Source of the DNA: an uncultured Bacteroidales bacterium | GTDB lineage: Bacteria; Bacteroidota; Bacteroidia; Bacteroidales; UBA932 | Assembly (NCBI GenBank): GCA_944326235.1 | Contig: CALVDH010000003.1 | Coordinates: forward strand, 60,126 to 124,125 | DNA: 64,000 bases | Direction: 5' to 3' | Shown here: piece after piece, positions 1 through 64,000 of the stretch | Layout: each line of letters begins with the position of its first letter | How positions within the stretch are numbered: position 1 is the stretch's first letter | Program-made: the position numbers and the translations under genes | Notes under the pieces: model-generated | Database searches by the model: none | Told to the model about the DNA's origin: nothing | Seen by the model: the letters and a program-made list of their open reading frames with translations, nothing else

Positions 1-492
1 CAATTGATAAGTCAAAGCAATAACGATGTCGCAAAAATGGCTTTATACTACACAATGTCAGATGCATATAGTGATTCGATGAGTTTGTCACCGATAATTG
101 CTTTCCAAATATTATTTAAAATTATAATATTTCTATATTCATTAAAATACTCTAATTTAAAGAATATTGTGTTGCTCTCGTGCCTATTGTATATTGTTAT
201 TTTTGTGTTATCTATCAAAATAACAATTATGGGTAGGTTGTTATTATATTTTACACCTGCTTACTTGATTTGCCTGACGGAAGCAATATATATTGCTGCA
301 GACAAATTTATAGTTAGGAGTCAGAGAAAGATTGTTGTTTTGTTGTTAGTATGGTTGTCATTAGTCATTCCTCTACATAATTTGTATGAAATTAATCCTC
401 GCTATCGCCAGCGACAATATATCCAGTATTTCCCATATTATTCTATTATCACTCAAAGAACAGATCCAATTAGAGAACAATTATTTAATTAA
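1..492 (+). CDS. EpsG/Wzy-like polysaccharide polymerase, C-terminal fragment
   Basis: The reading frame is open to the left edge, so the start lies outside the window. The visible 160 or so residues contain about four hydrophobic segments (starting near residues 30, 53, 78 and 110) and end in a polar tail rich in Arg, Tyr and Gln. This layout matches the C-terminus of EpsG-family or O-antigen-polymerase-like membrane proteins, which join repeat units of surface polysaccharides. Base composition is very AT-rich, like the next gene and unlike the GC-rich fnl genes downstream, which suggests a transferred serotype-specific cassette. The family call rests on topology and context rather than on a catalytic motif, so another polytopic polysaccharide protein is possible. 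Confidence 0.55.
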   Translation, partial: QLISQSNNDVAKMALYYTMSDAYSDSMSLSPIIAFQILFKIIIFLYSLKYSNLKNIVLLSCLLYIVIFVLSIKITIMGRLLLYFTPAYLICLTEAIYIAADKFIVRSQRKIVVLLLVWLSLVIPLHNLYEINPRYRQRQYIQYFPYYSIITQRTDPIREQLFN

Positions 493-545
493 TAATTTTC
501 TGGCTCTTAAAAAGAGGTTGCTAAAAATGATAAATTGTTTAACTT

Positions 546-1742
546 ATGATAGCTGTAGTTGCGCCATTTAATCCGAATGCAGTAGCAGATTTTTTGTCAG
601 AAAATAATGTATTAAAAACAAATACATCAGCGACATCCGTTAATAATATGATACGGTGTTTAATAGAGCATAATCAAAAAGTATGTGTTTTTACAACATC
701 ATCTGCTGTGCTAAAGGATAAAGTCATTACTTATCAAAGTCCATACATTAAAATATATGTCATTGGAGTTAAATCTAATTTAGAAATTCTAACAAAATTC
801 CCTTCAATAAAAAAGATTGCGAAGTCAATAAGCAACGTTATTAAAAAAGAAATAAATAACATCTCCATCATTCATTGTCATTGGACATATGAATTTGCAT
901 ATGCATGTCTTCCATTTAAAAGTGAAAAAAAAGTTTTTTGCACGATTAGAGATGTTGCCCCAATAATATGCCGCAGCATACCAATAAATCTTAAATTGTC
1001 TAATATTGTCAATAAAGTATATTGGATTTATAAAACATTTTTACAAACAAATCTACTGAAGAAAGCCAATTATAACTATATTGCTAATAGTGTTTATACT
1101 AAAAATATCATTAATTCGATATACAAAATTAACAATATATCTATTGTCCCAAATTCTATTGAAACAGAGTTGATTTTACAAGATGCTCCAAAACAAAAAT
1201 GCAGACATACATTCATAACGATTACTAGTTCTGTTGATATCAAAAGAAAAAATATATTGACACTTCTTAAAGCATTTATAATTTATAAGGAAAAACACCA
1301 AGATGCAAAACTTAATATAATCGGAGCATACAATAAAAATAGAGCGGTTTATAAATATGTTAAGAAAAACAATCTTCTTAAATCTGTGATTTTTTACGGT
1401 CCTTTAGAGAGAGAGAGAATAATTACTTTAATAGATCAATCTTCATGCATGGTTCATCCTGCCACTGAAGAAACATTCGGAAATACTCTTTTGGAAGGGA
1501 TGGCAAGAAATATACCTATAATTGGAGGGGAATCGTCTGGAGCTGTGCCTGAGGTCTTAGGATTCGGAAAGTATGGAATTTTATGTAATGTTTTATCTCC
1601 GGAACAGATTTATGAAAAAATGGAATTAGTTAATGATGAGACATATACGGCAAAGATAATAAGACAAGCATCAGATTCAGTTATAAGAAAATACTCAAAC
1701 AATGCGATATATAAAAAATATAAGATGATATATAATATATAA
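546..1742 (+). CDS. Glycosyltransferase family 4 (GT-B fold)
   Basis: A 398-residue cytoplasmic GT-B glycosyltransferase of the GT4/Glycos_transf_1 type, predicted to add one sugar to a lipid-linked oligosaccharide. The N-terminal half is an acceptor-binding Rossmann-like domain. The C-terminal half carries the donor site, with the retaining-enzyme motif EETFGNTLLEGMA near residue 310, followed by a GG and a conserved PEVL. It starts at ATG 546, 53 bases after the preceding stop. Codon use is strongly AT-biased, as in the polymerase-like gene upstream, so both probably arrived together. Donor and acceptor sugars cannot be read from the sequence. Confidence 0.85.
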   Translation: MIAVVAPFNPNAVADFLSENNVLKTNTSATSVNNMIRCLIEHNQKVCVFTTSSAVLKDKVITYQSPYIKIYVIGVKSNLEILTKFPSIKKIAKSISNVIKKEINNISIIHCHWTYEFAYACLPFKSEKKVFCTIRDVAPIICRSIPINLKLSNIVNKVYWIYKTFLQTNLLKKANYNYIANSVYTKNIINSIYKINNISIVPNSIETELILQDAPKQKCRHTFITITSSVDIKRKNILTLLKAFIIYKEKHQDAKLNIIGAYNKNRAVYKYVKKNNLLKSVIFYGPLERERIITLIDQSSCMVHPATEETFGNTLLEGMARNIPIIGGESSGAVPEVLGFGKYGILCNVLSPEQIYEKMELVNDETYTAKIIRQASDSVIRKYSNNAIYKKYKMIYNI

Positions 1743-2014
1743 TAATATTAATTGTGTGCAGAGCATATGCAAAGGAATATCTGTCCCAATTCATATTCCA
1801 GAAGCAGCATCTTTTAAACCTATATTTCATTATTGATTCTCAGTGCTTAGTTTGCTTTCAATATGTATGAATGCGACTGAGTCCCAACAAATTTGCATAA
1901 GAACCTTGTTTCTTGTTTAGGGTTATTGTCTTCTAGAGAACAAAGATACGAAGCAACGTTAGGAATAAAGCAAGTGCCTTATAAAGTTTTATGCCTTTAA
2001 AACGTACATAAAAT
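1743..2014. other. AT-rich intergenic gap within polysaccharide locus
   Basis: No credible gene is visible in these 272 bases. The stretch contains a sequence matching a Bacteroidetes -7 box on the minus strand (1941-1948, reads TATCTTTG leftward), which would point away from the downstream glycosyltransferase. A 10-base match to the invertase-site core known from Bacteroides capsule promoters lies near 2000, but no inverted partner was found. It may be the remnant of a removed gene or insertion sequence. Confidence 0.4.
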
Positions 2015-3205
2015 ATGTATTATTTTATAGGAAGTTTATTCCCCATAAGTCTTTCAAAAGATATTTATAAACATTCAACTGGAAACATAGATAATGCAGC
2101 CAACTCATTGCAATGGAATTATATAGAAGGTTTTAAGCAGAATGATTGCGGACTTGAAATCGTAACGCTCCCAGGCGTCGGAACCTTCCCAAAAAACTAT
2201 TCAAAGGCAGCGCTTCCCAAATCTGTGTTTGCCGTAGCACCGTCAATCTCAGGCAATTCTCTATCCTTTATAACACTCCCTTTGCTCGGCCTGGTATCCC
2301 GTTATTATTCCTTAAGCAAATTCCTAAATAAGGAGAGCAGTGTGTCCGACAAGGATGTAATAATTGTTTATTCGTTAAAATCAGCTTTCTTATTAGCCTG
2401 TTGCGGACTGAAGAAAAAACTTAAAGATATTCATATTTGTGTGATAGTTCCTGATCTTCCGCAGTATATGTCAGAGTCTGGCAATAAGGTATACCGTTTT
2501 TTGAAAAGAATTGATAAAAAAATAATCGATAGGTGTTTAAAAAAAGCAGATACTTTTGTACTGCTATCTGATGCGATGCATGATGCTCTAAATGTGGGGA
2601 CACGGCCATGGGTTAGAATTGAGGGGATATCCGCAAATTATTCCGATAATATATTGTGTATGAAGCATCCTGGATTTGTGTACTGCTATACCGGAACCCT
2701 GGATAAGAGATATGGAATTTTGAATTTATTGCATTCATTCATGCAGTTGGAAGGTGATGATTTGATGCTGTGGATTTGTGGAAAAGGAAACGCAGAGGAA
2801 TCTGTGAGAGAATGCTCTGAGAAAGACAACCGTATAAAATATTTCGGAATACTGTCCCACGATGAAGTATTAAAAAAACAGAAAGAAGCAACGGTTCTTG
2901 TGAATCCCAGGACTGGTGCAGGAGAATATACGAAATACTCATTCCCTTCAAAAACTATGGAATACATGGCATCCGGTACGCCATGCATAATGTATAACCT
3001 GCCTGCATTGCCGGAGGAATATAAGCCTCATATCTTTCTTATTGGCGATAATCAAGAGACATCTCTCTTAGATAAAATGCGTGATGTTTACAGTATACCA
3101 AAGGTAGAGCTGGAGAAATTCGGGAACGAAGCCAAGAACTTTATACAGCGAGAGAAAAATCCTAGGCGACAAGTCTCTCAAATGCTAAGCATGATAAATC
3201 AATAA
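2015..3205 (+). CDS. Glycosyltransferase family 4 protein
   Basis: A 396-residue GT-B glycosyltransferase. The N-terminal region (residues 1-200) is the variable acceptor domain. The C-terminal domain holds a nucleotide-sugar site around residue 310, with FPSKTMEYMASGTPCIMY, the form of the E-x7-E region seen in polysaccharide GT4 enzymes. The start at ATG 2015 lies in a small TACATA/TATGTA inverted repeat that could affect initiation. GC content is intermediate between the AT-rich genes to the left and the GC-rich fnlA, which begins only 10 bases downstream. It probably acts in assembling the repeat unit that contains FucNAc; its specificity is unknown. Confidence 0.82.
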   Translation: MYYFIGSLFPISLSKDIYKHSTGNIDNAANSLQWNYIEGFKQNDCGLEIVTLPGVGTFPKNYSKAALPKSVFAVAPSISGNSLSFITLPLLGLVSRYYSLSKFLNKESSVSDKDVIIVYSLKSAFLLACCGLKKKLKDIHICVIVPDLPQYMSESGNKVYRFLKRIDKKIIDRCLKKADTFVLLSDAMHDALNVGTRPWVRIEGISANYSDNILCMKHPGFVYCYTGTLDKRYGILNLLHSFMQLEGDDLMLWICGKGNAEESVRECSEKDNRIKYFGILSHDEVLKKQKEATVLVNPRTGAGEYTKYSFPSKTMEYMASGTPCIMYNLPALPEEYKPHIFLIGDNQETSLLDKMRDVYSIPKVELEKFGNEAKNFIQREKNPRRQVSQMLSMINQ

Positions 3206-3215
3206 ATTATAATTT

Positions 3216-4289
3216 ATGTCAGTATTTAAAGATAAAGTGCTCCTCATTACTGGCGGCACGGGCAGCTTCGGCAACGCCGTCCTCCGCCGCTTCCTGGACA
3301 GCGACATCAGTGAGATCCGCATCTTCTCGCGCGACGAGAAGAAGCAGGACGACATGCGTCACAGGCTGCAGAACCCCAAGGTCAAGTTCTATATCGGCAA
3401 CGTGCGCAACAAGCAGTCGGTGGACATCGCCATGCGCGGCGTGGACTACGTGTTCTCTGCGGCGGCCCTCAAACAGGTTCCCTCGTGCGAGTTCTTCCCG
3501 ATGGAGGCCACCCGCACCAACGTGGAGGGCACCGAGAACGTGCTGCTCTCGGCCATAGAACATGGTGTCAAGAATGTCGTTGTTCTCTCCACGGACAAGG
3601 CCGCCTATCCCATCAACGCGATGGGCATCTCGAAGGCCCTGATGGAGAAGGTCGCGATAGCCAAGGGCCGCGAGCTGGGCGAGGGCGCCGCCACGACCAT
3701 CTGCTGCACGCGCTACGGCAACGTGATGGCCAGCCGCGGCAGCGTGATACCTCTGTGGGTGGAGCAGATGATGGAGGGCCAGCCCATCACCATCACGGAC
3801 CCGAACATGACGCGCTTCATGATGACCCTTGACGACGCGGTGGACCTGGTGGTATACGCGTTCGAGCACGGCCACAACGGCGACCTGTTCGTCCAGAAGG
3901 CCCCTGCCGCAACGCTGGCGACCCTTGCGCAGGCCCTGAAGGAGATATACGCCAAGGTGGATCCGAAGTACGGTGAGACCGAAGTCAGGGTCATCGGCAC
4001 CCGTCACGGCGAGAAGCTCTACGAGACTCTGGTGACCAGAGAGGAGATGGCCCGTGCCGTCGACATGGGCAACTACTACCGCATTCCCTGCGACACGCGC
4101 GACCTGAACTACGACAAGTACTTCAAGGAGGGCAGCGAGGACATCTCGCGCATCGAGGACTACCACAGCCACAACACGCGCAGGCTGGACGTCGAGGGCA
4201 TGAAGGAGCAGCTTATGCGCCTGCGCTTCATCCAGGAGGACCTCGGTCTTATACCCCGGGCGAAGGCCCGCGACATCCGCTCGGAGTAA
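3216..4289 (+). CDS. fnlA: UDP-GlcNAc 4,6-dehydratase/3,5-epimerase (CapE/FnlA)
   Basis: A cytoplasmic SDR enzyme that begins UDP-L-FucNAc synthesis by converting UDP-GlcNAc to 4-keto-6-deoxy intermediates. The N-terminus shows the dinucleotide-binding motif TGGTGSFGNAV at residues 13-23. The SDKAAYP-type region with its Ser/Thr-Asp-Lys catalytic environment lies near residue 128, where the usual Tyr-x3-Lys is replaced by Met-x3-Lys (MGISK); such a Met is known in CapE-like enzymes. A length of 357 residues fits CapE/FnlA/WbjB. The next two genes encode the reductase and 2-epimerase of the same pathway, which supports the call strongly. Codon use is very GC-rich, in sharp contrast to the flanking glycosyltransferase genes. 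Confidence 0.93.
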   Translation: MSVFKDKVLLITGGTGSFGNAVLRRFLDSDISEIRIFSRDEKKQDDMRHRLQNPKVKFYIGNVRNKQSVDIAMRGVDYVFSAAALKQVPSCEFFPMEATRTNVEGTENVLLSAIEHGVKNVVVLSTDKAAYPINAMGISKALMEKVAIAKGRELGEGAATTICCTRYGNVMASRGSVIPLWVEQMMEGQPITITDPNMTRFMMTLDDAVDLVVYAFEHGHNGDLFVQKAPAATLATLAQALKEIYAKVDPKYGETEVRVIGTRHGEKLYETLVTREEMARAVDMGNYYRIPCDTRDLNYDKYFKEGSEDISRIEDYHSHNTRRLDVEGMKEQLMRLRFIQEDLGLIPRAKARDIRSE

Positions 4290-4405
4290 GTCGAAATATC
4301 ATCCGCACATGCCGCCGTGCGGAACACCTGGCGGCGCACACACAGTCCAAGCGGACCGGATTCCCGGGTCCGCAATCCACAGATAACGAAATCAGAGCAC
4401 AAATA

Positions 4406-5608
4406 ATGAAAATACTTGTCACCGGCGCAAGGGGATTCGTCGGCAGGAACCTCTGCGCCCAGCTCAACAATATCCGGGAGGGCAAGGCCAGGTGCTACGG
4501 TGATCTCAAAGTCAGCGAAGTATATGAATACGACCTCGACTCGACCCCGGAGCAGCTGGATGCATGGTGCCGCGACTGCGACTTCGTGTTCAACCTAGCA
4601 GGCGTGAACCGCCCGAAGGACAACGTGGAATTCATGAAGGGCAACTGCGGCTTCGCGTCCACCCTCCTCGACACACTCAGAAAGTACGGCAACACCTGCC
4701 CCGTGATGCTGTCCTCCTCGGTCCAGGCCTCCCTCTCGGGCCGCTTCGGAGACAGCGAGTACGGGCGGAGCAAGAAGGCGGGCGAGGACCTGTTCTTCAT
4801 GTACTCCGCCGCAACCGGAGCGAGGGTGCTGGTCTACAGGTTCCCGAACCTCTTCGGCAAGTGGTGCCGTCCGAACTACAACTCTGCGGTAGCCACCTTC
4901 TGCCACAACCTCGCCAACGACCTCCCTATACAGGTCAACGACCCCTCGGTGGAGCTGGAGCTGCTGTACGTCGACGACCTCGTGGACGAGATGATATCCG
5001 CCCTTGCCGGCAAGGAGCACAGGTGCCGCTATGACGGCATTGACGCCATCGCCGATGAAAATGGCATGTACTGCTACTGCCCGGTAACGCACCGTGTGCG
5101 GCTCGGAGAGATAGTGAACCTGCTGGAGACGTTCAGGCAGCAGCCCTCGACACTTGTCATGCCGGAGATACCGGACGGCTCCTTCGCCAAGAAACTCTAC
5201 TCCACTTATCTGAGTTACCTGCCGAAGGAGAAGACGATATTCCCCCTGAAGATGAACACAGACCAGCGCGGCTCGTTCACGGAGCTGCTGAAGACCGCGA
5301 AGTGCGGCCAGTTCAGCGTCAACATCTCCAGGCCCGGCATCACCAAGGGGCAGCACTGGCACAACAGCAAGTGGGAGCTGTTCATCGTGGTGAGCGGCAG
5401 GGCCCTGATCCAGCAGCGGCGCATCGGCTCGGACGAGGTCCTGAACTTCGAGGTGAGCGGCGAGAGAATCGAGGCCGTCCACATGCTCCCCGGCTACACC
5501 CACAACATCATCAACCTGTCGGAGACGGACGACCTCGTGACTCTCATGTGGGCCAACGAGGCCTTCGATCCTGACAGACCTGACACATATTTCTTACCGG
5601 TAGAATAA
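4406..5608 (+). CDS. fnlB: UDP-2-acetamido-2,6-dideoxy-hexulose reductase with cupin domain (CapF/FnlB)
   Basis: A two-domain CapF-type enzyme, the second step of UDP-L-FucNAc synthesis. Residues 1-280 form an SDR domain with the nucleotide motif TGARGFVGRNL near the N-terminus and YGRSKKAGED as the Tyr-x3-Lys site near residue 118. The C-terminal 120 residues form a cupin with the metal-binding pattern GQHWHNSKWE, as in Staphylococcus CapF, where the cupin epimerises C3 and the SDR part reduces C4. The 116-base gap from fnlA holds two small hairpins (4303-4322 and 4351-4373) without T-tracts, so they are unlikely to be terminators. It starts at ATG 4406. Confidence 0.93.
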   Translation: MKILVTGARGFVGRNLCAQLNNIREGKARCYGDLKVSEVYEYDLDSTPEQLDAWCRDCDFVFNLAGVNRPKDNVEFMKGNCGFASTLLDTLRKYGNTCPVMLSSSVQASLSGRFGDSEYGRSKKAGEDLFFMYSAATGARVLVYRFPNLFGKWCRPNYNSAVATFCHNLANDLPIQVNDPSVELELLYVDDLVDEMISALAGKEHRCRYDGIDAIADENGMYCYCPVTHRVRLGEIVNLLETFRQQPSTLVMPEIPDGSFAKKLYSTYLSYLPKEKTIFPLKMNTDQRGSFTELLKTAKCGQFSVNISRPGITKGQHWHNSKWELFIVVSGRALIQQRRIGSDEVLNFEVSGERIEAVHMLPGYTHNIINLSETDDLVTLMWANEAFDPDRPDTYFLPVE

Positions 5609-5610
5609 CC

Positions 5611-6795
5611 ATGGAAACTAGAACAGACTACTCAGACATAAGATTCAAGGACGACGGCAGGCTGAAGCTGCTGATCATCGTCGGCACGCGGCCCGAGATC
5701 ATCCGCCTGGCGGCCGTTATAACCAAATGCAGGGAGTACTTCGACTGCCTGCTTGCCCACACGGGACAGAACTACGACTACAACCTCAACGGGATATTCT
5801 TCAAGGACCTGAAGCTGAAAGACCCGGACGTGTACATGGATGCCGTGGGTGACGACCTCGGCAGCACCGTCGGAAACATCATCGCCCGCAGCTACAGGCT
5901 GATGGTTCAGACCAGTCCAGACGCTGTGCTGGTGCTGGGCGACACGAACAGCTGCCTGAGCGTGATAGGCGCGAAGAGGCTCCACATCCCGATCTTCCAC
6001 ATGGAGGCCGGGAACCGGTGCAAGGACGAGTGCCTTCCGGAGGAGACCAACCGGAGGATAGTGGACATCATCTCCGACGTTAACCTGTGCTACTCTGAGC
6101 ACGCGAGGAGATACCTCATCGAGTGCGGCCTGCCGAAGGAGCGGACATACGTTACCGGCTCCCCTATGGCGGAGGTGTTGCACAACAACCTGAGGGAGAT
6201 AGAGGCCTCGGACATTCACAGGAGGCTGGGGCTGGAGAAAGGGAAGTACATCCTCCTCTCGGCCCACAGGGAGGAGAACATCGACACCGAGCGGAACTTC
6301 ACGAGCCTGTTCAGCGCGATAAACGCGATGGCCGGGAAATACGACATGCCGGTGCTGTACAGCTGCCATCCGAGGTCGAGGAAGAGACTGGAGTCGAGCG
6401 GCTTCGAGCTGGACAGGAGGGTTATCAGGCACGAACCCCTCGGATTCCACGACTACAACTGCCTTCAGATGAACGCCTTCGCGGTGGTGTCCGACTCTGG
6501 AACACTGCCCGAGGAGAGCAGCTACTTCATGAGCATCGGGCATCCGTTCCCAGCTGTGTGCATCAGGACGAGCACGGAGCGGCCCGAGGCGCTGGACAAG
6601 GGATGTTTCATCCTGGCCGGCATAGACGGAAAGTCTCTGCTGCAGGCCGTGGACACGGCCGTGGAGATGAACCGTAACGGAGACTGGGGCATACCTGTTC
6701 CGGACTACACGGATGAGAATGTGTCGACGAAGGTCGTGAAGATTATTCAGAGCTATACCGGGGTGGTGAACAAAATGGTTTGGAGAAAATCGTAA
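5611..6795 (+). CDS. fnlC: UDP-N-acetyl sugar 2-epimerase, non-hydrolysing (CapG/FnlC)
   Basis: A cytoplasmic GT-B-fold 2-epimerase that completes UDP-L-FucNAc by inverting C2 of UDP-N-acetyl-L-pneumosamine. Recognisable WecB-family motifs are VGTRPEIIRLA near residue 25, HTGQNYDYN near residue 51, GDTNSCLS near residue 111, HMEAGNRC near residue 130, PEETNRRIVD near residue 143, SAHREENID near residue 210 and DSGTLPEESS near residue 294. It follows fnlB by two bases, so the two are surely co-transcribed. A plain WecB epimerase is the alternative, but the fnlA-fnlB-fnlC order makes FnlC much more likely. Confidence 0.93.
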   Translation: METRTDYSDIRFKDDGRLKLLIIVGTRPEIIRLAAVITKCREYFDCLLAHTGQNYDYNLNGIFFKDLKLKDPDVYMDAVGDDLGSTVGNIIARSYRLMVQTSPDAVLVLGDTNSCLSVIGAKRLHIPIFHMEAGNRCKDECLPEETNRRIVDIISDVNLCYSEHARRYLIECGLPKERTYVTGSPMAEVLHNNLREIEASDIHRRLGLEKGKYILLSAHREENIDTERNFTSLFSAINAMAGKYDMPVLYSCHPRSRKRLESSGFELDRRVIRHEPLGFHDYNCLQMNAFAVVSDSGTLPEESSYFMSIGHPFPAVCIRTSTERPEALDKGCFILAGIDGKSLLQAVDTAVEMNRNGDWGIPVPDYTDENVSTKVVKIIQSYTGVVNKMVWRKS

Positions 6796-6796
6796 T

Positions 6797-8038
6797 ATGG
6801 AAAGCAGAAAGAGAAAAATACTAATCCATTCTCTTGTTTTCAGTCCAGACGGTGTTTCTACCGCATATCTGTACAATGATATAGCCATTGCTCTAAAAAA
6901 TAATGGCTATGATGTTGTTGTATTATCAACGACACCTCATTTCAATAGAATAAAAGAACTTTCTGAAAAGCAACAATTAAAGTGGGGTTGCTGGGGCTTA
7001 TTCAAGAAAAGTGTATTTAACGGAATACATGTTTACCATGTACCTCAAAAAAAATTCAATTCAACAATTTTAAGGCTTTTTGGCTTTATATATTGGCATA
7101 TAGTATCATTTTTTATAGCCTTAAGCATAAAAAATGTAGATTTGATTCTATCACCATCACCGCCATTGACCATAGGCCTTGTAAACGTATATTTGGGACG
7201 TATAAAACATTGTAAGGTAATTTATAATGTTCAGGAAATTTATCCAGATATACTTGGGCTTGGCAATGGTATGTTGTACAGGTTCTTGAGTTCAATTGAA
7301 AAGAGAATATACAATCAAAGCAGTGCAGTAACGACTATTGACGAGGTTTTCTACAATAATATAGTAAACAGGTTGCAGAATCGTGAAAAGTTACATGTGA
7401 TTCCTAATTTCGTAGATACTGAATTATATCATTCTGATGTTTCTGTGGATATACTTGACAATAAAATTTTTCACAAATCAAACAGCATTAAGTTACTATA
7501 TGCAGGAAATATCGGATTTGCTCAGGATTGGGAAACTCTGATATGCCTTGTACAAAAAACAAAAAATCTTGATATTGAATTCTTTGTTATCGGTGAAGGT
7601 GTCAAAAAAATTGAATTGGAAGAGCATAAAGAAATGTTGAATCTTGATAAACTCCATATTATTCCATATCAGCCGCGAAATATGATGCCTGCAATACTCG
7701 CATATTCAGATATTCAATTCATATTTATGAATAGAGATATGGAAATGCAAGGATTCCCTTCAAAAGTATATACAATAATGGCATGTGGGCGCCCACTTCT
7801 GGTATCATCAGGAGAAAGGACGCCGATAGTCAATTTTCTGTCACCATTAAATTGCGCCAAATTGATAACAGATCATGATGTGGGAATGAAAACGGATAAA
7901 ATGGTAGAATGGTTAAGTCATGTGACAAAGGCGGAATTACTTCAAATGGGAAAATCAGGAGAAGAAGTTATCAAACAACATTACTCGAAGGAAATAGTAA
8001 CTAAACAATATATTGATTTAATCGATAGTTTGTTATGA
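6797..8038 (+). CDS. wbuB: WbuB-like glycosyltransferase (putative L-FucNAc transferase)
   Basis: A 413-residue GT4 glycosyltransferase resembling WbuB, the transferase next to the fnl genes in the E. coli O26 O-antigen cluster. The N-terminal domain has the early SPDGVSTAYLYNDIA stretch and a hydrophobic segment near residues 95-112 that may touch the membrane. The donor domain has QGFPSKVYTIMACGRPLL near residue 318. It begins one base after fnlC and its stop overlaps the next start. Codon use is AT-rich although the genes on both sides are GC-rich, so the module is a composite. Transfer of L-FucNAc is inferred from the neighbouring pathway. Confidence 0.8.
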   Translation: MESRKRKILIHSLVFSPDGVSTAYLYNDIAIALKNNGYDVVVLSTTPHFNRIKELSEKQQLKWGCWGLFKKSVFNGIHVYHVPQKKFNSTILRLFGFIYWHIVSFFIALSIKNVDLILSPSPPLTIGLVNVYLGRIKHCKVIYNVQEIYPDILGLGNGMLYRFLSSIEKRIYNQSSAVTTIDEVFYNNIVNRLQNREKLHVIPNFVDTELYHSDVSVDILDNKIFHKSNSIKLLYAGNIGFAQDWETLICLVQKTKNLDIEFFVIGEGVKKIELEEHKEMLNLDKLHIIPYQPRNMMPAILAYSDIQFIFMNRDMEMQGFPSKVYTIMACGRPLLVSSGERTPIVNFLSPLNCAKLITDHDVGMKTDKMVEWLSHVTKAELLQMGKSGEEVIKQHYSKEIVTKQYIDLIDSLL

Positions 8039-8973
8039 ACATTCTTATCACCGGCCTCCACGGCTTCGTCGGCACCAACCTGGTGAAGGCCCTGGCCCCA
8101 AAGCACACAATCTATGGCGTTGACATCATCGCACCTGAGAAGGAGGGTGTGGTGCGGACATATTCGTGGGAGGATCTGGATGAGGGGAAGGTGCCTGCGG
8201 CGGATGTGGTCATCCATCTGGCGGGGAAGGCGCATGATACGAAGAACGAGGCGAAGGCGGAGGTGTATTTCGAGGTCAATACTGGACTGACGGAGAAGAT
8301 ATTCGACTGGTTCAAGCGGTCGGGAAGCGGGAAGTTCGTGTTTTTCAGTACGGCGAAGGCGGCGGCTGACAGGGTGGACGGGGTGCTGACGGAGGATGTG
8401 GCGCCGGCACCGGTCGGGCCGTACGGGGAGAGCAAGATTGCGGCGGAAAGGTACATTCTGAGCGGTGTGGACGGGTTGACGGATGGACAGAGGTACTATA
8501 TACTGCGGCCCTGCATGATTCACGGGCCGGGGAACAAGGGCAACCTCAATCTGCTTTACAGTGTGGTCTCGAAGGGTATTCCCTGGCCGCTCGGGGCATT
8601 TGACAACAAGAGGACATTCACCTCGATCGACAATCTGTCGTTTATTATAGAATCGCTGATAGAGAAGGATGTCCCGTCCGGTATCTATAACATCGGGGAT
8701 GATGCTCCGGTATCCACGAACGATTTGATAGAGATTATCTGCAGTACGCTCGGAAAGAAGCCCCATATCTGGCATCTGAGCAGGGGGCTGATGACTTTCT
8801 GTGCGAAGATAGGAACGGTGCTGCATCTGCCTCTTAACGAGGAGCGTCTCCGTAAGTTGACGGAGAACTATGTGTCGTCGAATGAGAAGATTAAGCGGGC
8901 CATCGGTGTGGAGCGGCTGCCGGTGGATGCGCGTGATGGAATAAAGAAAACTATCAGGTCATTTAAAGAATAA
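8035..8973 (+). CDS. NAD-dependent epimerase/dehydratase (4-keto-sugar reductase-like)
   Basis: A 312-residue extended SDR enzyme with the cofactor motif TGLHGFVGTNLV at the N-terminus, a Ser-Thr region at FFSTAKAAAD near residue 103, and the Tyr-x3-Lys site in YGESKIAAE near residue 130. It resembles WbpV/Gne-like proteins that precede a WecA/WbpL-type transferase in many O-antigen and Bacteroides capsule clusters. These proteins supply the first sugar nucleotide, for example by reducing UDP-4-keto-6-deoxy-GlcNAc to UDP-D-QuiNAc. Its ATG overlaps the wbuB stop by four bases. The exact product is unproven. The natural partner transferase lies 1.3 kb downstream, separated by a toxin-antitoxin pair. 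Confidence 0.85.
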   Translation: MNILITGLHGFVGTNLVKALAPKHTIYGVDIIAPEKEGVVRTYSWEDLDEGKVPAADVVIHLAGKAHDTKNEAKAEVYFEVNTGLTEKIFDWFKRSGSGKFVFFSTAKAAADRVDGVLTEDVAPAPVGPYGESKIAAERYILSGVDGLTDGQRYYILRPCMIHGPGNKGNLNLLYSVVSKGIPWPLGAFDNKRTFTSIDNLSFIIESLIEKDVPSGIYNIGDDAPVSTNDLIEIICSTLGKKPHIWHLSRGLMTFCAKIGTVLHLPLNEERLRKLTENYVSSNEKIKRAIGVERLPVDARDGIKKTIRSFKE

Positions 8974-9089
8974 AATTTAAAAACGTAAAAACTTTATGGA
9001 TGCTTATTGCTAATATTGCTTGATATTAAGCGAGTTGATAAAATTTAAATAAAGTTTTTATTGAGGTGGCTTTTAATTCAGAGTTATTG

Positions 9090-9109
9090 TCTTTACCTTT
9101 GCGTAAAGA
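9090..9109 (+). promoter_or_regulatory. Promoter -7 box inside an inverted repeat, upstream of the toxin-antitoxin pair
   Basis: A Bacteroidetes-type -7 box TACCTTTG (9094-9101) lies 23 bases before the antitoxin ATG. It sits within a perfect inverted repeat with 7-base arms TCTTTAC (9090-9096) and GTAAAGA (9103-9109) and a six-base centre. Many type II toxin-antitoxin operons are autorepressed at such operators, so autoregulation is inferred. No clear -33 TTTG at 19-21 bases was found. Confidence 0.5.
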
Positions 9110-9124
9110 TTAAAACTCAAAATC

Positions 9125-9832
9125 ATGTCACGTTTAGGAAATAAGACAGTGCAGATGCCGGCAGTTGAGCATGTCGGATGTGTTGGCGATGCAGTGGATT
9201 TTTTCTATGTGGAAAAGCATAGGAAAAACAGGGATTTTTATATAAATTTGCAGAATATGCAAGTTGAGATGACAAAGGACGATGTTCAGACTATTAAAGC
9301 TGTACTGCTGTATATCATAAAGAACAGCCGCGATGACAGGCGTGATGTATACAGTATTGTCAAGACTGCGTATTATGCTCAGCAGTTGCATTTTGTCCAC
9401 TGGGCTCTGCCTATTTTTAATGATAGGATAGCGGCGCTTCCTTTTGGTCCGGTACCGTCGAATCTATATAACATACTGCGGCTCTCGCGGGGAGAGGAGA
9501 ATGAGCGCAGATTTCTTCGACAGGAGGGACTGGACGCAATTTCCGATGCGATTGGTTTCGACAGCGAGTCATTCTATGTCAAGGAAGAACCGGATCTTAA
9601 TTATCTTTCAGAGTCAAATATAGAATGTCTTAATGAGGCTATCCAAAAAGTGGCATTCATGAATTTTGACAATATAGTGAAGGATACCCACGGAATAGAA
9701 TGGCGGCGGGCCTATTACGAAAGTCCCAATAAGATAATGGATAATCTGAATATTGCGAGGGAGGGTGGAGCTGCCGAAGATGTTGTGGAATATCTTCAGG
9801 ATGCTCTTGAGTGGAAGAGGAGTCTGTCATGA
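9125..9832 (+). CDS. panA: Panacea (SocA-like, DUF4065) domain antitoxin
   Basis: A 235-residue protein whose middle (about residues 75-190) matches the Panacea/SocA-like domain: YSIVKTAYYAQQLH, then ALPFGPVPSNLYNIL. Established work on Panacea proteins describes a promiscuous antitoxin domain paired with many unrelated toxins. The N-terminal 70 residues, PAVEHVGCVGDAVDFFY onward, are an added region of unknown role. Its stop overlaps the start of a small partner gene by four bases (ATGA), the standard antitoxin-toxin layout. Base composition is more AT-rich than in the surrounding polysaccharide genes, which suggests insertion of the pair into the locus. Confidence 0.85.
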   Translation: MSRLGNKTVQMPAVEHVGCVGDAVDFFYVEKHRKNRDFYINLQNMQVEMTKDDVQTIKAVLLYIIKNSRDDRRDVYSIVKTAYYAQQLHFVHWALPIFNDRIAALPFGPVPSNLYNILRLSRGEENERRFLRQEGLDAISDAIGFDSESFYVKEEPDLNYLSESNIECLNEAIQKVAFMNFDNIVKDTHGIEWRRAYYESPNKIMDNLNIAREGGAAEDVVEYLQDALEWKRSLS

Positions 9833-10251
9833 ACAAGGTCGAGTTAGGGAGTGTATTCAAGATGGTCCTGACACTTGATGAGGGAGTGAAACCAAAGCAT
9901 CCAGGTGATTCGGACAGAACAAAGTACTTTGTTGTTTTAGGTTCTGATGATGAAGGGGTTGTGGTTGGAGCAGTGTTGATAAATTCTCAAATTAATCCCA
10001 GGTTATTTTCCATTATAGGACCATATCAGCATCTTGTTAAAAGCCTGGATTATCCATTTTTATCAAAGCCTGAGAGTTATATCGATTGCTACAATATTAA
10101 GGAAATTAAACTGGAACGTATTTTTAAAGAATCCGTTTTCATAGGAAAGTTGAAAGATGATGATATATCAGCAATACTGTCCTTAGCTGTGTCATCACCT
10201 GCAAATAAGAAGGCTGTCTTAAGCAGATATCATCTGATTGATAAAAGATAA
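9829..10251 (+). CDS. Putative toxin of the Panacea pair (possible PemK/MazF-like SH3 fold)
   Basis: A 140-residue protein starting at ATG 9829, four bases inside the antitoxin gene. The N-terminus GSVFKMVLTLDEGVKPKHPG, then RTKYFVVLGSDDEG and VGAVLINSQIN, follow the strand pattern of PemK/MazF-like endoribonucleases (a G-x-hydrophobic start, an early P-x-K loop and a hydrophobic strand near residue 30). The catalytic residues of that family cannot be assigned with certainty. Function as a toxin is inferred from the Panacea partner, the order and the translational overlap. A hairpin with a T-run follows directly after its stop. Any other small toxin fold is possible. Confidence 0.6.
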   Translation: MNKVELGSVFKMVLTLDEGVKPKHPGDSDRTKYFVVLGSDDEGVVVGAVLINSQINPRLFSIIGPYQHLVKSLDYPFLSKPESYIDCYNIKEIKLERIFKESVFIGKLKDDDISAILSLAVSSPANKKAVLSRYHLIDKR

Positions 10252-10278
10252 ACGGCCAACAGCCTGTTGGCCGTTTTC
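10251..10278 (+). terminator. Perfect hairpin with T-run after the toxin gene
   Basis: A 12-base stem AACGGCCAACAG (10251-10262) pairs perfectly with 10264-10275 across a one-base centre and runs into TTTTC. It begins at the last base of the toxin stop codon and ends 22 bases before the ATG of the initiating glycosyltransferase gene. This is the form of an intrinsic terminator, although the loop must open to three or more bases in RNA and the T-run is short. Confidence 0.65.
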
Positions 10279-10299
10279 AAATCATTAAAGACATATAAT

Positions 10300-11283
10300 A
10301 TGACTTGGTGGATAACGTACCCCGCTATCCTGGCTCTGCTCGTAGTGGCGGAGCTTTTTTATTTTAGGGTGGCGGACAGGCTGAATATTATTGACAAGCC
10401 TAATCTCAGGAGTTCGCATACCCGTATCACGCTGAGGGGAGGGGGTATCATATTTCTTGTGGGGGCGTGGCTCTATGCTGCGTTCTTCGGACTGCATTAT
10501 CCGTGGTTCATGGCGGGACTGACGGCGATATGTGCAGTGAGTTTTGCGGATGACGTGCGTCAGGTGCCCAATGTGTGGCGGCTGCTGGTGCAGTTCGCGG
10601 CGATGATGCTGATGTTCGTGGACCTGGGCTTTATCAGCGGAGAACTTTGGTGGGCGGTCATCCCGGCGCTGATAGTCTGCGTGGGCATCATCAATGCGTA
10701 CAACTTCATGGACGGGATCAACGGCATCACCGGTGCGTACTCGCTGGCTGTTCTGATACCTCTGGCTGTGCTCAACCGCCGTTACGAGTTCGTCGACCCT
10801 GCGCTGATATACGTTGCGGCACTGTCAGTGCTGGTATTCTGTCTCTTCAATTTCCGGAAACGGGCCAGGTGCTTTGCAGGTGACGTCGGTTCCGTGGGCA
10901 TCGCCTTCATCATCCTTTTCGCCCTGGGCCGCCTGATCACAGCCACCGGAGATATTCAGTATCTGCTGCTGCTCGGGGTCTATGGTGTGGATACCGTCCT
11001 GACCATCATCCACCGCATCCTTCTGCACGAGCATCTGGGCGAGGCGCACCGCAAGCACGCCTACCAGCTGATGGCCAACGAACTGCATATTCCGCACACT
11101 GCGGTTTCCGCCCTTTATTTCGTCCTGCAGCTGATAGTCTCGGGCGGCTTGCTTGCCGTACCGGACAGCCTGCAGTGGCCTTACACGGTGGCAGTGCTGA
11201 TTGTCCTCGCTCTGGCATACCTCTTGTTTATGAGAAAATATTACCATCTGCACGCAGAATATCTAAACAGCCTGAAATCATGA
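10300..11283 (+). CDS. WecA/WbpL-type polyprenyl-phosphate sugar-1-phosphate transferase
   Basis: An integral membrane enzyme of the MraY/WecA family that moves a sugar 1-phosphate (probably a 6-deoxy-HexNAc or GlcNAc) to undecaprenyl phosphate, the first step of repeat-unit assembly. About ten membrane segments alternate with the conserved cytoplasmic loops: KPNLRSSHTRITLRGGG, FADDVRQVP, AYNFMDGINGITG (Asp catalytic region), FAGDVGSVG and LHEHLGEAHRKHAYQ. ATG 10300 is chosen because it follows the terminator-like hairpin and gives a normal N-terminus; an upstream TTG at 10267 lies inside the hairpin. It overlaps wbuC by four bases. Confidence 0.9.
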   Translation: MTWWITYPAILALLVVAELFYFRVADRLNIIDKPNLRSSHTRITLRGGGIIFLVGAWLYAAFFGLHYPWFMAGLTAICAVSFADDVRQVPNVWRLLVQFAAMMLMFVDLGFISGELWWAVIPALIVCVGIINAYNFMDGINGITGAYSLAVLIPLAVLNRRYEFVDPALIYVAALSVLVFCLFNFRKRARCFAGDVGSVGIAFIILFALGRLITATGDIQYLLLLGVYGVDTVLTIIHRILLHEHLGEAHRKHAYQLMANELHIPHTAVSALYFVLQLIVSGGLLAVPDSLQWPYTVAVLIVLALAYLLFMRKYYHLHAEYLNSLKS

Positions 11284-11669
11284 TACTCGACGACACACTT
11301 CTCGATGACCTGGAAACCAGGGCCAGGCAGAGTCCCCGCCTGAGGATGAACCTGAACCTTCATGACTCTCTGGAGGCCAAGGCCCAGCGCCTGCTCAACG
11401 CCCTGGAGCCGGGTACCGCCATCCCGATTCACCGGCACCGCCATACGTCCGAGACCTACGCCATTCTCCGCGGCCGCATGTTCGTGGTCTTCTATGACAG
11501 CATGGGAGGTGCCGTGGAGCGCATTCTTCTGGATCCCAAGGCAGGGAAATACGGAGTCCACATACCCGCCGGTCAGTGGCATGCGGTGGAAGTCATCGAG
11601 CCGTCGGTCATCCTGGAAGTGAAGGACGGCCCTTATATCCCCCTGCAGCCCGAGGATACCCTCGACTGA
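11280..11669 (+). CDS. wbuC: WbuC-family cupin metalloprotein
   Basis: A 129-residue single-domain cupin with the metal-binding pattern PIHRHRHTSETYAILRGRM (two or three His and a Glu) near residue 43 and a second half GVHIPAGQWHAVE with the last His near residue 102. WbuC-type proteins occur at the end of FucNAc-containing O-antigen clusters such as E. coli O26, but their reaction is not established. The ATG overlaps the preceding stop (ATGA), so it is translated with the initiating transferase. A strong terminator follows 30 bases downstream and closes the polysaccharide locus. Confidence 0.85.
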   Translation: MILDDTLLDDLETRARQSPRLRMNLNLHDSLEAKAQRLLNALEPGTAIPIHRHRHTSETYAILRGRMFVVFYDSMGGAVERILLDPKAGKYGVHIPAGQWHAVEVIEPSVILEVKDGPYIPLQPEDTLD

Positions 11670-11701
11670 CCGCCCGCTCGGACAGCTCATCGGCAGTTTA
11701 T

Positions 11702-11743
11702 CCCGCCGGCTCTCATCCCGAAAATGAGGCCGGCGGGATTTTT
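11702..11743 (+). terminator. Intrinsic terminator closing the polysaccharide locus
   Basis: The GC-rich stem CCCGCCGGC plus CTCAT (11702-11716) pairs with ATGAGGCCGGCGGG (11724-11737), with one bulged T and a short loop, and is followed by ATTTTT. It lies 33 bases after the wbuC stop. Confidence 0.85.
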
Positions 11744-11762
11744 ATTTGTGGGAATATATGAT

Positions 11763-11770
11763 TAACTTTG
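11763..11770 (+). promoter_or_regulatory. Bacteroidetes -7 box of the Ntn-hydrolase gene
   Basis: TAACTTTG matches TAnnTTTG exactly and lies 39 bases before the start codon. A TTTG at 11745-11748 is only 14 bases upstream, shorter than the usual 19-21. Confidence 0.5.
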
Positions 11771-11809
11771 CTTGGATGAAATAGAACAATGTATTAAAAC
11801 AAAAGCAAT

Positions 11810-12904
11810 ATGAACATCTCAGTAATTCTCAGGCGGGCGGCGGCTGCAGCGGCGGCACTGACCTGCGCATTGTTTTCGGATCTTTCAGCCTGTACGGGCA
11901 TATCCTTTATGGCCAAGGACGGCAGCTATGTACTGGCGCGGACGGCGGAGTGGGGCGGGTCCGACCTGCAGAGCCGCTATGTGGTGGTGCCGCGCGGGTT
12001 CAGGCATACGGCCCTGACTTCTACCGGCGGTACCGGGCTTATATTCAACGGCAAATACGGCTATGTCGGGGTGGCTGCGAGTCAGGACCAGTTCGTCCTC
12101 GAGGGGCTGAACGAGAAGGGGCTCTCGGCAGGGCTTTTCTTCTTCCCCGGCTACGGGCAGTATCCTCAGTATGATTCTACGGAGGTGGACCGTACGGTGC
12201 CGGACATGCAGGTGGTCAGCTGGATACTGGCCAGCTTCAGTACGGTGCAGGAGGTCATCGACCACTTCGACGAGATCATCGTGACCAAGCTCTTCCCCGA
12301 GGCCCAGACCTCGCACTGGAGGGTGGGGGAGCCGTCGGGACGGCAGATAGTGATAGAAATCGTCGACGGTAAGGCCAATTTCTATGAGAACAAAATCGGT
12401 GTGCTGACCAACGCTCCCGATTTCCCCTGGCACGTGAAGAATCTGAACAATTACGTCAACTTAGCTTTCGGCGAGGCTGACGGCAACGCTTTCTCGGCCT
12501 GGCCCGAGGTGCGCCGCTTCGGAGCCGGTACCGGCATGATCGGCCTTCCGGGGGACGTGACCCCTCCTTCGCGCTTCATCCGCGCCGCCTACTATCAGGC
12601 TACAGCTCCCCAGTATCCGACCGGAGCCGAGACTGTCATGTCCTGCTTCCTGATTCTGAACAATTTCGATATCCCTATCGGAGTCGAGCGGCAGAAGGGC
12701 CAGGCCCCGACCGACATCCCCGGAGCCACCCAGTTTACGACGGCGGTCGATACCAAAGGTCTGAAAATGTACTGGCGCACCTGCTGGAACAGCACCATCC
12801 GCTGCATCGACCTTACATCCATCGACTTCGCCAAAGTGAAATACACAGTCTCCCCGCTTGACAAGGTCCGTCAGCAGAGCGTGGAGATGATTACAGTCCG
12901 ATAA
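11810..12904 (+). CDS. Linear amide C-N hydrolase (bile-salt-hydrolase/penicillin V acylase family)
   Basis: A 364-residue exported Ntn hydrolase of the choloylglycine hydrolase family, which cleaves linear amide bonds such as those in conjugated bile acids or N-acyl compounds. An N-terminal signal peptide (residues 1-27, Ala-rich core) runs directly into CTGISFMAKDG, so signal cleavage would expose Cys28 as the catalytic N-terminal nucleophile. VLARTAEWG near residue 43 follows the family's R-x-x-[DE]W pattern, and a late NSTIRCIDL holds the expected Asn/Arg region. It is monocistronic between a -7 box and a convergent maf gene, which it overlaps by 14 bases. Bile salts, penicillin V and quorum-signal lactones are all possible substrates. 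Confidence 0.85.
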   Translation: MNISVILRRAAAAAAALTCALFSDLSACTGISFMAKDGSYVLARTAEWGGSDLQSRYVVVPRGFRHTALTSTGGTGLIFNGKYGYVGVAASQDQFVLEGLNEKGLSAGLFFFPGYGQYPQYDSTEVDRTVPDMQVVSWILASFSTVQEVIDHFDEIIVTKLFPEAQTSHWRVGEPSGRQIVIEIVDGKANFYENKIGVLTNAPDFPWHVKNLNNYVNLAFGEADGNAFSAWPEVRRFGAGTGMIGLPGDVTPPSRFIRAAYYQATAPQYPTGAETVMSCFLILNNFDIPIGVERQKGQAPTDIPGATQFTTAVDTKGLKMYWRTCWNSTIRCIDLTSIDFAKVKYTVSPLDKVRQQSVEMITVR

Positions 12905-13487
12905 ATTCGCCCAGAGCAGTGTACAGCCTCTGTACAGGGAGTCCTACGATGTTGAAGTAGGAGCCGCGAATGGAGGTTATTCCTATGTAGCCGATCCATT
13001 CCTGGATGCCGTAGCTGCCGGCTTTGTCGAAGGGGCGGAAGCGGTCGATGTAGTAGGATATCTCCTCTTCGGTCAGGGTCTTGAACTCCACTTCCGAGGT
13101 GCAGGAAAATACGTGGCGCCGCTCAGTGTCGCGCAGGCAGACGCTGGTGACCACGCGGTGGGTGCGGCCGGAGAGTTCCCGGAGCATCCGGGCTGCATCG
13201 TCGCGGCCGGCGGGCTTTCCGAGGATGTCCTCCCCGCAGATGACGACGGTGTCGGCGGTGATGAGGATCTCGTCGGGCTTCAGGGGACGGTGGAATCCTT
13301 CGGATTTCGAAACGGCCAGGGCCGACGGTATCTCGTCCGGCTGTAAGTCGGGGGAATAGGTTTCGGGCGCACCGGGTGTGGCCTCTACTGTAAATTCCAG
13401 GCCGAGTCCGGCAAGGAGCTCTCTCCGGCGGGGAGAGGCCGAGCCGAGTACTATGCGGCGGTCTTTGAGGGCTTCGTGAAGCAGCAT
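12891..13487 (-). CDS. maf: Maf-family nucleoside triphosphate pyrophosphatase
   Basis: A 198-residue cytoplasmic Maf/ITPase-fold house-cleaning enzyme that hydrolyses non-canonical nucleotides (dTTP/UTP or modified pyrimidine triphosphates) to monophosphates. Diagnostic signatures are VLGSASPRRRELLAGLG near the N-terminus, ITADTVVICGEDILGKP near residue 75 and the late KAGSYGIQ with its conserved Lys and Gly. The start at 13487 (MLLHEAL) is chosen over an upstream in-frame ATG that would extend into the preceding gene. It is the last gene of a leftward operon with kdsC, a DUF2520 protein and a DUF3467 protein. Confidence 0.93.
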   Translation of the reverse strand: MLLHEALKDRRIVLGSASPRRRELLAGLGLEFTVEATPGAPETYSPDLQPDEIPSALAVSKSEGFHRPLKPDEILITADTVVICGEDILGKPAGRDDAARMLRELSGRTHRVVTSVCLRDTERRHVFSCTSEVEFKTLTEEEISYYIDRFRPFDKAGSYGIQEWIGYIGITSIRGSYFNIVGLPVQRLYTALGEFIGL

Positions 13488-13500
13488 GGCAGTCAGTGGC

Positions 13501-14043
13501 TTAGAAGGTTTTGGCAAATACGCCGGTGTCCAGGTTCCAGTCTTCATGGACTTTCAGCACCTGTTCGATAAGGTCCCGTACAAATGCCTTGCCGCCCGGA
13601 CGCAGGGACACGTAGTCGCACACGTCCTTGACCTCGGGCACGGCGTCGGCGGGGGCTACGGCCAGTCCGGCCATCCTCAGCACCGGGATGTCGGGCATGT
13701 CGTCCCCGGCGAAGGCTACTTCCTCAGGCTTGAGGCCGTGTCTGGAGCAGAAATCCAGAAAGTCGGGCACCTTGTCCCGGGATTTCTGGTAGATGTCCTC
13801 TTCCTTGACGCCCAGGCCTTTGAAACGATGTACGATGCTCTGGGACACGCCTCCGGTGATGATGGCCACCGGATATCCTTTCATGGAGCACATTCTCAAG
13901 GCAAATCCGTCCTTGGAGTCGAAGGTCCTCAGCAGGTCTCCGTCTGGTGTGGAGATGATGGAGCCGTCGGTCAGCACTCCGTCCACATCGAAGGCGAAGG
14001 CGCGGATGCCGTGCAGCTTGACTTTATAGTTGTAGTTGGGCAT
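13501..14043 (-). CDS. kdsC: KdsC-type 3-deoxy-D-manno-octulosonate 8-phosphate phosphatase
   Basis: A 180-residue HAD phosphatase of the capless C0 type that removes phosphate from KDO-8-P in KDO and lipid A core synthesis. HAD motif I, FAFDVDGVLTDGS, is near residue 17, with the two catalytic Asp. Motif II is IITGG near residue 60, Lys of motif III is in the KSRDKVPDF stretch, and motif IV is FAGDDMPDIPVL near residue 112. The length fits the tetrameric KdsC family. It lies three bases after the DUF2520 gene and 13 bases before maf in a tight operon. A related phosphatase of nonulosonate synthesis is possible but less likely. Confidence 0.9.
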   Translation of the reverse strand: MPNYNYKVKLHGIRAFAFDVDGVLTDGSIISTPDGDLLRTFDSKDGFALRMCSMKGYPVAIITGGVSQSIVHRFKGLGVKEEDIYQKSRDKVPDFLDFCSRHGLKPEEVAFAGDDMPDIPVLRMAGLAVAPADAVPEVKDVCDYVSLRPGGKAFVRDLIEQVLKVHEDWNLDTGVFAKTF

Positions 14044-14046
14044 GGT

Positions 14047-14871
14047 TTATCTGTCTTCAGGGTGATATTTTTTCAGAATCTTGTCGGTCAGGAGGCGGTA
14101 TATCTCTTCCTGTTCGGTGAGCCCCATCTTCTGCAGGACTTCCAGATGCTTGTGTATCGTCTCCATATCCCCTCTGCGGGCGGGGCCTGTGAGGGTGGAG
14201 GCGGGGGTATGCAGGAATGCGTTGCGCACGGCCTCGATGGTGGAGGGAATCAGCAGGGGGTGGTCATGCTGGACAATGGGGAAGGCCAGGCCGAGGAGGT
14301 AGTTGACGAAATTGGTGGTGAATACCGCAGCCACATGCATCCTAAGCCTCTCTTCGGAAGAATAAAAATAGTGTTCTCCGCCCAGGTCATCGGCTATCCT
14401 GTCCAGGACCGTCCGCAGTTCTCCGGTGGTCGCCTCCAGAAGGAGGGGGACGTCGCGGAACTCCACGTTCTTGTTGCGGCTGAGCGTCATCAGGGGATAC
14501 ATCACTCCGCAGGCGCAGCCCAGATCCGCGAGGGGCTGCAGGACGGAGAGGGGAGTGGCTCCGGATGTATGGACCACTGCCGGGAGAGGATTGTCCATGA
14601 GGGGAGAGAATGCCTCCGCTATGTCCGCCACTACCTGAGGGATGGCGTCGTCCGTCACGGCGATGACCAGCAGGGATGCCGTCCTGAGGTCCTGTATGCT
14701 CGCCGCAGCCTGAGTGCCCGAGCCATTGGCCCTGAGGGCCTTGACCAGGCGGTCGCGGCTTTTGGCGGTACGGCTGTAGACAGCACTGATATTGTACCCC
14801 TTCTCCTGCATGGCCAGAGCGAAGCGGAAGGCTACGTTGCCGGCGCCGAAGAAAGCTGTGTCGGGCTTCAT
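14047..14871 (-). CDS. DUF2520/Rossmann-like NAD(P)-binding protein
   Basis: A 274-residue protein of the DUF2520 type, related to ProC and NADP-dependent oxidoreductases of the 6-phosphogluconate dehydrogenase-like fold. The N-terminus shows the cofactor motif FFGAGNVAFRFALAM. VIAVTDDAIPQV is near residue 70, HTSGATPLSVL near residue 100, and a helical dimer domain follows from residue 150. The substrate is not known for the family. It sits between DUF3467 and kdsC with three-base gaps on both sides, a grouping common in Bacteroidales, so it probably works in the same physiological process, though none is proven. Confidence 0.85.
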   Translation of the reverse strand: MKPDTAFFGAGNVAFRFALAMQEKGYNISAVYSRTAKSRDRLVKALRANGSGTQAAASIQDLRTASLLVIAVTDDAIPQVVADIAEAFSPLMDNPLPAVVHTSGATPLSVLQPLADLGCACGVMYPLMTLSRNKNVEFRDVPLLLEATTGELRTVLDRIADDLGGEHYFYSSEERLRMHVAAVFTTNFVNYLLGLAFPIVQHDHPLLIPSTIEAVRNAFLHTPASTLTGPARRGDMETIHKHLEVLQKMGLTEQEEIYRLLTDKILKKYHPEDR

Positions 14872-14874
14872 CGG

Positions 14875-15201
14875 CTAGGCCTCGGGGGTGTTGTTGGGGT
14901 TGAATCCGAAGGGGATGGTGTTCTTGGGCAGACCCGGGGTGCCGAGGGAGATCTCTCCGTGCTGGCTCTCGTACTTGCCGATATTGTCCCTGAGGGCGAG
15001 GAGCAGTCTCTTGGCGTGTTCCGGAGTCATGATGATGCGGCTGACTACCTGGGCTTTGGGGTATCCGGGCAGGACGCGGGCGAAGTCAAATATGAATTCA
15101 CTGTTGGAGTGTGTGATGAGGGCGAGGTTGGAGTAGTTGCCGGCGGCGGTCTCCTTGGTGATTTCTATGCCGAGTTCTTTCTTCTGGGGCTGATTGTCCA
15201 T
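14875..15201 (-). CDS. DUF3467 family protein
   Basis: A small 108-residue acidic protein of the DUF3467 family: ELGIEITKETAAGNYSNLAL, then NSEFIFDFARVLPG and RIIMTPEHAKRLLLALRDNI, the usual family core. It has no signal peptide or membrane segment, so it is cytoplasmic. It is the first gene of the leftward operon with DUF2520, kdsC and maf, and is divergent from valS. The family has no established function; the pattern of short beta strands followed by one helix suggests a small binding protein. Confidence 0.85.
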   Translation of the reverse strand: MDNQPQKKELGIEITKETAAGNYSNLALITHSNSEFIFDFARVLPGYPKAQVVSRIIMTPEHAKRLLLALRDNIGKYESQHGEISLGTPGLPKNTIPFGFNPNNTPEA

Positions 15202-15232
15202 ATCTTGTCAAATTATGTTGTGAAACGTCCCG

Positions 15233-15240
15233 CAAATCTA
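15233..15240 (-). promoter_or_regulatory. -7 box of the DUF3467-maf operon
   Basis: On the minus strand this reads TAGATTTG, matching TAnnTTTG, about 30 bases before the DUF3467 start at 15201. No -33 TTTG is evident at the right distance. Confidence 0.45.
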
Positions 15241-15252
15241 CACAAATCTTCT

Positions 15253-15260
15253 TATATTTG
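15253..15260 (+). promoter_or_regulatory. -7 box of the valS operon
   Basis: TATATTTG is a perfect TAnnTTTG match 20 bases before the valS ATG, back to back with the leftward promoter at 15233. Confidence 0.6.
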
Positions 15261-15280
15261 CGGGTTAATTTGAAAGAAAT

Positions 15281-17932
15281 ATGGAATTGTCAGCGAAGTA
15301 CAATCCCTCCGATGTAGAGGAGAAGTGGTATTCTTACTGGTTGAAAAACAAGTTTTTCCATTCGGAACCCGACAACCGGGAGCCGTATACCGTGGTCATT
15401 CCGCCCCCCAATGTGACGGGAGTGCTGCACATGGGCCACATGCTCAACAATACTATACAGGACGTGCTCGTGCGCCGCGCCCGCATGCAGGGCAAGAACG
15501 CCTGCTGGGTGCCCGGCACCGACCACGCTTCGATAGCCACTGAGGCCAAGGTGGTGGCCAAGCTCAAGGAGCAGGGCATCGACAAGTCATCCCTGACCCG
15601 TGAGGAGTTCATGAAACACGCCTGGGAGTGGAAGGAGAAGCACGGCGGCATCATCCTCGAGCAGCTCAAGAAGCTCGGAGCCTCCTGCGACTGGGACCGC
15701 ACCAGGTTCACGATGGACCCGGCCCTGAGTGAGGCGGTTATCAATACATTCGTATATTTTTACAAGAAAGGCTACATCTACCGCGGCGTGAGGATGGTCA
15801 ACTGGGATCCCCAGGCCCTGACCGCCGTGAGCGACGACGAGGTGATCCACAAGGAGACCAAGTCCAAGCTCTACTACCTGCGCTACAAGGTGTCCGACGG
15901 AGCCGGCAACCCCACTGACGACTACATCGTCATCGCCACCACCCGTCCCGAGACCATCATGGCCGATGCCGCTGTCTGCATCAACCCGGAGGATCCGAGG
16001 TATCACCACCTGCGCGGCAAGAAGATTCTGATTCCGCTTATCAATAGGGAGATCCCCATCATCGAGGACTCCTACGTCACCATGGATTTCGGTACAGGCT
16101 GCCTGAAAGTGACTCCGGCCCACGACGTGAACGACTACGAGATAGGCCTGAGGCACAACCTGCCGGTGCTCGACATCATCGACGACCACGGACGGCTCAA
16201 CGAGAAGGCTGTAATCCTCGTGGGCGAGAACCGTTTCGTGGCCCGCAAGAAGATAGTGAAAATGCTGGCCGAGGCCGGGCAGCTCGAGAAGGAGGAGGAC
16301 TACATCTCACCTGTAGGGCACTCGGAGAGGACCGACGCCGTCATCGAGCCGAAGCTGTCGATGCAGTGGTTCATCAAGATGGACGAGCTCTCCAAGGCCG
16401 CCCTGGCCCGCGTGGAGAACGGCGAGATTAAACTCATTCCGGACAAATACCGCAATACCTACCGTCATTGGATGGAGAATACCCGTGACTGGTGTATTTC
16501 CCGCCAGCTGTGGTGGGGACAGCAGATCCCCGCATACTACCTGCCTGACGGCCGCTATGTGGTGGAGGCTACCGAGGAGGAGGCTTTGAAGGCCGCGCAG
16601 CAGCTTGACCCCTCGGTTACAGCCGCTGATTTGAAGCGGGATGAGGATGTGCTGGACACCTGGTTCTCCTCGTGGCTCTGGCCCATCTCGGTATTCGACC
16701 CCGGCAAGCCCGGTTTCCCCGAGAAAGCTCCGAATGCCGATTTAGCGTACTACTATCCGACCAACGACCTGGTGACCGGCCCGGATATCATCTTCTTCTG
16801 GGTGGCCAGGATGGTCATGGCCGGCAACGAGTTCATGGGCAAGGTGCCTTTCCGCAACGTGTATTTCACTGGCATTGTCCGCGACAAACTGGGCCGCAAG
16901 ATGTCCAAGACCCTCGGCAACTCGCCAGACCCTCTGAAACTCATCGATGACTACGGGGCCGACGGAGTCCGTATCGGCATGCTGCTCTGCACCGCTGCCG
17001 GCAACGACATCCTCTTCGACGAGTCTCAGGTGGAGCAGGGCCGCAACTTCTGCAACAAGATATGGAACGCCTACCGTCTGGTCAAGGGCTGGAGCGTGGA
17101 CCGCTCCCTGGAGGCTCCGGAACATGCCACTCTGGCCGTGAAGTGGTTCACCTATAAGCTGAACCGAGAGATAGCCGTCGTCGCCGACCATTTCTCCAAG
17201 TTCCGCATCTCGGATGCCCTGATGTGCCTGTACAAGCTCTTCTGGGATGACTTCTGCGCCTGGTACCTCGAGATAGTGAAGCCCGCCTACGGAGCTCCGA
17301 TAGACGGAGCGACCTACGACGCCACCATTGGATTTTTCGATTCCCTGCTGAAACTCCTGCATCCCGTGATGCCCTTCATCACCGAGGAGCTCTGGCACAA
17401 CCTGGCCGAGCGTCCGGAGGGTGCGACCATCATGCTGGAGCGTCAGCCCGAGGGCGGAGAGTACGACGAGGCCTTCATTGCCGCATTTGACCTTGCTACG
17501 GAGGCCGTGGCTGCCCTGAGGAACATCCGCCAGAAGAAGGGATTGTCCCCGAAAGAGGCTCTGGACCTGCGCATCAAGGGCGCATTCCCCGAGGAGATGA
17601 CCGGCATAGTCCGCCGCATGGGCAATGTCGGGGAGATTTCCTACGTCGAGGACTTCGGAGAGCGTGAGGCCGGTGCCTCCTTCCTCGTTGGAACGGTAGA
17701 GATGTTCGTCCCGCTGGCCGGCAAGACCGACGTGCAGGAGGAGATAGCCAAGGCTGAGGCCGAGATCGAGCGTTTAGAGAAATTCCTCAAGGGAGTGAAT
17801 GCCAAGCTGTCCAATGAGAAGTTCATGCAGAACGCCCCGGAGGCTGTGGTGCAGAACGAGAGGAAGAAACTTTCGGATGCGACCGCCAAGATAGAGGGAC
17901 TGCGCAAGACCCTCGAGGCGCTCAGAGGTTGA
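15281..17932 (+). CDS. valS: Valine--tRNA ligase
   Basis: The 883-residue class I aminoacyl-tRNA synthetase charges tRNA-Val. The ATP-binding HIGH motif appears as HMGH at residues 50-53 and KMSKS as KMSKT at residues 540-544. Between them lies the CP1 editing domain (about 190-350) that clears mischarged Thr. The anticodon-binding domain (610-760) is followed by the C-terminal coiled coil (about 810-883) that contacts the tRNA elbow. Length and order are standard. It is the first gene of a rightward run with a thioesterase, tatA, tatC, an ABC-F ATPase and rlmB. Confidence 0.98.
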
Positions 17933-17952
17933 ATATTTTAAGAGACAATGCC

Positions 17953-18393
17953 ATGTTCATCCAGTCGGAGACACAGATAGAGGTCCGTTACTACGAGACC
18001 GACCAGATGGGGATAGTCCATCACTCCAACTACATCCGCTACTTCGAATGCGGCCGGCATCAGTTCCTGATAGACGTGGGGCTGCCGATTATGGAGCTGG
18101 AGAAGCACGGAATCATGATGCCGGTGGTGTCGGTAAGTGCGAAGTATCACACACCGGCCCGGATGGGAGACGTGCTCCGGGTGGTCTCCCGGGTGGAGAA
18201 GGAGCCGATGGCGCGGATAGAGGTGCTTACGGACATCTACAACCAGAACGGCGACCTCGTCTGCGACGGCTCGGTGGTCCTCGGGTTCATCCACAGTGAC
18301 AACCGCCGGCCGACCCGTATCCCCGCCGCCCTGCTGGAAGTATTCCGCAAGGCTGACGCGGAACAGGCCGCTCAGAAAGAAAATAAACAATAA
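17953..18393 (+). CDS. YbgC-like acyl-CoA thioesterase (4HBT hotdog fold)
   Basis: A 146-residue hotdog-fold thioesterase. The family active-site segment YYETDQMGIVHHSNYIRYFE near residue 10 includes the catalytic Asp and the usual MG-x-VHH-x-NY, and the GDVLRV strand follows near residue 68. It is expected to hydrolyse short-chain or aromatic acyl-CoA esters in the cytoplasm. ATG 17953 is preferred over a TTG at 17929 that overlaps the valS stop by four bases; either is possible. It belongs to the valS-rlmB run, directly before tatA. Confidence 0.87.
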   Translation: MFIQSETQIEVRYYETDQMGIVHHSNYIRYFECGRHQFLIDVGLPIMELEKHGIMMPVVSVSAKYHTPARMGDVLRVVSRVEKEPMARIEVLTDIYNQNGDLVCDGSVVLGFIHSDNRRPTRIPAALLEVFRKADAEQAAQKENKQ

Positions 18394-18402
18394 CTAGAAG
18401 AT

Positions 18403-18636
18403 ATGCTTACACTTTTGTTTTTAGGATCCGTCGGACTGACCGAGATACTGGTGCTGCTGCTCATCGTGCTGCTGCTGTTCGGGGCGAAGAAGATTCCCGA
18501 ACTGATGAAGAGCTTCGGCAAGGGGGTCAAGAGCTTCAAGGAGGGGGTCAACGGCATTGAGGAGGACTTGAATACTGATTCCTCTGCCAAGAAGGATTCG
18601 TCCTCCGCAAAGGACAGCTCCGCCGAGAAGAAGTAG
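18403..18636 (+). CDS. tatA: Sec-independent protein translocase subunit TatA
   Basis: A 77-residue TatA/E protein. A short N-terminal membrane helix (residues 8-25, [20 protein letters not shown]) is followed by the hinge [16 protein letters not shown] and an amphipathic helix, then a charged Ser/Lys/Asp-rich tail. TatA oligomers form the passage for folded proteins with twin-arginine signals. It lies nine bases after the thioesterase gene and three bases before tatC, so both are made together. No tatB is seen, as usual for Bacteroidetes. Confidence 0.95.
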
Positions 18637-18639
18637 GAG

Positions 18640-19438
18640 ATGGGTGCCGTGGCGGGAGAAATGACCTTCTGGGAACATCTGGACGAGCTGCGAAAGGTGA
18701 TCTTCCGCAGCTTTGCTGTGCTTATTGTCCTGATGGTCGCGCTATTCCTGTGCAAGGAGACGGTCTTCGACGGGGTGGTGCTGGCTCCGCTGACGGACGG
18801 TTTCTTCGTCTACCGGTGGATGGACAGGCTGCTGGGACTGCTCGGGCTCGGGGCTTTAGAGCCTTTCCGGGTGGAACTGGTCAATATCGACCTGGCCGCC
18901 CAGTTCTTCACCCATGTGCGCATCTCCTTCTGGCTGGCGGTTATCGTGGCCCTGCCGTTTCTGATCTATCAGGTGTGGCTCTTCGTGAGGCCGGCTCTTT
19001 ATGACCGGGAGAAGCGGGCGGCTCAGACGGCTTTCGGACTGTCCTCCCTGCTGTTCTACATCGGCGTGGGGGTGGGCTATGTGGTGGTATTCCCGCTGAC
19101 CCTGCGCTTTCTGGGAACCTATCAGGTGAGCGAGTCGGTGGCCAACCAGATATCGCTGCTCTCGTACATCGGTATGTTCCTGAAGCTCAACCTGATTATG
19201 GGCGTTGTCTTCGAACTGCCGGCCCTGGCCCTGCTGCTGTCCCGGATAGGAATCATCAACCGGCAGATGCTGAGAAGCTTCCGCAAGTACGCGATAGTAG
19301 CCGCCTTAGCCATATCGGCTGTCATAACCCCCTCGGGCGACGCCTTCACGATGATAGTGGTCGCCCTGCCCCTGTACCTGCTCTACGAGGTATCCATAAC
19401 CCTGTGTAAAGACAAACCGAAAGAAGTAGAAGTTAGAA

Positions 19439-19455
<17 letters not shown>
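18640..19455 (+). CDS. tatC: Sec-independent protein translocase subunit TatC
   Basis: A 271-residue TatC with six membrane helices, the twin-arginine signal receptor. The cytoplasmic N-terminus shows EMTFWEHLDELRKVIFRS, the family signature with the Glu and LDELR region. The first periplasmic loop is typical, and SFRKYAIVAALAISAVITPSGD lies near residue 210. It starts three bases after tatA and overlaps the ABC-F gene by 17 bases. Confidence 0.97.
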
Positions 19456-21394
<1,939 letters not shown>

Positions 21395-21400
21395 AAATAA

Positions 21401-22168
21401 ATGCAAGACAACATGGAAAATACCGAGAAAAAGGATACCGGATACCACCTCTACGGGATGCACCCCGTCCTGGAGGCCGTCCTGTCCGGAAGACAGATTG
21501 AGAAAGTGCTGCTGAAGCAAGGGTTGGAGGGACAGCTGTTCCGTCAGCTCCTCACGGAGTTGGACAGCCGCGGCATTCCCTTCCAGTTCGTGCCTGCCGA
21601 GCGGCTGGCCCGCTTCCGCGGAGGCAGGAATCAGGGAGTAGTGGCATATCTACCGCAGATCGACTATATTCCCCTGGAGGAAATGGTGGAGAGGGCTTTC
21701 CAGAAAGACCCGGCCCCGTTTTTTGTCCTCCTGGACGGAGTGAGCGACGTTCGCAATCTGGGAGCAATAGCCCGCAGTGCCGAATGCGCAGGAGCCGGCG
21801 GCATCATCCTGCCTGCAAAGGGCGGCGCCGCCATCAATGCCGACGGTGTCAAGGCCTCGGCCGGCGCCCTGCTGCGCATCGGCGTGGCCAAGTGCAAGAA
21901 TCTGCGCATACCCCTGTACTACCTCAAGGAGATGGGCTTTCAGATAGTGGCCGCCACCGAGAAGGCCGAGGGACGTATCTATGATGTGGATATGACCAGG
22001 CCTACGGCTTTCGTCATGGGTTCAGAGGGCAAGGGCATCTCCTCTTCGGTGCTGGCTCTCTGCGACGTGCAGGCCAGAATCCCCATGCATGGAGATATCG
22101 GCTCCCTGAACGTGTCGGTGGCCGCATCCCTAATGCTGTTCGAGGCCGTGCGGCAGAGGCAGAAGTAA
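21401..22168 (+). CDS. rlmB: RlmB-type 23S rRNA (guanosine-2'-O-)-methyltransferase
   Basis: A 255-residue SPOUT/TrmH-family methyltransferase. The N-terminal substrate-binding domain begins YHLYGMHPVLEAVLSGRQIEKVLL. The knot-forming motifs are LLDGVSDVRNLGAIARSAE near residue 110 (motif 1 Asn-x-Gly/Arg), AFVMGSEGKGIS near 203 (motif 2) and IPMHGDIGSLNVSVAASLMLFE near 227 (motif 3). Expected activity is 2'-O methylation of G2251 in 23S rRNA with S-adenosylmethionine. It is the last gene of the valS run and ends at a bidirectional hairpin. Confidence 0.92.
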   Translation: MQDNMENTEKKDTGYHLYGMHPVLEAVLSGRQIEKVLLKQGLEGQLFRQLLTELDSRGIPFQFVPAERLARFRGGRNQGVVAYLPQIDYIPLEEMVERAFQKDPAPFFVLLDGVSDVRNLGAIARSAECAGAGGIILPAKGGAAINADGVKASAGALLRIGVAKCKNLRIPLYYLKEMGFQIVAATEKAEGRIYDVDMTRPTAFVMGSEGKGISSSVLALCDVQARIPMHGDIGSLNVSVAASLMLFEAVRQRQK

Positions 22169-22196
22169 TCTTCCCAGGACGGGAGGAGTCATAAAA

Positions 22197-22231
22197 AAGA
22201 GGTATGTCGTGATGAGCGGCATACCTCTTTC
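22197..22231. terminator. Bidirectional terminator between rlmB and the M28 peptidase gene
   Basis: The stem AAGAGGTATG-CG pairs with CG-CATACCTCTT around a short loop with one mismatch. A-rich bases on the left and T-rich bases on the right would serve as the T-run in either direction, which suits two convergent genes. Confidence 0.7.
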
Positions 22232-22250
22232 TGTTATAGGTAATTATGTT

Positions 22251-23915
22251 TTATTCCTGGATGTAGACAGCGCTTGCGGGCAGTTTCTCGGGCAGGTTGG
22301 CGATACCCCAGAGAACGATGGCGTTCACGATGGAGGTGTGCTCCATGTACTCGGGAATGCTCTTGGTGTAGAGGTCGCGGTCGGTATGCCAGATCTCGCC
22401 GTAGCTGAAGTTGTATCCGAGAGGGTCACCGGTGCCGAATCCTATGGCGGGCACACCGTTCAGGGTGAAGTGAGCGTGATCGGAACCGCCTGCCTCAGTG
22501 GGCACGGGATAGGGATAGCGGTCGCTGACTTTGAGTGTGAAGGGGAACCTGGCGTCCAGGTCCTTCAAAGGCTCGCAGATCGGAACCAGGGCATCGTACC
22601 ACTCCTGGGGTACGGACAGGCTGTTGGCTACTGTCGGGCCGCCGTCGCGGTTGAAGTAGTTGACGATGTTGGGCATGTCCTCGAGGTGTGACTCCACCCA
22701 CGCTTTGGAACCGAGCAGGCCGAACTCCTCGGCGGCCCAGAGGGCGAAGACGATGGAGCGTTTGGGCTTTGCTCCGGCTGTGGCCAGCAGTCTGGCGGCC
22801 TCCATAGTGGGAGCCAGGCCGGTACCGCAGTCCACACCGCCGGTAGCGGCGTCATAGCTGTCGAGGTGACCTCCGCAGATGACGTACTCATCGGGGAACT
22901 CGGTGCCGCGGAGTATGGCCACTACATTGTAGAAAGGTACAGGGCCCATGTAGAAGTGGTTGCGGATGTCGAACTCGAGCTCGACGTATTCACGGAGCTG
23001 AACCATCTCCTTGATCTTGTTGTACTGTCTGAAGTCCAGCTTGATGTCGGGGAGGGTGGGGAGGTTGTCCCAGGTCATGGTGCCGTTGTCGATATTGGCC
23101 CTGTCGTAGAGGGTCGTGATGGGCACGGGTGCGGACTGGATGAATCCGAGAGCACCGGCCTCGAGCATCTCACGGTAGAAGAGGGCGGGTTCCTCGATCA
23201 GGGGAATCAGCTCCTTCTCCTTCATGGATGCAATCTGGGCCTTAATCTTGGCAGCCTGCTTGGGCGAGGCGGTCAGGACGGCACGCTCGAGGTCACGTCT
23301 CTCGCTGAAAATCTTGCGGTTGTACTGCTGAATCTCGGCATTGAGAGCAGAGATGGAATCGTTCTGGGCGATAATCTCGGCTCTTACGGCGTCACCTCTC
23401 TCGGTGTAGTCGATGGGCCAGCCCTTGCTGGTGCCGCCGATGAGGACCCATGCGCCCTTGATAGTCTGTTTCATCCTATCGAACTCGGCCCTGGTCTTGG
23501 GCTCGATGACTACGTGCCCCCTCTGCAGGCCCTTTGTGCCGGCAGTATAGGAAGGGGTAGTGAAGTGGAGGGCCTCATTGCCGTTGATCATACGGCCGAA
23601 CCAGGGACCGCGGTTGAATCCTACGGGTGTCTCGCCCGCATATTCCTTGTGTACCTCGAGTCCCCATTTCTCGAACATGTAGACAGCCCAGTCGGTGGCG
23701 TGGGTGTAGGCGTCGGAGCCCACGGGACGTCCGCCGAAACGGTTTGTGACGATGTCGAGATGATCCATGGTCTGGTTGTCCTCAGCGGCTAGGCTGATGA
23801 CTTTCTGGACGATAGGGTCGTCTCCTTGAGGGATAGATGCGCCGGCCGGAACGGACAGCAGTGAAAGCGCCGCCAGGGAAGCGGCTGACAGGAGTATTGA
23901 AAAGTTAAGTCTCAT
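22251..23915 (-). CDS. Secreted M28-family zinc peptidase
   Basis: A 554-residue exported metallopeptidase with a signal peptide (residues 1-26, ending AGAS). The catalytic domain shows the two-zinc M28 pattern: His350 and Asp352 in GGHLDSYD, bridging Asp362 in GGVDCGTG, Glu396-Glu397 in LWAAEEFG, and a late GGSDHAHF His. A helical and possibly PA-like insert (about 120-290) interrupts the N-terminal part. It probably releases N-terminal residues from peptides in the periplasm or outside the cell. It is transcribed alone from a -7 box at 23945. The DPP IV and tricorn genes elsewhere in the window point to an active peptide-degrading lifestyle. Confidence 0.92.
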   Translation of the reverse strand: MRLNFSILLSAASLAALSLLSVPAGASIPQGDDPIVQKVISLAAEDNQTMDHLDIVTNRFGGRPVGSDAYTHATDWAVYMFEKWGLEVHKEYAGETPVGFNRGPWFGRMINGNEALHFTTPSYTAGTKGLQRGHVVIEPKTRAEFDRMKQTIKGAWVLIGGTSKGWPIDYTERGDAVRAEIIAQNDSISALNAEIQQYNRKIFSERRDLERAVLTASPKQAAKIKAQIASMKEKELIPLIEEPALFYREMLEAGALGFIQSAPVPITTLYDRANIDNGTMTWDNLPTLPDIKLDFRQYNKIKEMVQLREYVELEFDIRNHFYMGPVPFYNVVAILRGTEFPDEYVICGGHLDSYDAATGGVDCGTGLAPTMEAARLLATAGAKPKRSIVFALWAAEEFGLLGSKAWVESHLEDMPNIVNYFNRDGGPTVANSLSVPQEWYDALVPICEPLKDLDARFPFTLKVSDRYPYPVPTEAGGSDHAHFTLNGVPAIGFGTGDPLGYNFSYGEIWHTDRDLYTKSIPEYMEHTSIVNAIVLWGIANLPEKLPASAVYIQE

Positions 23916-23944
23916 AAGTTAACATTTTTGATAAAAAAACCTTT

Positions 23945-23952
23945 CAAATATA
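23945..23952 (-). promoter_or_regulatory. -7 box of the M28 peptidase gene
   Basis: On the minus strand it reads TATATTTG, a perfect TAnnTTTG match, 29 bases before the start codon. Confidence 0.55.
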
Positions 23953-24005
23953 GTTAAAACCGCTGATGATTGTACTCCCGGTGAATAAATTTTTTCAATA
24001 CACTC

Positions 24006-27000
24006 CTAGATGTACTCGTCTGCATTGTAGAATGACTCGCTTCGCTGCTTGATGTAATAATAACCGTCAAAACCATTGTCTTCAGTATTGAAAATCAGGA
24101 AAGAACCCACGATTCCCTGCACGCTCCCGCTGCCTTCCTTCATGTCTGTGCGTATCCAGCTCATGGGTATCAGGCCCTTCAGGTCGCTCACGACCCCGGC
24201 TCCGCTCCGTCGGATGGATGTAACGTATCCCGCGATATATGTCTCGTCGCTTCCGTTCGAGCCTATGTTGCTGAACTGAACATGATCCTGACGGTGCATT
24301 ATCAGTTCCTGCTGTATGAACACGTTCTGCAGATATCCCGACATGAATCTCCATGAGTCGGCGTGCCATCTGGCCGACAGGGATACTACGTAGTACTGTG
24401 TGTTGCCGACGCTGACGAATGAGTATTCGCTGAGTCCGACTTCGTATTCGAGCATCTGGTAGGATTCTATGGTGATGGGAGCGGTGGTGTATTTTCCCGT
24501 CTGGTCTTTTCCGGTTATCGTGAAGCGTCCCGTAGCATCGGGAGATGCCGGTACGATGCGCTTGTTGTCCTCCACATTGAAATATCCGTTGCGGAGATTC
24601 CCGTCCTCATCCATGATTTCCCACTGGACGGACACGTGCGGAGCATGTTCCACTGATACAGGCAGATATGGGATGACGTTGTTCCAGTTACTGTTCATCG
24701 AGGAATGGCCGTGTGTGTTCACAACCATGTAGCCGGCCTCCAGTTCAGCGCTTATGCACGGCAGGACGATGACCTCGGCTCTCTTGTATATGTCGGGACT
24801 GTCCTTGAACCTGACCTGGATGACCGGGTTGGGCTGACCGGAGGAGCGCTTGAGCCCCTGGAGGACATCGCCGGAAATGGAGACAAACTCACTTCCGCTG
24901 ACTACCGAATATTCCACTGGAAAGGAGGAAGGGGGGACTGTGCTGGAAGTCAGGGTTATGCTTTCGCCCTCATAGATCCGTAGCGGACTCTCGATAAAGT
25001 TAAGCGAGGGCATTGAGACCTCAACCGTGACCTCATCCCGTGCGCCGGCATCGGTCTCGGCAGTTATGGTGCATGACCCGGGCGCGACGGCCGTGACGGT
25101 TCCGTCAGAGCTGACTGTCGCCGTCTCAGGGTCCGAGGACGACCATGTGATGCCGATGTCCGCCGGAGATACGCTGAATGGATTGATTTTGAACTGCTCT
25201 TCGGGATTCATGACCTTCATGGGCGGGAGTATTATCTTCCCGGCGCTCACAGAGAAGTTCCTGGATACTGTAATGCCGTTGGCCGTCGCGTGAAGTGTGT
25301 ATGAGCCTATCTCACCCGAACTGACACCAGGATTGGTGGCAGTGATGACTCCATCCGAGACGGATACGGCATCGGCATCTCCTTTGATGAGGGTGATCTT
25401 CAGGACCGGTTCTGCCTCAGGCTGGGCGATATAGGCTACAGTTACGGGCGAATTGTAGTTGGGGTAAATGATATCAGGTACCTTCATCAGGTAGAAAAGT
25501 CTGTTCTTGATTCTAAGAACAGCCGTGTCCCTGAGGGAACTTTCCTCAGTTACGGCTATGATTTCCACCATGCCGGCACTCAGGGCAGTGACCGTGCCGT
25601 CTTCCGATACGGATGCCTTGTCCGGATCGGTGCTGAGCCATTTTACCTGTTTGTTGCCGGCATTCTCCGGGAGAACCTCCGCGCTCAGCGTGATCTGCTC
25701 ACCGGTGTACAGCTCGGCCTGTTCAGGGGATACGGTGACGGATTCAGGGAATTTATAGGTGTCCACTATGACAGTGGCGCTGCCGCTGACCCCGCTGCCG
25801 TCGGCGGCCGTGGCGGTGATGCGGCATGTGCCGTCAGAGACTGCCGTAACCGTGCCGTCGTCAGAGACTGCCGCCACATCCTCGTTGTCGGAACTCCAGA
25901 CTACGGAAGGGTCCTCCGCTGAGGCCGGCAGGACAGTGGCGCTGAAGCGGAATGTCTCGCCGGCATCCCTGAAAGTCCTTTCAGAGGGGTCTACTGTAAT
26001 GGATGTTACCAGGTCCTTCATGCCCGAGATGTCGATCCTCCACGTCTGTTCGTTGATGCCCGTGCCGGTGAAATGGGTCCGGCAGGTGTACATGGTGTTG
26101 CGCAGCAGGTCGAAGTTGTCAAGACGGCGGCCGTCGTGCAGGTAGTATCTGTAGACCAGGCTGTCGTTGTAGTGCTCGGTGCTGCGGTAATCCACGTGCA
26201 GCTCCACGAATGTGCAGAGTCCGTCATACGGAGCCGGCGGAATGTGTGTCTTCTCGTCTACATTCGACGACAGCAGGTCACCCTGGGCGTTTTCCGGGAG
26301 ATAGAAATCCACTCCGCTGCCGAACAGCGCTTTCAGTTCCTCCCCCTCCATACAGATGCCTTCACTGAATACCTCCTCCTCGGTTGAGGCCCGGCCGGGG
26401 CGGAAATATCCGGTCCGCCTGTTCATGTTGCGTATGACTGCCTTTTTGATGTCGAAGGTGGTGATGTCTTTGTCGAGTCCGGAGGTGTCGGCTATAATCC
26501 TGAACTTGGAGAGCAGCCTGGTAAGAGGGATGGTGAGCGGCATTCCGTCACTGATCTCCACGTCCCTGAGCCTTCCCGACATGGGGATAGCCCCTTCAAT
26601 ATTTACTATATCCTGCGGACTCTCCAGGTCCCAGGTAAGAGCGGTGAGGCCCAGGCTGTCGGTTATTCCGGGAGTACCCGTCAGGTCTCCGGCATTGGCT
26701 ATTGCGTAGATGTCCAGGCCGGTCCCTGAGATGACGCTGAGTTCCACATTGCCGCCGGGATTCTCAATATATGCGTATTCAGCCAGCTGTCCTGTCCGGC
26801 TGTAGTAGACGAACAGGTTCAGGTCCGTGATCATGGCCTCGCTGACTGAGGGGACGGCCCTGGTTTCTGCCGTCTCTTCCAGAATCAGGCTCAGGGTGAC
26901 TGTCGCCGACGGGAGTTCTGTTCCGGACGGTTCATGTTTCCGGCATGCCGTATTCATGACCAGGCATGCGGTCATAAGATATGTCGTAATAGTAAAAGCT

Positions 27001-27008
27001 TTCATCAC
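24006..27008 (-). CDS. Large Ig-repeat fimbrial lipoprotein, probable pilus tip adhesin
   Basis: A 1000-residue exported lipoprotein, with the lipid Cys at residue 15 or 22. Residues 35-330 resemble an Mfa/Fim-type pilin domain (LILEETAETRAVPSVSEAMI, DLNLFVYYSRTG, LDIYAIANAGDL). About four bacterial Ig-like group 2 domains then follow between residues 335 and 760, marked by repeats such as WSSDNEDVAAVSDDGTVTAV, WLSTDPDKASVSEDGTVTAL and WSSSDPETATVSSDGTVTAV. The last 240 residues have no recognised domain. It resembles large DUF4906-type lipoproteins of Bacteroidales. It starts one base after the anchor-like gene and ends the pilus operon. A tip or adhesin role is inferred from position, size and Ig repeats. 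Confidence 0.78.
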   Translation of the reverse strand: MMKAFTITTYLMTACLVMNTACRKHEPSGTELPSATVTLSLILEETAETRAVPSVSEAMITDLNLFVYYSRTGQLAEYAYIENPGGNVELSVISGTGLDIYAIANAGDLTGTPGITDSLGLTALTWDLESPQDIVNIEGAIPMSGRLRDVEISDGMPLTIPLTRLLSKFRIIADTSGLDKDITTFDIKKAVIRNMNRRTGYFRPGRASTEEEVFSEGICMEGEELKALFGSGVDFYLPENAQGDLLSSNVDEKTHIPPAPYDGLCTFVELHVDYRSTEHYNDSLVYRYYLHDGRRLDNFDLLRNTMYTCRTHFTGTGINEQTWRIDISGMKDLVTSITVDPSERTFRDAGETFRFSATVLPASAEDPSVVWSSDNEDVAAVSDDGTVTAVSDGTCRITATAADGSGVSGSATVIVDTYKFPESVTVSPEQAELYTGEQITLSAEVLPENAGNKQVKWLSTDPDKASVSEDGTVTALSAGMVEIIAVTEESSLRDTAVLRIKNRLFYLMKVPDIIYPNYNSPVTVAYIAQPEAEPVLKITLIKGDADAVSVSDGVITATNPGVSSGEIGSYTLHATANGITVSRNFSVSAGKIILPPMKVMNPEEQFKINPFSVSPADIGITWSSSDPETATVSSDGTVTAVAPGSCTITAETDAGARDEVTVEVSMPSLNFIESPLRIYEGESITLTSSTVPPSSFPVEYSVVSGSEFVSISGDVLQGLKRSSGQPNPVIQVRFKDSPDIYKRAEVIVLPCISAELEAGYMVVNTHGHSSMNSNWNNVIPYLPVSVEHAPHVSVQWEIMDEDGNLRNGYFNVEDNKRIVPASPDATGRFTITGKDQTGKYTTAPITIESYQMLEYEVGLSEYSFVSVGNTQYYVVSLSARWHADSWRFMSGYLQNVFIQQELIMHRQDHVQFSNIGSNGSDETYIAGYVTSIRRSGAGVVSDLKGLIPMSWIRTDMKEGSGSVQGIVGSFLIFNTEDNGFDGYYYIKQRSESFYNADEYI

Positions 27009-27009
27009 A

Positions 27010-27816
27010 TCAAATCTCTATTTCTACGTGTTCGTAATAATTCCAGTCCACAGGACTTACTTTTATGGATGCCTCCGAGAAGTCTATCGTGACATACAGA
27101 TCTTCCAGTTCTTCGTCGTCCATGCCTGTCCCGGCCTGCCTCAGGTGACCGGAAAGTCCTGTCCTGACGAGCTGCCTTTCCTCTCCATTCCGCGTGGCCA
27201 TGACAGAGAGGTACAGCACATCTCCGTCCTGCCTGGTGATGCGGGAGAGGAATTCATAGTAACGGGCGTCATCCACGGGTACATGCGTTGCCCTCGGAGA
27301 ATGCCTGAAACTCCCGGTCAGGATGTTTCCGTACAGGTCATAGCCGACCGAGGCCGATTCCACGCATATATGGATGCTGTCCGTCTCCACTGCATCGCCG
27401 AGGACGCGGACATGCAGTCCGATGTAGTTCCGCAGCAGGGTGACTGTTTCTCTGGACAGATCGGATCTGTATTCGCCCGTCAGGAAGCAGGTGTACAGGC
27501 TGTCAGCCTGGCCTCCCTCGGGTACGGTGTAGCCTCTGTCGTAGATCATGCCGGACGGATTTCCGAATGCCGCTATGCTGAGCCTGCCCTTGCGCACCGG
27601 CAGCTCGCAGCCTGAGGCTGAGTCTTTTCTGAACACTGTGTCATGATACACTGTTCCGTCCTCATGTTCGATGACCAGATGGATCATCCCGACTTCCTCA
27701 GGAACGGACGGAAAGTCCAGTCTGAGGTATGTCGGGCAATCCGTTCTGTTCTCCAGAATACAGGACTGGAACGGAAACAGAGATGCGATGACGAGAAGCG
27801 TCATCAATCGTTTCAT
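27010..27816 (-). CDS. FimB/Mfa2-family pilus anchor lipoprotein
   Basis: A 268-residue lipoprotein with signal and lipobox (FPFQSC, Cys19) followed by CILENRTDCPTYLRLDF, the typical start of FimB/Mfa2 proteins that hold type V pili to the outer membrane and limit their length. Two predicted transthyretin-like beta domains follow, with GNPSGMIYDRGYTVPEGG near residue 90 and a late DLYVTIDF. It is the second gene of a three-gene leftward operon, 11 bases after the pilin-like gene and one base before the large Ig protein. Confidence 0.85.
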   Translation of the reverse strand: MKRLMTLLVIASLFPFQSCILENRTDCPTYLRLDFPSVPEEVGMIHLVIEHEDGTVYHDTVFRKDSASGCELPVRKGRLSIAAFGNPSGMIYDRGYTVPEGGQADSLYTCFLTGEYRSDLSRETVTLLRNYIGLHVRVLGDAVETDSIHICVESASVGYDLYGNILTGSFRHSPRATHVPVDDARYYEFLSRITRQDGDVLYLSVMATRNGEERQLVRTGLSGHLRQAGTGMDDEELEDLYVTIDFSEASIKVSPVDWNYYEHVEIEI

Positions 27817-27827
27817 GGCGGTCAGGA

Positions 27828-28895
27828 TTAGAATACTTTGTCAAAATGTGGAATGACGTCCCATCCGTCAACGGTTATGGCGAGTTCCAGTGTCCCGGGA
27901 ACCAGAGGTATGTCAGGATCGAGAGAGCCCGGGCGGGTGACGGTGATTCCGTAGGAATACACGCTGTTGGCGCGGATGCCGTAATGCCCGTTGCCGGACT
28001 GATAGCCGTATCCCTCCTGATTGACAGGTATGGGGTAGTAGTAGGTCACTCCGTCCAGGTCAGCCTGGAGCACCAGTTTGGTGGAAGGGGCGGTCTCTGC
28101 TGTCTCGTTTGAGAAGGTGTAGAAATAATGGGGAGCAGTATGGCCGGTCTCACCTATGGCTTCGGAGATGTTGTCCATAAGCAGTCCGGCCTCGGCGGTG
28201 CTGTTGACGTCTTCCCCGACCAGGCTCCCGGAATTGAGTATAATGGGAACCGTAGGAGAACTGCCGTCGTGAACGTGTTTCTCACCGTGGGCATTGACCA
28301 GGAACAGGCGGCAGTTCGTCAGGCTCATTCCTGCATACGGACTGCCGGCGAAACCGGTCTTGACCGAGGTGACGCATATCCTGGATATGAGCCGGCTGAC
28401 AGTGATGGCTACTGAGGAGGTGACGCCCAGGGTCTCCTCGGACTCACCGTACATGGTGAAGTCGCCCAGGGTCTCGTCCTTGAGCAGCGTAGTCAGGTTC
28501 CTGAAAGCATCCAGGGTGGTGATGCCGGCGTAAGTGCTGATGTTGGAGTTGGCTATCACGCAGATGAGTTTGGCTCCGGTGGTGGTGGACAGGGTCAGGT
28601 CATTCAGCGCGTCGCCCTCGAACCTTTTATATGTGTCCAGGCGGTGGTAGTCCGGAGAGTCCGGGTCTCCGCTGCGGAAGATAAATACATCCAGCGTGTT
28701 GATGCTGTTGTCCTGTTCGGTGCTCTGTGCCGAGGTGGACCTGGTCACGACCGGTTCCAGGGATAAGGTGAGGGATGAGGGCTGTTCCCCGTTGCTGCAC
28801 ACGGTGCAGTTCTCGGGCCGGCAGGAAGTCAGCCCGGTGGACAGGATGCCTGTAATCAGGGCACCTGCTGCCATGATGGAAGTTGAATGTCTCAT
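27828..28895 (-). CDS. Mfa1/FimA-like fimbrillin lipoprotein
   Basis: A 355-residue pilin-like lipoprotein, the first gene of the pilus operon. The start at 28895 (MRHSTSIMAAG) gives a proper signal peptide with the lipobox at TGLTSC (Cys22); an upstream ATG at 28988 would add 31 unlikely residues. After a Cys-rich stretch, LTLSLEPVVTRSTSAQSTEQ and INTLDVFIFRSGD match the N-terminal fimbrillin domain. In this family a protease cuts after an Arg in the first strand to free the donor-strand groove, and an Arg lies at about residue 48. The C-terminal domain has IPVNQEGYGYQSGNGHYGI. Polymerising stalk pilin is the likely role. Confidence 0.82.
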   Translation of the reverse strand: MRHSTSIMAAGALITGILSTGLTSCRPENCTVCSNGEQPSSLTLSLEPVVTRSTSAQSTEQDNSINTLDVFIFRSGDPDSPDYHRLDTYKRFEGDALNDLTLSTTTGAKLICVIANSNISTYAGITTLDAFRNLTTLLKDETLGDFTMYGESEETLGVTSSVAITVSRLISRICVTSVKTGFAGSPYAGMSLTNCRLFLVNAHGEKHVHDGSSPTVPIILNSGSLVGEDVNSTAEAGLLMDNISEAIGETGHTAPHYFYTFSNETAETAPSTKLVLQADLDGVTYYYPIPVNQEGYGYQSGNGHYGIRANSVYSYGITVTRPGSLDPDIPLVPGTLELAITVDGWDVIPHFDKVF

Positions 28896-28952
28896 TGTAC
28901 TGTTATTTAAAAAGTTGATTAAGGTCCATCGGCCCGGGGACGGTCGGGACGG

Positions 28953-28960
28953 CAAATGTA
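28953..28960 (-). promoter_or_regulatory. -7 box of the pilus operon
   Basis: On the minus strand it reads TACATTTG, with a TTTG (28977-28980) 16 bases upstream, shorter than the usual 19-21 spacing. It lies 57 bases before the pilin start. The 264-base divergent gap holds no other feature except the SDR promoter. Confidence 0.5.
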
Positions 28961-29133
28961 AGGCCCGTTTTCGATACAAAAAAGTCACTTTCGTATATTT
29001 CTCATCTTGCCTGGCAATTATAAAAAAAGAGAAGATTATATATTGTGCAGTGTATTGAAATACAATCCGTAACGGAAAGAAACGCGAGGCGGTGCAAAAT
29101 GAGAAATATGTGTTTTTATAAACAGAAAATACC

Positions 29134-29141
29134 TAAATTTG
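29134..29141 (+). promoter_or_regulatory. -7 box of the SDR gene
   Basis: TAAATTTG is a perfect TAnnTTTG match 18 bases before the ATG at 29160. Confidence 0.5.
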
Positions 29142-29159
29142 CGGTAAAACAGCGGAGCA

Positions 29160-29912
29160 ATGAAGAATGTTATTATAATAGGTGCCACTTCCGGCATAGG
29201 ACGGGCGGTGGCAGAGATATACATAAGGCAGGGACACAGGGTGGGGATAACCGGACGCAGGAGCGTCCTTCTGGATGAGATAGCCGCCGGAGCCCAGGCG
29301 GGAAAGGTCTTCACCAAGAGTTTCGATGTCTCGGATGCCTCGGCCTCCCGTTCACTGGAGGAACTGGTGGAGAGCATGGGCGGGGTGGATATCTGCCTTT
29401 ATTCCTCTGGATACGGTCATACCAATACGGATCTTGAGCCGGGACTGGAGCTGGGGCAGATCGATGTCAATGCCAAGGGGTTTGTCCGCTGTGCCGTGTG
29501 GCTGTTCAATTACTGGGCCGGGAACGGACTCAGAGGACACCTGGCCGTCATATCCTCGGTGGCCTCCATTCTGCCTCTCGGCGTATGTCCTGCATATTCG
29601 GCCACGAAGAAGTTCGAGGCCTTCTATCTGGAGACGCTCAGGCAGCTGGCGGTAATCCGGAAAGCGGATATAAGCCTGACGGCTGTCAAGCCCGGTTTCG
29701 TGGATACTGACTTTATACACGGGCGGCATTTCCCCATGACCATACGGAAGGAGAAAGCCGCCGCAATGATAGTCCGTGCGATAGAACGCAGAAAAAAAAC
29801 AGCGGTGATAGACAGACGCTGGGCCGCGCTCGGCCTGCTTATGCGTCTGCTGCCGTCTCCGCTGTGGACATTCTCAGGCCGTTTCTTCCGGCCCTACAAG
29901 GACATGTTCTAG
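29160..29912 (+). CDS. SDR-family oxidoreductase
   Basis: A 250-residue classical short-chain dehydrogenase. The cofactor motif GATSGIGRAVAEIY lies at residues 8-21, LYSSGYG stands in place of NNAG near residue 80, a catalytic Ser lies in ISSVASILPLG near 128, and YSATKKFEAFYLETLR carries the Tyr-x3-Lys near residue 143. A hydrophobic C-terminus (GLLMRLLPSPLWTFSG) suggests membrane association. The substrate cannot be told. It is transcribed alone and converges on the DUF3276 gene, their stop codons overlapping by four bases. Confidence 0.87.
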   Translation: MKNVIIIGATSGIGRAVAEIYIRQGHRVGITGRRSVLLDEIAAGAQAGKVFTKSFDVSDASASRSLEELVESMGGVDICLYSSGYGHTNTDLEPGLELGQIDVNAKGFVRCAVWLFNYWAGNGLRGHLAVISSVASILPLGVCPAYSATKKFEAFYLETLRQLAVIRKADISLTAVKPGFVDTDFIHGRHFPMTIRKEKAAAMIVRAIERRKKTAVIDRRWAALGLLMRLLPSPLWTFSGRFFRPYKDMF

Positions 29913-30289
29913 AGCTCCTCGAAGTTTACGCTTGAGAACTTCGGACCGTCCTCCTCTCTGGAAACAGGACCGCGCTGGTCGTCATCCATAGTCCTTTCGA
30001 CTACGGGAATCGGGCATTTTTCCTTGATGAAGGCTATCACTTCCTCAAGTCCCTGTGTGAACTTCTCGAAGTCTTCCTTGTAGAGGAAAATTTTATGCTT
30101 GTCGTAGGCAAAGCGGCCGTCTTTCTCTATTCTCCTCTTGCTCTCGGTGATGGTGAGGTAGTAATCGTTGCCCTTGGTTGCCTTCACATCGAAAAAGTAT
30201 GTCCTTTTTCCCGCACGCACCGGTCTTGAATATACATCATCTCCGTTGCGCTCCATAGCTGCTGCATTATCAATGTCTTCTGAATACAT
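29909..30289 (-). CDS. PUR-family nucleic-acid-binding protein (DUF3276)
   Basis: A 126-residue protein of the DUF3276 family with one PUR repeat: VYSRPVRAGKRTYFFDVKATKGNDYYLTI as beta strands, then KRRIEKDGRFAYDKHKIFLYKEDFEKF as strand plus helix. PUR-alpha-type repeats bind single-stranded DNA or RNA in Bacteroidetes and spirochaetes. The acidic C-terminal tail is variable. It is divergent from nusB with back-to-back promoters, and may act as a small RNA-binding regulator. Confidence 0.87.
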   Translation of the reverse strand: MYSEDIDNAAAMERNGDDVYSRPVRAGKRTYFFDVKATKGNDYYLTITESKRRIEKDGRFAYDKHKIFLYKEDFEKFTQGLEEVIAFIKEKCPIPVVERTMDDDQRGPVSREEDGPKFSSVNFEEL

Positions 30290-30316
30290 TTTGATTAAAT
30301 TTTATAAAATTTGACA

Positions 30317-30324
30317 CAAATATA
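30317..30324 (-). promoter_or_regulatory. -7 box of the DUF3276 gene
   Basis: On the minus strand it reads TATATTTG, 27 bases before the start codon. Confidence 0.55.
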
Positions 30325-30346
30325 GAGTTTTTTCTCATCTAAAAAG

Positions 30347-30354
30347 TATATTTG
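30347..30354 (+). promoter_or_regulatory. -7 box of the nusB operon
   Basis: TATATTTG is a perfect match 22 bases before the nusB ATG, divergent from the promoter at 30317. Confidence 0.6.
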
Positions 30355-30376
30355 CAAAATGTTTTAAAAATATTGT

Positions 30377-31327
30377 ATGCTCAACCGTCGTCTGATAAGG
30401 ATAAAAGTCTTCAAAGTTCTTTACAGTTCTGTGACCTCAGGCTCTGATTCTCTGATAGAAGCCGAGAAAACTCTGAACTATTCGTGTGAGAAGACACTCC
30501 ATCTTTACTATTTCATGCTGAATGCCGCGGTAGCCCTGCGCAATGCGGCCTTGACCAGGATAGAGACCGGACTCATGAAGTTCAATCCTACCCCTGAGGA
30601 ACGCAATCCCAACCGCAAGTTCGCAGAGAACCGGGTGTCTGCATATCTGGCCGGTGACCCGCGCTTCGTCAAGTTCTGCGAGGACCATGGCCTGATGTGG
30701 AACGAGGATCTTCAGTCTTTCATCAAGAAGACTCTCCAGACCCTGTCCACCCGCGACTATTTCAAGGAATACATGGAATCCGGAGAGTCGTCCATGGAGG
30801 AGGACTGCACCCTGTTCATCAGGATGTTCTCGGACCTCGAGCTTTTTGAGGACAACGGGGACCTGGCCTCCACCCTCGAGGATATGTCGGTGTACTGGAC
30901 CGATGACCTGGGCTTTGTGCTCTCGGCCATAGTCCGCGGTCTGGAAGTGCTGCGCTCCCGCGGTACGATGCCTGTGCCCGGTGTGTTCCTCAAGGATGAC
31001 GACCGCGAGTTCGCGGTGGAGCTGCTGCGGGCTGCCATGAGGGGATACGGCAAGTACATGGACCTGGTGGTGGCCAATACCAGCAACTGGGATCCGGACA
31101 GGGTGGTTACTACGGACCTGGTCCTGATAGTGCAGGGCATAGCCGAGGCCGTGCGCTTCCCCAACATTCCTCTCAAGGTGACTATCAACGAGTACGTGGA
31201 GATATCCAAGTTCTACAGCACGCTCAACAGCAAGGTCTTCGTCAACGGCCTGCTGGACAGAATCCTCCGCAGGATGGTGGACTCAGGAGAGGTGGTAAAG
31301 ACCGGCAGGGGGCTTATCGAGAATTAG
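30377..31327 (+). CDS. nusB: Transcription antitermination protein NusB (long Bacteroidetes form)
   Basis: At 316 residues this is about twice the length of E. coli NusB, as is usual in Bacteroidetes. It starts MLNRRLIRIKVFKVLYSSVTSG, the NusB Arg-rich N-terminus that binds boxA RNA. The conserved C-terminal NusB fold lies in about residues 180-316, with DLVLIVQGIAEAVRFPNIPLKVTINEYVEISK. NusB with NusE supports antitermination of rRNA operons. The middle insertion (about 60-180) is helical and of unknown role. It heads a rightward run with yajC, ybbR and coaE. Confidence 0.93.
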   Translation: MLNRRLIRIKVFKVLYSSVTSGSDSLIEAEKTLNYSCEKTLHLYYFMLNAAVALRNAALTRIETGLMKFNPTPEERNPNRKFAENRVSAYLAGDPRFVKFCEDHGLMWNEDLQSFIKKTLQTLSTRDYFKEYMESGESSMEEDCTLFIRMFSDLELFEDNGDLASTLEDMSVYWTDDLGFVLSAIVRGLEVLRSRGTMPVPGVFLKDDDREFAVELLRAAMRGYGKYMDLVVANTSNWDPDRVVTTDLVLIVQGIAEAVRFPNIPLKVTINEYVEISKFYSTLNSKVFVNGLLDRILRRMVDSGEVVKTGRGLIEN

Positions 31328-31337
31328 AAAAATTTCA

Positions 31338-31345
31338 TATATTTG
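31338..31345 (+). promoter_or_regulatory. -7 box before yajC
   Basis: TATATTTG lies 26 bases before the yajC ATG and 11 bases after the nusB stop, so yajC and its downstream genes may have their own promoter in addition to read-through. Confidence 0.5.
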
Positions 31346-31371
31346 TTCACTTAAATTAAAAGAAACGCAAA

Positions 31372-31713
31372 ATGAATCTTATTACAATGTTCCTTCTCCA
31401 GGCTCAGACACAGACACAGCCTCAGGGTGAGCCTACTTTCTTTCAGCAGTACTCTTTCCTGATACTGATGATCCTTATCTTCGTGGTGATGTATTTCTTC
31501 ATGATCCGTCCTCAGCAGAAGAAGCAGAAAGAGGTCGTGAAGTGGAGGGAATCCCTGAAGAAAGGAGACAGAATCGTCACTGTAGGCGGTATTTACGGTA
31601 CTGTAGCCGAGGTCAAGGACACATTCCTCGTAGTGGAGATTGACGCCAACGTGAAGATCCGCGTGGACAAGTCTTCCGTAGTCAAGGATATCACCGACGT
31701 CCAGAACCGGTAA
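31372..31713 (+). CDS. yajC: Preprotein translocase accessory subunit YajC
   Basis: A 113-residue YajC, part of the SecDF-YajC complex that assists Sec export. A single membrane helix (about residues 24-46, FLILMILIFVVMYFFMI) is followed by RPQQKKQKEVVKWRESLKKGDRIVTVGGIYGTV, the family signature, and a small beta domain. A Gln/Thr-rich stretch precedes the helix. The nusB-yajC-ybbR-coaE order is common in this phylum. Confidence 0.95.
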   Translation: MNLITMFLLQAQTQTQPQGEPTFFQQYSFLILMILIFVVMYFFMIRPQQKKQKEVVKWRESLKKGDRIVTVGGIYGTVAEVKDTFLVVEIDANVKIRVDKSSVVKDITDVQNR

Positions 31714-31724
31714 TACTCCCAGGA

Positions 31725-32711
31725 ATGACTTCGGGAAGCGGAATCACCGGCAATGACAGGGATCGCAAGGACGGAAAGGAGTGGCTGCTGCTGCTTCTTT
31801 CCCTCCTTCTTGCTTTTATTATCTGGCTGCTCCACAGCCTGTCGCTGCAGTATTCCGTGTTTTTCGAGTACAATGTGGAACTGACCTCGTCCCTCGAGGG
31901 TCGTTCCAGGAGCGCGGCTTCGGAGGACCTGCTGATCGTCAGGGGCCGCTCCGAGGGCTATTATATACTGCGCCAGCGCATAGGACGCCGCAAGACACTC
32001 AAGGTTACGGCTCCGGTTACGGCCCTCACCCATAAGGACGGCGATGCATTTTCCGTGGTCTGCGAGAATATCAAGAGCAATATCGTCGAGGCCCTCGGCG
32101 GCAACGTCGACCTGGAGTTCATCGTAACGGAGTCAATGGATTTCAACTTCCCCAGAATGGTCAGCAAGAGGGTCCCTGTCGCCCCGCGCACATCCATATC
32201 GTTCGACGGCCAGTACATGCCTCTCGGGCGTATAGAACTGCGGCCGGACAGTGTGGACATATACGGAGACGCACGTCTGCTCGAGACGGTGGACTCAGTG
32301 ATGACCATGACTATCTCCGCCTCGGATGTGGACGGCCCGATACAGGGTATCAGCACCCTTATGCCCATCCGCAGGGTGGAGTTCTCCGAGGACAATATAT
32401 ATTATTCCCTGAATGTGGTCCGGTATATCGAGGAGTCCGTGGATGTTCCCGTGACTTCCATTGGAGTGCCGGAGGACAAGGACCTGATAGTCTTCCCGTC
32501 TACGGTGAGGGTTACATTCAGGAGGATTTTCAGCAGCACCCAGTACAGTCCTGACGATTTCGTTCTGGCCGTGGACTACGCGGATTTTATAAAGACGATG
32601 GAATCGGAACTGATTCCCGAGCTGGTATCGGTACCGGCCGGGGTGATATCGTGGGAGATATCTCCAAGGTATGTGGACTGCATACTGCTGGAGAACAATG
32701 GAGGACAGTGA
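31725..32711 (+). CDS. YbbR-like (CdaR-type) membrane-anchored protein
   Basis: A 328-residue protein with one N-terminal membrane helix (about residues 17-38, WLLLLLSLLLAFIIWLLHSL) and periplasmic YbbR-like beta domains; the ESVDVPVTSIGVPEDKDLIVFPSTVRVTF stretch near residue 235 is a typical repeat. In Firmicutes YbbR/CdaR controls the c-di-AMP cyclase CdaA, but no cyclase gene is in the window. The gene is placed with yajC and coaE as in other Bacteroidales. Its stop shares one base with the coaE start (TGATG). The function here is unknown. Confidence 0.82.
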   Translation: MTSGSGITGNDRDRKDGKEWLLLLLSLLLAFIIWLLHSLSLQYSVFFEYNVELTSSLEGRSRSAASEDLLIVRGRSEGYYILRQRIGRRKTLKVTAPVTALTHKDGDAFSVVCENIKSNIVEALGGNVDLEFIVTESMDFNFPRMVSKRVPVAPRTSISFDGQYMPLGRIELRPDSVDIYGDARLLETVDSVMTMTISASDVDGPIQGISTLMPIRRVEFSEDNIYYSLNVVRYIEESVDVPVTSIGVPEDKDLIVFPSTVRVTFRRIFSSTQYSPDDFVLAVDYADFIKTMESELIPELVSVPAGVISWEISPRYVDCILLENNGGQ

Positions 32712-33319
32712 TGCGTACTCTGGCGGTTACAGGTGGTATAGGCAGCGGCAAGAGCTATGTCGTGCAGATGCTGGCCGCAATGGGCGTCCCGGTATATGAC
32801 GCTGACTCAAGGGCAAAAGGACTGTATGCCACTGATACTGAGCTTCTGGCCGGGCTCAAGGAAATTCTCGGAGACAGGCTGCTCAGGAACGGAGTCCTGG
32901 ACAGGGAGTATATGGCCTCCAGGATTTTTTCCGACAGGAGGCTTCTGGAGGAGGTGGAGAAGGCGGTCTTTCCCAGGGTGATTGCCGATTTCCGCCGGTG
33001 GAAGGCGGAACAGGAGGCGGCTCTGGATGGAATCCGGGATTCCGCCGGGTTCGTCATTATGGAGTCTGCCGTCTATCTGGAAAAACCGGCCTTGAAGGGA
33101 ACGGCGGACAAGGTCCTCACCGTGATATGTCCGGAGGAGGTGAGGGTGGAGAGGGTCATGCGGCGCTCGGCCATGACCCGCGCCCAGGTCCTGGAACGGA
33201 TGGCCAACCAGTGGAGCGATGAGCGCCGTACCGCAGTCTCGGATTTCGTCATAGTCTCGGACTTCCGCCATCCCCTGCTGCCGCAGGTATGGGGGGTATA
33301 TATGAAAATGAATGTTTAA
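32711..33319 (+). CDS. coaE: Dephospho-CoA kinase
   Basis: A 202-residue P-loop kinase for the last step of coenzyme A synthesis, phosphorylating the 3'-hydroxyl of dephospho-CoA. Walker A is GGIGSGKS at residues 8-15, VPVYDADSRAKGL near residue 28 supplies the catalytic Asp, and RVERVMRRSAMTRAQVLERMANQ is the typical LID and CoA-binding helix. ATG 32711 is chosen because it overlaps the ybbR stop and leaves the P-loop at the usual distance; the longer reading frame lies within ybbR. Confidence 0.95.
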   Translation: MRTLAVTGGIGSGKSYVVQMLAAMGVPVYDADSRAKGLYATDTELLAGLKEILGDRLLRNGVLDREYMASRIFSDRRLLEEVEKAVFPRVIADFRRWKAEQEAALDGIRDSAGFVIMESAVYLEKPALKGTADKVLTVICPEEVRVERVMRRSAMTRAQVLERMANQWSDERRTAVSDFVIVSDFRHPLLPQVWGVYMKMNV

Positions 33320-33340
33320 TAACTTTAATAATAAACTAAA

Positions 33341-33760
33341 ATGAAAACAGATTTACAGCAGATACTTTCAATCACTGGCGAACAGGGACTTTACCGCTAT
33401 GTGTCCCAGGCCCGCAACGGCATGATCGCAGAATCCTTGCTTACAGGACGCCGTACTGTATTCGGCCCCCACGCCAAGGTGTCGTCCCTCTCCGATATCT
33501 CCATCTACACCGAGGACGGAGAGACCCCGCTCAAGGACGTGCTTCTGAAGATGAAGGAGATCCTCGGGGAGGACAGCGCTCCGGACGCCAAGTCGGACTC
33601 CAAGGTCCTTAAGGAGTTCTTCGACAGGGCTCTTCCCGGCTATGACCAGGACCGTTTCTATCCTTCACACATGAAGAAGGTCGTTACCTGGTACAACCAG
33701 CTCAAACAGTATGCCTCCCTGGATTTCGAGACAGAGGAGGACGCCAAGGAGGAGGAATAG
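33341..33760 (+). CDS. DUF5606 family protein
   Basis: A 139-residue cytoplasmic protein of the Bacteroidetes-specific DUF5606 family. The N-terminal beta domain (MKTDLQQILSITGEQGLYRYVSQARNGMIAESL, residues 1-60) resembles a small SH3-like barrel. A helical C-terminus, KVLKEFFDRALPGYDQDRFYPSHMKKVVTWYNQL, ends in an acidic tail. Its role is unknown. It is placed between coaE and rimO with short gaps, so it is likely co-expressed with them. Confidence 0.87.
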   Translation: MKTDLQQILSITGEQGLYRYVSQARNGMIAESLLTGRRTVFGPHAKVSSLSDISIYTEDGETPLKDVLLKMKEILGEDSAPDAKSDSKVLKEFFDRALPGYDQDRFYPSHMKKVVTWYNQLKQYASLDFETEEDAKEEE

Positions 33761-33761
33761 C

Positions 33762-35087
33762 ATGAGTGCCGGAGGCAAAAGAGTCCGGGTGGTGACCATG
33801 GGCTGCTCGAAGAACCGCGTGGACTCCGAGCATCTGCTTATGCAGCTCGCCGCGGCCGGGTGGGAGGTGTCTCCGGAAGAGATCCCTCTGGAGGATGCAG
33901 GTGTGGACGTACTTGTCATCAACACCTGCGGATTTATTCTGGATGCCAAGGAAGAATCTGTAGACGCCATTCTCGAGGCAGTGGATGCCAAGAAGAAAGG
34001 TATTGTCTCCAGGGTCTACGTCATGGGCTGCCTCTCGCAGAGATACTCCGCCGAGCTGCCTGCGGAGATTCCGGAGGTCGACGGATTCTTCGGAGCATTC
34101 TCCACCGCACCTCTGCTGAAAGCGCTGGCAGTCAAGCCGGATCCCACCCTGGAGACGAGGCGTTACCTGACTACTCCCGGGCATTACGCCTATCTGAAGA
34201 TTTCTGAGGGCTGTGACAGGAAATGCTCCTACTGTGCCATTCCGGGTATCCGCGGCCCGCATGTCTCCGTTCCAGAGGAGAAGCTTCTGGAGGAGGCTGC
34301 CGCCCTTGCTGACGGAGGGGTCAAGGAACTGATAGTGATCGCCCAGGACACCACTTTCTACGGTCTGGACCTGTATGGAGAGAGGCGGCTGGGCCGTCTT
34401 CTGGACCGTCTGACCGGAATTTCCGGGATAGAGTGGATACGCCTGCTGTACGCCTATCCCGCTGCTTTCCCCAGGGATGTCCTGGAGATAATGGCATCTT
34501 CTCCGAAGATTTGCAGCTATCTCGACATACCTCTCCAACATTCGGCTGATCCGGTGCTGAGGGCCATGCGCCGCTCCATCGACGGGGCCGGCACCAGGAG
34601 GCTGGTGGAGGATATCCGCCGGGCGGTCCCCGGTATTGTCCTGAGGACTACCATGATGGTGGGACATCCGGGCGAGGGAGAGGAGGAGTTTGACGATCTG
34701 CTCTCCTTTGTCCGGGACAGCCGTTTCGAACGTCTGGGAGCCTTCGCGTATTCGGAGGAGGAAGGGACCTGGGGGGCACAGAATTTGAAGGATGCAGTAC
34801 CGGAGTCCGTGAAACAGGAGAGACTGGACGAGCTTATGGAACTGCAGGCCTCTATATCGTTGAGGTACAATGAAAGCCGTATCGGCTCAGTAGAAAGGGT
34901 GCTGATCGACACCTGCAGTCCGGAGGAAGGGACATGTACCGGACGGACGTCCCGGGAGGCTCCCGAGGTGGACGGTGAGGTGACGGTCGTGTGTCCCGGG
35001 GAAAGGCCTTTTCCCGGTCCCGGCAGTTTTGTGGACGTGCGCGTGACCGGTGCGGATGAGTATGACCTTACCGCTGAATTATTGTAA
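33762..35087 (+). CDS. rimO: Ribosomal protein S12 methylthiotransferase RimO
   Basis: A 441-residue radical-SAM methylthiotransferase that modifies Asp88 of ribosomal protein S12. The N-terminal MTTase domain begins VTMGCSKNRVDSEHL and contributes Cys ligands, including NTCGF near residue 50 and MGCLSQRY near 88. The radical-SAM cluster motif is Cys151, Cys155 and Cys158 in CDRKCSYCAIP. A C-terminal TRAM domain follows from about residue 375. ATG 33762, one base after the DUF5606 stop, gives the usual N-terminus. Confidence 0.96.
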   Translation: MSAGGKRVRVVTMGCSKNRVDSEHLLMQLAAAGWEVSPEEIPLEDAGVDVLVINTCGFILDAKEESVDAILEAVDAKKKGIVSRVYVMGCLSQRYSAELPAEIPEVDGFFGAFSTAPLLKALAVKPDPTLETRRYLTTPGHYAYLKISEGCDRKCSYCAIPGIRGPHVSVPEEKLLEEAAALADGGVKELIVIAQDTTFYGLDLYGERRLGRLLDRLTGISGIEWIRLLYAYPAAFPRDVLEIMASSPKICSYLDIPLQHSADPVLRAMRRSIDGAGTRRLVEDIRRAVPGIVLRTTMMVGHPGEGEEEFDDLLSFVRDSRFERLGAFAYSEEEGTWGAQNLKDAVPESVKQERLDELMELQASISLRYNESRIGSVERVLIDTCSPEEGTCTGRTSREAPEVDGEVTVVCPGERPFPGPGSFVDVRVTGADEYDLTAELL

Positions 35088-35103
35088 TATAAAAGAATAT
35101 AAG

Positions 35104-35994
35104 ATGAAGAATTTCTTGCTGACAGCCCTTCTGCCGCTGATGCTGGCGGTGACCTCGTGCGGTCCTGTGACTTTTACCCTGCCTGTCGAGAGAATGACGG
35201 GGGGAGAGAACGCAGTGGATTTTCAGGGAACGCTTCCCGGGGTTGTCTCCCTGGTGCAGCGCGGAGACAGCGATTCGGCCCTGCTGTCGGCACTTGCAGT
35301 GGGTATTGCCGAGAGGCTTGAGGCGGACCTCGGACTGGATTCCGGGGCAGTGCCGGTCTATTCGATGTATGCCGACGAGGTCAGTACTGCTTTCAGGGAG
35401 GACGTCGAGTATCTGCATGCAGCTGCGGGTGTGGAGTTTCTGATAGTTGCGGATTCGATGTATGTGGGGGAGTTCTCTGTCGAGATTCCGGACGGGAAGG
35501 CATATCTCCAGGGGGGCTTCATGCAGCAGACAGTGGTCTCGCTGCCTTATAATATAAGAGTGCAGGTCTTCGACAGCCGCAGACCGGAGCCTGTGACGGC
35601 ATGGACGGAGAATGATATCATGGAGTGGACCCTGCTTTCGGACACTCCTCTGACGCGGCTGAGGGCTGTGGAGAGGGTGAACAGTGAACTGGACAGTTCG
35701 TTCCGAACCCTGGGAGGAAGCCTCGCGGAGAGATTCCTGCCAGGATGGGAGACGGTCAACAAGATGCTCTATGTATATGATGACAACAAGTGGAATGAGG
35801 CCTGCCGTCTGGCCTATCTGTTCGAGTGGGAGAAGGCCATGGAGATCTGGTACGGAGAGGCCGACAGTCCGGATGTGCGCAGGGCCGCCTGTGCCGCGCA
35901 CAATCTCTCTGTAGCGTGTGAGATTCTGGAGCTCAATGATATGGCCGCTCAGTGGAAGGCCCGCTCGGAGGAGCTGATGAACCGTAGTAGGTAA
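35104..35994 (+). CDS. Outer-membrane or periplasmic lipoprotein (DUF6340-like)
   Basis: A 296-residue lipoprotein; the signal peptide ends at LAVTSC (Cys19). The body has an early CGPVTFTLPVERM and a middle domain (about 40-160) with VEFLIVADSMYVGEF. The last 90 residues are helical and TPR-like (EKAMEIWYGEADSPDVRRAACAAHNLSVACEIL). The pattern recalls Bacteroidetes DUF6340 lipoproteins; function is unknown. ATG 35104 is chosen for the signal peptide; the longer frame overlaps rimO. It belongs to the nusB-yicC gene run. Confidence 0.72.
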   Translation: MKNFLLTALLPLMLAVTSCGPVTFTLPVERMTGGENAVDFQGTLPGVVSLVQRGDSDSALLSALAVGIAERLEADLGLDSGAVPVYSMYADEVSTAFREDVEYLHAAAGVEFLIVADSMYVGEFSVEIPDGKAYLQGGFMQQTVVSLPYNIRVQVFDSRRPEPVTAWTENDIMEWTLLSDTPLTRLRAVERVNSELDSSFRTLGGSLAERFLPGWETVNKMLYVYDDNKWNEACRLAYLFEWEKAMEIWYGEADSPDVRRAACAAHNLSVACEILELNDMAAQWKARSEELMNRSR

Positions 35995-36015
35995 TTAATA
36001 ATCTGTAAGTAATAT

Positions 36016-36903
36016 ATGGTACTGTCAATGACCGGTTACGGAAAGTCCGAGGTGACTTCCGGCAATAGAAAATATACCGTCGAGGTGCGCTCGCTCAACG
36101 GCAAGAACAGCGACATCTCCCTCAAATCATCGATTCTCCCCAAGGACAAGGACCTGGAGTTCAGGCAATATCTGACCAGACGCCTGGTGCGCGGCAACAT
36201 AGACGTATTCCTGACATCTGAGACCGTCTCCGGCTCGGAGGCCCGCAGGATAGACCCGGACCTGTTCAGGGACTATTTCCGGCAGCTGTCCGACATCGCC
36301 GGTTCTCTGAATCTGCTGGACCCGTACGGAAACGTCATGTCCGCTGTCCTCATGTCTTCGGTGCTCCGCCTTCCCGATGTGGTGGCGGTTGATAAGGATG
36401 AGCTGACAGAAGAGGATGTGGAGGCCATCACTGGTGCCCTGCACGAAGCCGTAGATGCGCTCATCGCCTTCAGGACCCGTGAGGGTGCGGTGCTCAAGGC
36501 GGATCTGCTGACCAGGGTGGACAATATCGAGTCCATTCTTGCCGAGGCTGAGGTCTTCGATGCCGAGAGGGTGCCGGCTGTCCGGCAGAGGATAGTCTCC
36601 AGGATGGAGGAACTGTCCCTGGCTCCCGACCACGACCGTCTGGAGCAGGAAATGATATTTTACCTGGAAAAACTGGATGTCAATGAGGAGAAGGTGCGCC
36701 TGAGGCAACACTGCCGCTACTTCCGTGATACGATGGAAGGGGAGGAGTGCCCCGGCAAGAAGCTGGGCTTCATCGCTCAGGAGATGGGGCGCGAGATCAA
36801 TACACTCGGCTCCAAGTCCAATCATGCGGGGATGCAGAAATGCGTGGTGCGGATGAAGGACGAACTGGAGAAAATCAAGGAACAAGTTCTTAACATCTTA
36901 TAA
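36016..36903 (+). CDS. yicC: YicC/YloC-family endoribonuclease
   Basis: A 295-residue YicC-like protein. The N-terminal signature MVLSMTGYGKSEVTSG and VEVRSLNGKNSDISLKSS (here with KNSD in the usual N-H-R-x-x-[DE] area) and the C-terminal CPGKKLGFIAQEMGREINTLGSKSNHAGMQ define the family. Members cut RNA in vitro and affect stationary-phase growth. Length and both conserved blocks are intact. It is followed after 18 bases by the tricorn-like protease gene. Confidence 0.92.
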   Translation: MVLSMTGYGKSEVTSGNRKYTVEVRSLNGKNSDISLKSSILPKDKDLEFRQYLTRRLVRGNIDVFLTSETVSGSEARRIDPDLFRDYFRQLSDIAGSLNLLDPYGNVMSAVLMSSVLRLPDVVAVDKDELTEEDVEAITGALHEAVDALIAFRTREGAVLKADLLTRVDNIESILAEAEVFDAERVPAVRQRIVSRMEELSLAPDHDRLEQEMIFYLEKLDVNEEKVRLRQHCRYFRDTMEGEECPGKKLGFIAQEMGREINTLGSKSNHAGMQKCVVRMKDELEKIKEQVLNIL

Positions 36904-36921
36904 ACACTAAAACTAACTGAT

Positions 36922-39900
36922 ATGAGACGTTTTATCATTTCTGCAATGCTGGCTGTCCTGCCCGTTCTGGCTTATGCCGACGCACAGGAGGCCCGTCTGC
37001 TCCGCTTCCCTTCAGTGGGAGGGGATCAGATAGCGTTCACCTATGCAGGTGATCTCTACACCGTTTCCATCGACGGCGGTACAGCCGTAAGGCTTACCTC
37101 CGATGTAGGTTACGAGATATTCTCAAGGTTCTCTCCTGACGGAAAGACGATAGCCTTCACCGCTCAGTACGACGGCAACACCGAAGTCTACACTATGCCG
37201 GCCGAGGGCGGTGTGCCTCAGAGAATTACCTATACAGCCACCGTGGACCGCGACAATATCGGCGACCGCGTGGGCCCGAACAACATCGTCATGGGCTGGA
37301 CCCCGGACGGCAAGAGCATCATCTACCGTACCCGCTGGTATGCCTTCTCCTCTCTCCGCGGACTGCTCTTCACAGTGCCTGCAGAGGGCGGCGAGCCGGT
37401 TCAGATTCCCACTACCGAGGGCAGCTTCTGCTCCTATTCTCCCGACGGCTCCAAGCTGGCCCTGAACCGCATGTACCGTGAGTTCCGTACCTGGAAGTAC
37501 TACCGTGGCGGCCAGGCTGACGATATCTGGATCAACACCGTGGGCACCACCGAGCTCGAGAACATCACCGACAACGACGCCCAGGACATCTTCCCGATGT
37601 GGATAGGGGACAAGATCTACTTCCTCTCCGACCGCGACCAGATCATGAACCTCTTCTGCTATGATACAGCCACCAAGGAGACCAAGAAGGTCACAGACTT
37701 CACCGAGTATGACTGCAAGTTCCCCTCCTTCTCCCAGGACTGGATCGTCTTCGAGAACGGAGGATACATCTACAAGTATTCCGTAAAGGACGGCAGTTGC
37801 TCCAAGGTGCCCGTATATCTCAATGACGAGGGTATTCTCGCCCGCGACGAGATCAAGACCTGGAGCCCCGCCACCGCCCGCCGCGCCGCATTCTCCCTCT
37901 CTCCCGACGGCAGCCGCGTGCTGACCACCTTCAGGGGCGATGTCTTCTCGGTGCCTGCCGCCGAAGGCGCAGTGTACAACTTCACCCGTACCCCCGGAGC
38001 CCACGACCGTGACGCCGTATGGTCTCCCGACGGAAAGTGGATTGCCTGGCTGTCCGACGAGAGCGGCGAGTATCAGGTGTACGTGATGCCCTACGATGAC
38101 CCCCGGGCCAAGACCTGCCTGACATCCTTCGAAACAGGATATCCTTCCTCATTGACATGGGCTCCCGACTCCAAGAAACTGTACCTGACCACAGAGAAGA
38201 AGCAGCTGATATCCGTGGATATTGCCACCAAGGAAGTCAGGACCGTCTTCGAGGGCCGCTGGGGCGGAGTCCGCGGACTGGCCTTCTCGCACGACGGCGG
38301 CTGGCTTGCCTACGGCACCAGCTCCGAGTCCGGTGCGTCGGTCATCTATCTGATGAACCTTTCAACAGGGGAGAGCACTCCAGTAACCTCTTCCTGGTAC
38401 AATTCCTCCGCACCTCTCTTCTCGGAGGACGGCAAATACCTCTTCTTCACCTCCGCAAGGCAGCTCAACGCCATCTATTCGTCCGTGGAGTGGAATGCCG
38501 CATATTCCCTCGGAAGCTATCTCTTCGCACTGCCTCTGACCAAGGACGTGCCTGATCCTACAGTGATTAAGGGTGACGAGTACATTCCTGCGGCTCCCGC
38601 AGCCGAGGAGCAGCCCGCCGCCAGGAAAGGCAAGAAGGGTGCTGCCAAGGAGACTCCTGCAGCCGAGCCGATGAAAGTGGACTTCGAAGGTATCGTGGAG
38701 AGGGCTGTGGCCCTGCCTGTAGAGGGTACCTACGCCCGTCCTCTTGCTGCATACGACGGGGCCCTTTACTACCGCTCTTCAGACGGAGTCAAGAAACTTT
38801 CCCTGAGTGACCTGAAGACCACTGACGTGACCAAGTACGGTGTGCTGGCCATGACTCCGGACCACAGCAAGGCCCTCGTTTCCGACAAGGGTCAGTACTA
38901 TGTGGTGTCCACCTCCGGCTTCAAGGCCGACAAGCCCGTGCCCATGAGCGATATCCGTCTGACCGTGGACTACCACAAGGAGTGGAAGCAGATCTACGAC
39001 GAGACCTGGAGAGTGTACCGCGACTATTTCTACGTGCAGAACATGGTCGGCCGCGACTGGGACGCCATCCACGACAAATATGCCGCCCTGCTGCCCTACG
39101 TGCAGTACCGTCAGGATCTGACCTATCTGATCGGCGAGATGATATCCGAGCTGGCTACCGGCCACTGCTACGTGACCACCGGCGAGACCCCTGCCGCAGA
39201 GAAGCTGCCCATCGGTCTGCTCGGAGCCCGCATCGCCAAGGATGAGACCGGATATTTCCGCATCAACAAGATATTCGAGAGCGTAACCTGGGGCAGTGCC
39301 CGCCGCTCGCCTCTGGGAGAGCCCGGCCTGAACGTGCACGAGGGTGACTACATCCTCGCTGTCAACGGTATCCCCGCATCCGAGCTCGGAACTATCTACG
39401 AGGCTCTTGTAGGCCGCGTGGGCGTGACCACGGCCCTGCTGGTCAACAGCACTGCATCTGAGAACGGTGCCCGCACCATCTACGTGGATCCCATCTCTGA
39501 CGAGACCCAACTGGCCTACTATGACTGGGTACAGAACAATATCCACAAGGTCGAGGAGCTCTCCGGAGGCCGTGTAGGCTACATCCACATCCCTGACATG
39601 AGCGTGGCCGGACTGGACGAATTCACCCGTCTGTTCTACTCCCAGTTAGATAAGGAGGCCCTGATCATCGACGACCGTATGAACGGCGGCGGAAACGTAT
39701 CCCCGATGATTCTCGAGCGCCTGCAGAGGGAAGTGTACCGCATGAACATGTCCCGCAACGGCAGTGAGCGTCCCGGAACCATCCCCGAGTCCACCCACTA
39801 CGGCCCGAAGGTCTGCCTGATCGACAAGTACTCCTCTTCGGACGGCGATCTCTTCCCTTACGGATTCCGTGAGCTCGGCATCGGCAAGCTCATCGGTATG

Positions 39901-40170
39901 AGGACCTGGGGCGGTATCGTCGGCATCTCCGGCTCGAGACCCTATCTCGACGGCCAGGATGTCCGCACCCCGTTCTTCACCTCATACTCCACCGACGGTG
40001 ACTGGATCATCGAGAACCACGGCGTGGATCCCGACATCGAGTGCGACCTCAATCCCTTCGAGGACTATCTAGGCAACGACGCCCAGCTCAACAAGGCCGT
40101 CGAAGTTCTCCTCCAGGAGCTCCAGAACTGGAAGCCCCTGCCCGGAGTGCCCGCTGACCCCGTAAGATAG
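36922..40170 (+). CDS. Tricorn-like protease (beta-propeller, PDZ, S41 core)
   Basis: A 1082-residue exported protease with a signal peptide (residues 1-22). Two TolB/WD40-like propeller regions follow (about 25-330 and 330-555), seen as repeated FSPDGKTIAFT, YSPDGSKLAL, LSPDGSRVLT, WSPDGKWIAWL and FSHDGGWLAYG. After an Ala/Lys-rich linker (about 560-580) come a helical domain, a PDZ domain near residue 770 (LNVHEGDYILAVNGIPASEL) and the S41 protease core with IIDDRMNGGGNVSPMI near 915 and MRTWGGIVGISGSRPYLDG near 993. Archaeal tricorn trims peptides from the proteasome; the Bacteroidetes form is probably a periplasmic peptide hydrolase. A terminator follows. Confidence 0.92.
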   Translation: MRRFIISAMLAVLPVLAYADAQEARLLRFPSVGGDQIAFTYAGDLYTVSIDGGTAVRLTSDVGYEIFSRFSPDGKTIAFTAQYDGNTEVYTMPAEGGVPQRITYTATVDRDNIGDRVGPNNIVMGWTPDGKSIIYRTRWYAFSSLRGLLFTVPAEGGEPVQIPTTEGSFCSYSPDGSKLALNRMYREFRTWKYYRGGQADDIWINTVGTTELENITDNDAQDIFPMWIGDKIYFLSDRDQIMNLFCYDTATKETKKVTDFTEYDCKFPSFSQDWIVFENGGYIYKYSVKDGSCSKVPVYLNDEGILARDEIKTWSPATARRAAFSLSPDGSRVLTTFRGDVFSVPAAEGAVYNFTRTPGAHDRDAVWSPDGKWIAWLSDESGEYQVYVMPYDDPRAKTCLTSFETGYPSSLTWAPDSKKLYLTTEKKQLISVDIATKEVRTVFEGRWGGVRGLAFSHDGGWLAYGTSSESGASVIYLMNLSTGESTPVTSSWYNSSAPLFSEDGKYLFFTSARQLNAIYSSVEWNAAYSLGSYLFALPLTKDVPDPTVIKGDEYIPAAPAAEEQPAARKGKKGAAKETPAAEPMKVDFEGIVERAVALPVEGTYARPLAAYDGALYYRSSDGVKKLSLSDLKTTDVTKYGVLAMTPDHSKALVSDKGQYYVVSTSGFKADKPVPMSDIRLTVDYHKEWKQIYDETWRVYRDYFYVQNMVGRDWDAIHDKYAALLPYVQYRQDLTYLIGEMISELATGHCYVTTGETPAAEKLPIGLLGARIAKDETGYFRINKIFESVTWGSARRSPLGEPGLNVHEGDYILAVNGIPASELGTIYEALVGRVGVTTALLVNSTASENGARTIYVDPISDETQLAYYDWVQNNIHKVEELSGGRVGYIHIPDMSVAGLDEFTRLFYSQLDKEALIIDDRMNGGGNVSPMILERLQREVYRMNMSRNGSERPGTIPESTHYGPKVCLIDKYSSSDGDLFPYGFRELGIGKLIGMRTWGGIVGISGSRPYLDGQDVRTPFFTSYSTDGDWIIENHGVDPDIECDLNPFEDYLGNDAQLNKAVEVLLQELQNWKPLPGVPADPVR

Positions 40171-40192
40171 TTTTTCCACTATAAGAATTTAT

Positions 40193-40227
40193 AGCCCCGG
40201 ATGTCGCGAATGTCCGGGGCTTTTTTA
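40193..40227. terminator. Terminator between the tricorn gene and the thioredoxin-like gene
   Basis: The stem AGCCCCGGA (40193-40201) pairs with TCCGGGGCT (40213-40221) and runs into TTTTTT. A weaker A-rich run on the left may let it work for the convergent operon as well. Confidence 0.85.
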
Positions 40228-40255
40228 CTAAGGGCGATGTGATGTGGCTGTGAGG

Positions 40256-40798
40256 TTACAGCAGGGACCAGGGGAGGTGACCGATGGTGCGGTTGCGGTA
40301 GAGGAGGTAGGCTCCGTCGGGGGCGCTGTTGACTGAGGGCCAGTCACCGTTGATGTACCGGGCGCGTTCGAGGGTGGATTTGATGGTGCTGTCCTGGTCT
40401 GCGGCCAGCTTGTCTCTGTAGAATTCGAAGATGTCGGTGTCTCCGCTTTTGAAGACTATCATGGGCATGGGGCAGTCGGTATCTGTCCGGTAGTAGGTGA
40501 GGAAAAAGTCAAGGGTGGAGGCGATGCAGGCCGAGCAGTCAGGGCTGGATATGAATATCAGTATCGGGGTGGTACTCTCCGGGTCCTGAGTCAGCACTTC
40601 GCTGAAGTCGGGGAAAGACAGGTCTGCGGTTGAAAGTTCTTCGAAGGCTTTCTGGTAGTCGATATTGAGAAATGCCTCGAGAGTCCGGATTTTAGATGAG
40701 TCCGAACTCATCGAGGCGTTGTTTTCAGCACTCTGCCGGTTGTGGCCGCAGGAGACAGCGGTGAGCAATGCGAGTGAAATGGTCAGCAAGGGTCTCAT
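40256..40798 (-). CDS. Thioredoxin-like lipoprotein with CxxC motif
   Basis: A 180-residue lipoprotein; the signal peptide ends at LTAVSC (Cys17). The mature part has a thioredoxin-like strand, PILIFISSPDCSACIAS, with a candidate redox pair Cys88/Cys91 (CSAC), and a later GAYLLYRNRTIGH strand, but it is shorter than TlpA-type proteins. It could oxidise or reduce disulfides in the periplasm or at the outer membrane. Its ATG overlaps the stop of the propeller lipoprotein by four bases, so the two are translationally coupled, and both follow a small exported four-Cys peptide. Action on that peptide is an attractive inference, not shown. Confidence 0.7.
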   Translation of the reverse strand: MRPLLTISLALLTAVSCGHNRQSAENNASMSSDSSKIRTLEAFLNIDYQKAFEELSTADLSFPDFSEVLTQDPESTTPILIFISSPDCSACIASTLDFFLTYYRTDTDCPMPMIVFKSGDTDIFEFYRDKLAADQDSTIKSTLERARYINGDWPSVNSAPDGAYLLYRNRTIGHLPWSLL

Positions 40799-41850
40799 TT
40801 CAGCAGATATTTGTAGAATACGCTCTCGCCGTCGTGGTCCGTGCCGAAGGCGTAGATGTAGCGGCCGTCGCGACTCAGTGACATGGACTTGATATAGTGG
40901 TCAATGTAGTATGAGTCGATGAAGTTGCCGTCCCAGTCGAACTGGAGGATGTACGAACTGAAGTCGCTCTCATCGTAATTATTCTCCGGTCTAAGGAAGT
41001 CTCCGATATAGCATAGAAATACGAAATCAGAGTTATGACAGCTTCCCATATATGCGTAGGGAATATTTGATAAAAAGCATACATCGTTAAGATCATCGAT
41101 ATAGTATTCAATATCCTGAGACATCTGCGGCCCGTGTACTGTGCGGAGAAGGTTTAGGTCAAGGTCATAAATTTCAATTTCCGGAGAGCAGGCTGAATAA
41201 TAGAATATTCTGTTTTTATAATATGACATTATGAAAGAAGAATGAGTTACATTGATAGTAGTGAATTTATATTTTTCACTATCGTTGTAGGTAAAAGCAG
41301 TGTCACTAACGATAAATCTCGGACCGTCATTGTTGATGCCGTACTTTTTGTTGATAAAGCGGTTTGGGTTTACAGCAAGTAAGGCATTCTTATATGGCCA
41401 CATGGATTGTGTTTGAATGGAATAATTTTTCAGTTCAGGCTTGAAGTCCGGGGCAGAGATGGCCTGACGGATAGAAATGACAGCTAAGTGATTCAAATAA
41501 ATGTCCTCTACAAGCAGTGAGTCGTTCATATAGATGGCGGAAGCATCCAGCATTTCTCCAGGTCCTCTTCCACGTATAAAGTAATCTCTGATAAGGTTGT
41601 TGTCGGAACTGTATAGCTCTATAAATCTTCGCCCCGAACTTTTGTCGTTCAGCACGATAAAAATACTGTCATTCCACCCAAAAACCTTTTTAGCAAAAAT
41701 AGGGGGATTGAAACTGACTTTCTCCGGGGAGAGGGTTTGTGCACTGTCCAATATTTCCGGACTTAGGACGATATTGGATATATCAGCAGTACCCTGCTGG
41801 CAGGATACTGCTGATATTAAGCAAAGAATAAAAAGTGCCGTTTTTTTCAT
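40795..41850 (-). CDS. BF3164/TolB-like 6-bladed propeller lipoprotein
   Basis: A 351-residue lipoprotein; the signal peptide MKKTALFILCLISAVSC gives Cys17 as the lipid site. The body matches the BF3164-like/TolB-like propeller type: FIELYSSDNNLIRDYFIRGRGPGEM near residue 80 is the characteristic signature, followed by blades with FIVSDTAFTYND and YILQFDWDGNFIDSYYIDHY near the C-terminus. Such lipoproteins often lie beside genes for small NVEALA-type exported peptides in Bacteroidetes. The start at 41850 is chosen because a longer frame lacks a signal peptide. It is the middle gene of a three-gene operon. Its function is unknown. Confidence 0.82.
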   Translation of the reverse strand: MKKTALFILCLISAVSCQQGTADISNIVLSPEILDSAQTLSPEKVSFNPPIFAKKVFGWNDSIFIVLNDKSSGRRFIELYSSDNNLIRDYFIRGRGPGEMLDASAIYMNDSLLVEDIYLNHLAVISIRQAISAPDFKPELKNYSIQTQSMWPYKNALLAVNPNRFINKKYGINNDGPRFIVSDTAFTYNDSEKYKFTTINVTHSSFIMSYYKNRIFYYSACSPEIEIYDLDLNLLRTVHGPQMSQDIEYYIDDLNDVCFLSNIPYAYMGSCHNSDFVFLCYIGDFLRPENNYDESDFSSYILQFDWDGNFIDSYYIDHYIKSMSLSRDGRYIYAFGTDHDGESVFYKYLLK

Positions 41851-41860
41851 CGATTCATTT

Positions 41861-42112
41861 TTATTCTGTGGCGGTGGAAGGAGGATTGGCGACTTTAGTT
41901 CCATCACACTCTAATGTGTGACCAAGATACGTGCTTTCGCATTTACCTTCACCTGTGCAAGTAAGGATTGCTTCTCCCTTTTTATTTTTAATAGAGCAGT
42001 CTGCATCAGCATCCTGAGAAACTAACAGCGATGCGCCCAGAAAAGCGCCGGTAGAGAGAACCAGGGCGGCAAGACCTGCCGCGAAAGACTTTTTGTTGAG
42101 TTTTGTTTTCAT
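41861..42112 (-). CDS. Small exported Cys-containing peptide (NVEALA-like)
   Basis: An 83-residue precursor starting at 42112 (MKTKLNKKSF). A basic N-terminus and hydrophobic stretch (about residues 9-30) end near VSQDADA, a likely signal-peptidase site. The mature peptide of about 48 residues has four Cys, in DCSIK, LTCTGEGKCEST and LECDG, enough for two disulfides. It resembles the NVEALA group of Bacteroidetes exported peptides in size, layout and neighbours, but the NVEALA motif itself is absent. It is the first gene of an operon with a propeller lipoprotein 10 bases downstream and a thioredoxin-like lipoprotein. An upstream in-frame ATG at 42142 would overlap the promoter. Confidence 0.72.
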   Translation of the reverse strand: MKTKLNKKSFAAGLAALVLSTGAFLGASLLVSQDADADCSIKNKKGEAILTCTGEGKCESTYLGHTLECDGTKVANPPSTATE

Positions 42113-42139
42113 GGCATCTCTATTTTTAGAATTACGCTT

Positions 42140-42171
42140 CAAATTTAATCAAAAACAAAAACAAAAACAAA
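42140..42171 (-). promoter_or_regulatory. Promoter of the peptide-propeller-thioredoxin operon
   Basis: On the minus strand the -7 box is TAAATTTG (42140-42147). A TTTG at 42168-42171 lies exactly 20 bases upstream, the consensus Bacteroidetes -33 spacing, and is supplied by one copy of a hexanucleotide repeat. Confidence 0.7.
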
Positions 42172-42179
42172 AACAAAAA
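42150..42179. repeat. Five tandem copies of hexanucleotide CAAAAA
   Basis: Five perfect CAAAAA units begin at 42150, 42156, 42162, 42168 and 42174. They fill the space between the -7 and -33 region of the leftward peptide operon and the promoter of glnS. Tandem short repeats can change copy number by slippage. Confidence 0.95.
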
Positions 42180-42205
42180 AATCTGCATGATTTCAGAGAA
42201 CATTG

Positions 42206-42213
42206 TATCTTTG
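42206..42213 (+). promoter_or_regulatory. -7 box of glnS
   Basis: TATCTTTG matches TAnnTTTG and lies 24 bases before ATG 42238. Transcripts starting after it would exclude the in-frame ATG at 42187, which supports the downstream start. Confidence 0.65.
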
Positions 42214-42237
42214 TCAGCCGTAAAAATATCAGTAAGG

Positions 42238-43947
42238 ATGGAAGACGTAAACAGACAGCAGCAAGGCGCGGCTGAAGGTGCCGTGCAGAAGAATTTTCTG
42301 GAAGAAATAATTGAGAATGACCTGGCTTCGGGCAGGGTGGAGTCGGTGATGACCCGGTTCCCGCCGGAGCCGAACGGTTATCTGCATATCGGCCATGCCA
42401 AGAGCATCTGCCTCAATTTCGGCCTGGCCCGGAAGTACGGCGGCAAGACCAATCTCCGCTTCGACGACACCAACCCCGTGAAGGAGGACACCGAGTACGT
42501 GGACTCCATCAAGGAGGACATCAGGTGGCTGGGTTTCAACTGGGCGGGGGAATACTACGCCTCCGACTATTTCCAGCAGCTCTACGACTGGGCGGTGGTG
42601 CTCATCAAGAAGGGCCTGGCCTACGTGGACGACCAGACTCAGGAAGAAATACGCGCCAATCGCGGTACCGTCCAGCAGCCCGGTGTGGACAGCCCCTGGA
42701 GGAACCGCAGCGTGGAGGAGAACCTGGACCTGTTCGAGCGGATGAAGAACGGGGAGTTCCCCGACGGCTCGAAGGTGCTCAGGGCCAAGATCGACATGGC
42801 CCACCCGAACATGATGTTCCGCGACCCCCTGATGTACCGCATCATCCACGCCTCGCACCACCGTACCGGCGATAAATGGTGCATCTACCCGATGTACGAC
42901 TACGCCCACGGCCAGTGTGACTCGATAGAGCACATCACCCACTCGATATGCACCCTGGAGTTCGACGTACACCGTCCGCTCTACGACTGGTTCATCGAGC
43001 AGCTGGGCATCTTCCCCTCGCATCAGTACGAGTTTGCCCGCCTGAACCTCACCTACACCGTTATGAGCAAGCGCAAGCTCCTGGAGCTGGTGCGCAACGG
43101 CTTTGTCAGCGGCTGGGACGACCCCCGCATGCCGACCATCTGCGGTATCCGCCGCCGCGGCTACACCCCCGAGAGCATCCGCAACTTCGCCGAGAAGGTG
43201 GGAGTGGCCAAGAGGGACAACCTCATCGACCTTTCGCTCCTGGAGTGGTGCCTGCGCGAGGACCTGAACAAGCGCTCCAACCGCTATATGGTGGTCACCG
43301 ACCCCGTCAAGCTGGTCATCACCAACTGGAACGACGGTGAGTGCAGCGCGGCCACCGAGGTCGAGACCGGCCGCACAGAGTATTGTACCGCCCCTAAGAA
43401 TCCCGAGGACCCCGAGGCAGGGCAGAGGACCATCCTCTTCGGCCGCGAACTCTACATCGAGCGGGCTGACTTCATGGAAGAGCCTCCCAAGAAGTTCTTC
43501 CGTCTGCGTCCCGGCGGAGAGGTGCGCCTGAAATATTCCTACATCATCAAGTGCGAGGAGGTGGTCAAGGACGCCGATGGCAATATCACCGAGATACGCT
43601 GTACCTACGATCCCACCACGAAGCCCGGCAGCGGCACCTGGCGCTCAGTCAAGGGCACGATTCACTGGGTCAACGCCACTCAGTGCGAGAAGGTCCGCCT
43701 GAGACTCTACGATCGGCTCTTCACCGAAGCCGACATGAGCGGCATTCCCGAGGGCAAGGACTACAAGGCATATCTGAACCCCGACTCCCTCAAGGAGGTG
43801 GACGCTCTCGCCGAACCCGGTCTGCTGGAGGACAACTCGGGCATCGCCGTGCAGTTCGAGCGCAACGGCTACTACATCAAGGACAAGGACTCTACACCGG
43901 AACTGCCGGTATTCAACCGCGCTACCGGACTCAAGAGCAGTTTCTAA
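42238..43947 (+). CDS. glnS: Glutamine--tRNA ligase
   Basis: A 569-residue class I synthetase that charges tRNA-Gln directly. FPPEPNGYLHIGHAKS near residue 43 is the HIGH region, RFDDTNPVKEDTEYVDSIKEDI near 78 is the amino-acid site typical of GlnRS, and VMSKRKLLELV near 280 is the KMSKS loop. The C-terminal beta-barrel anticodon domain (about 345-569) is intact. GlnRS rather than GluRS is indicated by the DDTNP stretch and the barrel domain. The start at 42238 is set by the promoter just upstream. Confidence 0.96.
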   Translation: MEDVNRQQQGAAEGAVQKNFLEEIIENDLASGRVESVMTRFPPEPNGYLHIGHAKSICLNFGLARKYGGKTNLRFDDTNPVKEDTEYVDSIKEDIRWLGFNWAGEYYASDYFQQLYDWAVVLIKKGLAYVDDQTQEEIRANRGTVQQPGVDSPWRNRSVEENLDLFERMKNGEFPDGSKVLRAKIDMAHPNMMFRDPLMYRIIHASHHRTGDKWCIYPMYDYAHGQCDSIEHITHSICTLEFDVHRPLYDWFIEQLGIFPSHQYEFARLNLTYTVMSKRKLLELVRNGFVSGWDDPRMPTICGIRRRGYTPESIRNFAEKVGVAKRDNLIDLSLLEWCLREDLNKRSNRYMVVTDPVKLVITNWNDGECSAATEVETGRTEYCTAPKNPEDPEAGQRTILFGRELYIERADFMEEPPKKFFRLRPGGEVRLKYSYIIKCEEVVKDADGNITEIRCTYDPTTKPGSGTWRSVKGTIHWVNATQCEKVRLRLYDRLFTEADMSGIPEGKDYKAYLNPDSLKEVDALAEPGLLEDNSGIAVQFERNGYYIKDKDSTPELPVFNRATGLKSSF

Positions 43948-43962
43948 GCCAAAAGGGAAGGT

Positions 43963-45309
43963 ATGCTCTGGGTTCTGTCAGCGGTCATAGGACTGTTAAT
44001 AGGAGCGGCGGGGGCCTGGATTATCCAGGCCTCAGCCCGCAGCAAGGAAGCAGCTCAGGCCAGGAAGGAGTGTCAGGCTCTCCAGGAACAGCTGAATGTC
44101 GCCGGAGCCGACCTGAAAGTGGCTCAGGCAAGGGCTGAAATGCTGGAGAAGAGCCTGGAAGAGCAGAAGGAGTCCCGCAAGGCGGAGGCAGAGACCATGC
44201 GCCGCGAGTACGACGAGAAGCTCCAGAAGATGGTGCTGACCTTCAAGGAGTCAGCCTCATCGATTCTAAAAGAGAAATCCGGAGACCTGTCTGCCGCCAA
44301 TTCAGAGCAGATCAAGAATATTCTCGACCCCCTGGGCAAGAAGATGGAGGAGTTCCGCCGCGCCGTGGAGGACTCCAGGGAGAAATCCCTGAAGAACACC
44401 GCCACCCTCGAGCAGCAGATCCGCTCCATGATGGAGCAGACGGCGGCGGTGGGCAGGCAGGCGGACAATCTGGCCACAGCCCTCCGTTCCAACAACAAGG
44501 CCGTGGGCAACTGGGGTGAGGTGGTCCTTCTCAATCTTCTGGAGGGCATGGGCTTGCGGGAGGGCGAGGATTATGTCAAGCAGGAGACGATAAAGGATGT
44601 GGACGGCAATGCGGTACTATCCGATGACGGCGGGCGGAGACTCATCCCCGATGTGGTGCTCTACCTGCCGGAGAACAAGGCGGTGGTAATCGACTCCAAG
44701 GTCTCTCTGGAAGGATATATCGCATACGTCAATGCCGTGGACGAGACAGAGCGCGGCATAGCCCTGGCTGCACACAGCAAGAGCGTTGACGCCCATGTCA
44801 GGGAATTGTCGGCCAAAAGCTACAGCCGGTACATCCGCTCCACAGGCCGGGATTCCCTGGACTACGTGGTGATGTTCGTGCCCAATGAGGGCGCCTTCCA
44901 GCTCTACTATCAGAACTTCCGGGAGAAGTGGCACGAGGCCTTCGACCGCGGAATTATCATTGCCGGTGAGTCGAACCTCTTCGCCATGCTTAAGATCATC
45001 GAGAATACCTGGGTCCGCGTGCGGCAGCAGAAAAACACTGAGGAAGTGATGTCCCTGGCAGGAGAACTGCTGGAGAGGGTGACCCGCTTCGCCAATACCT
45101 TCAATGAGGTGGGAGGAGTGATAACCAAGGCAGCGGCAAAGTTCGAGGATGCCCGGAAAGCCCTTTCCGGACCGAGAAATTCAGTGGTGGTTACGGCCCG
45201 CAGGCTGGAGAAGAAGGGTATACAGGTCAAAGGCTCCTTCCACTCAGCACTGATAGAGGAAGCAGGGGAGGAGGATACAGGCATCATACCGGAGAACATG
45301 GAAAAATAG
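43963..45309 (+). CDS. rmuC: RmuC-family DNA recombination protein
   Basis: A 448-residue membrane-anchored RmuC. The N-terminal helix (residues 2-22, WVLSAVIGLLIGAAGAWII) is followed by a long coiled coil (about 25-150). The conserved nuclease-like domain contains NWGEVVLLNLLEGMGLREGEDY near residue 185, PDVVLYLPENKAVVIDSKVSLEGY near 230 and YVVMFVPNEGAFQLYY near 303. RmuC limits inversions at short repeats in E. coli. It lies 15 bases after glnS and six bases before a small lipoprotein gene. Confidence 0.93.
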   Translation: MLWVLSAVIGLLIGAAGAWIIQASARSKEAAQARKECQALQEQLNVAGADLKVAQARAEMLEKSLEEQKESRKAEAETMRREYDEKLQKMVLTFKESASSILKEKSGDLSAANSEQIKNILDPLGKKMEEFRRAVEDSREKSLKNTATLEQQIRSMMEQTAAVGRQADNLATALRSNNKAVGNWGEVVLLNLLEGMGLREGEDYVKQETIKDVDGNAVLSDDGGRRLIPDVVLYLPENKAVVIDSKVSLEGYIAYVNAVDETERGIALAAHSKSVDAHVRELSAKSYSRYIRSTGRDSLDYVVMFVPNEGAFQLYYQNFREKWHEAFDRGIIIAGESNLFAMLKIIENTWVRVRQQKNTEEVMSLAGELLERVTRFANTFNEVGGVITKAAAKFEDARKALSGPRNSVVVTARRLEKKGIQVKGSFHSALIEEAGEEDTGIIPENMEK

Positions 45310-45315
45310 TCGATA

Positions 45316-45720
45316 ATGAGAACAATAAAACCCAAAACGCTGCTCCTTCCGGCCATCATTCTGGTGCTGGCGGCATCCTGCGCCGGCAACCGGCAGCTGG
45401 ACGGCAGCAAGTCCCCTTTTGTGGAGGAGGAACTGCCGGTACTGAAGGAGAACATGGTCCGGGCCGAAGGCACCGGAACTTCTACGGACGTGCAGATGGC
45501 CACGGAGATAGCCCGTATCAACGCCATGACGGTGCTGGCCGCCAAGGCCGCTCCGGCCGATACTCTTACGGAGACAGCCCCGGACGGCAGCATACGGACG
45601 GTAGAGAAAGTGAGCACTCCGTTATTTGATGTCACCGAGATAGACCGCAGGGTGTTCAGGAACCGTACGACGGACGACTTTACCGTGTGGATATTACTTG
45701 AAGCAGAAATACTTCCTTAA
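45316..45720 (+). CDS. Small LPP20-like lipoprotein
   Basis: A 134-residue lipoprotein; the signal peptide ends at LVLAASC (Cys22). The mature part has RAEGTGTSTDVQMATEIARINAMTVLA, the alternating pattern of LPP20-type lipoproteins, and ends with TVWILLEAEIL. Its role in the outer membrane is not established. It lies between rmuC and the DPP IV-like gene with gaps of 6 and 12 bases. Confidence 0.68.
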   Translation: MRTIKPKTLLLPAIILVLAASCAGNRQLDGSKSPFVEEELPVLKENMVRAEGTGTSTDVQMATEIARINAMTVLAAKAAPADTLTETAPDGSIRTVEKVSTPLFDVTEIDRRVFRNRTTDDFTVWILLEAEILP

Positions 45721-45732
45721 ATTTTATCAGAT

Positions 45733-47820
45733 ATGCAATTACTCTCCATTCTATTTATTTCATCGGCTCTTATGACATCCTCGCCGGACGGATTCCGGGA
45801 GAAGTACGCAGAGCTGGATTCTCTTCCCAATATGAACAGACTCGTTTATGACGGGGCCGTGACACCTCAGTGGACCGGTTCCCGGGAGTTTGTTTATCAG
45901 ACCCGCGAGGCTGACGGCCTGCATTATTTCCTGGTCAGTGCCTCCGATAAGTCCAGGACTGAGATTACTTCCGCGGAGTATGAGGAATACCTTGCGAAGA
46001 TTCCTGCAAGGGAGCGCCGCAACTGGTGGGAGCGGCCCGACTCGGTGACATCCCCCGACGGCCGTTACATTGCATTCCTCAGGGACAACAATGTGTGGGT
46101 CAAGGAACTCTCAGCGCCTGAGGCCTCCTATACGCCCTCCGGAGCCCCTGCCCGCGGCAACGAGCGTCAGCTGAGCTTTGACGGCACAGAGCAGAACTAC
46201 TACGCCGAGCTCTATTGGTCTCCTGACTCGAAGAAGGTGGCCTCCATCCAGCGAGAATACGTCAAGGAGAGGCAGATACCCCTCCGCGAGTCCGCTCCCG
46301 AGGACCAGATTCAGCCCAAGCTCCGCTGGCTGGACTACGCCAAGCCCGGTGACCGCCTGCCCCAGGCCGCACCAGCTCTCTTCGACTTGGCTTCCGGAGA
46401 GAAGGTGACCGTCGACACGGCTCCCTACGCCAACCAGTACTATCTGAGCTTCGGCCAGTGGAGCGGAGATTCCAAGTATTTTACCTTCGAGTACAACCAG
46501 CGCGGCCACCAGCTCTATCAGCTCGTGGCAGTGGACGCCGCTGACGGCTCCTGCCGCAACCTGGCCGAGGAGAAGACCAATACCTTCGTCTATTACAACG
46601 ACCTCTACCGCTACTACATGGACTGCGGCGATATCCTTTGGATCTCCGAGCGCGACGACTGGAGGCATCTGTACCGCATCGACGGCACCACCGGAGAGAT
46701 GACCCTGCTTACTCCCGGTGCATGGAATGTCCGCGAGATATACGACGTGAACGAGGAGAAGGGCTATGTGCTCTTCGCTGCCAACGGCATGAACGCGATA
46801 GACGAGAAAGGCGGCAAGCCGGCCGGAGAGGACCCCTACAACAAGCATCTGATGAGGCTCGACCTCGGTTCGCTGGAGATTACCGACCTGACTCCCGAGG
46901 AGGCCAACCATATCGTTACATTCAATGCTGACCGTACTCTCTTCACCGACGTGTATTCCAAGCCAGACATGGCTCCCGTATCATTGCTCCGCGATATCGA
47001 GGGCAATACCCTGATGGAACTGCAGAAGGCCGACATATCCGCCCTGCTGGCCACCGGCTGGACCATGCCCGAGGTGTTCGTGGCCAAGGGACGCGACGGC
47101 GAGACCGATATATGGGGCACCATCTTCCGTCCCTCCAACTTCAATCCCAAGAAGAAATACCCCGTAGTGGAGTATATCTACGCCGGTCCCCACGACTCCT
47201 TCGTGCTCAAGGATTTCTACGCCTATCTGAGATTCTCGAAACTCGTGGAGATGGGCTTCATCGTAGTGACCATCGACGGTATGGGCACAGACAACCGCAG
47301 CAAATCCTTCCAGGACGTGTCATGGCGCAACCTCCGCGACTCCGGCTATCCTGACCGTATCCTCTGGATGCAGGCCGCAGCAAAGAAATACAAACACATG
47401 GACATCTCCAACGTCGGAGTGTACGGCTACTCGGCCGGCGGTCAGAGCACCCTCGCGGCCCTGCTGTTCTATCCCGAGTTCTACAAGGTCGGCGTGGCCC
47501 TCTGCGGCTGCCACGACAACCGTATGGACAAGATATGGTGGAACGAGCAGTGGATGGGATATCCCATCGGACCCTGGTACTCCGAGAACTCCAATGTGGA
47601 CAATGCCTGGAGGCTTCAGGGTGACCTGCTGCTGATCAACGGCGAGCTGGATGACAACGTGGACCCCGCCTCGACCCTCCAGGTCGTCAAGGCCCTCATC
47701 AAGGCCGACAAGGACTTCGAACAGTTCTACCTCCCGGGCTATACTCACAACCTGGGCGACGACTATGTGACCCGCAAAGTCTTCGAGTTCTTCTACGAGA
47801 ACATCATAGACAATAAATAA
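45733..47820 (+). CDS. Dipeptidyl peptidase IV-like S9 serine peptidase
   Basis: A 695-residue peptidase of family S9B. An N-terminal eight-blade propeller (about 30-440, with TSPDGRYIAFLRDNNVWV and ELYWSPDSKKVASI) is followed by an alpha/beta hydrolase domain. The catalytic triad is Ser567 in YGYSAGGQS, Asp640 in NGELDDNVD and His672 in GYTHNLG. An N-terminal hydrophobic stretch may be a weak signal peptide or anchor. The expected reaction is release of X-Pro or X-Ala dipeptides from exported substrates in the periplasm. It precedes an outer-membrane protein gene by six bases. Confidence 0.93.
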   Translation: MQLLSILFISSALMTSSPDGFREKYAELDSLPNMNRLVYDGAVTPQWTGSREFVYQTREADGLHYFLVSASDKSRTEITSAEYEEYLAKIPARERRNWWERPDSVTSPDGRYIAFLRDNNVWVKELSAPEASYTPSGAPARGNERQLSFDGTEQNYYAELYWSPDSKKVASIQREYVKERQIPLRESAPEDQIQPKLRWLDYAKPGDRLPQAAPALFDLASGEKVTVDTAPYANQYYLSFGQWSGDSKYFTFEYNQRGHQLYQLVAVDAADGSCRNLAEEKTNTFVYYNDLYRYYMDCGDILWISERDDWRHLYRIDGTTGEMTLLTPGAWNVREIYDVNEEKGYVLFAANGMNAIDEKGGKPAGEDPYNKHLMRLDLGSLEITDLTPEEANHIVTFNADRTLFTDVYSKPDMAPVSLLRDIEGNTLMELQKADISALLATGWTMPEVFVAKGRDGETDIWGTIFRPSNFNPKKKYPVVEYIYAGPHDSFVLKDFYAYLRFSKLVEMGFIVVTIDGMGTDNRSKSFQDVSWRNLRDSGYPDRILWMQAAAKKYKHMDISNVGVYGYSAGGQSTLAALLFYPEFYKVGVALCGCHDNRMDKIWWNEQWMGYPIGPWYSENSNVDNAWRLQGDLLLINGELDDNVDPASTLQVVKALIKADKDFEQFYLPGYTHNLGDDYVTRKVFEFFYENIIDNK

Positions 47821-47826
47821 CGGTTT

Positions 47827-48909
47827 ATGCGTAAAGGAATATTTGCCGCCGCCGTCCTCCTCCTGTTCCTGAGCTTCTGCAGCCGTCAGCTGCTTGCCCA
47901 GCAGCTGCTGTGGGACGTGGATTTCAAGTTCGGGTTCGACAACAGGGAGTACGCTTCCATAGAAACGGAGCCGTCCGGCACTATCTTCGGGGCCGTGCTC
48001 TCCCCCAAGGTCGGCCTGGGTTTCGGGGAGGGACACGCCCTGTACGCCGGCGTGGACGCGGCCAAATATTTCGGCAGAACGGCACCTGAACTGACCTTGG
48101 AAGCTCTCCTGTACTATCAGTATGACGGAGAGTTTTTCAAGGCCAATGCAGGGGCGTTTCCCCGCAACAGGCTTTCGGGCCATTATCCGGCGGCATTCTT
48201 CGATGACCGCTACTTCTTCGACACCAATATAGGCGGCGTCATGGTCAGTTACTCCCGGCAGTGGTGGGGAATAGAGGCGGTGGCAGACTGGGTGGGATGC
48301 CAGGACAAGGATACCCGTGAACGCTTCGAGGTGTATTCCTACGGCCGGGCAGGTGCCCCCTGGCTCAGTGCGGCCTATACCTTCAAGATGCTGCACTATG
48401 CCGGTTCATCGACTGTCAGGGGGGTAGTGGACAATGTCTGGGTGTATCCTCACGTGATGTCGGACCTGACCTCATTCCTGCCCGGCAGGCTGGACCTCAC
48501 GCTGAGGGCCGGCTGGATACAGACCTTCCAGAATGACAGGATACGCGGGGCCGGCTACGTCACTCCGGGCGGATTCCAGGCCGAGGTCAGTTTCGGGGCC
48601 TACGGCTTCAGGGTGCAGAATACAGTCTATGCCGGCGGCAGCCTGATGCCCTACTATTACAGCACCGGAAACGACGGGGTCATGTACGGGGCGGACCTGT
48701 ATACCGGGAGCCTTTTCTACAGTACGGATTCGGGAGTGTATGACCGCCTGGAGATATCGTATCAGTACAGTTTCCGGGATTTCCTGAATCTCAGGGTGGC
48801 CTCAGTCCATCATTACGACGGCTACGGCTGGGGCTGGCAGCAGCTCATTCAGCTTACTGTGGACCTCAATAACTTCCAGTTCCCCGCCGGGCGGCACCGG
48901 CACCGCTAG
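47827..48909 (+). CDS. Predicted outer-membrane beta-barrel protein of unknown function
   Basis: A 360-residue exported protein: signal peptide (residues 1-25, ending LLAQ), then alternating aromatic and small residues over the whole length (DVDFKFGFDNREYASIE, TLEALLYYQYDGEFF, NTVYAGGSLMPYYYSTGN), ending in a series of strands, as expected for a beta barrel of 12-16 strands. The last residues are His/Arg-rich (RHRHR) rather than an aromatic C-terminal signal. No family is recognised with certainty. It sits between the DPP IV-like and HD-UDG genes in a tight run. Confidence 0.7.
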   Translation: MRKGIFAAAVLLLFLSFCSRQLLAQQLLWDVDFKFGFDNREYASIETEPSGTIFGAVLSPKVGLGFGEGHALYAGVDAAKYFGRTAPELTLEALLYYQYDGEFFKANAGAFPRNRLSGHYPAAFFDDRYFFDTNIGGVMVSYSRQWWGIEAVADWVGCQDKDTRERFEVYSYGRAGAPWLSAAYTFKMLHYAGSSTVRGVVDNVWVYPHVMSDLTSFLPGRLDLTLRAGWIQTFQNDRIRGAGYVTPGGFQAEVSFGAYGFRVQNTVYAGGSLMPYYYSTGNDGVMYGADLYTGSLFYSTDSGVYDRLEISYQYSFRDFLNLRVASVHHYDGYGWGWQQLIQLTVDLNNFQFPAGRHRHR

Positions 48910-48915
48910 AGTATC

Positions 48916-50166
48916 ATGTCAGGCAAACTCAGGCAATATCCGGAAGTCTGCGCCAGGCTGCAGACATACGTGCGGGAGTGTGTGCTGCCGCGCTACGATG
49001 CGTACGACAAGGCGCATTCGCGCAGTCATATCCTCTCGGTCATCAGTCAGAGCATGGAACTTTACGGGAGACTTGTGGAGAAAGGAGAGCGCGGTCCTGA
49101 CGGGGCACTGCTGAATCCGGACATGATATATGCCATAGCGGCCTATCACGATATCGGTGTATGTGAGGGCCGCGAGTTCCACCATCTGGCCTCGGGGCGG
49201 ATGCTGGAGGCTGATACAGTCCTGCGTCAATGGTTCAGCCAAGAGCAGATCCGGCTCATGCGCGAGGCCGTGGAGGACCACCGCTCGTCCAACAAGTCCT
49301 GGCCGCGTTCCATCTACGGCCGGATAGTCGCCGAGGCGGACAAGCTCATAGATTTCGATACAGTGTTCTCCAGGGCAATACTCTATGCCCGGGCCAATTA
49401 TCCTGAGCTGACTGACGAGGAAATCTTTCAGAAGAGTTACGGGCATCTTTTGGAAAAATACGGGGAGGGCGGATATATGCGCCTGCAGTTCTCCGACTCT
49501 CCGAATGCGCTGCGGCTGGCTGAGCTGCGGGAGAAGCTGCGCGACCCTGAACTGATGAGGCGGGAGTTCGCTCTTTTCCAGGTGCATCCGCTGGAGCCTT
49601 TTGTCCCGGACGGTGCCCGGGTCCTGCTGCTGGGGTCTTTCCCGCCTCCGCACGCCCGCTGGTCGATGGAGTTCTTCTACCCGAATTTCCAGAACGATAT
49701 GTGGCGGATCATGGGACTGCTTTTCTACGGAGATGCCGGACACTTTGTGATGCCGGGGCAGAAACGCTTCGACTATGAGAGGGTGGTGGAGTTCTGCCGC
49801 CGCGAGGGCATTGCCCTGTACGATGCCGCCTACATGGTCAAGCGCCTGCGCGGCAATGCTTCCGACAACTTCCTGAAAATCATAGAACCCACCGACATCC
49901 CGGCTCTCCTGGCCCGGATGCCCTCATGCCGCGCCGTAGTCTCCACCGGCGGTAAGTCCGCGGAGCAGATAGCCTCCATCCTGGACGTGCCGGTGCCCTC
50001 CGTCGGCGGCTCCGTCCCCTTTACCATTTCCGCACCTTCAGCTACTTCCACATCCGGAGTATCGTCCCGCACCGTGACATTTTACCGCATGCCCTCCTCC
50101 TCGCGGGCCTATCCGCTGTCCCTGGATAGGAAAGCCGCCGCGTATGCCAGGATTTTCGGCTTATGA
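48916..50166 (+). CDS. HD phosphohydrolase fused to uracil-DNA-glycosylase-like domain
   Basis: A 416-residue fusion. Residues 1-215 form an HD-superfamily domain: HSRSHILSV supplies the first His, AAYHDIGVCEG the His-Asp pair near residue 77, VEDHRSS a third His near 113, and EADKLIDFD a late Asp. Residues 225-416 resemble UDG-superfamily enzymes: VLLLGSFPPPHARWSMEFFY and NDMWRIMGLLF near residue 240, STGGKSAEQIA near 340, and RMPSSSRAYP near 395 as the product-release loop. In relatives the UDG-like part usually stands alone. The stop codon is the first three bases of palindromic repeat A, so the C-terminus could have been changed by its insertion. Confidence 0.78.
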   Translation: MSGKLRQYPEVCARLQTYVRECVLPRYDAYDKAHSRSHILSVISQSMELYGRLVEKGERGPDGALLNPDMIYAIAAYHDIGVCEGREFHHLASGRMLEADTVLRQWFSQEQIRLMREAVEDHRSSNKSWPRSIYGRIVAEADKLIDFDTVFSRAILYARANYPELTDEEIFQKSYGHLLEKYGEGGYMRLQFSDSPNALRLAELREKLRDPELMRREFALFQVHPLEPFVPDGARVLLLGSFPPPHARWSMEFFYPNFQNDMWRIMGLLFYGDAGHFVMPGQKRFDYERVVEFCRREGIALYDAAYMVKRLRGNASDNFLKIIEPTDIPALLARMPSCRAVVSTGGKSAEQIASILDVPVPSVGGSVPFTISAPSATSTSGVSSRTVTFYRMPSSSRAYPLSLDRKAAAYARIFGL

Positions 50167-50410
50167 CACTTTTCTGTCCTGTATTGGCACGTCAGATAGC
50201 GGAGTTTGATGCCGGCGAGAATGCAACGAATTGACTTCGGTGTGCGCTGTGATTTTGGATAGCCTGAAAATCAGGGCTTTGCAAATCTGGCTGCACATTT
50301 GCCCACTTTCAGAATAGGGCAAATGTGCAGTACGTCTCGTAAGGCTTTGACTTTCAAGGCATTTTTTCTCGTACTGCACACCGAAGTCAATTCGTTGAGA
50401 ACAGCCGTCA
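50164..50410. repeat. REP-like cloverleaf palindrome, copy A
   Basis: The core is 174 bases (50224-50397) bounded by 22-base perfect inverted arms (50224-50245 and 50376-50397, left arm starting CAACGAATTGACTTCGG). Inside, a 14-base perfect hairpin (50291-50304 with 50317-50330, CTGCACATTTGCCC) and a small CCTGA/TCAGG hairpin make a cloverleaf. It matches copy B at 51492-51725. The first bases are the stop codon of the HD-UDG gene and the last three are the stop codon of the transposase gene. Confidence 0.93.
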
Positions 50411-51250
50411 GCGGGCACGGCGCAGAATTTCCGGGTCAGTTCCTGTCAGGCGGGCAATCTGCTTGAATGGAGTGCCGTAGCGTTTGCGGACGAGGTCAGC
50501 CAGGCGGTAGCGGTCCTCGATGCTGAGCTTATCCGGGGATTCGCAACGGAATACCTCCTGACAGATGCCGCCTATGGATATTATCAGTTCGTCATCAGTG
50601 TAGCGGGCTTTATGGAGTATGCCTGAGCGGATCTCTACCTCCATATTCTCTTTGCTGGAGATGAAGTACATCAGCCGGGCAGGTGAGTAGAACAGCTCTT
50701 CGACGGCCTGGACAGCTACGTAGGATTCCGGGCTTATCATACCTTCAGGGGTTATCGTATATGTGTCCAGCTCATTGGTCTGGGAATGCAGCAGACTGCG
50801 TTTCTCCCGGTAGGACAGGGTTCCCACAGTCCTCAGGTTCCGGAAGTCAGTCTGAGCCGGACTCCGGAAGTAAAGTGATGCCGAACTCCATTCGTAATGG
50901 ATGGGCAGGATTTTAAGTCCGGCCGACAGAGGGTTCCGGAGCACATAGCCTATCGCTCTCTTCAGGTACTCAGTATCCTCGATCGGTTTCATGCATACAT
51001 CCGCGCCTCTGATGCCAGCCAGTTTCCCGAGCTTTCTCTTATAGTTGATTATGAACTTTCTGCAGTTTGTTTCGGCGCCCTGCACTATGAAATGGACGTG
51101 GTTGTCCATCAGACAGAATGCCAGGACAGTCACGTTGAACCTCTGTGCGCACACCGGAATGGCGTTCATTCCTACGATATAGTCTTCCCTGCTCTTGAAA
51201 ATCACTTTCTTCACGAGCCCCTCAGTACAGATATGCCAGTAATTTTCCAT
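50408..51250 (-). CDS. REP-associated tyrosine transposase (IS200-like, HUH Y1)
   Basis: A 280-residue single-strand DNA transposase of the RAYT/Y1 type, starting at 51250 (MENYWHICTEGL, the usual start; a TTG 33 bases upstream is less likely). The HUH metal motif is HVH in LMDNHVHFIVQG near residue 60, and the catalytic Tyr is in FIINYKRKLG near 80. A C-terminal HTH-like region (about 240-280, RYRLADLVRKRYGTPFKQIARLTG) is typical of the family. RAYTs nick and rejoin single-stranded DNA at hairpin repeats. It lies between two near-identical palindromic elements, and its stop codon is the right edge of copy A. Confidence 0.9.
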   Translation of the reverse strand: MENYWHICTEGLVKKVIFKSREDYIVGMNAIPVCAQRFNVTVLAFCLMDNHVHFIVQGAETNCRKFIINYKRKLGKLAGIRGADVCMKPIEDTEYLKRAIGYVLRNPLSAGLKILPIHYEWSSASLYFRSPAQTDFRNLRTVGTLSYREKRSLLHSQTNELDTYTITPEGMISPESYVAVQAVEELFYSPARLMYFISSKENMEVEIRSGILHKARYTDDELIISIGGICQEVFRCESPDKLSIEDRYRLADLVRKRYGTPFKQIARLTGTDPEILRRAR

Positions 51251-51347
51251 ACGCGAATTTATGCAGAAATAGAATGTACGCAAGCCCTGCCCGAAAATAA
51301 ATTTACCGTAATTGCAATTTCAGACGTGTTTCCGTATCTTCGCTGTT

Positions 51348-51494
51348 ATGGACTGGGGAAACAGCAGTGAGAATGTTCTCATTTTCAGACACGAATTCTG
51401 GTGGAAAAATCATAAACCGCGCCAGAAGACTTATGTCGGTCTGGACGGCTCCGAAATGCTTGAGGGGAAAACGGTGACGGTAGTCATGCCGTGA
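51348..51494 (+). CDS. Possible 48-residue ORF ending at repeat B
   Basis: A short open frame between the transposase gene and repeat B, reading MDWGNSSENVLIFRHEFWW and then KTYVGLDGSEMLEGKTVTVV. A TTG at 51312 and a near -7 box TATCTTCG at 51335 with a 20-base spacing lie just upstream, so expression is conceivable. No family is recognised. Its stop codon is the first three bases of repeat B, so it may be the start of an interrupted gene or chance. The rest of 51251-51491 shows no other feature. Confidence 0.25.
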   Translation: MDWGNSSENVLIFRHEFWWKNHKPRQKTYVGLDGSEMLEGKTVTVVMP

Positions 51495-51725
51495 CATTCT
51501 GTCCTGTCAGGTAGCGGAGTTTGATGCCGGTGTGATTGCAACGAATTGACTTCGGTGTGCGCTGCGGTTTTGGATAGCCTGAAAATCAGGGCTTTGCTAA
51601 TCTGGCTGCACATTTGCCCACTTTCAGAATAGGGCAAATGTGCAGTGCGTTTCGCAAGGCGCTGACTGTCAGGTTACTTTATTTAGTACTGCACACCGAA
51701 GTCAATTAGTTGAGAACAGTCGTCA
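51492..51725. repeat. REP-like cloverleaf palindrome, copy B
   Basis: The core is 174 bases (51539-51712), the same length as copy A, with 22-base arms (51539-51560 and 51691-51712, one mismatch) and the same 14-base inner hairpin (51606-51619 with 51632-51645), including an identical 12-base loop. Differences from copy A are concentrated in the roughly 45 bases after the inner hairpin. It is a direct repeat of copy A across the transposase gene. Confidence 0.93.
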
Positions 51726-51833
51726 ACTCGTCGGTCGCCGAGGCTTTAAGTTGTGGCGTTCCAGGCGGGGCAGCAAAGCTAATGTCCGATGGCGTTGGTA
51801 GTGGTTTCGCTTGGTCGAGGTACTTCCTGCGGG

Positions 51834-53543
51834 TCAGTAGCGGTAGTGCTTGAGGACGCGGATTGCGGCTTCTGCCTGGTCCTGGCCGAATTCCAAGGCG
51901 CGTTCGAGGTAAATGCGGGCTGAGGTGTATTTTTTCGGGGTACCTTCGCCGTCGAAGTACATGCGGCCGAGCTTGAGCAGGGCGGGGCCGACGTTGCGGT
52001 TGGCCGCCTTGTGATAGTACTGCAGGGCTGTGGAGTTATTTTTCTGGTCATAGTAGTAGTCGCCCAGGAATAGTCCTGCCAAAGAAGAGCCCTTGTCGAG
52101 GGCGCTGCGAAGGGTCTGTACCCCCTTGCCTGCCTGGCCGCGTTCTATATCTAGGCGTCCCAGCCAGGCGAGGCAGTCCGGATTGCCTTCACCGTCGCCT
52201 TCCTCGAACAGGCTGCGGGCCTGGTCATATTCCCCCATGTCGTAGAAAACTTCTCCGAGGCAGGCATATCCCTGCGGTTCCCCGTTCTCAATGGCCTCGC
52301 GGTAGTATTCGGCGCACAGTTCCATATTCTGCTCTCCGAAGCGGCCGGCGTAGTAGAGTTGTCCTAGATTGCAGGCGCAGATCCAGCTGCCGTGCCGGAT
52401 GCCCTCGAGGTAGATCTGGCGGGCCTCATCGAAATGTCTCTGGCGCCCGGCTGAGAGACCGGCCATCTTCCAGGCCCATTTCAGCCCTTTTTCGGCTGCT
52501 TCGCGGTAATATGATTTGGCGTGCTGAAGGTTGATATCCATGCCGTTGCCGTAGTAGCACATCGTTGCGACGGCCGCGATGCAGCCGGCGTGTCCCATTC
52601 CGTGTCCTTCCCAGTAGTAGTTCCAGGCCTTGTGGTAGTCCTGGGATATCCCGGCCTTGCCGTAGAAGTATAAGTCACCGGCTTTCTCGCAGCAGTCTCC
52701 ACTGCCGCACTTTATGCCTTTTTCGAAGGTTTTGAGGGCTTTGCTTCCATTGTTCTCAAGGGCGTAGAGGACTCCCAGTTCACGGAGGCACCAGTGGTCT
52801 TCCATGTCGGCTCCGCGCTCGTACCATTTCCATCCCTCCTTCCTCTTCTCGGGCAGGCCGTAGACACCTTTGTAGTAGCCCCAGGCGAGGGTCTTGACAG
52901 CGTGGATGTTGCCCCGGCGGGCTTCGGCGGTGACACGGTCCACGTCGATGAGGTAATCATTTTTCGGGAAACCGTCGGTACCGTCATACACCAAGCTCTC
53001 TTCCTCCTTGTCATCGTCCTCCTCCTCATCATCATCGTCTTCTTCTTCTTCGTAATCTGCCCCCTCATCGAAGTCCTCCTCCTCATTATCATCATCATCC
53101 CCGAATAGCGTCCCCTCGTCGAGACTCTCCAGCAGCCCCTGAGCAAAGCCGGAGCCCATGGCAGCTCCTTTTTCCATCAGCTCCCGGCATTTGTCCATGT
53201 CCTTTTCCGGAAAGCCTATGCCGTACATGTACCCGAGCAGAGCCCAGGCTTCCGGCAGGTCGGTCTCCTCAGCAATCTGCCGCGCCATCTCATAGGCCGT
53301 GTCCATATCCTGCTCGGCCCCGTCGCCCGTCAGTATCTTCTGTGCCAGTTCGAATCCTGCCTCAGGGACTCCAGCCTCGTAGGCTTTGCCGAACCATTTA
53401 ACAGCTTCCTCTGCATCCTCGTCCTCGTCATTTTCGGGATAAGCGTATTCCATCCCGACCAGGTACTGGGCCCATGCGTCTCCCTTGTCGGCGTATTTGA
53501 GCAGCTGCTTGAAGCTGAGGCTGTCGTAATCGATGTCCTTCAT
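51834..53543 (-). CDS. Sel1-like repeat protein with acidic insert
   Basis: A 569-residue cytoplasmic protein built of Sel1/TPR-like helical repeats, seen as AVKWFGKAYEAGVPEAGFELAQK, AWNYYWEGHGMGHAGCIAAVATM, YYREAIENGEPQGYACLGEVFYDMG and YYHKAANRNVGPALLKLGRMYFDG. Between about residues 148 and 188 is a run of Asp and Glu with few other residues, coded by repetitive GAT/GAG codons. Sel1 proteins usually scaffold signalling or stress complexes; the acidic run could bind basic proteins. It has no signal peptide and no operon partner of clear function; the Nudix gene lies 37 bases upstream. Confidence 0.85.
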   Translation of the reverse strand: MKDIDYDSLSFKQLLKYADKGDAWAQYLVGMEYAYPENDEDEDAEEAVKWFGKAYEAGVPEAGFELAQKILTGDGAEQDMDTAYEMARQIAEETDLPEAWALLGYMYGIGFPEKDMDKCRELMEKGAAMGSGFAQGLLESLDEGTLFGDDDDNEEEDFDEGADYEEEEDDDDEEEDDDKEEESLVYDGTDGFPKNDYLIDVDRVTAEARRGNIHAVKTLAWGYYKGVYGLPEKRKEGWKWYERGADMEDHWCLRELGVLYALENNGSKALKTFEKGIKCGSGDCCEKAGDLYFYGKAGISQDYHKAWNYYWEGHGMGHAGCIAAVATMCYYGNGMDINLQHAKSYYREAAEKGLKWAWKMAGLSAGRQRHFDEARQIYLEGIRHGSWICACNLGQLYYAGRFGEQNMELCAEYYREAIENGEPQGYACLGEVFYDMGEYDQARSLFEEGDGEGNPDCLAWLGRLDIERGQAGKGVQTLRSALDKGSSLAGLFLGDYYYDQKNNSTALQYYHKAANRNVGPALLKLGRMYFDGEGTPKKYTSARIYLERALEFGQDQAEAAIRVLKHYRY

Positions 53544-53580
53544 GTCTTTTCGAGGTTTTAAAAGTTAAATATACAATAGA

Positions 53581-54159
53581 TTACTGCCGTTTCTCGGCAA
53601 AATATTTCCAGAGCGAGCAGAGCATCGGGGCCTGGATGATCCGGCCTCCGCGCATGAGGCGGAGTACCTCGTCCTCGTAGAGCAGGTGCACCTCGATGTC
53701 CTCGGTGGCTTCCAGGTGCTGGTCGGAGAGGCGGTGGACTCCGGTGGCGATGAAACTGTGGCAGAGGTTGGTACTGGTGCTGGGATTGGGGGCGGCGACC
53801 ATGTTGAGGCGCCAGGTGCCTCCGCCGAAGCCGGTCTCCTCCAGCAGTTCGCGGCGGGCGGCCTCCTCCGGGGTCTCTCCCGGCTCGCAGACTCCCGCCG
53901 GTATCTCGTAGCCGACTTCGCCCCGGCCGTGGCGGTACTGCCGCTCGAAGACCATCCGGCCGTCTGTCGTGATGGCGATGATGTTGACCCAGTCGGGGTA
54001 TTCCAGGACGTAGTACTCGGGGTTGATGACTCCGCTGGGCAGCTGTACCTTGTCCCGGCGGGCGGTGAGCCAGGGACGGCGGATGAGGTATTCGCTCTCG
54101 AGGATTTTCCATTTCCGGACATCGTGGTCCGGATGCTGTTCTTTGCTGTTGGCGCTCAT
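53581..54159 (-). CDS. Nudix hydrolase (ADP-ribose pyrophosphatase-like)
   Basis: A 192-residue Nudix enzyme. The Nudix box GVCEPGETPEEAARRELLEETGFGGG near residue 90 fits the G-x5-E-x7-RE-x2-EE-x-G pattern. The N-terminal half has VKLQ-like strands (DKVQLPSGVINPEYYVLEYPDWVNIIAI), as in ADP-ribose and related sugar-nucleotide pyrophosphatases. It probably hydrolyses ADP-ribose or oxidised nucleotides in the cytoplasm. It lies ten bases after recG on the same strand. Confidence 0.88.
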   Translation of the reverse strand: MSANSKEQHPDHDVRKWKILESEYLIRRPWLTARRDKVQLPSGVINPEYYVLEYPDWVNIIAITTDGRMVFERQYRHGRGEVGYEIPAGVCEPGETPEEAARRELLEETGFGGGTWRLNMVAAPNPSTSTNLCHSFIATGVHRLSDQHLEATEDIEVHLLYEDEVLRLMRGGRIIQAPMLCSLWKYFAEKRQ

Positions 54160-54169
54160 AGTCTGTATT

Positions 54170-56284
54170 TTAACTTATGGTGGAATAGTCTATGATCTCT
54201 CCGGAAGTCTGGCGCAGCCGGTCCAGTCCTGAGCGCAGCAGGGCGGAGGAAGGCTTTCCGAGCAGGGGATCGTCCGCGAGAATATCGGAGGCGGCTGCCC
54301 TGGCCTGATTGAGGATGGGGGAGTCCTTGCCCAGGTCGGCTATGCGCAGGTCAAATGCCAGGCCGCTCTGCCGCGTGCCCTCCATGTCTCCCGGGCCGCG
54401 CATGCGCAGGTCGGCCTCGGCCAGCTCGAATCCATCGCCCGTGGAGCACATCAGCTCTATGCGCTTGCGGGAGTCCTCGCTGAGCTTGTAGCCTGTCATC
54501 AGGAGGCAGTAGGACTTCTCGGCGCCGCGTCCCACCCGGCCGCGCAGCTGGTGCAGCTGGGAGAGGCCGAAGCGTTCGGCGCTCTCGATCACCATCACCG
54601 AGGCATTGGGCACGTCCACCCCGACCTCGATGACCGAGGTGGCCACGAGGATGTCCGCCTTGCCGTCGGCGAAGAGCTTCATGTCGAAGGCCTTGTCCTC
54701 GTTTTTCTGCTTGCCGTGTACCACTGCGGTGACGAACTCCGGGGCCTTGAAATAGTCGACTACCGTGTTGTAGCCCTGCTCGAGGTTCTGGTAGTCGAGC
54801 TTCTCGGACTCCTTGATCAGAGGGTAGACGATGAAGGCCTGCCGCCCCTTGCGTATCTCGCTCTTGATAAAATCGTACATCTTAAACCTCTGCCCCTCCG
54901 TCACATGGATGGTCTGTACCGGCTTGCGGCCAGGAGGCAGCTCGTCGATTACGGACACGTCCAGGTCGCCGTAGAGGGTCATGGCCAGGGTCCGCGGGAT
55001 GGGCGTGGCCGTCATCACCAGGATGTGGGGCGGCTCGGATGCCTTGAGTCTCAGCCTGGCCCGCTGGTCCACCCCGAAGCGGTGCTGCTCGTCGATGACC
55101 ACGAATCCCAGACGGGAGAAGACCACATTGTCCTCTATGACCGCGTGGGTGCCGATGAGGATGTCTATCTCTCCGCTGCGCAGCCCTTCGTCTATTTCCC
55201 TGCGCTCTTTTGCCTTTGTACTGCCGGTCAGCAGGGCCACCCGGACCTCCGAGCCTGCAAGCGAACGTTCGAAATTGCGGAAATGCTGTACTGCAAGCAC
55301 TTCCGTAGGAGCCATCACGCAGGCCTGGTATCCGTTGTCCACTGCTATAAGGGCCGTAAGCAGGGCTACCATCGTCTTGCCGCTGCCCACGTCCCCCTGC
55401 AGGAGGCGGTTCATCTGCTTTCCGGAGACGGTGTCCCGCCGTATCTCCTTGATTACCCGTTTCTGCGCCCCTGTAAGCTCGTAGGGCAGCCGGCTGTAGC
55501 AGTAATTGAACGCTTCCCCCACCTTGTGGAAGAGGATTCCGGAGGCTCCGCTCATTCTCACATTTTTCTGCCGGAGGAGGGAGAGCTGGAGGAAGAAGAG
55601 CTCCTCGAACTTGAGGCGGTAGCGGGCGGCCTCGAGGCTCCGCATATCCTTGGGAAAATGGATGTTGGCGAGGGCAAATGCCAGGGAGGGCAGTTTCTGG
55701 GAGGAGAGGACCTCCTGGGGAAGGGTCTCCTGGACAGCCCCTGCAATCTTCTGCTGGAGGGTCTGCTGGAAGCGGGCGAAGACCTTGATGGAGATGCCGT
55801 TGTTGCGGAGCTTGTCGGTGCTGGAGTATATGCCGATTAGGGTGGAGGGCCATGAGGAGGCTCCGCTCTCGCCGACAGGGTCGAGCTCCGGATGGACCAT
55901 GTTCCAGCCGCCGTTGAAGAGGGAGGGCTTGCCGAAGACGATGTACTCGCGGTTGGGGGAGAGCTTGTCCTGGATCCATTTTACTCCCTTGAAGAATACC
56001 AGGTCGATGGTACCGCTGTCGTCCCGGAGGGTGGCGATCAGGCGGGCGCCCTTGCCCGTGCCGGCCGTGGATGTCCGTATTATCCTGCCCCTGAGTTGGA
56101 TATAGGCCATCGACGAGTCTATCTCCGAGATGGAGTAGACCCGGCTGCGGTCGATATAGCGGTAGGGGAAGGTGTATAGCATGTCCCGGAAAGTGCGGAT
56201 GCCGAGCTCCTTGTCCAGGAGGGCGGCCCGCTTCTCTCCGATGCCGGGGAGGTACTTGATATCTCTGTCAAGAATATTGGACAT
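54170..56284 (-). CDS. recG: ATP-dependent DNA helicase RecG
   Basis: A 704-residue branch-migration helicase that remodels stalled forks and recombination intermediates. The N-terminal wedge domain has an OB fold (about 60-150, YIQLRGRIIRTSTAGTGKGARL). Helicase domain 1 holds LLQGDVGSGKT (Walker A, about 295-303) and VVIDEQHRFGV (Walker B, about 395). Domain 2 has HQLRGRVGRG. The C-terminal TRG-like region RMRGPGDMEGTRQSG is present. The length is standard. A -7 box lies only five bases before the start codon, so its mRNA may have almost no leader. Confidence 0.96.
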   Translation of the reverse strand: MSNILDRDIKYLPGIGEKRAALLDKELGIRTFRDMLYTFPYRYIDRSRVYSISEIDSSMAYIQLRGRIIRTSTAGTGKGARLIATLRDDSGTIDLVFFKGVKWIQDKLSPNREYIVFGKPSLFNGGWNMVHPELDPVGESGASSWPSTLIGIYSSTDKLRNNGISIKVFARFQQTLQQKIAGAVQETLPQEVLSSQKLPSLAFALANIHFPKDMRSLEAARYRLKFEELFFLQLSLLRQKNVRMSGASGILFHKVGEAFNYCYSRLPYELTGAQKRVIKEIRRDTVSGKQMNRLLQGDVGSGKTMVALLTALIAVDNGYQACVMAPTEVLAVQHFRNFERSLAGSEVRVALLTGSTKAKERREIDEGLRSGEIDILIGTHAVIEDNVVFSRLGFVVIDEQHRFGVDQRARLRLKASEPPHILVMTATPIPRTLAMTLYGDLDVSVIDELPPGRKPVQTIHVTEGQRFKMYDFIKSEIRKGRQAFIVYPLIKESEKLDYQNLEQGYNTVVDYFKAPEFVTAVVHGKQKNEDKAFDMKLFADGKADILVATSVIEVGVDVPNASVMVIESAERFGLSQLHQLRGRVGRGAEKSYCLLMTGYKLSEDSRKRIELMCSTGDGFELAEADLRMRGPGDMEGTRQSGLAFDLRIADLGKDSPILNQARAAASDILADDPLLGKPSSALLRSGLDRLRQTSGEIIDYSTIS

Positions 56285-56289
56285 ACTGA

Positions 56290-56297
56290 CAAAGGTA
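56290..56297 (-). promoter_or_regulatory. -7 box close to the recG start
   Basis: On the minus strand it reads TACCTTTG, ending five bases before the recG ATG, back to back with the pdxA promoter at 56311. Transcription from it would start at or near the start codon. Confidence 0.5.
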
Positions 56298-56310
56298 GCG
56301 AAAAAGTGAT

Positions 56311-56318
56311 TAAATTTG
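56311..56318 (+). promoter_or_regulatory. -7 box of pdxA
   Basis: TAAATTTG is a perfect match 38 bases before ATG 56357. Confidence 0.55.
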
Positions 56319-56356
56319 CACGCCCGTCACTAAGGCGGACCACAAAATTTATAGCC

Positions 56357-57439
56357 ATGAATAGGAAAATTATAGTAGGAATCACCCAGGGTGATACGAA
56401 TGGAATAGGCTATGAGGTGATTATCAAGTCTCTGACAGATGCACGCCTCCTGGATCTCTGCATCCCGATCGTCTATGGCTCCTCGAGGGCATTCGGCTTC
56501 TACAAGAAGCAGCTCTCCGAAGTGGAGAATCTCAATACCAACATCATCAATACCGCCAGGGACTTTCATCCCAAGCGGGTCAATATCATCAACTGCGTGC
56601 CGGACAATTTCCGCATTGATCCCGGACAGCCCTCGCCCGAGGGAGCCGAGGCCTCGCTGGTCTCCCTGCAGACGGCGGTCAAGGACCTGGTGGCCGGAGA
56701 CCTGGACGCTCTGGTCACGGCACCTCTGAACAAGAAGGATGTGGCCCTGCACATGCCCGGATTCATCGGTCATACCGAGTATCTGACCGAACAGAGCGGA
56801 GGAAGTGACGGCATGATGTTCATGGTGTCGGACAAGATGAGGGTGGGAGTGGTGACCAACCACCTGCCTCTGTCCTCGGTGCCCGGAGCCTTGTCAGTGG
56901 AGAAGATTCTCGGTAAGATCCGCGTCATGGACCAGTCCCTGAGAAAGGATTTCGGTATCGTGCGGCCAAAGATAGCCGTGCTCGGACTCAATCCTCATTC
57001 CGGAGACGGCGGTCTGCTCGGACGCGCCGAGATAGACGTCATCAGTCCTGCCATCGAGGCTGCTGGCCGCGAGAACATCCTGGCATTCGGACCCTATTCT
57101 CCGGACGGATTCTTCAGCACACACCAGCAGTACAACTTCGACGCTGTCCTGGCCATGTACCACGACCAGGGACTCATCCCCTTCAAGGCCTTGGCCTTCG
57201 ATACCGGAGTCAACTTCACCGCCGGTCTGCCGGTGGTGCGCACCGCTCCGGACCACGGAACCGCATACGAGCTGGCCGGTAAGAATGCGGCCAATCCCAT
57301 GCCCATGAAGTCGGCCATTTACGAGGCCATCGACATAGTGCGCAACCGCTGGAACTACGAGCAGATGCGGGAGAATGTCCTGAAAGCGCCGTCAGCACCT
57401 GAGGGCGGCTCCAAGGGCGGAGTCAAGGGACCGGTGTAG
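56357..57439 (+). CDS. pdxA: 4-hydroxythreonine-4-phosphate dehydrogenase PdxA
   Basis: A 360-residue NAD-dependent enzyme of deoxyxylulose-5-phosphate-dependent vitamin B6 synthesis. Family signatures are VGITQGDTNGIGYEVI at residue 5, TAPLNKKDVALHMPGFIGHTEYL near 130 with a metal-binding His, GLNPHSGDGGLLG near 215 and MYHDQGLIPFKAL near 270 with further metal His. ATG 56357 is chosen because upstream codons of the frame overlap the promoter. A Gly/Ala-rich C-terminal tail extends slightly past the usual end. RNase H follows after 11 bases. Confidence 0.94.
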   Translation: MNRKIIVGITQGDTNGIGYEVIIKSLTDARLLDLCIPIVYGSSRAFGFYKKQLSEVENLNTNIINTARDFHPKRVNIINCVPDNFRIDPGQPSPEGAEASLVSLQTAVKDLVAGDLDALVTAPLNKKDVALHMPGFIGHTEYLTEQSGGSDGMMFMVSDKMRVGVVTNHLPLSSVPGALSVEKILGKIRVMDQSLRKDFGIVRPKIAVLGLNPHSGDGGLLGRAEIDVISPAIEAAGRENILAFGPYSPDGFFSTHQQYNFDAVLAMYHDQGLIPFKALAFDTGVNFTAGLPVVRTAPDHGTAYELAGKNAANPMPMKSAIYEAIDIVRNRWNYEQMRENVLKAPSAPEGGSKGGVKGPV

Positions 57440-57450
57440 TGTTGTGAGCG

Positions 57451-57942
57451 ATGTGCGCTGAGCGGAAACTGCTGCCTATAGAGATTTTCACCGACGGCTC
57501 GTCCCGGGGCAATCCCGGGCCGGGCGGTTACGGTGTCATCCTGCGCTGCGGGGAGCATTACAAGGAACTTTCTGCCGGCTTCCCCGAGACTACCAACAAC
57601 CGTATGGAACTCACAGCCGTCATCGTCGGGCTCGAGGCGGTCAGGCGTCCCGATGCGGAAATCATCCTCTACAGCGACTCCAAGTATGTAGTCGACTCGG
57701 TCAATAAGGGCTGGGTCTTCGGCTGGGAGCGCAAGAACTTTGAAAAGCGGCTCAATGCCGATCTCTGGATCCGTTTCCTGGCCGTCTACCGCCGGCACCG
57801 GGTCCGTTTCGTCTGGGTCAAGGGCCATGCCGACAACCCCATGAACAACCGCTGCGACCAGCTGGCCGTAGCCGCTGCCACTGCCGTCATCAAAGCCAGC
57901 GGCGGAAAAACTCCAGAACCTCCTCCTGCATCTGCCGGTTGA
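57451..57942 (+). CDS. rnhA: Ribonuclease HI
   Basis: A 163-residue RNase H that cuts the RNA strand of RNA-DNA hybrids. The catalytic acidic residues are Asp15 in FTDGSSRGNPGPGG, Glu in NNRMELTAV near residue 53, Asp in LYSDSKYVVDSV near 75 and a late Asp in NNRCDQLA near 140, with His in VKGHADNP near 129. A basic handle region is reduced. The 3' end overlaps the convergent esterase gene by 53 bases, so the last 17 residues (Pro/Ala-rich) are coded opposite the esterase C-terminus. Confidence 0.95.
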   Translation: MCAERKLLPIEIFTDGSSRGNPGPGGYGVILRCGEHYKELSAGFPETTNNRMELTAVIVGLEAVRRPDAEIILYSDSKYVVDSVNKGWVFGWERKNFEKRLNADLWIRFLAVYRRHRVRFVWVKGHADNPMNNRCDQLAVAAATAVIKASGGKTPEPPPASAG

Positions 57943-59041
57943 AGAAGTGCTTCTCGTCCCATATCCGGGTGACCAGCCGCTCTTCCGCATCATTGTCCCT
58001 CCAGGCTTTCTGCAGGATGCCGTAGGCGTCCTCCACACCCTCGACGGGAAAGAGCTTGTCCCGACTGCCGTTGAAGAAGAGGGCGGGGCGGGGACAGGCC
58101 AGTACGGCCGTATGGGGATAGTCCATGAAGCGGCGCAGGCCGGGTACAATCATCGAATAGGCCGAGCCTCCCTTGTTCTGGTTGTTGGTCATCGTCATCA
58201 GGTACTCTGTCGTATTCATCCAGCAGACAGAGGCAGAGGCGGCTATGCGGTCGCTGAGGGCGGCCAGCATCCACGAGCGGTATGCACCCATGGAGAAGCC
58301 CAGGCAGCCGATGCGCGTGCTGTCCACACATTCCAGCGATGCCAGCAGCTCTGCGCTGCGCATGTCGTCCGCCGTGATGATTCCGCCCCATGAGCCGCCC
58401 ATCTGCAGCAGATTGGAGGCCAGGGCCTGCTGGACGTCGTAGTCCGCTCCCTCGAGCCTGCCTCTGTCTCCCCAGTAGAGAGCGTCCACCGCCAGGACGA
58501 CGTAGCCATGCTGAGCCAGGAAGTCACCCACGAATACTCCGTCATAGCATTTTTCCACCCATTGCCGGGCATCCTCCTCCACCTCCGGAGCCACTCCGAA
58601 GGGCCGTACCAGTTTTTCCTTCCCGATGGTAAAATGCGCCCCGTGGTCGTGCAGCACCAGCACGGCGGGGAAGGGTCCCTCTCCGTCCGGAACCAGCAGA
58701 TATGCCGGGACGCGGTACCAGGCCGAGAGGGCGAATTCTATTTTCCGGGCAGTATATCCCTCTCTCTGCTCTGAGGCGGTCACTTCCATGCCGTATGCAG
58801 CAGGTGCCGGGGGGATATTCTCCATACATTCCAGGACAATGCTCCTGCCCCTGGCCCTCCACTTTCCGAAGTCCTTCTCCGGGCTGTTGCCCCAGGCCTC
58901 CGGCCAGGTAAGGGCTTCTTTCATCTGAGGGTAGAATGCCGGCATGAAGCCGCTGACTCCGTATTCCTGAGCGGAGAGAGGGAGGGAAAGCAACAGCAGG
59001 GCTGCTGCTGCAATGACGGGATGCGGTATTTTTATCTGCAT
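57890..59041 (-). CDS. Secreted alpha/beta-hydrolase (dienelactone-hydrolase/acetyl-esterase type)
   Basis: A 383-residue exported hydrolase with signal peptide (residues 1-24, ending LSAQ). The triad is Ser250 in GFSMGAYRS, Asp328 in NGSRDKLFP and His365 in DEKHFFNRQ. VLHDHGAHF near residue 130 supplies the oxyanion region. Proteins of this type in Bacteroidetes often remove acetyl or other esters from plant polysaccharides. It lies next to a hexuronate catabolic operon on the same strand, beyond its terminator, so a role on esterified pectin or glucuronoxylan is a reasonable inference only. Confidence 0.82.
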   Translation of the reverse strand: MQIKIPHPVIAAAALLLLSLPLSAQEYGVSGFMPAFYPQMKEALTWPEAWGNSPEKDFGKWRARGRSIVLECMENIPPAPAAYGMEVTASEQREGYTARKIEFALSAWYRVPAYLLVPDGEGPFPAVLVLHDHGAHFTIGKEKLVRPFGVAPEVEEDARQWVEKCYDGVFVGDFLAQHGYVVLAVDALYWGDRGRLEGADYDVQQALASNLLQMGGSWGGIITADDMRSAELLASLECVDSTRIGCLGFSMGAYRSWMLAALSDRIAASASVCWMNTTEYLMTMTNNQNKGGSAYSMIVPGLRRFMDYPHTAVLACPRPALFFNGSRDKLFPVEGVEDAYGILQKAWRDNDAEERLVTRIWDEKHFFNRQMQEEVLEFFRRWL

Positions 59042-59053
59042 GATTCCGGGTTT

Positions 59054-59089
59054 AAAAAAAGGCCTCCCGCTGAAGGAGTGCGGCAGGCC
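59054..59089 (-). terminator. Terminator of the hexuronate operon
   Basis: On the minus strand GGCCTGCCGC (59089-59080) pairs with GCGGGAGGCC (59070-59061), one mismatch, loop of nine, and runs into TTTTTTT. It follows the exuT-type gene by about 30 bases. Confidence 0.85.
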
Positions 59090-59119
59090 CGGTTAATACA
59101 ATATGATGATGATCAGACG

Positions 59120-60607
59120 TTATTTTTCAATGGGCTTGTACTTGGGTACGAGGGCCTTCATGATGGACCAGGCGATCAGGTAGGCTACGGCGCAGATGCA
59201 GAAGACTATCATGTAGCCTGCAGGTTTGCCGCTGAATCCCAGGAAGGTGAATGCCTCGCCGAGCTCCTCCGAGTGGGTGAAGAGGGCGCCGGCTCCTTTA
59301 TTGATCAGGAAGGAGCCCACACCGCCCGCCATGCCGCCGATACCGGTGATGGTGGCGATGGCCGACTTGGGGAACATGTCTCCGATGGTGGAGAAGAGGT
59401 TGGCGGACCATGCCTGGTGTCCTGCTCCCGCAAGTCCGATGATCACTGCGGGCCACCATGCGGAGATGCCTCCGAGGGGCTGGGCGAAGAGGGCGAACAG
59501 GGGGAAGAAGGCGAAGATGAGCATCGCCAGCATACGGCCGTTGTAGGGGTTCATTCCCTTTTTCTCTACGAAAAGTTTAGGTAAGTAGCCTCCGAAGATG
59601 GAAAGCACGGTTACGATGGCGTAGAGGGTGAAAATCAGGGTAATGGCCTGGCTGGAGCTGGATGCGTAGCCGTATGTGTCCGAGAAGTAGGCCGGAGCCC
59701 AGAACAGGTAGAACCACCAGACTCCGTCGGTGAAGAACTTGCCCACGATGAAGGACCAGGTCTGACTGTAGGTGAAGCATTTCCAGAAGGGAATCTTCAG
59801 TTCGTCTTTCTCGGGAACGGCAGCGGATGCCGCGGCCTTGGCGTCTTCGGCATCGTCCTGGTGGATGTATTCCAGTTCGGCTTTGCTGACGTGCCTGGAT
59901 TTCTCGGGCTTGTCGTACATGAATACCCAGAAGCCCATCCAGATGAAGCCGAGGGCTCCGATGATGACGAAGGCCATCTCCCAGCCGCCGCCCACGCCGC
60001 GGTCCTTGAAGAACTGGGCGAGGAGGGGAATGGTGGCGGGGGCCACGAGGGCGCCGATGGATGCTCCGGAGTTGAAAATCGAGGTTGCGAAGGCCCTGTC
60101 TTTCTTAGGGAAGTACTCGGCTGTCACCTTGATGGCTGCGGGGAAGTTGCCGGCCTCGCCGAGGGCCAGGATGCAGCGGGCGGCCACGAAGAGCCAGACG
60201 CTGGTGGAGGCTATGGCCAGGGCGGCTGCCGAGCCGTTCTCGACAGCGGTCATCGCGGAGGCGTTCTCAAATCCCTCGATGTGTACGGTGGCCCAGCCGC
60301 AGATGGCGTGGAGGCAGGCTCCGGCGGACCATACCCCGATGGACCAGAGGTAGCCTTTCTTGGTGCCCATGAAGTCCACGAACTTGCCTGCGAAGAGCAT
60401 GCAGAGCGCGTAGACTATGGAGAATATACCGGTGATGGTGCCGTAGTCACTGTCTGTCCAGTGGAATTCGGGTGCGATGAAGTCCTTCCAGGTCAGGGAC
60501 AGGACCTGACGGTCCATGTAGTTGACTGTCGTGGCCAGGAAGAGCAGCACGCACATCCACCACCTCCAGTTGGTCATGAGTTTCTTGCTTGTGGATTCTT
60601 CTTTCAT
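59120..60607 (-). CDS. exuT: ExuT-type MFS hexuronate transporter
   Basis: A 495-residue inner-membrane transporter of the MFS anion:cation symporter (ACS) group, with about 12 membrane helices. Conserved loops include VNYMDRQVLSLTWKDFIAPEF near residue 28, GEAGNFPAAIKVTAEYFPKKDRAFATSIFNSGAS near 150 (ACS signature) and a charged central loop (about 230-270). It probably imports glucuronate or galacturonate with protons. The next genes encode the aldolase and kinase for 2-keto-3-deoxygluconate, matching this use. It is the last gene of a kdgK-eda-exuT operon. Confidence 0.88.
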   Translation of the reverse strand: MKEESTSKKLMTNWRWWMCVLLFLATTVNYMDRQVLSLTWKDFIAPEFHWTDSDYGTITGIFSIVYALCMLFAGKFVDFMGTKKGYLWSIGVWSAGACLHAICGWATVHIEGFENASAMTAVENGSAAALAIASTSVWLFVAARCILALGEAGNFPAAIKVTAEYFPKKDRAFATSIFNSGASIGALVAPATIPLLAQFFKDRGVGGGWEMAFVIIGALGFIWMGFWVFMYDKPEKSRHVSKAELEYIHQDDAEDAKAAASAAVPEKDELKIPFWKCFTYSQTWSFIVGKFFTDGVWWFYLFWAPAYFSDTYGYASSSSQAITLIFTLYAIVTVLSIFGGYLPKLFVEKKGMNPYNGRMLAMLIFAFFPLFALFAQPLGGISAWWPAVIIGLAGAGHQAWSANLFSTIGDMFPKSAIATITGIGGMAGGVGSFLINKGAGALFTHSEELGEAFTFLGFSGKPAGYMIVFCICAVAYLIAWSIMKALVPKYKPIEK

Positions 60608-60629
60608 ACAGTATCAGGTTTAGTTTCAG

Positions 60630-61310
60630 TTATTTCTTGGCGGCACGCGCTTCGGCTATGTAGCCCAGGGCATCGCGGCACAGGGCTGTGATGCGGCTCC
60701 AGTCGCCGGCGGCTATTGCGTCCTTGGGGAAGAGCTTGGAGCCCATGCCCACGCAGCTGACTCCGGCTTTCACCCACTCGGTCAGGTTCTCTCTGGTGGG
60801 CTCAACCGCACCGGTTACTATCAGCATGCTCCATGACATGGGAGCGAGCACGTTCTTGACAAATGAGGGACCGCCCACATTGCCGGCGGGGAAGACCTTG
60901 ATCAGGTCGCAGCCGGCCTCCTGTGCGAAGCCTATCTCGGTTACGGAGCCGCAGCCGGGAGAGTAGGGGATGCAGCGGCGGTTGCAGACCTTGGCCACGT
61001 CAGGGTTGAAGAGGGGGCCTACGATGAAGCTGGCACCCATCTGGATGTAGAGGGAGGCCGTGCCGGCGTCCACTACGGTGCCGGCGCCGAGTACCATCTC
61101 AGGGCACTCCTTGGCGCTGTACTTCATGAGCTCGGCGAATACCTCGTGGGCGAAGTCGCCTCTGTTGGTGAACTCGAAGGCTCTGACACCTCCTTCATAG
61201 CAGGCCTTGAGGACCTTCTTGCATACCTCGATGTCGCTGTGGTAGAACACGGGCACCATACCGGTGCCGGTCATGGCCGTGAGGGTCTGTATCTTGTTGA
61301 ATCTTGCCAT
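60630..61310 (-). CDS. eda: KDPG/KHG aldolase
   Basis: A 226-residue class I aldolase that splits 2-keto-3-deoxy-6-phosphogluconate into pyruvate and glyceraldehyde 3-phosphate. Glu46 in RAFEFTNRG and Schiff-base Lys138 in [10 protein letters not shown] are in place, with GAGTVVDAG at residues 75-83 forming the phosphate and barrel region. It lies between kdgK and exuT with gaps of about 20 bases, so it is surely the third step of uronate use through the Entner-Doudoroff lower branch. Confidence 0.95.
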
Positions 61311-61331
61311 TGTCTTTCCTCCTTATATTAT

Positions 61332-62372
61332 TTATCTGCTTACACGTCCTGAGGCATCGCCCTTCATCAGGTTCTCCACCTCCTTGACAGTTACCTGGTT
61401 GTAGTCACCGAAGATGGTGTGCTTCAGGCAGGAAGCGGCTACTGCGAAGTTCAGGGCCTTCTGGTCGTCGCCGGTGTAGGTGAGCAGGCCGTAGATAAGG
61501 CCGCCCATGAAGGAGTCACCGCCGCCGACGCGGTCCACGATGTGGGTGATATCGTAGCGGGGAGAGGTGTAGAGCTTCTGTCCGTCGTAGAGGACTCCGC
61601 CCCAGGTGTTGTGGTTGGCGTTGATCGAGCCGCGCAGGGTGATGATGACTTTTTTAGCTCTGGGGAACTTCTGCATCAGCTGGGTGCATACGCTCTCGAA
61701 CTCGGCTGCGTTGACCTTGCCTTCGGTCGCGGCTGCGTCGAAGCCCTCGGGCTTGATGCCGAAGACCTTCTCGGCGTCTTCCTCATTGCCGAGGATGATG
61801 TCGCAGCACTCTACGAGGGCGGGCATTACCTCGGAGGCCTTCTTGCCGTATTTCCAGAGGTTCTTGCGGTAGTTCAGGTCGCAGGAAACGGTTACGCCGA
61901 GGCGGTTGGCTGTCCTGACGGCCTCCAGGCAGGCGTCTGCGGCGCCCTGGCTGATAGCGGGAGTGATGCCGGTCCAGTGGAACCAGGAGGCTCCTGCAAG
62001 CACTTTCTCCCAGTCTATCATTCCGGCCTGTATCTCGGAGATGGAGGAGTGTGCCCTGTCATAGACTACCTTGCTGCCGCGTGCCACGGCTCCTGTCTCC
62101 AGGAAATAGATGCCGAGGCGGTCGCCTCCGTACACGCAGTAGTCCGTGCCTACGCCGTAGGAGTGCAGGTCGCGGACGCAGCTATGCGCGATCTCGTTCT
62201 CGGGCAGCCTGGTGACGAACTGCACGTCGATTCCGTAGTTGGCCAGGGATACGGCCACATTGGCTTCACCGCCGCCGAATGTGGCGTCAAACTGTTTTGC
62301 CTGTGAGAACCTCAGGTAGCCTGGGGTAGAGAGACGGAGCATGACTTCTCCGAAAGTAACAACTTTTGCCAT
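61332..62372 (-). CDS. kdgK: 2-keto-3-deoxygluconate kinase (PfkB family)
   Basis: A 346-residue PfkB-type sugar kinase that forms KDPG from 2-keto-3-deoxygluconate. The N-terminus VVTFGEVMLRLSTPGYLRF is typical of KDG kinases. The second PfkB signature DRVGGGDSFMGGLIYGLL near residue 275 supplies the catalytic Asp. The start at 62372 (MAKVVTFGE) is chosen because a longer frame overlaps the -7 box. It is the first gene of the operon and is transcribed divergently from the LacI regulator gene, across a palindromic operator. Confidence 0.93.
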   Translation of the reverse strand: MAKVVTFGEVMLRLSTPGYLRFSQAKQFDATFGGGEANVAVSLANYGIDVQFVTRLPENEIAHSCVRDLHSYGVGTDYCVYGGDRLGIYFLETGAVARGSKVVYDRAHSSISEIQAGMIDWEKVLAGASWFHWTGITPAISQGAADACLEAVRTANRLGVTVSCDLNYRKNLWKYGKKASEVMPALVECCDIILGNEEDAEKVFGIKPEGFDAAATEGKVNAAEFESVCTQLMQKFPRAKKVIITLRGSINANHNTWGGVLYDGQKLYTSPRYDITHIVDRVGGGDSFMGGLIYGLLTYTGDDQKALNFAVAASCLKHTIFGDYNQVTVKEVENLMKGDASGRVSR

Positions 62373-62395
62373 AGTACTGATTGGTTTTTCGCTCA

Positions 62396-62403
62396 CAAAA
62401 ATA
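62396..62403 (-). promoter_or_regulatory. -7 box of the kdgK-eda-exuT operon
   Basis: On the minus strand it reads TATTTTTG, 23 bases before the kdgK start. Its -33 position falls inside the palindrome at 62417-62440. Confidence 0.6.
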
Positions 62404-62416
62404 GGCAATTATTTTT

Positions 62417-62440
62417 ATTTTCGTGCACGTGCACGAAAAT
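62417..62440. promoter_or_regulatory. Perfect 24-bp palindromic operator, LacI type
   Basis: Twelve bases ATTTTCGTGCAC are followed at once by their exact reverse complement, with the central CG pair that LacI-family operators carry. It covers the -33 region of the kdgK operon and adjoins the -33 region of the regulator gene, so one bound repressor could block both. The adjacent LacI-family gene is the obvious ligand. Confidence 0.8.
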
Positions 62441-62466
62441 TTTTTAAAAAAACACGATTTTATTCC

Positions 62467-62474
62467 TATATTTG
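62467..62474 (+). promoter_or_regulatory. -7 box of the LacI regulator gene
   Basis: TATATTTG is a perfect match, 43 bases before the ATG and 26 bases after the palindrome. Confidence 0.6.
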
Positions 62475-62517
62475 TACCGCGCGAGCCGCAGAAAATACGA
62501 TAAAATATACGATATAA

Positions 62518-63585
62518 ATGGAAGAAGAAAATAATAAAAAGATAACAATCGCCGACGTGGCCAAGCTGGCCGGTGTCTCAAAAGGCACAGTGGACCGGGT
62601 TCTTCACGACCGCGGCGGAGTCTCCCGGAAGAGCATGGAGAAGATACGGCAGGTGATAGATGAGCTTGGTTATGAGCCGAATGTGTACGCATCCATGCTC
62701 GCCATGCGCAAGGAGCACGTGATAGCGTGTATCCTCCCTGACAGCATAAAGGATGACTACTGGTATCTGGTACGCGAGGGGTTTGAGAAGGGAGGGGAGA
62801 ATATCGCCTCGATGAATATCCGGACCCGGATTTTCCTGTACGACCAGTACAGTCCGGAGTCGTTCCGCAAGGCCGGTATGCAGCTTCTGGAGAGCAATCC
62901 GTCGGGGGTAGTGCTGCCTCCCTTTTTCAAGAACGACACTTATACCCTGGCGAATGCCCTCAGCCTCCGCGGCATCCCTTACGTGTACGTGGACTCCAAG
63001 CTGGAGGATGACGGACATTTTGCATATTACGGCATGCCCATGTACAAGAGCGGGTATCTCTGTGCCCGCCTCCTGACTCTGAGAGTCCCCCAGAAACAGT
63101 TGAAAGGTGTACTGGTGGTCAGAATTATACGTGATAAGATGCGTCAGTCGGACCCGACTCTCAACCGCCGCTCCGGCTTCCTCGACTATATGGCCGAGCA
63201 CTATCCGTCAAGTGATATTCACAACCTCTTCATTGACCCTCAGGCTCCCAAGGATACAGAACGTCAGCTCAACACATTCTTCAAGGCCCATCCCGGGATA
63301 CACCACATAGTGATGTTCAACTCCCGCGTGCATCTGCTGTCGGACTACCTTTCCAGGAATCCGGATCCGGATCGTGTCGTGGTCGGCTTCGACAACCTGG
63401 AGAAAAATATCAGTGCGCTGAGCAGTGGACTCATAAACATCCTTATCTGCCAGCACACTGACCTTCAGTCCTATAACGCAGTAATGGCCCTTTCTGACTA
63501 CATCATCAAGCATAAGCGCCCGGAGAGGAAGGACAACTTCATGCACATGGACATCCTCACCTCCCTCAACATCGACAACTACTAG
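62518..63585 (+). CDS. LacI-family transcriptional regulator of hexuronate genes
   Basis: A 355-residue regulator. The N-terminal HTH (residues 8-35, TIADVAKLAGVSKGTVDRVL) and hinge helix (about 45-60) are typical of the family. The C-terminal part is a periplasmic-binding-protein-like sensor domain (about 65-340) with IACILPDSIKDDYWYLVREGF near its start. The effector is probably KDG or KDPG, given the divergent kdgK operon. It starts 77 bases after the 24-bp palindrome, so autoregulation is likely. No other gene lies between it and the end of the window. Confidence 0.9.
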   Translation: MEEENNKKITIADVAKLAGVSKGTVDRVLHDRGGVSRKSMEKIRQVIDELGYEPNVYASMLAMRKEHVIACILPDSIKDDYWYLVREGFEKGGENIASMNIRTRIFLYDQYSPESFRKAGMQLLESNPSGVVLPPFFKNDTYTLANALSLRGIPYVYVDSKLEDDGHFAYYGMPMYKSGYLCARLLTLRVPQKQLKGVLVVRIIRDKMRQSDPTLNRRSGFLDYMAEHYPSSDIHNLFIDPQAPKDTERQLNTFFKAHPGIHHIVMFNSRVHLLSDYLSRNPDPDRVVVGFDNLEKNISALSSGLINILICQHTDLQSYNAVMALSDYIIKHKRPERKDNFMHMDILTSLNIDNY

Positions 63586-63644
63586 CCGCCGGCCCTGTCA
63601 GCATATCTGATATAGCTGTTTCATTAATTACAGTGACTGGCATC

Positions 63645-63801
63645 GGGAAAGGAGATATCCTCTGAGAAGCATGCCACCCTCGGCCTGTTAGAGGGAGGGA
63701 CCCGCCTTGATTATCACCGAATTACGAAGTAATGAGATGATAATCATGGTGGGAGGGATAGCGCCGTAGGCGCGTACTTCTCAGAGGATATCTCCTTTCC
63801 C
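63645..63801. repeat. Large cloverleaf inverted-repeat element
   Basis: Perfect 25-base inverted arms (63645-63669 and 63777-63801, left arm starting GGGAAAGGAGATATCC) enclose three further hairpins: CCCTC/GAGGG (63677-63695), an imperfect 16-base stem (63701-63716 with 63738-63753) with an inner ATTAC/GTAAT hairpin, and GCGCC/GGCGC (63761-63773). The sequence is unrelated to the repeats at 50-51.7 kb. It lies 60 bases after the LacI regulator gene. Confidence 0.93.
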
Positions 63802-64000
63802 TTATGTAAAGCGTAAATGACTGAGCCGTGATACCGAAAACAACGCAGCAGTTTGCCCTTTTATTACGCTTTTAGAGGGTGACGCCGGATTTGAAGATGG
63901 CAATCTCGCGGAAATCCGACATCTCCTGTTTTCCGCACCCAACAGCCCACCCCCACCGAGAGATACGTGAGACACCGATTTTGGGTGTGAATTGGGTGAC
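63802..64000. other. Non-coding tail of the window with small inverted repeats
   Basis: No gene is seen. A 9-base inverted pair AAAGCGTAA/TTACGCTTT (63808-63816 and 63864-63872) and a GGATTT/AAATCC pair (63887-63892 and 63912-63917) are present. Repeated GGGTGA and GGGTGT words near the end may belong to a feature that continues past the window. Confidence 0.5.

Follow-up and report, generated by a model that had tools for sequence, protein, structure and literature searches.

The two palindromes that flank a Y1 HUH gene in the 64,000-nucleotide stretch of DNA from an uncultured Bacteroidales bacterium analysed here (the window) appear to be copies of a dispersed 174-nt repeat. From sequence comparison we consider it likely that the gene between them encodes a dedicated transposase, which would recognise the repeat as a folded single strand and spread it in trans.

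The transposase gene and its two palindromes

An earlier note on this DNA had placed a Y1 HUH gene between two direct structured repeats. This was borne out, as the gene (Table 1) encodes the motifs NHVH and YVLRNP and a repeat search of the window found two direct stretches of 220 nt that share 90% identity and lie 1315 nt apart. Both the HuH motif NHVH and the tyrosine motif YVLRNP are invariant in 21/21 aligned relatives, and the HuH-to-Y distance in the window protein is 49 residues (H58 to Y107); in the available excerpts of PMC6006769 a Y---NP tyrosine motif is a feature of class 2 TnpAY1 (TnpAREP/RAYT) proteins. The match to Pfam Y1_Tnp (20.7 bits) fell just under the curated cut-off of 23 and that to NCBIfam REP_Tyr_transpos (30.1 bits) under the cut-off of 80, while a PDB sequence search returned two matches, both irrelevant. 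When a predicted model of the transposase (pLDDT 76.5) was compared using Foldseek, the best matches were the ISDra2 and IS608 transposases, with TnpAREP 4er8 at rank 5, all of them modest (E ~1e-3, TM 0.23-0.29 by query length). On this predicted model, the core of the transposase can be assigned a Y1 HUH fold like that of these three proteins. Matches to C-terminal helix-turn-helix families were weak and below cut-off, with HTH_38 in the window protein (E 0.044) and HTH_19 in 5/21 relatives (best E 0.011).

The gene occupies the same syntenic position in four species, dN/dS among four orthologues (two of them partial) is 0.10-0.21, and the gene is judged from these sequences to be under purifying selection. 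Its relatives in the same genome are 25-53% identical to it; with this divergence and the synteny in four species, the idea that the gene and its two elements together form an insertion sequence is unsupported.

It can be seen in Table 1 that the cores are of equal length with 22-base outer arms, as the earlier note described; the inner hairpin and loop are identical in the two copies and about 45 nt 3' of the hairpin have diverged, again in agreement with it. Folded as single-stranded DNA, the 220-nt stretches gave z scores of -8.0 (left) and -9.3 (right) against dinucleotide shuffles, and 0/200 shuffles folded as well for either copy. Reading through the left copy showed neither GGGG nor CCCC. 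The near-identity of the copies, also noted earlier, holds in the window and fails as a general feature: in G003, the closest relative, left and right copies are only about 70% alike and the right one aligns better when inverted. Since the repeat extends past the 174-nt core into both flanks here, and the G003 copies are far less alike, the right copy of the window appears to have arisen fairly recently by duplication of the left copy and its flanks.

Table 1. Positions of the transposase gene, the two palindromes and their parts in the window
Feature	Position	Strand	Remarks
RAYT/TnpAREP-type transposase gene	50408..51250	-	280 aa from ATG; ORF open to TTG at 51283
Left palindrome copy, 174 nt	50224..50397	.	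repeat search and single-strand fold
Right palindrome copy, 174 nt	51539..51712	.	repeat search and single-strand fold
Outer arm, left copy	50224..50245, partner 50376..50397	.	22 nt, 100% complementary
Outer arm, right copy	51539..51560, partner 51691..51712	.	22 nt, 95% complementary
Inner hairpin, left copy	50291..50330	.	arms 14 nt, loop 12 nt
Inner hairpin, right copy	51606..51645	.	arms and loop same as those of left copy
CTGANNNTCAG-type mini-palindrome, left half of left copy	50264..50274	.	helix 2 of covariation analysis
Mini-palindrome, right half of left copy, weaker	50347..50357	.	helix 4; local-hairpin pairing in 73.8% of cells
Left copy including flanks	50191..50410	+	90% identity to 51506-51725
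Right copy including flanks	51506..51725	+	flank homology absent beside the right copy of G003

A dispersed repeat of fixed length and conserved stems

The earlier note had proposed a search for further copies in the genome and its relatives, and these were found. Besides the window pair, the genome carries two further full copies and a partial one; across this genome and five congeners, all of the genus Candidatus Coprenecus, there are 35 full copies of the same family (family A), 173-175 nt long in 35/35. These 35 sites stand at the top of the matches listed, clearly separated by score from the others, and numbers for lower-scoring families are lower bounds among those matches. In relatives from the rumen and from deer gut the element is apparently about 90-110 nt long. 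One copy, in genome G008, lies approximately 105 nt from a 5S rRNA gene.

The outer stem, the inner hairpin and the spacing from hairpin to end are kept despite sequence drift, with compensatory changes in the stems. Two alignments were made, one of 20 copies fitting a strict hairpin pattern (A2) and one of 47 copies, with truncated and near-identical copies excluded (A3). In the covariation test, 91.7% of cells were paired, compared with 31.0-39.5% when partners were slid, and in 32 cells both partners had changed (20.1 +/- 3.1 in shuffles), counts in which copies related by descent are not independent (the same holds for the model-site adjacency, flanking-base and duplication, and element-RAYT similarity counts below). 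The same test gave no excess of doubly changed pairs (8, compared with 9.0 in shuffles), and the number of pair types was not above that in shuffles. In the structure derived from the alignment of 47 copies, 21/26 pairs stay paired through double changes. Because of the compensatory changes, the sequences support the view that the stems of the element are under selection, as had been proposed.

Thirteen elements folded entire gave z scores of -1.4 to -14.8, and their halves alone +0.9 to -4.7 (mononucleotide shuffles), the best-folding halves being those of the left window copy (-3.1 and -4.7). A dimer of independent hairpins is therefore unsupported for most of the 13 elements, the left window copy being exceptional.

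Linkage to transposase genes, insertion sites and alternative readings

Elements and RAYT-type genes tend to occur together. We compared flanks at 80 loci, of which nine lacked a flank and were left out; the two flanks of a locus matched each other in 34/71 cases, against 81/4970 cross pairs, and did so in direct sense in 28/34, two of the 34 matches (L151 and L153) lying 350-1100 nt from the gene and possibly being coding repeats. With a model of the element, 40 of 46 sites in 91 RAYT loci fell within 400 nt of the gene, where sites are both-strand and overlapping matches merged by hand and two belong to the training set of the model; 59/91 loci had no model match within 400 nt. Among the matches listed for 99 genomes of the family, the transposase lineage was carried by 22/26 genomes with an element match at E<=1e-3, the cut of the search itself, and by 28/73 others; at E<=1e-5, a cut picked after the list was seen, the figures were 18/18 and 32/81. 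In 28/99 genomes a RAYT was present and an element match absent among those listed. Genome G033 has at least 28 both-strand element matches and at least six gene matches of the transposase lineage.

Element similarity correlates with RAYT similarity. The genome studied here has further element families, each with its own genes; within the genus related element families adjoin related transposases, and between genomes families replace one another. The earlier expectation that copies are tied to a related RAYT thus stands as co-occurrence across the 99 genomes and fails in three: G008 and G017 contain family A with no RAYT more than ~50% identical to that of the window, and in G015, whose elements belong to other families, the RAYT matches are at only 25-30% and none of them adjoins an R2 match. 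Orphans are known for REPs also, and many E. coli strains have a deleted RAYT (excerpts of PMC3733652).

At the insertion sites, T precedes and A follows the element. No consistent target-site duplication was found for 29 copies, the flank matches comprising two 4-mers (expected 0.6), one 5-mer (0.06), one 7-mer (0.02) and no 8-mer. Five joined flank pairs were mapped against 19 genomes and 20 regions were read. Occupancy of a given site varies between species; exact junctions were not readable in the 20 regions because the intergenic flanks are too diverged, and at the L059 site G007 and the filled allele are set apart by ~700 nt, more than the element accounts for.

A potential explanation that would not need to invoke the HUH protein is that the elements are miniature inverted-repeat transposons of an unrelated DDE transposase, with the RAYT between two copies by chance. 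The 22-nt terminal inverted repeats, the short non-coding units and the orphan copies without a close RAYT would all fit, and bacterial MITEs resemble the elements in having terminal inverted repeats and a size within 70-300 bp (excerpts of PMC3733652). However, a consistent target-site duplication is missing in the 29 copies, the elements adjoin RAYT-type genes in many loci, and their similarity tracks that of the RAYTs; they are tied to a HUH gene and hold an inner hairpin at fixed distance. DDE transposases require neither an inner hairpin nor a fixed element length, and we regard this explanation as most improbable. Hardly more probable is that the elements are DNA or RNA structures kept by the host, for example regulatory or chromosome-organising ones, which a domesticated RAYT processes rather than spreads. 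Purifying selection on the gene, its stable syntenic locus, the modest copy numbers, the strict length and the copy beside the 5S rRNA gene in G008 are as this would predict; on the other hand, site occupancy varies between species, families are replaced between genomes, and no Rfam family scored above gathering for the window copies. The three Rfam matches with E <1 in positions 50000-52000 were all to microRNA families and far under their gathering scores. An outer-stem terminator is not supported either, T before and A after the element being the wrong order for one.

We favour instead a REPtron-like system, in which the entire palindrome, folded as a single strand, is probably the substrate that the transposase recognises and spreads in trans. 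A strand exposed during replication or repair would fold into the two-tier hairpin, and the enzyme would bind the outer stem together with the inner hairpin, the distance between the two being fixed. Next to the T-rich flank, at the border of the element, the tyrosine would then make its cut; the strand, whether released or copied, would be joined to another exposed T-rich site. Because the unit is near-palindromic either strand could serve. Mobility would be a property of the element and not of the gene.

Known systems and implications

The systems formed by TnpAREP/RAYT and REP/REPIN (REPtrons) of E. coli, Pseudomonas and Stenotrophomonas share with this one a HUH/Y1 protein with Y---NP, a gene flanked by palindromes with dispersed copies, and few diverged gene copies per genome, one for each element family. 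They differ in the repeat: REPs are 20-40 bp (excerpts of PMC3733652) whereas the unit here is 174 nt, far bigger and in a Bacteroidales, as the earlier note had correctly remarked. The conserved 5' GT[AG]G foot of REPs is also missing from the element (GTAG or GTGG occurs in an arm of 7/20 copies and in neither window copy), and outer and inner stem form one unit; in most of the copies tested, its halves fold poorly when separated. IS200/IS605 elements such as IS608 and ISDra2 have a related catalytic fold and structured single-strand ends, and are not known to make a target-site duplication; they carry Y---Q in place of Y---NP, and gene and repeats here, by contrast, apparently do not move as one unit. 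The TIRYT/TIRtron system (Di Nocera et al., 2013; probably subclass 2.1) likewise places a RAYT-like gene between long repeats, of which some are self-complementary and some belong to dispersed families. However, GGGGWSAS, present in the majority of TIRs, is absent from the window element, and each repeat here is a near-palindrome over its full length, with direct orientation prevailing (28/34 loci).

A further close system is TnpAY1 subclass 2.6 (Bertels group 5), and the kind of system is already known, since Quentin et al. in their 2018 survey described 'atypical secondary structures' next to TnpAREP genes of Bacteroidetes (excerpts of PMC6006769), a description that the earlier reading was made without. 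In those excerpts, subclass 2.6 genes are mostly from Bacteroidetes and are flanked by atypical structures copied elsewhere in the genome, as here. That the window gene simply belongs to this subclass, with the same mechanism, would challenge the novelty of the system and be compatible with the transposase reading; we think it somewhat unlikely. The tyrosine motif is YVLRNP in 21/21 relatives rather than YIH[QN]NP, the HuH-to-Y distance is 49 residues rather than a median of 82, and the structures, termed weaker for subclass 2.6 in the excerpts, are strong in the window. A fixed-length 174-nt unit is not among the features that these excerpts describe, and no description of one was found in the open-licence literature (PMC). 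What appears new is that the unit is large and rigid in length and that it shows covariation. More tentatively, and with a little less than even confidence, we suggest that Bacteroidales possess a separate RAYT class whose substrate is one indivisible, fixed-length, two-tier palindrome, the transposase measuring the distance from outer stem to inner hairpin and working on either strand, and several family-faithful gene-element pairs coexisting in a genome.

The system bears on the mutual recognition of RAYTs and their repeats and on the persistence of RAYT genes that do not move. As families differ in sequence but keep structure and length, the recognition code could be deciphered from covariation among natural copies and probed using a single protein with its own or exchanged elements. 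G033 might provide a natural host, should an isolate be obtainable. If the transposase spreads the element, the element would amount to a REP repeat of unusually large size.

The palindromic element and its paired stems

We found that the outer arms of the window element are 22 nt long, and that its inner hairpin consists of a 12-nt loop closed by 14-nt arms. As smaller CTGANNNTCAG-like palindromes lie between the outer arms and the inner hairpin on both sides, the unit could fold either as a cloverleaf or as a long two-tier hairpin. When folded as single strands the two window copies scored far better than shuffled sequence (z -8.0 and -9.3). In some families the outer arm and inner hairpin are near-identical in sequence (the elements of loci L278, L145 and L265), and each half might therefore pair with itself, to which folding of the halves gave weak support. 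Comparison of 50191-50410 with 51506-51725 revealed that the two copies also share at least about 33 nt on the left flank and 13 nt on the right. As this flank homology is absent at the right copy of the congener G003, it seems that the spacer between the HD gene and the RAYT gene was duplicated in the window's lineage.

Coordinates of the transposase gene, elements and neighbouring repeats (window positions unless a locus, L, is named)
Feature	Position	Strand	Remark
Transposase (RAYT) gene	50408-51250	minus	between two 174-nt palindrome copies
174-nt palindrome, left copy	50224-50397		
174-nt palindrome, right copy	51539-51712		
Sel1-repeat gene	51834-53543		between right element copy and nudix gene
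Family-A copy in G008	L053:1433-1606		about 105 nt from 5S rRNA gene
183-187-nt palindromes	L020:621-807 and L020:2080-2262		either side of another own-genome RAYT (contig C9)
117-nt tandem repeats with small ACCTTCCGAAGGTG palindromes	L019:657-1007		near a further own-genome RAYT (contig C10)
Related inverted copies	L019:3106-3258		opposite side of C10 RAYT
Three 106-nt tandem repeats	L021:838-1155		near another distant own-genome RAYT
G015 elements	L246, L249, L258, L260, L263, L265, L272, L278, L280		several families

The pairing points to selection on structure. Across 20 copies of the window's own family (family A), standard pairs filled 91.7% of paired cells compared with 31.0-39.5% when one side was slid, and both-side changes occurred in 32 cells against 20.1 +/- 3.1 in shuffles, with none of 500 shuffles as high. 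In these copies there was no excess over shuffles in the number of pairs with both-side changes (8 vs 9.0) or in the number of pair types. The structure derived from an alignment of 47 copies from several families consists of the outer stem, the inner hairpin and a left mini-hairpin, and 21 of its 26 pairs carry compensatory changes, in a set biased towards structure because many members were retrieved by a structure model.

The transposase and its genomic place

The NHVH and YVLRNP motifs did not vary among 21 aligned relatives of the window transposase. The protein matched the Y1_Tnp and REP-associated tyrosine transposase profiles and, though both matches fall under the curated cut-offs, they point to one family. 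ISDra2, IS608 and the TnpAREP structure 4er8 were among the best structural matches of the predicted model (pLDDT 76.5), with modest scores and with acylphosphatases, which have the same general fold, close behind. Four orthologues of the gene, two of them incomplete at contig ends, are free of stop codons and gave dN/dS of 0.10-0.21. The protein does not match the tyrosine motif and spacing of subclass 2.6.

The gene itself looks immobile, because the HD gene, element and RAYT occupy one common place in four species, whereas in G013, G004 and G011 the HD gene directly adjoins the next syntenic gene, and the HD and nudix genes adjoin each other. In G009 there is an element about 1.2 kb past the HD gene. 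In G003 only about 57 nt of the start of the Sel1-repeat gene is left between the right element copy and the nudix gene.

Element families and their genes

Among the matches listed, the window's genome (G000) has at least 11 element sites. Family A goes with the window gene; outside the window pair, contigs C32 and C30 each carry a full copy and C2 a partial one. With covariance model R1, 35 full family-A sites of at least 120 bits were found in six genomes (four in G000, six in G001, eight in G002, nine in G003, two in G008 and six in G017), the next site among the matches listed scoring 76. Every full site is 173-175 nt long, and in 20 aligned copies the hairpin lies 68 nt from the end on either side, exceptions being of at most one base. 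The strict hairpin pattern was present in 5/19 genomes of the genus and, read backwards, had no match in these 19. The orthologous gene is at the same place in G000-G003 and absent from G008 and G017. The flanks of the G008 copy at L053 are common to copies in G002 and G003.

A 178-nt family lies beside a paralogue on C19, with solo copies on C7 (two) and C17. The family whose arms are of the TGCAATTTTC type is represented on C34 and C25; the window's genome yielded no gene for it, and a relative of the family adjoins a gene in G017. All five further sites examined in G033 were closest to the element beside that genome's gene (L121). Similarity of RAYTs correlated with that of their adjacent elements (r 0.84, 31 loci; r 0.34, permutation p 0.0002, 18 loci after dereplication at 70%), a correlation that rests on the closer pairs, since adjacent elements score close to zero once RAYT identity drops below about 60%. 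The palindromes around the C9 RAYT have quite different arms, and the C10 repeats are closer to classical REP arrays.

At one site the element is present in G000-G002 and absent in G008, G017, G011, G007, G012 and G015. No consistent target-site duplication was found among 29 family-A copies tested; positions -3, -2 and -1 each carry T in 21-23 of them, and +1 carries A in 24. Most elements are intergenic but not clearly all, because 5 of the 19 copies examined have an ORF of at least 100 aa across their midpoint.

In a wider set of 80 loci, nearly all from Bacteroidales or Bacteroidia and one from Spirochaetales, both flanks were present in 71. In 34 of these the two flanks gave a mutual match of at least 40 bits (28 direct, six inverted), compared with 81 of 4970 cross-locus pairs. 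Several of 16 folded upstream copies fit an inner hairpin of 13-18 bp, A-rich internal loops and an outer stem into ~90-110 nt; others have different folds. With the broader model R2, 40 of 46 sites, spread over 32 of the 91 loci searched, lay within 400 nt of the gene, and 59 loci had none within that distance.

Gene-element association and proposed spread in trans

Among the matches listed for 99 genomes of the family, 26 had an R2 match (E<=1e-3), 50 the lineage gene and 22 both. At E<=1e-5, a cut picked after the fact, the gene was listed in 18/18 genomes with an R2 match vs 32/81 others. A RAYT with no R2 match among those listed was seen in 28/99 genomes, and family A is present without a family-A gene in G008 and G017. 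G015 (95% complete) has at least nine element sites, yet its RAYT relatives are of 25-30% identity only, with no R2 match beside them; its elements are orphan elements. Such mismatches could stem from gene loss, genome incompleteness or families that have diverged beyond the reach of the model, or else from a looser link between RAYT and element.

PMC3733652 gives the size of REPs as 20-40 bp and describes a GTAG-type tag as typical. The available part of Quentin et al. (2018; PMC6006769) reports that Bacteroidetes genes of subclass 2.6 are accompanied by atypical structures, copies of which occur elsewhere, and gives no description of a fixed-length 174-nt unit. We favour a predicted REPtron-like mechanism, in which the element would spread in trans. 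Binding, cutting and movement are proposed from the family, since E. coli TnpAREP cleaves single-stranded REP (PMC8266576): the HUH tyrosine enzyme would bind the entire palindrome as a folded single strand, cut the element strand and rejoin it at T-rich sites.
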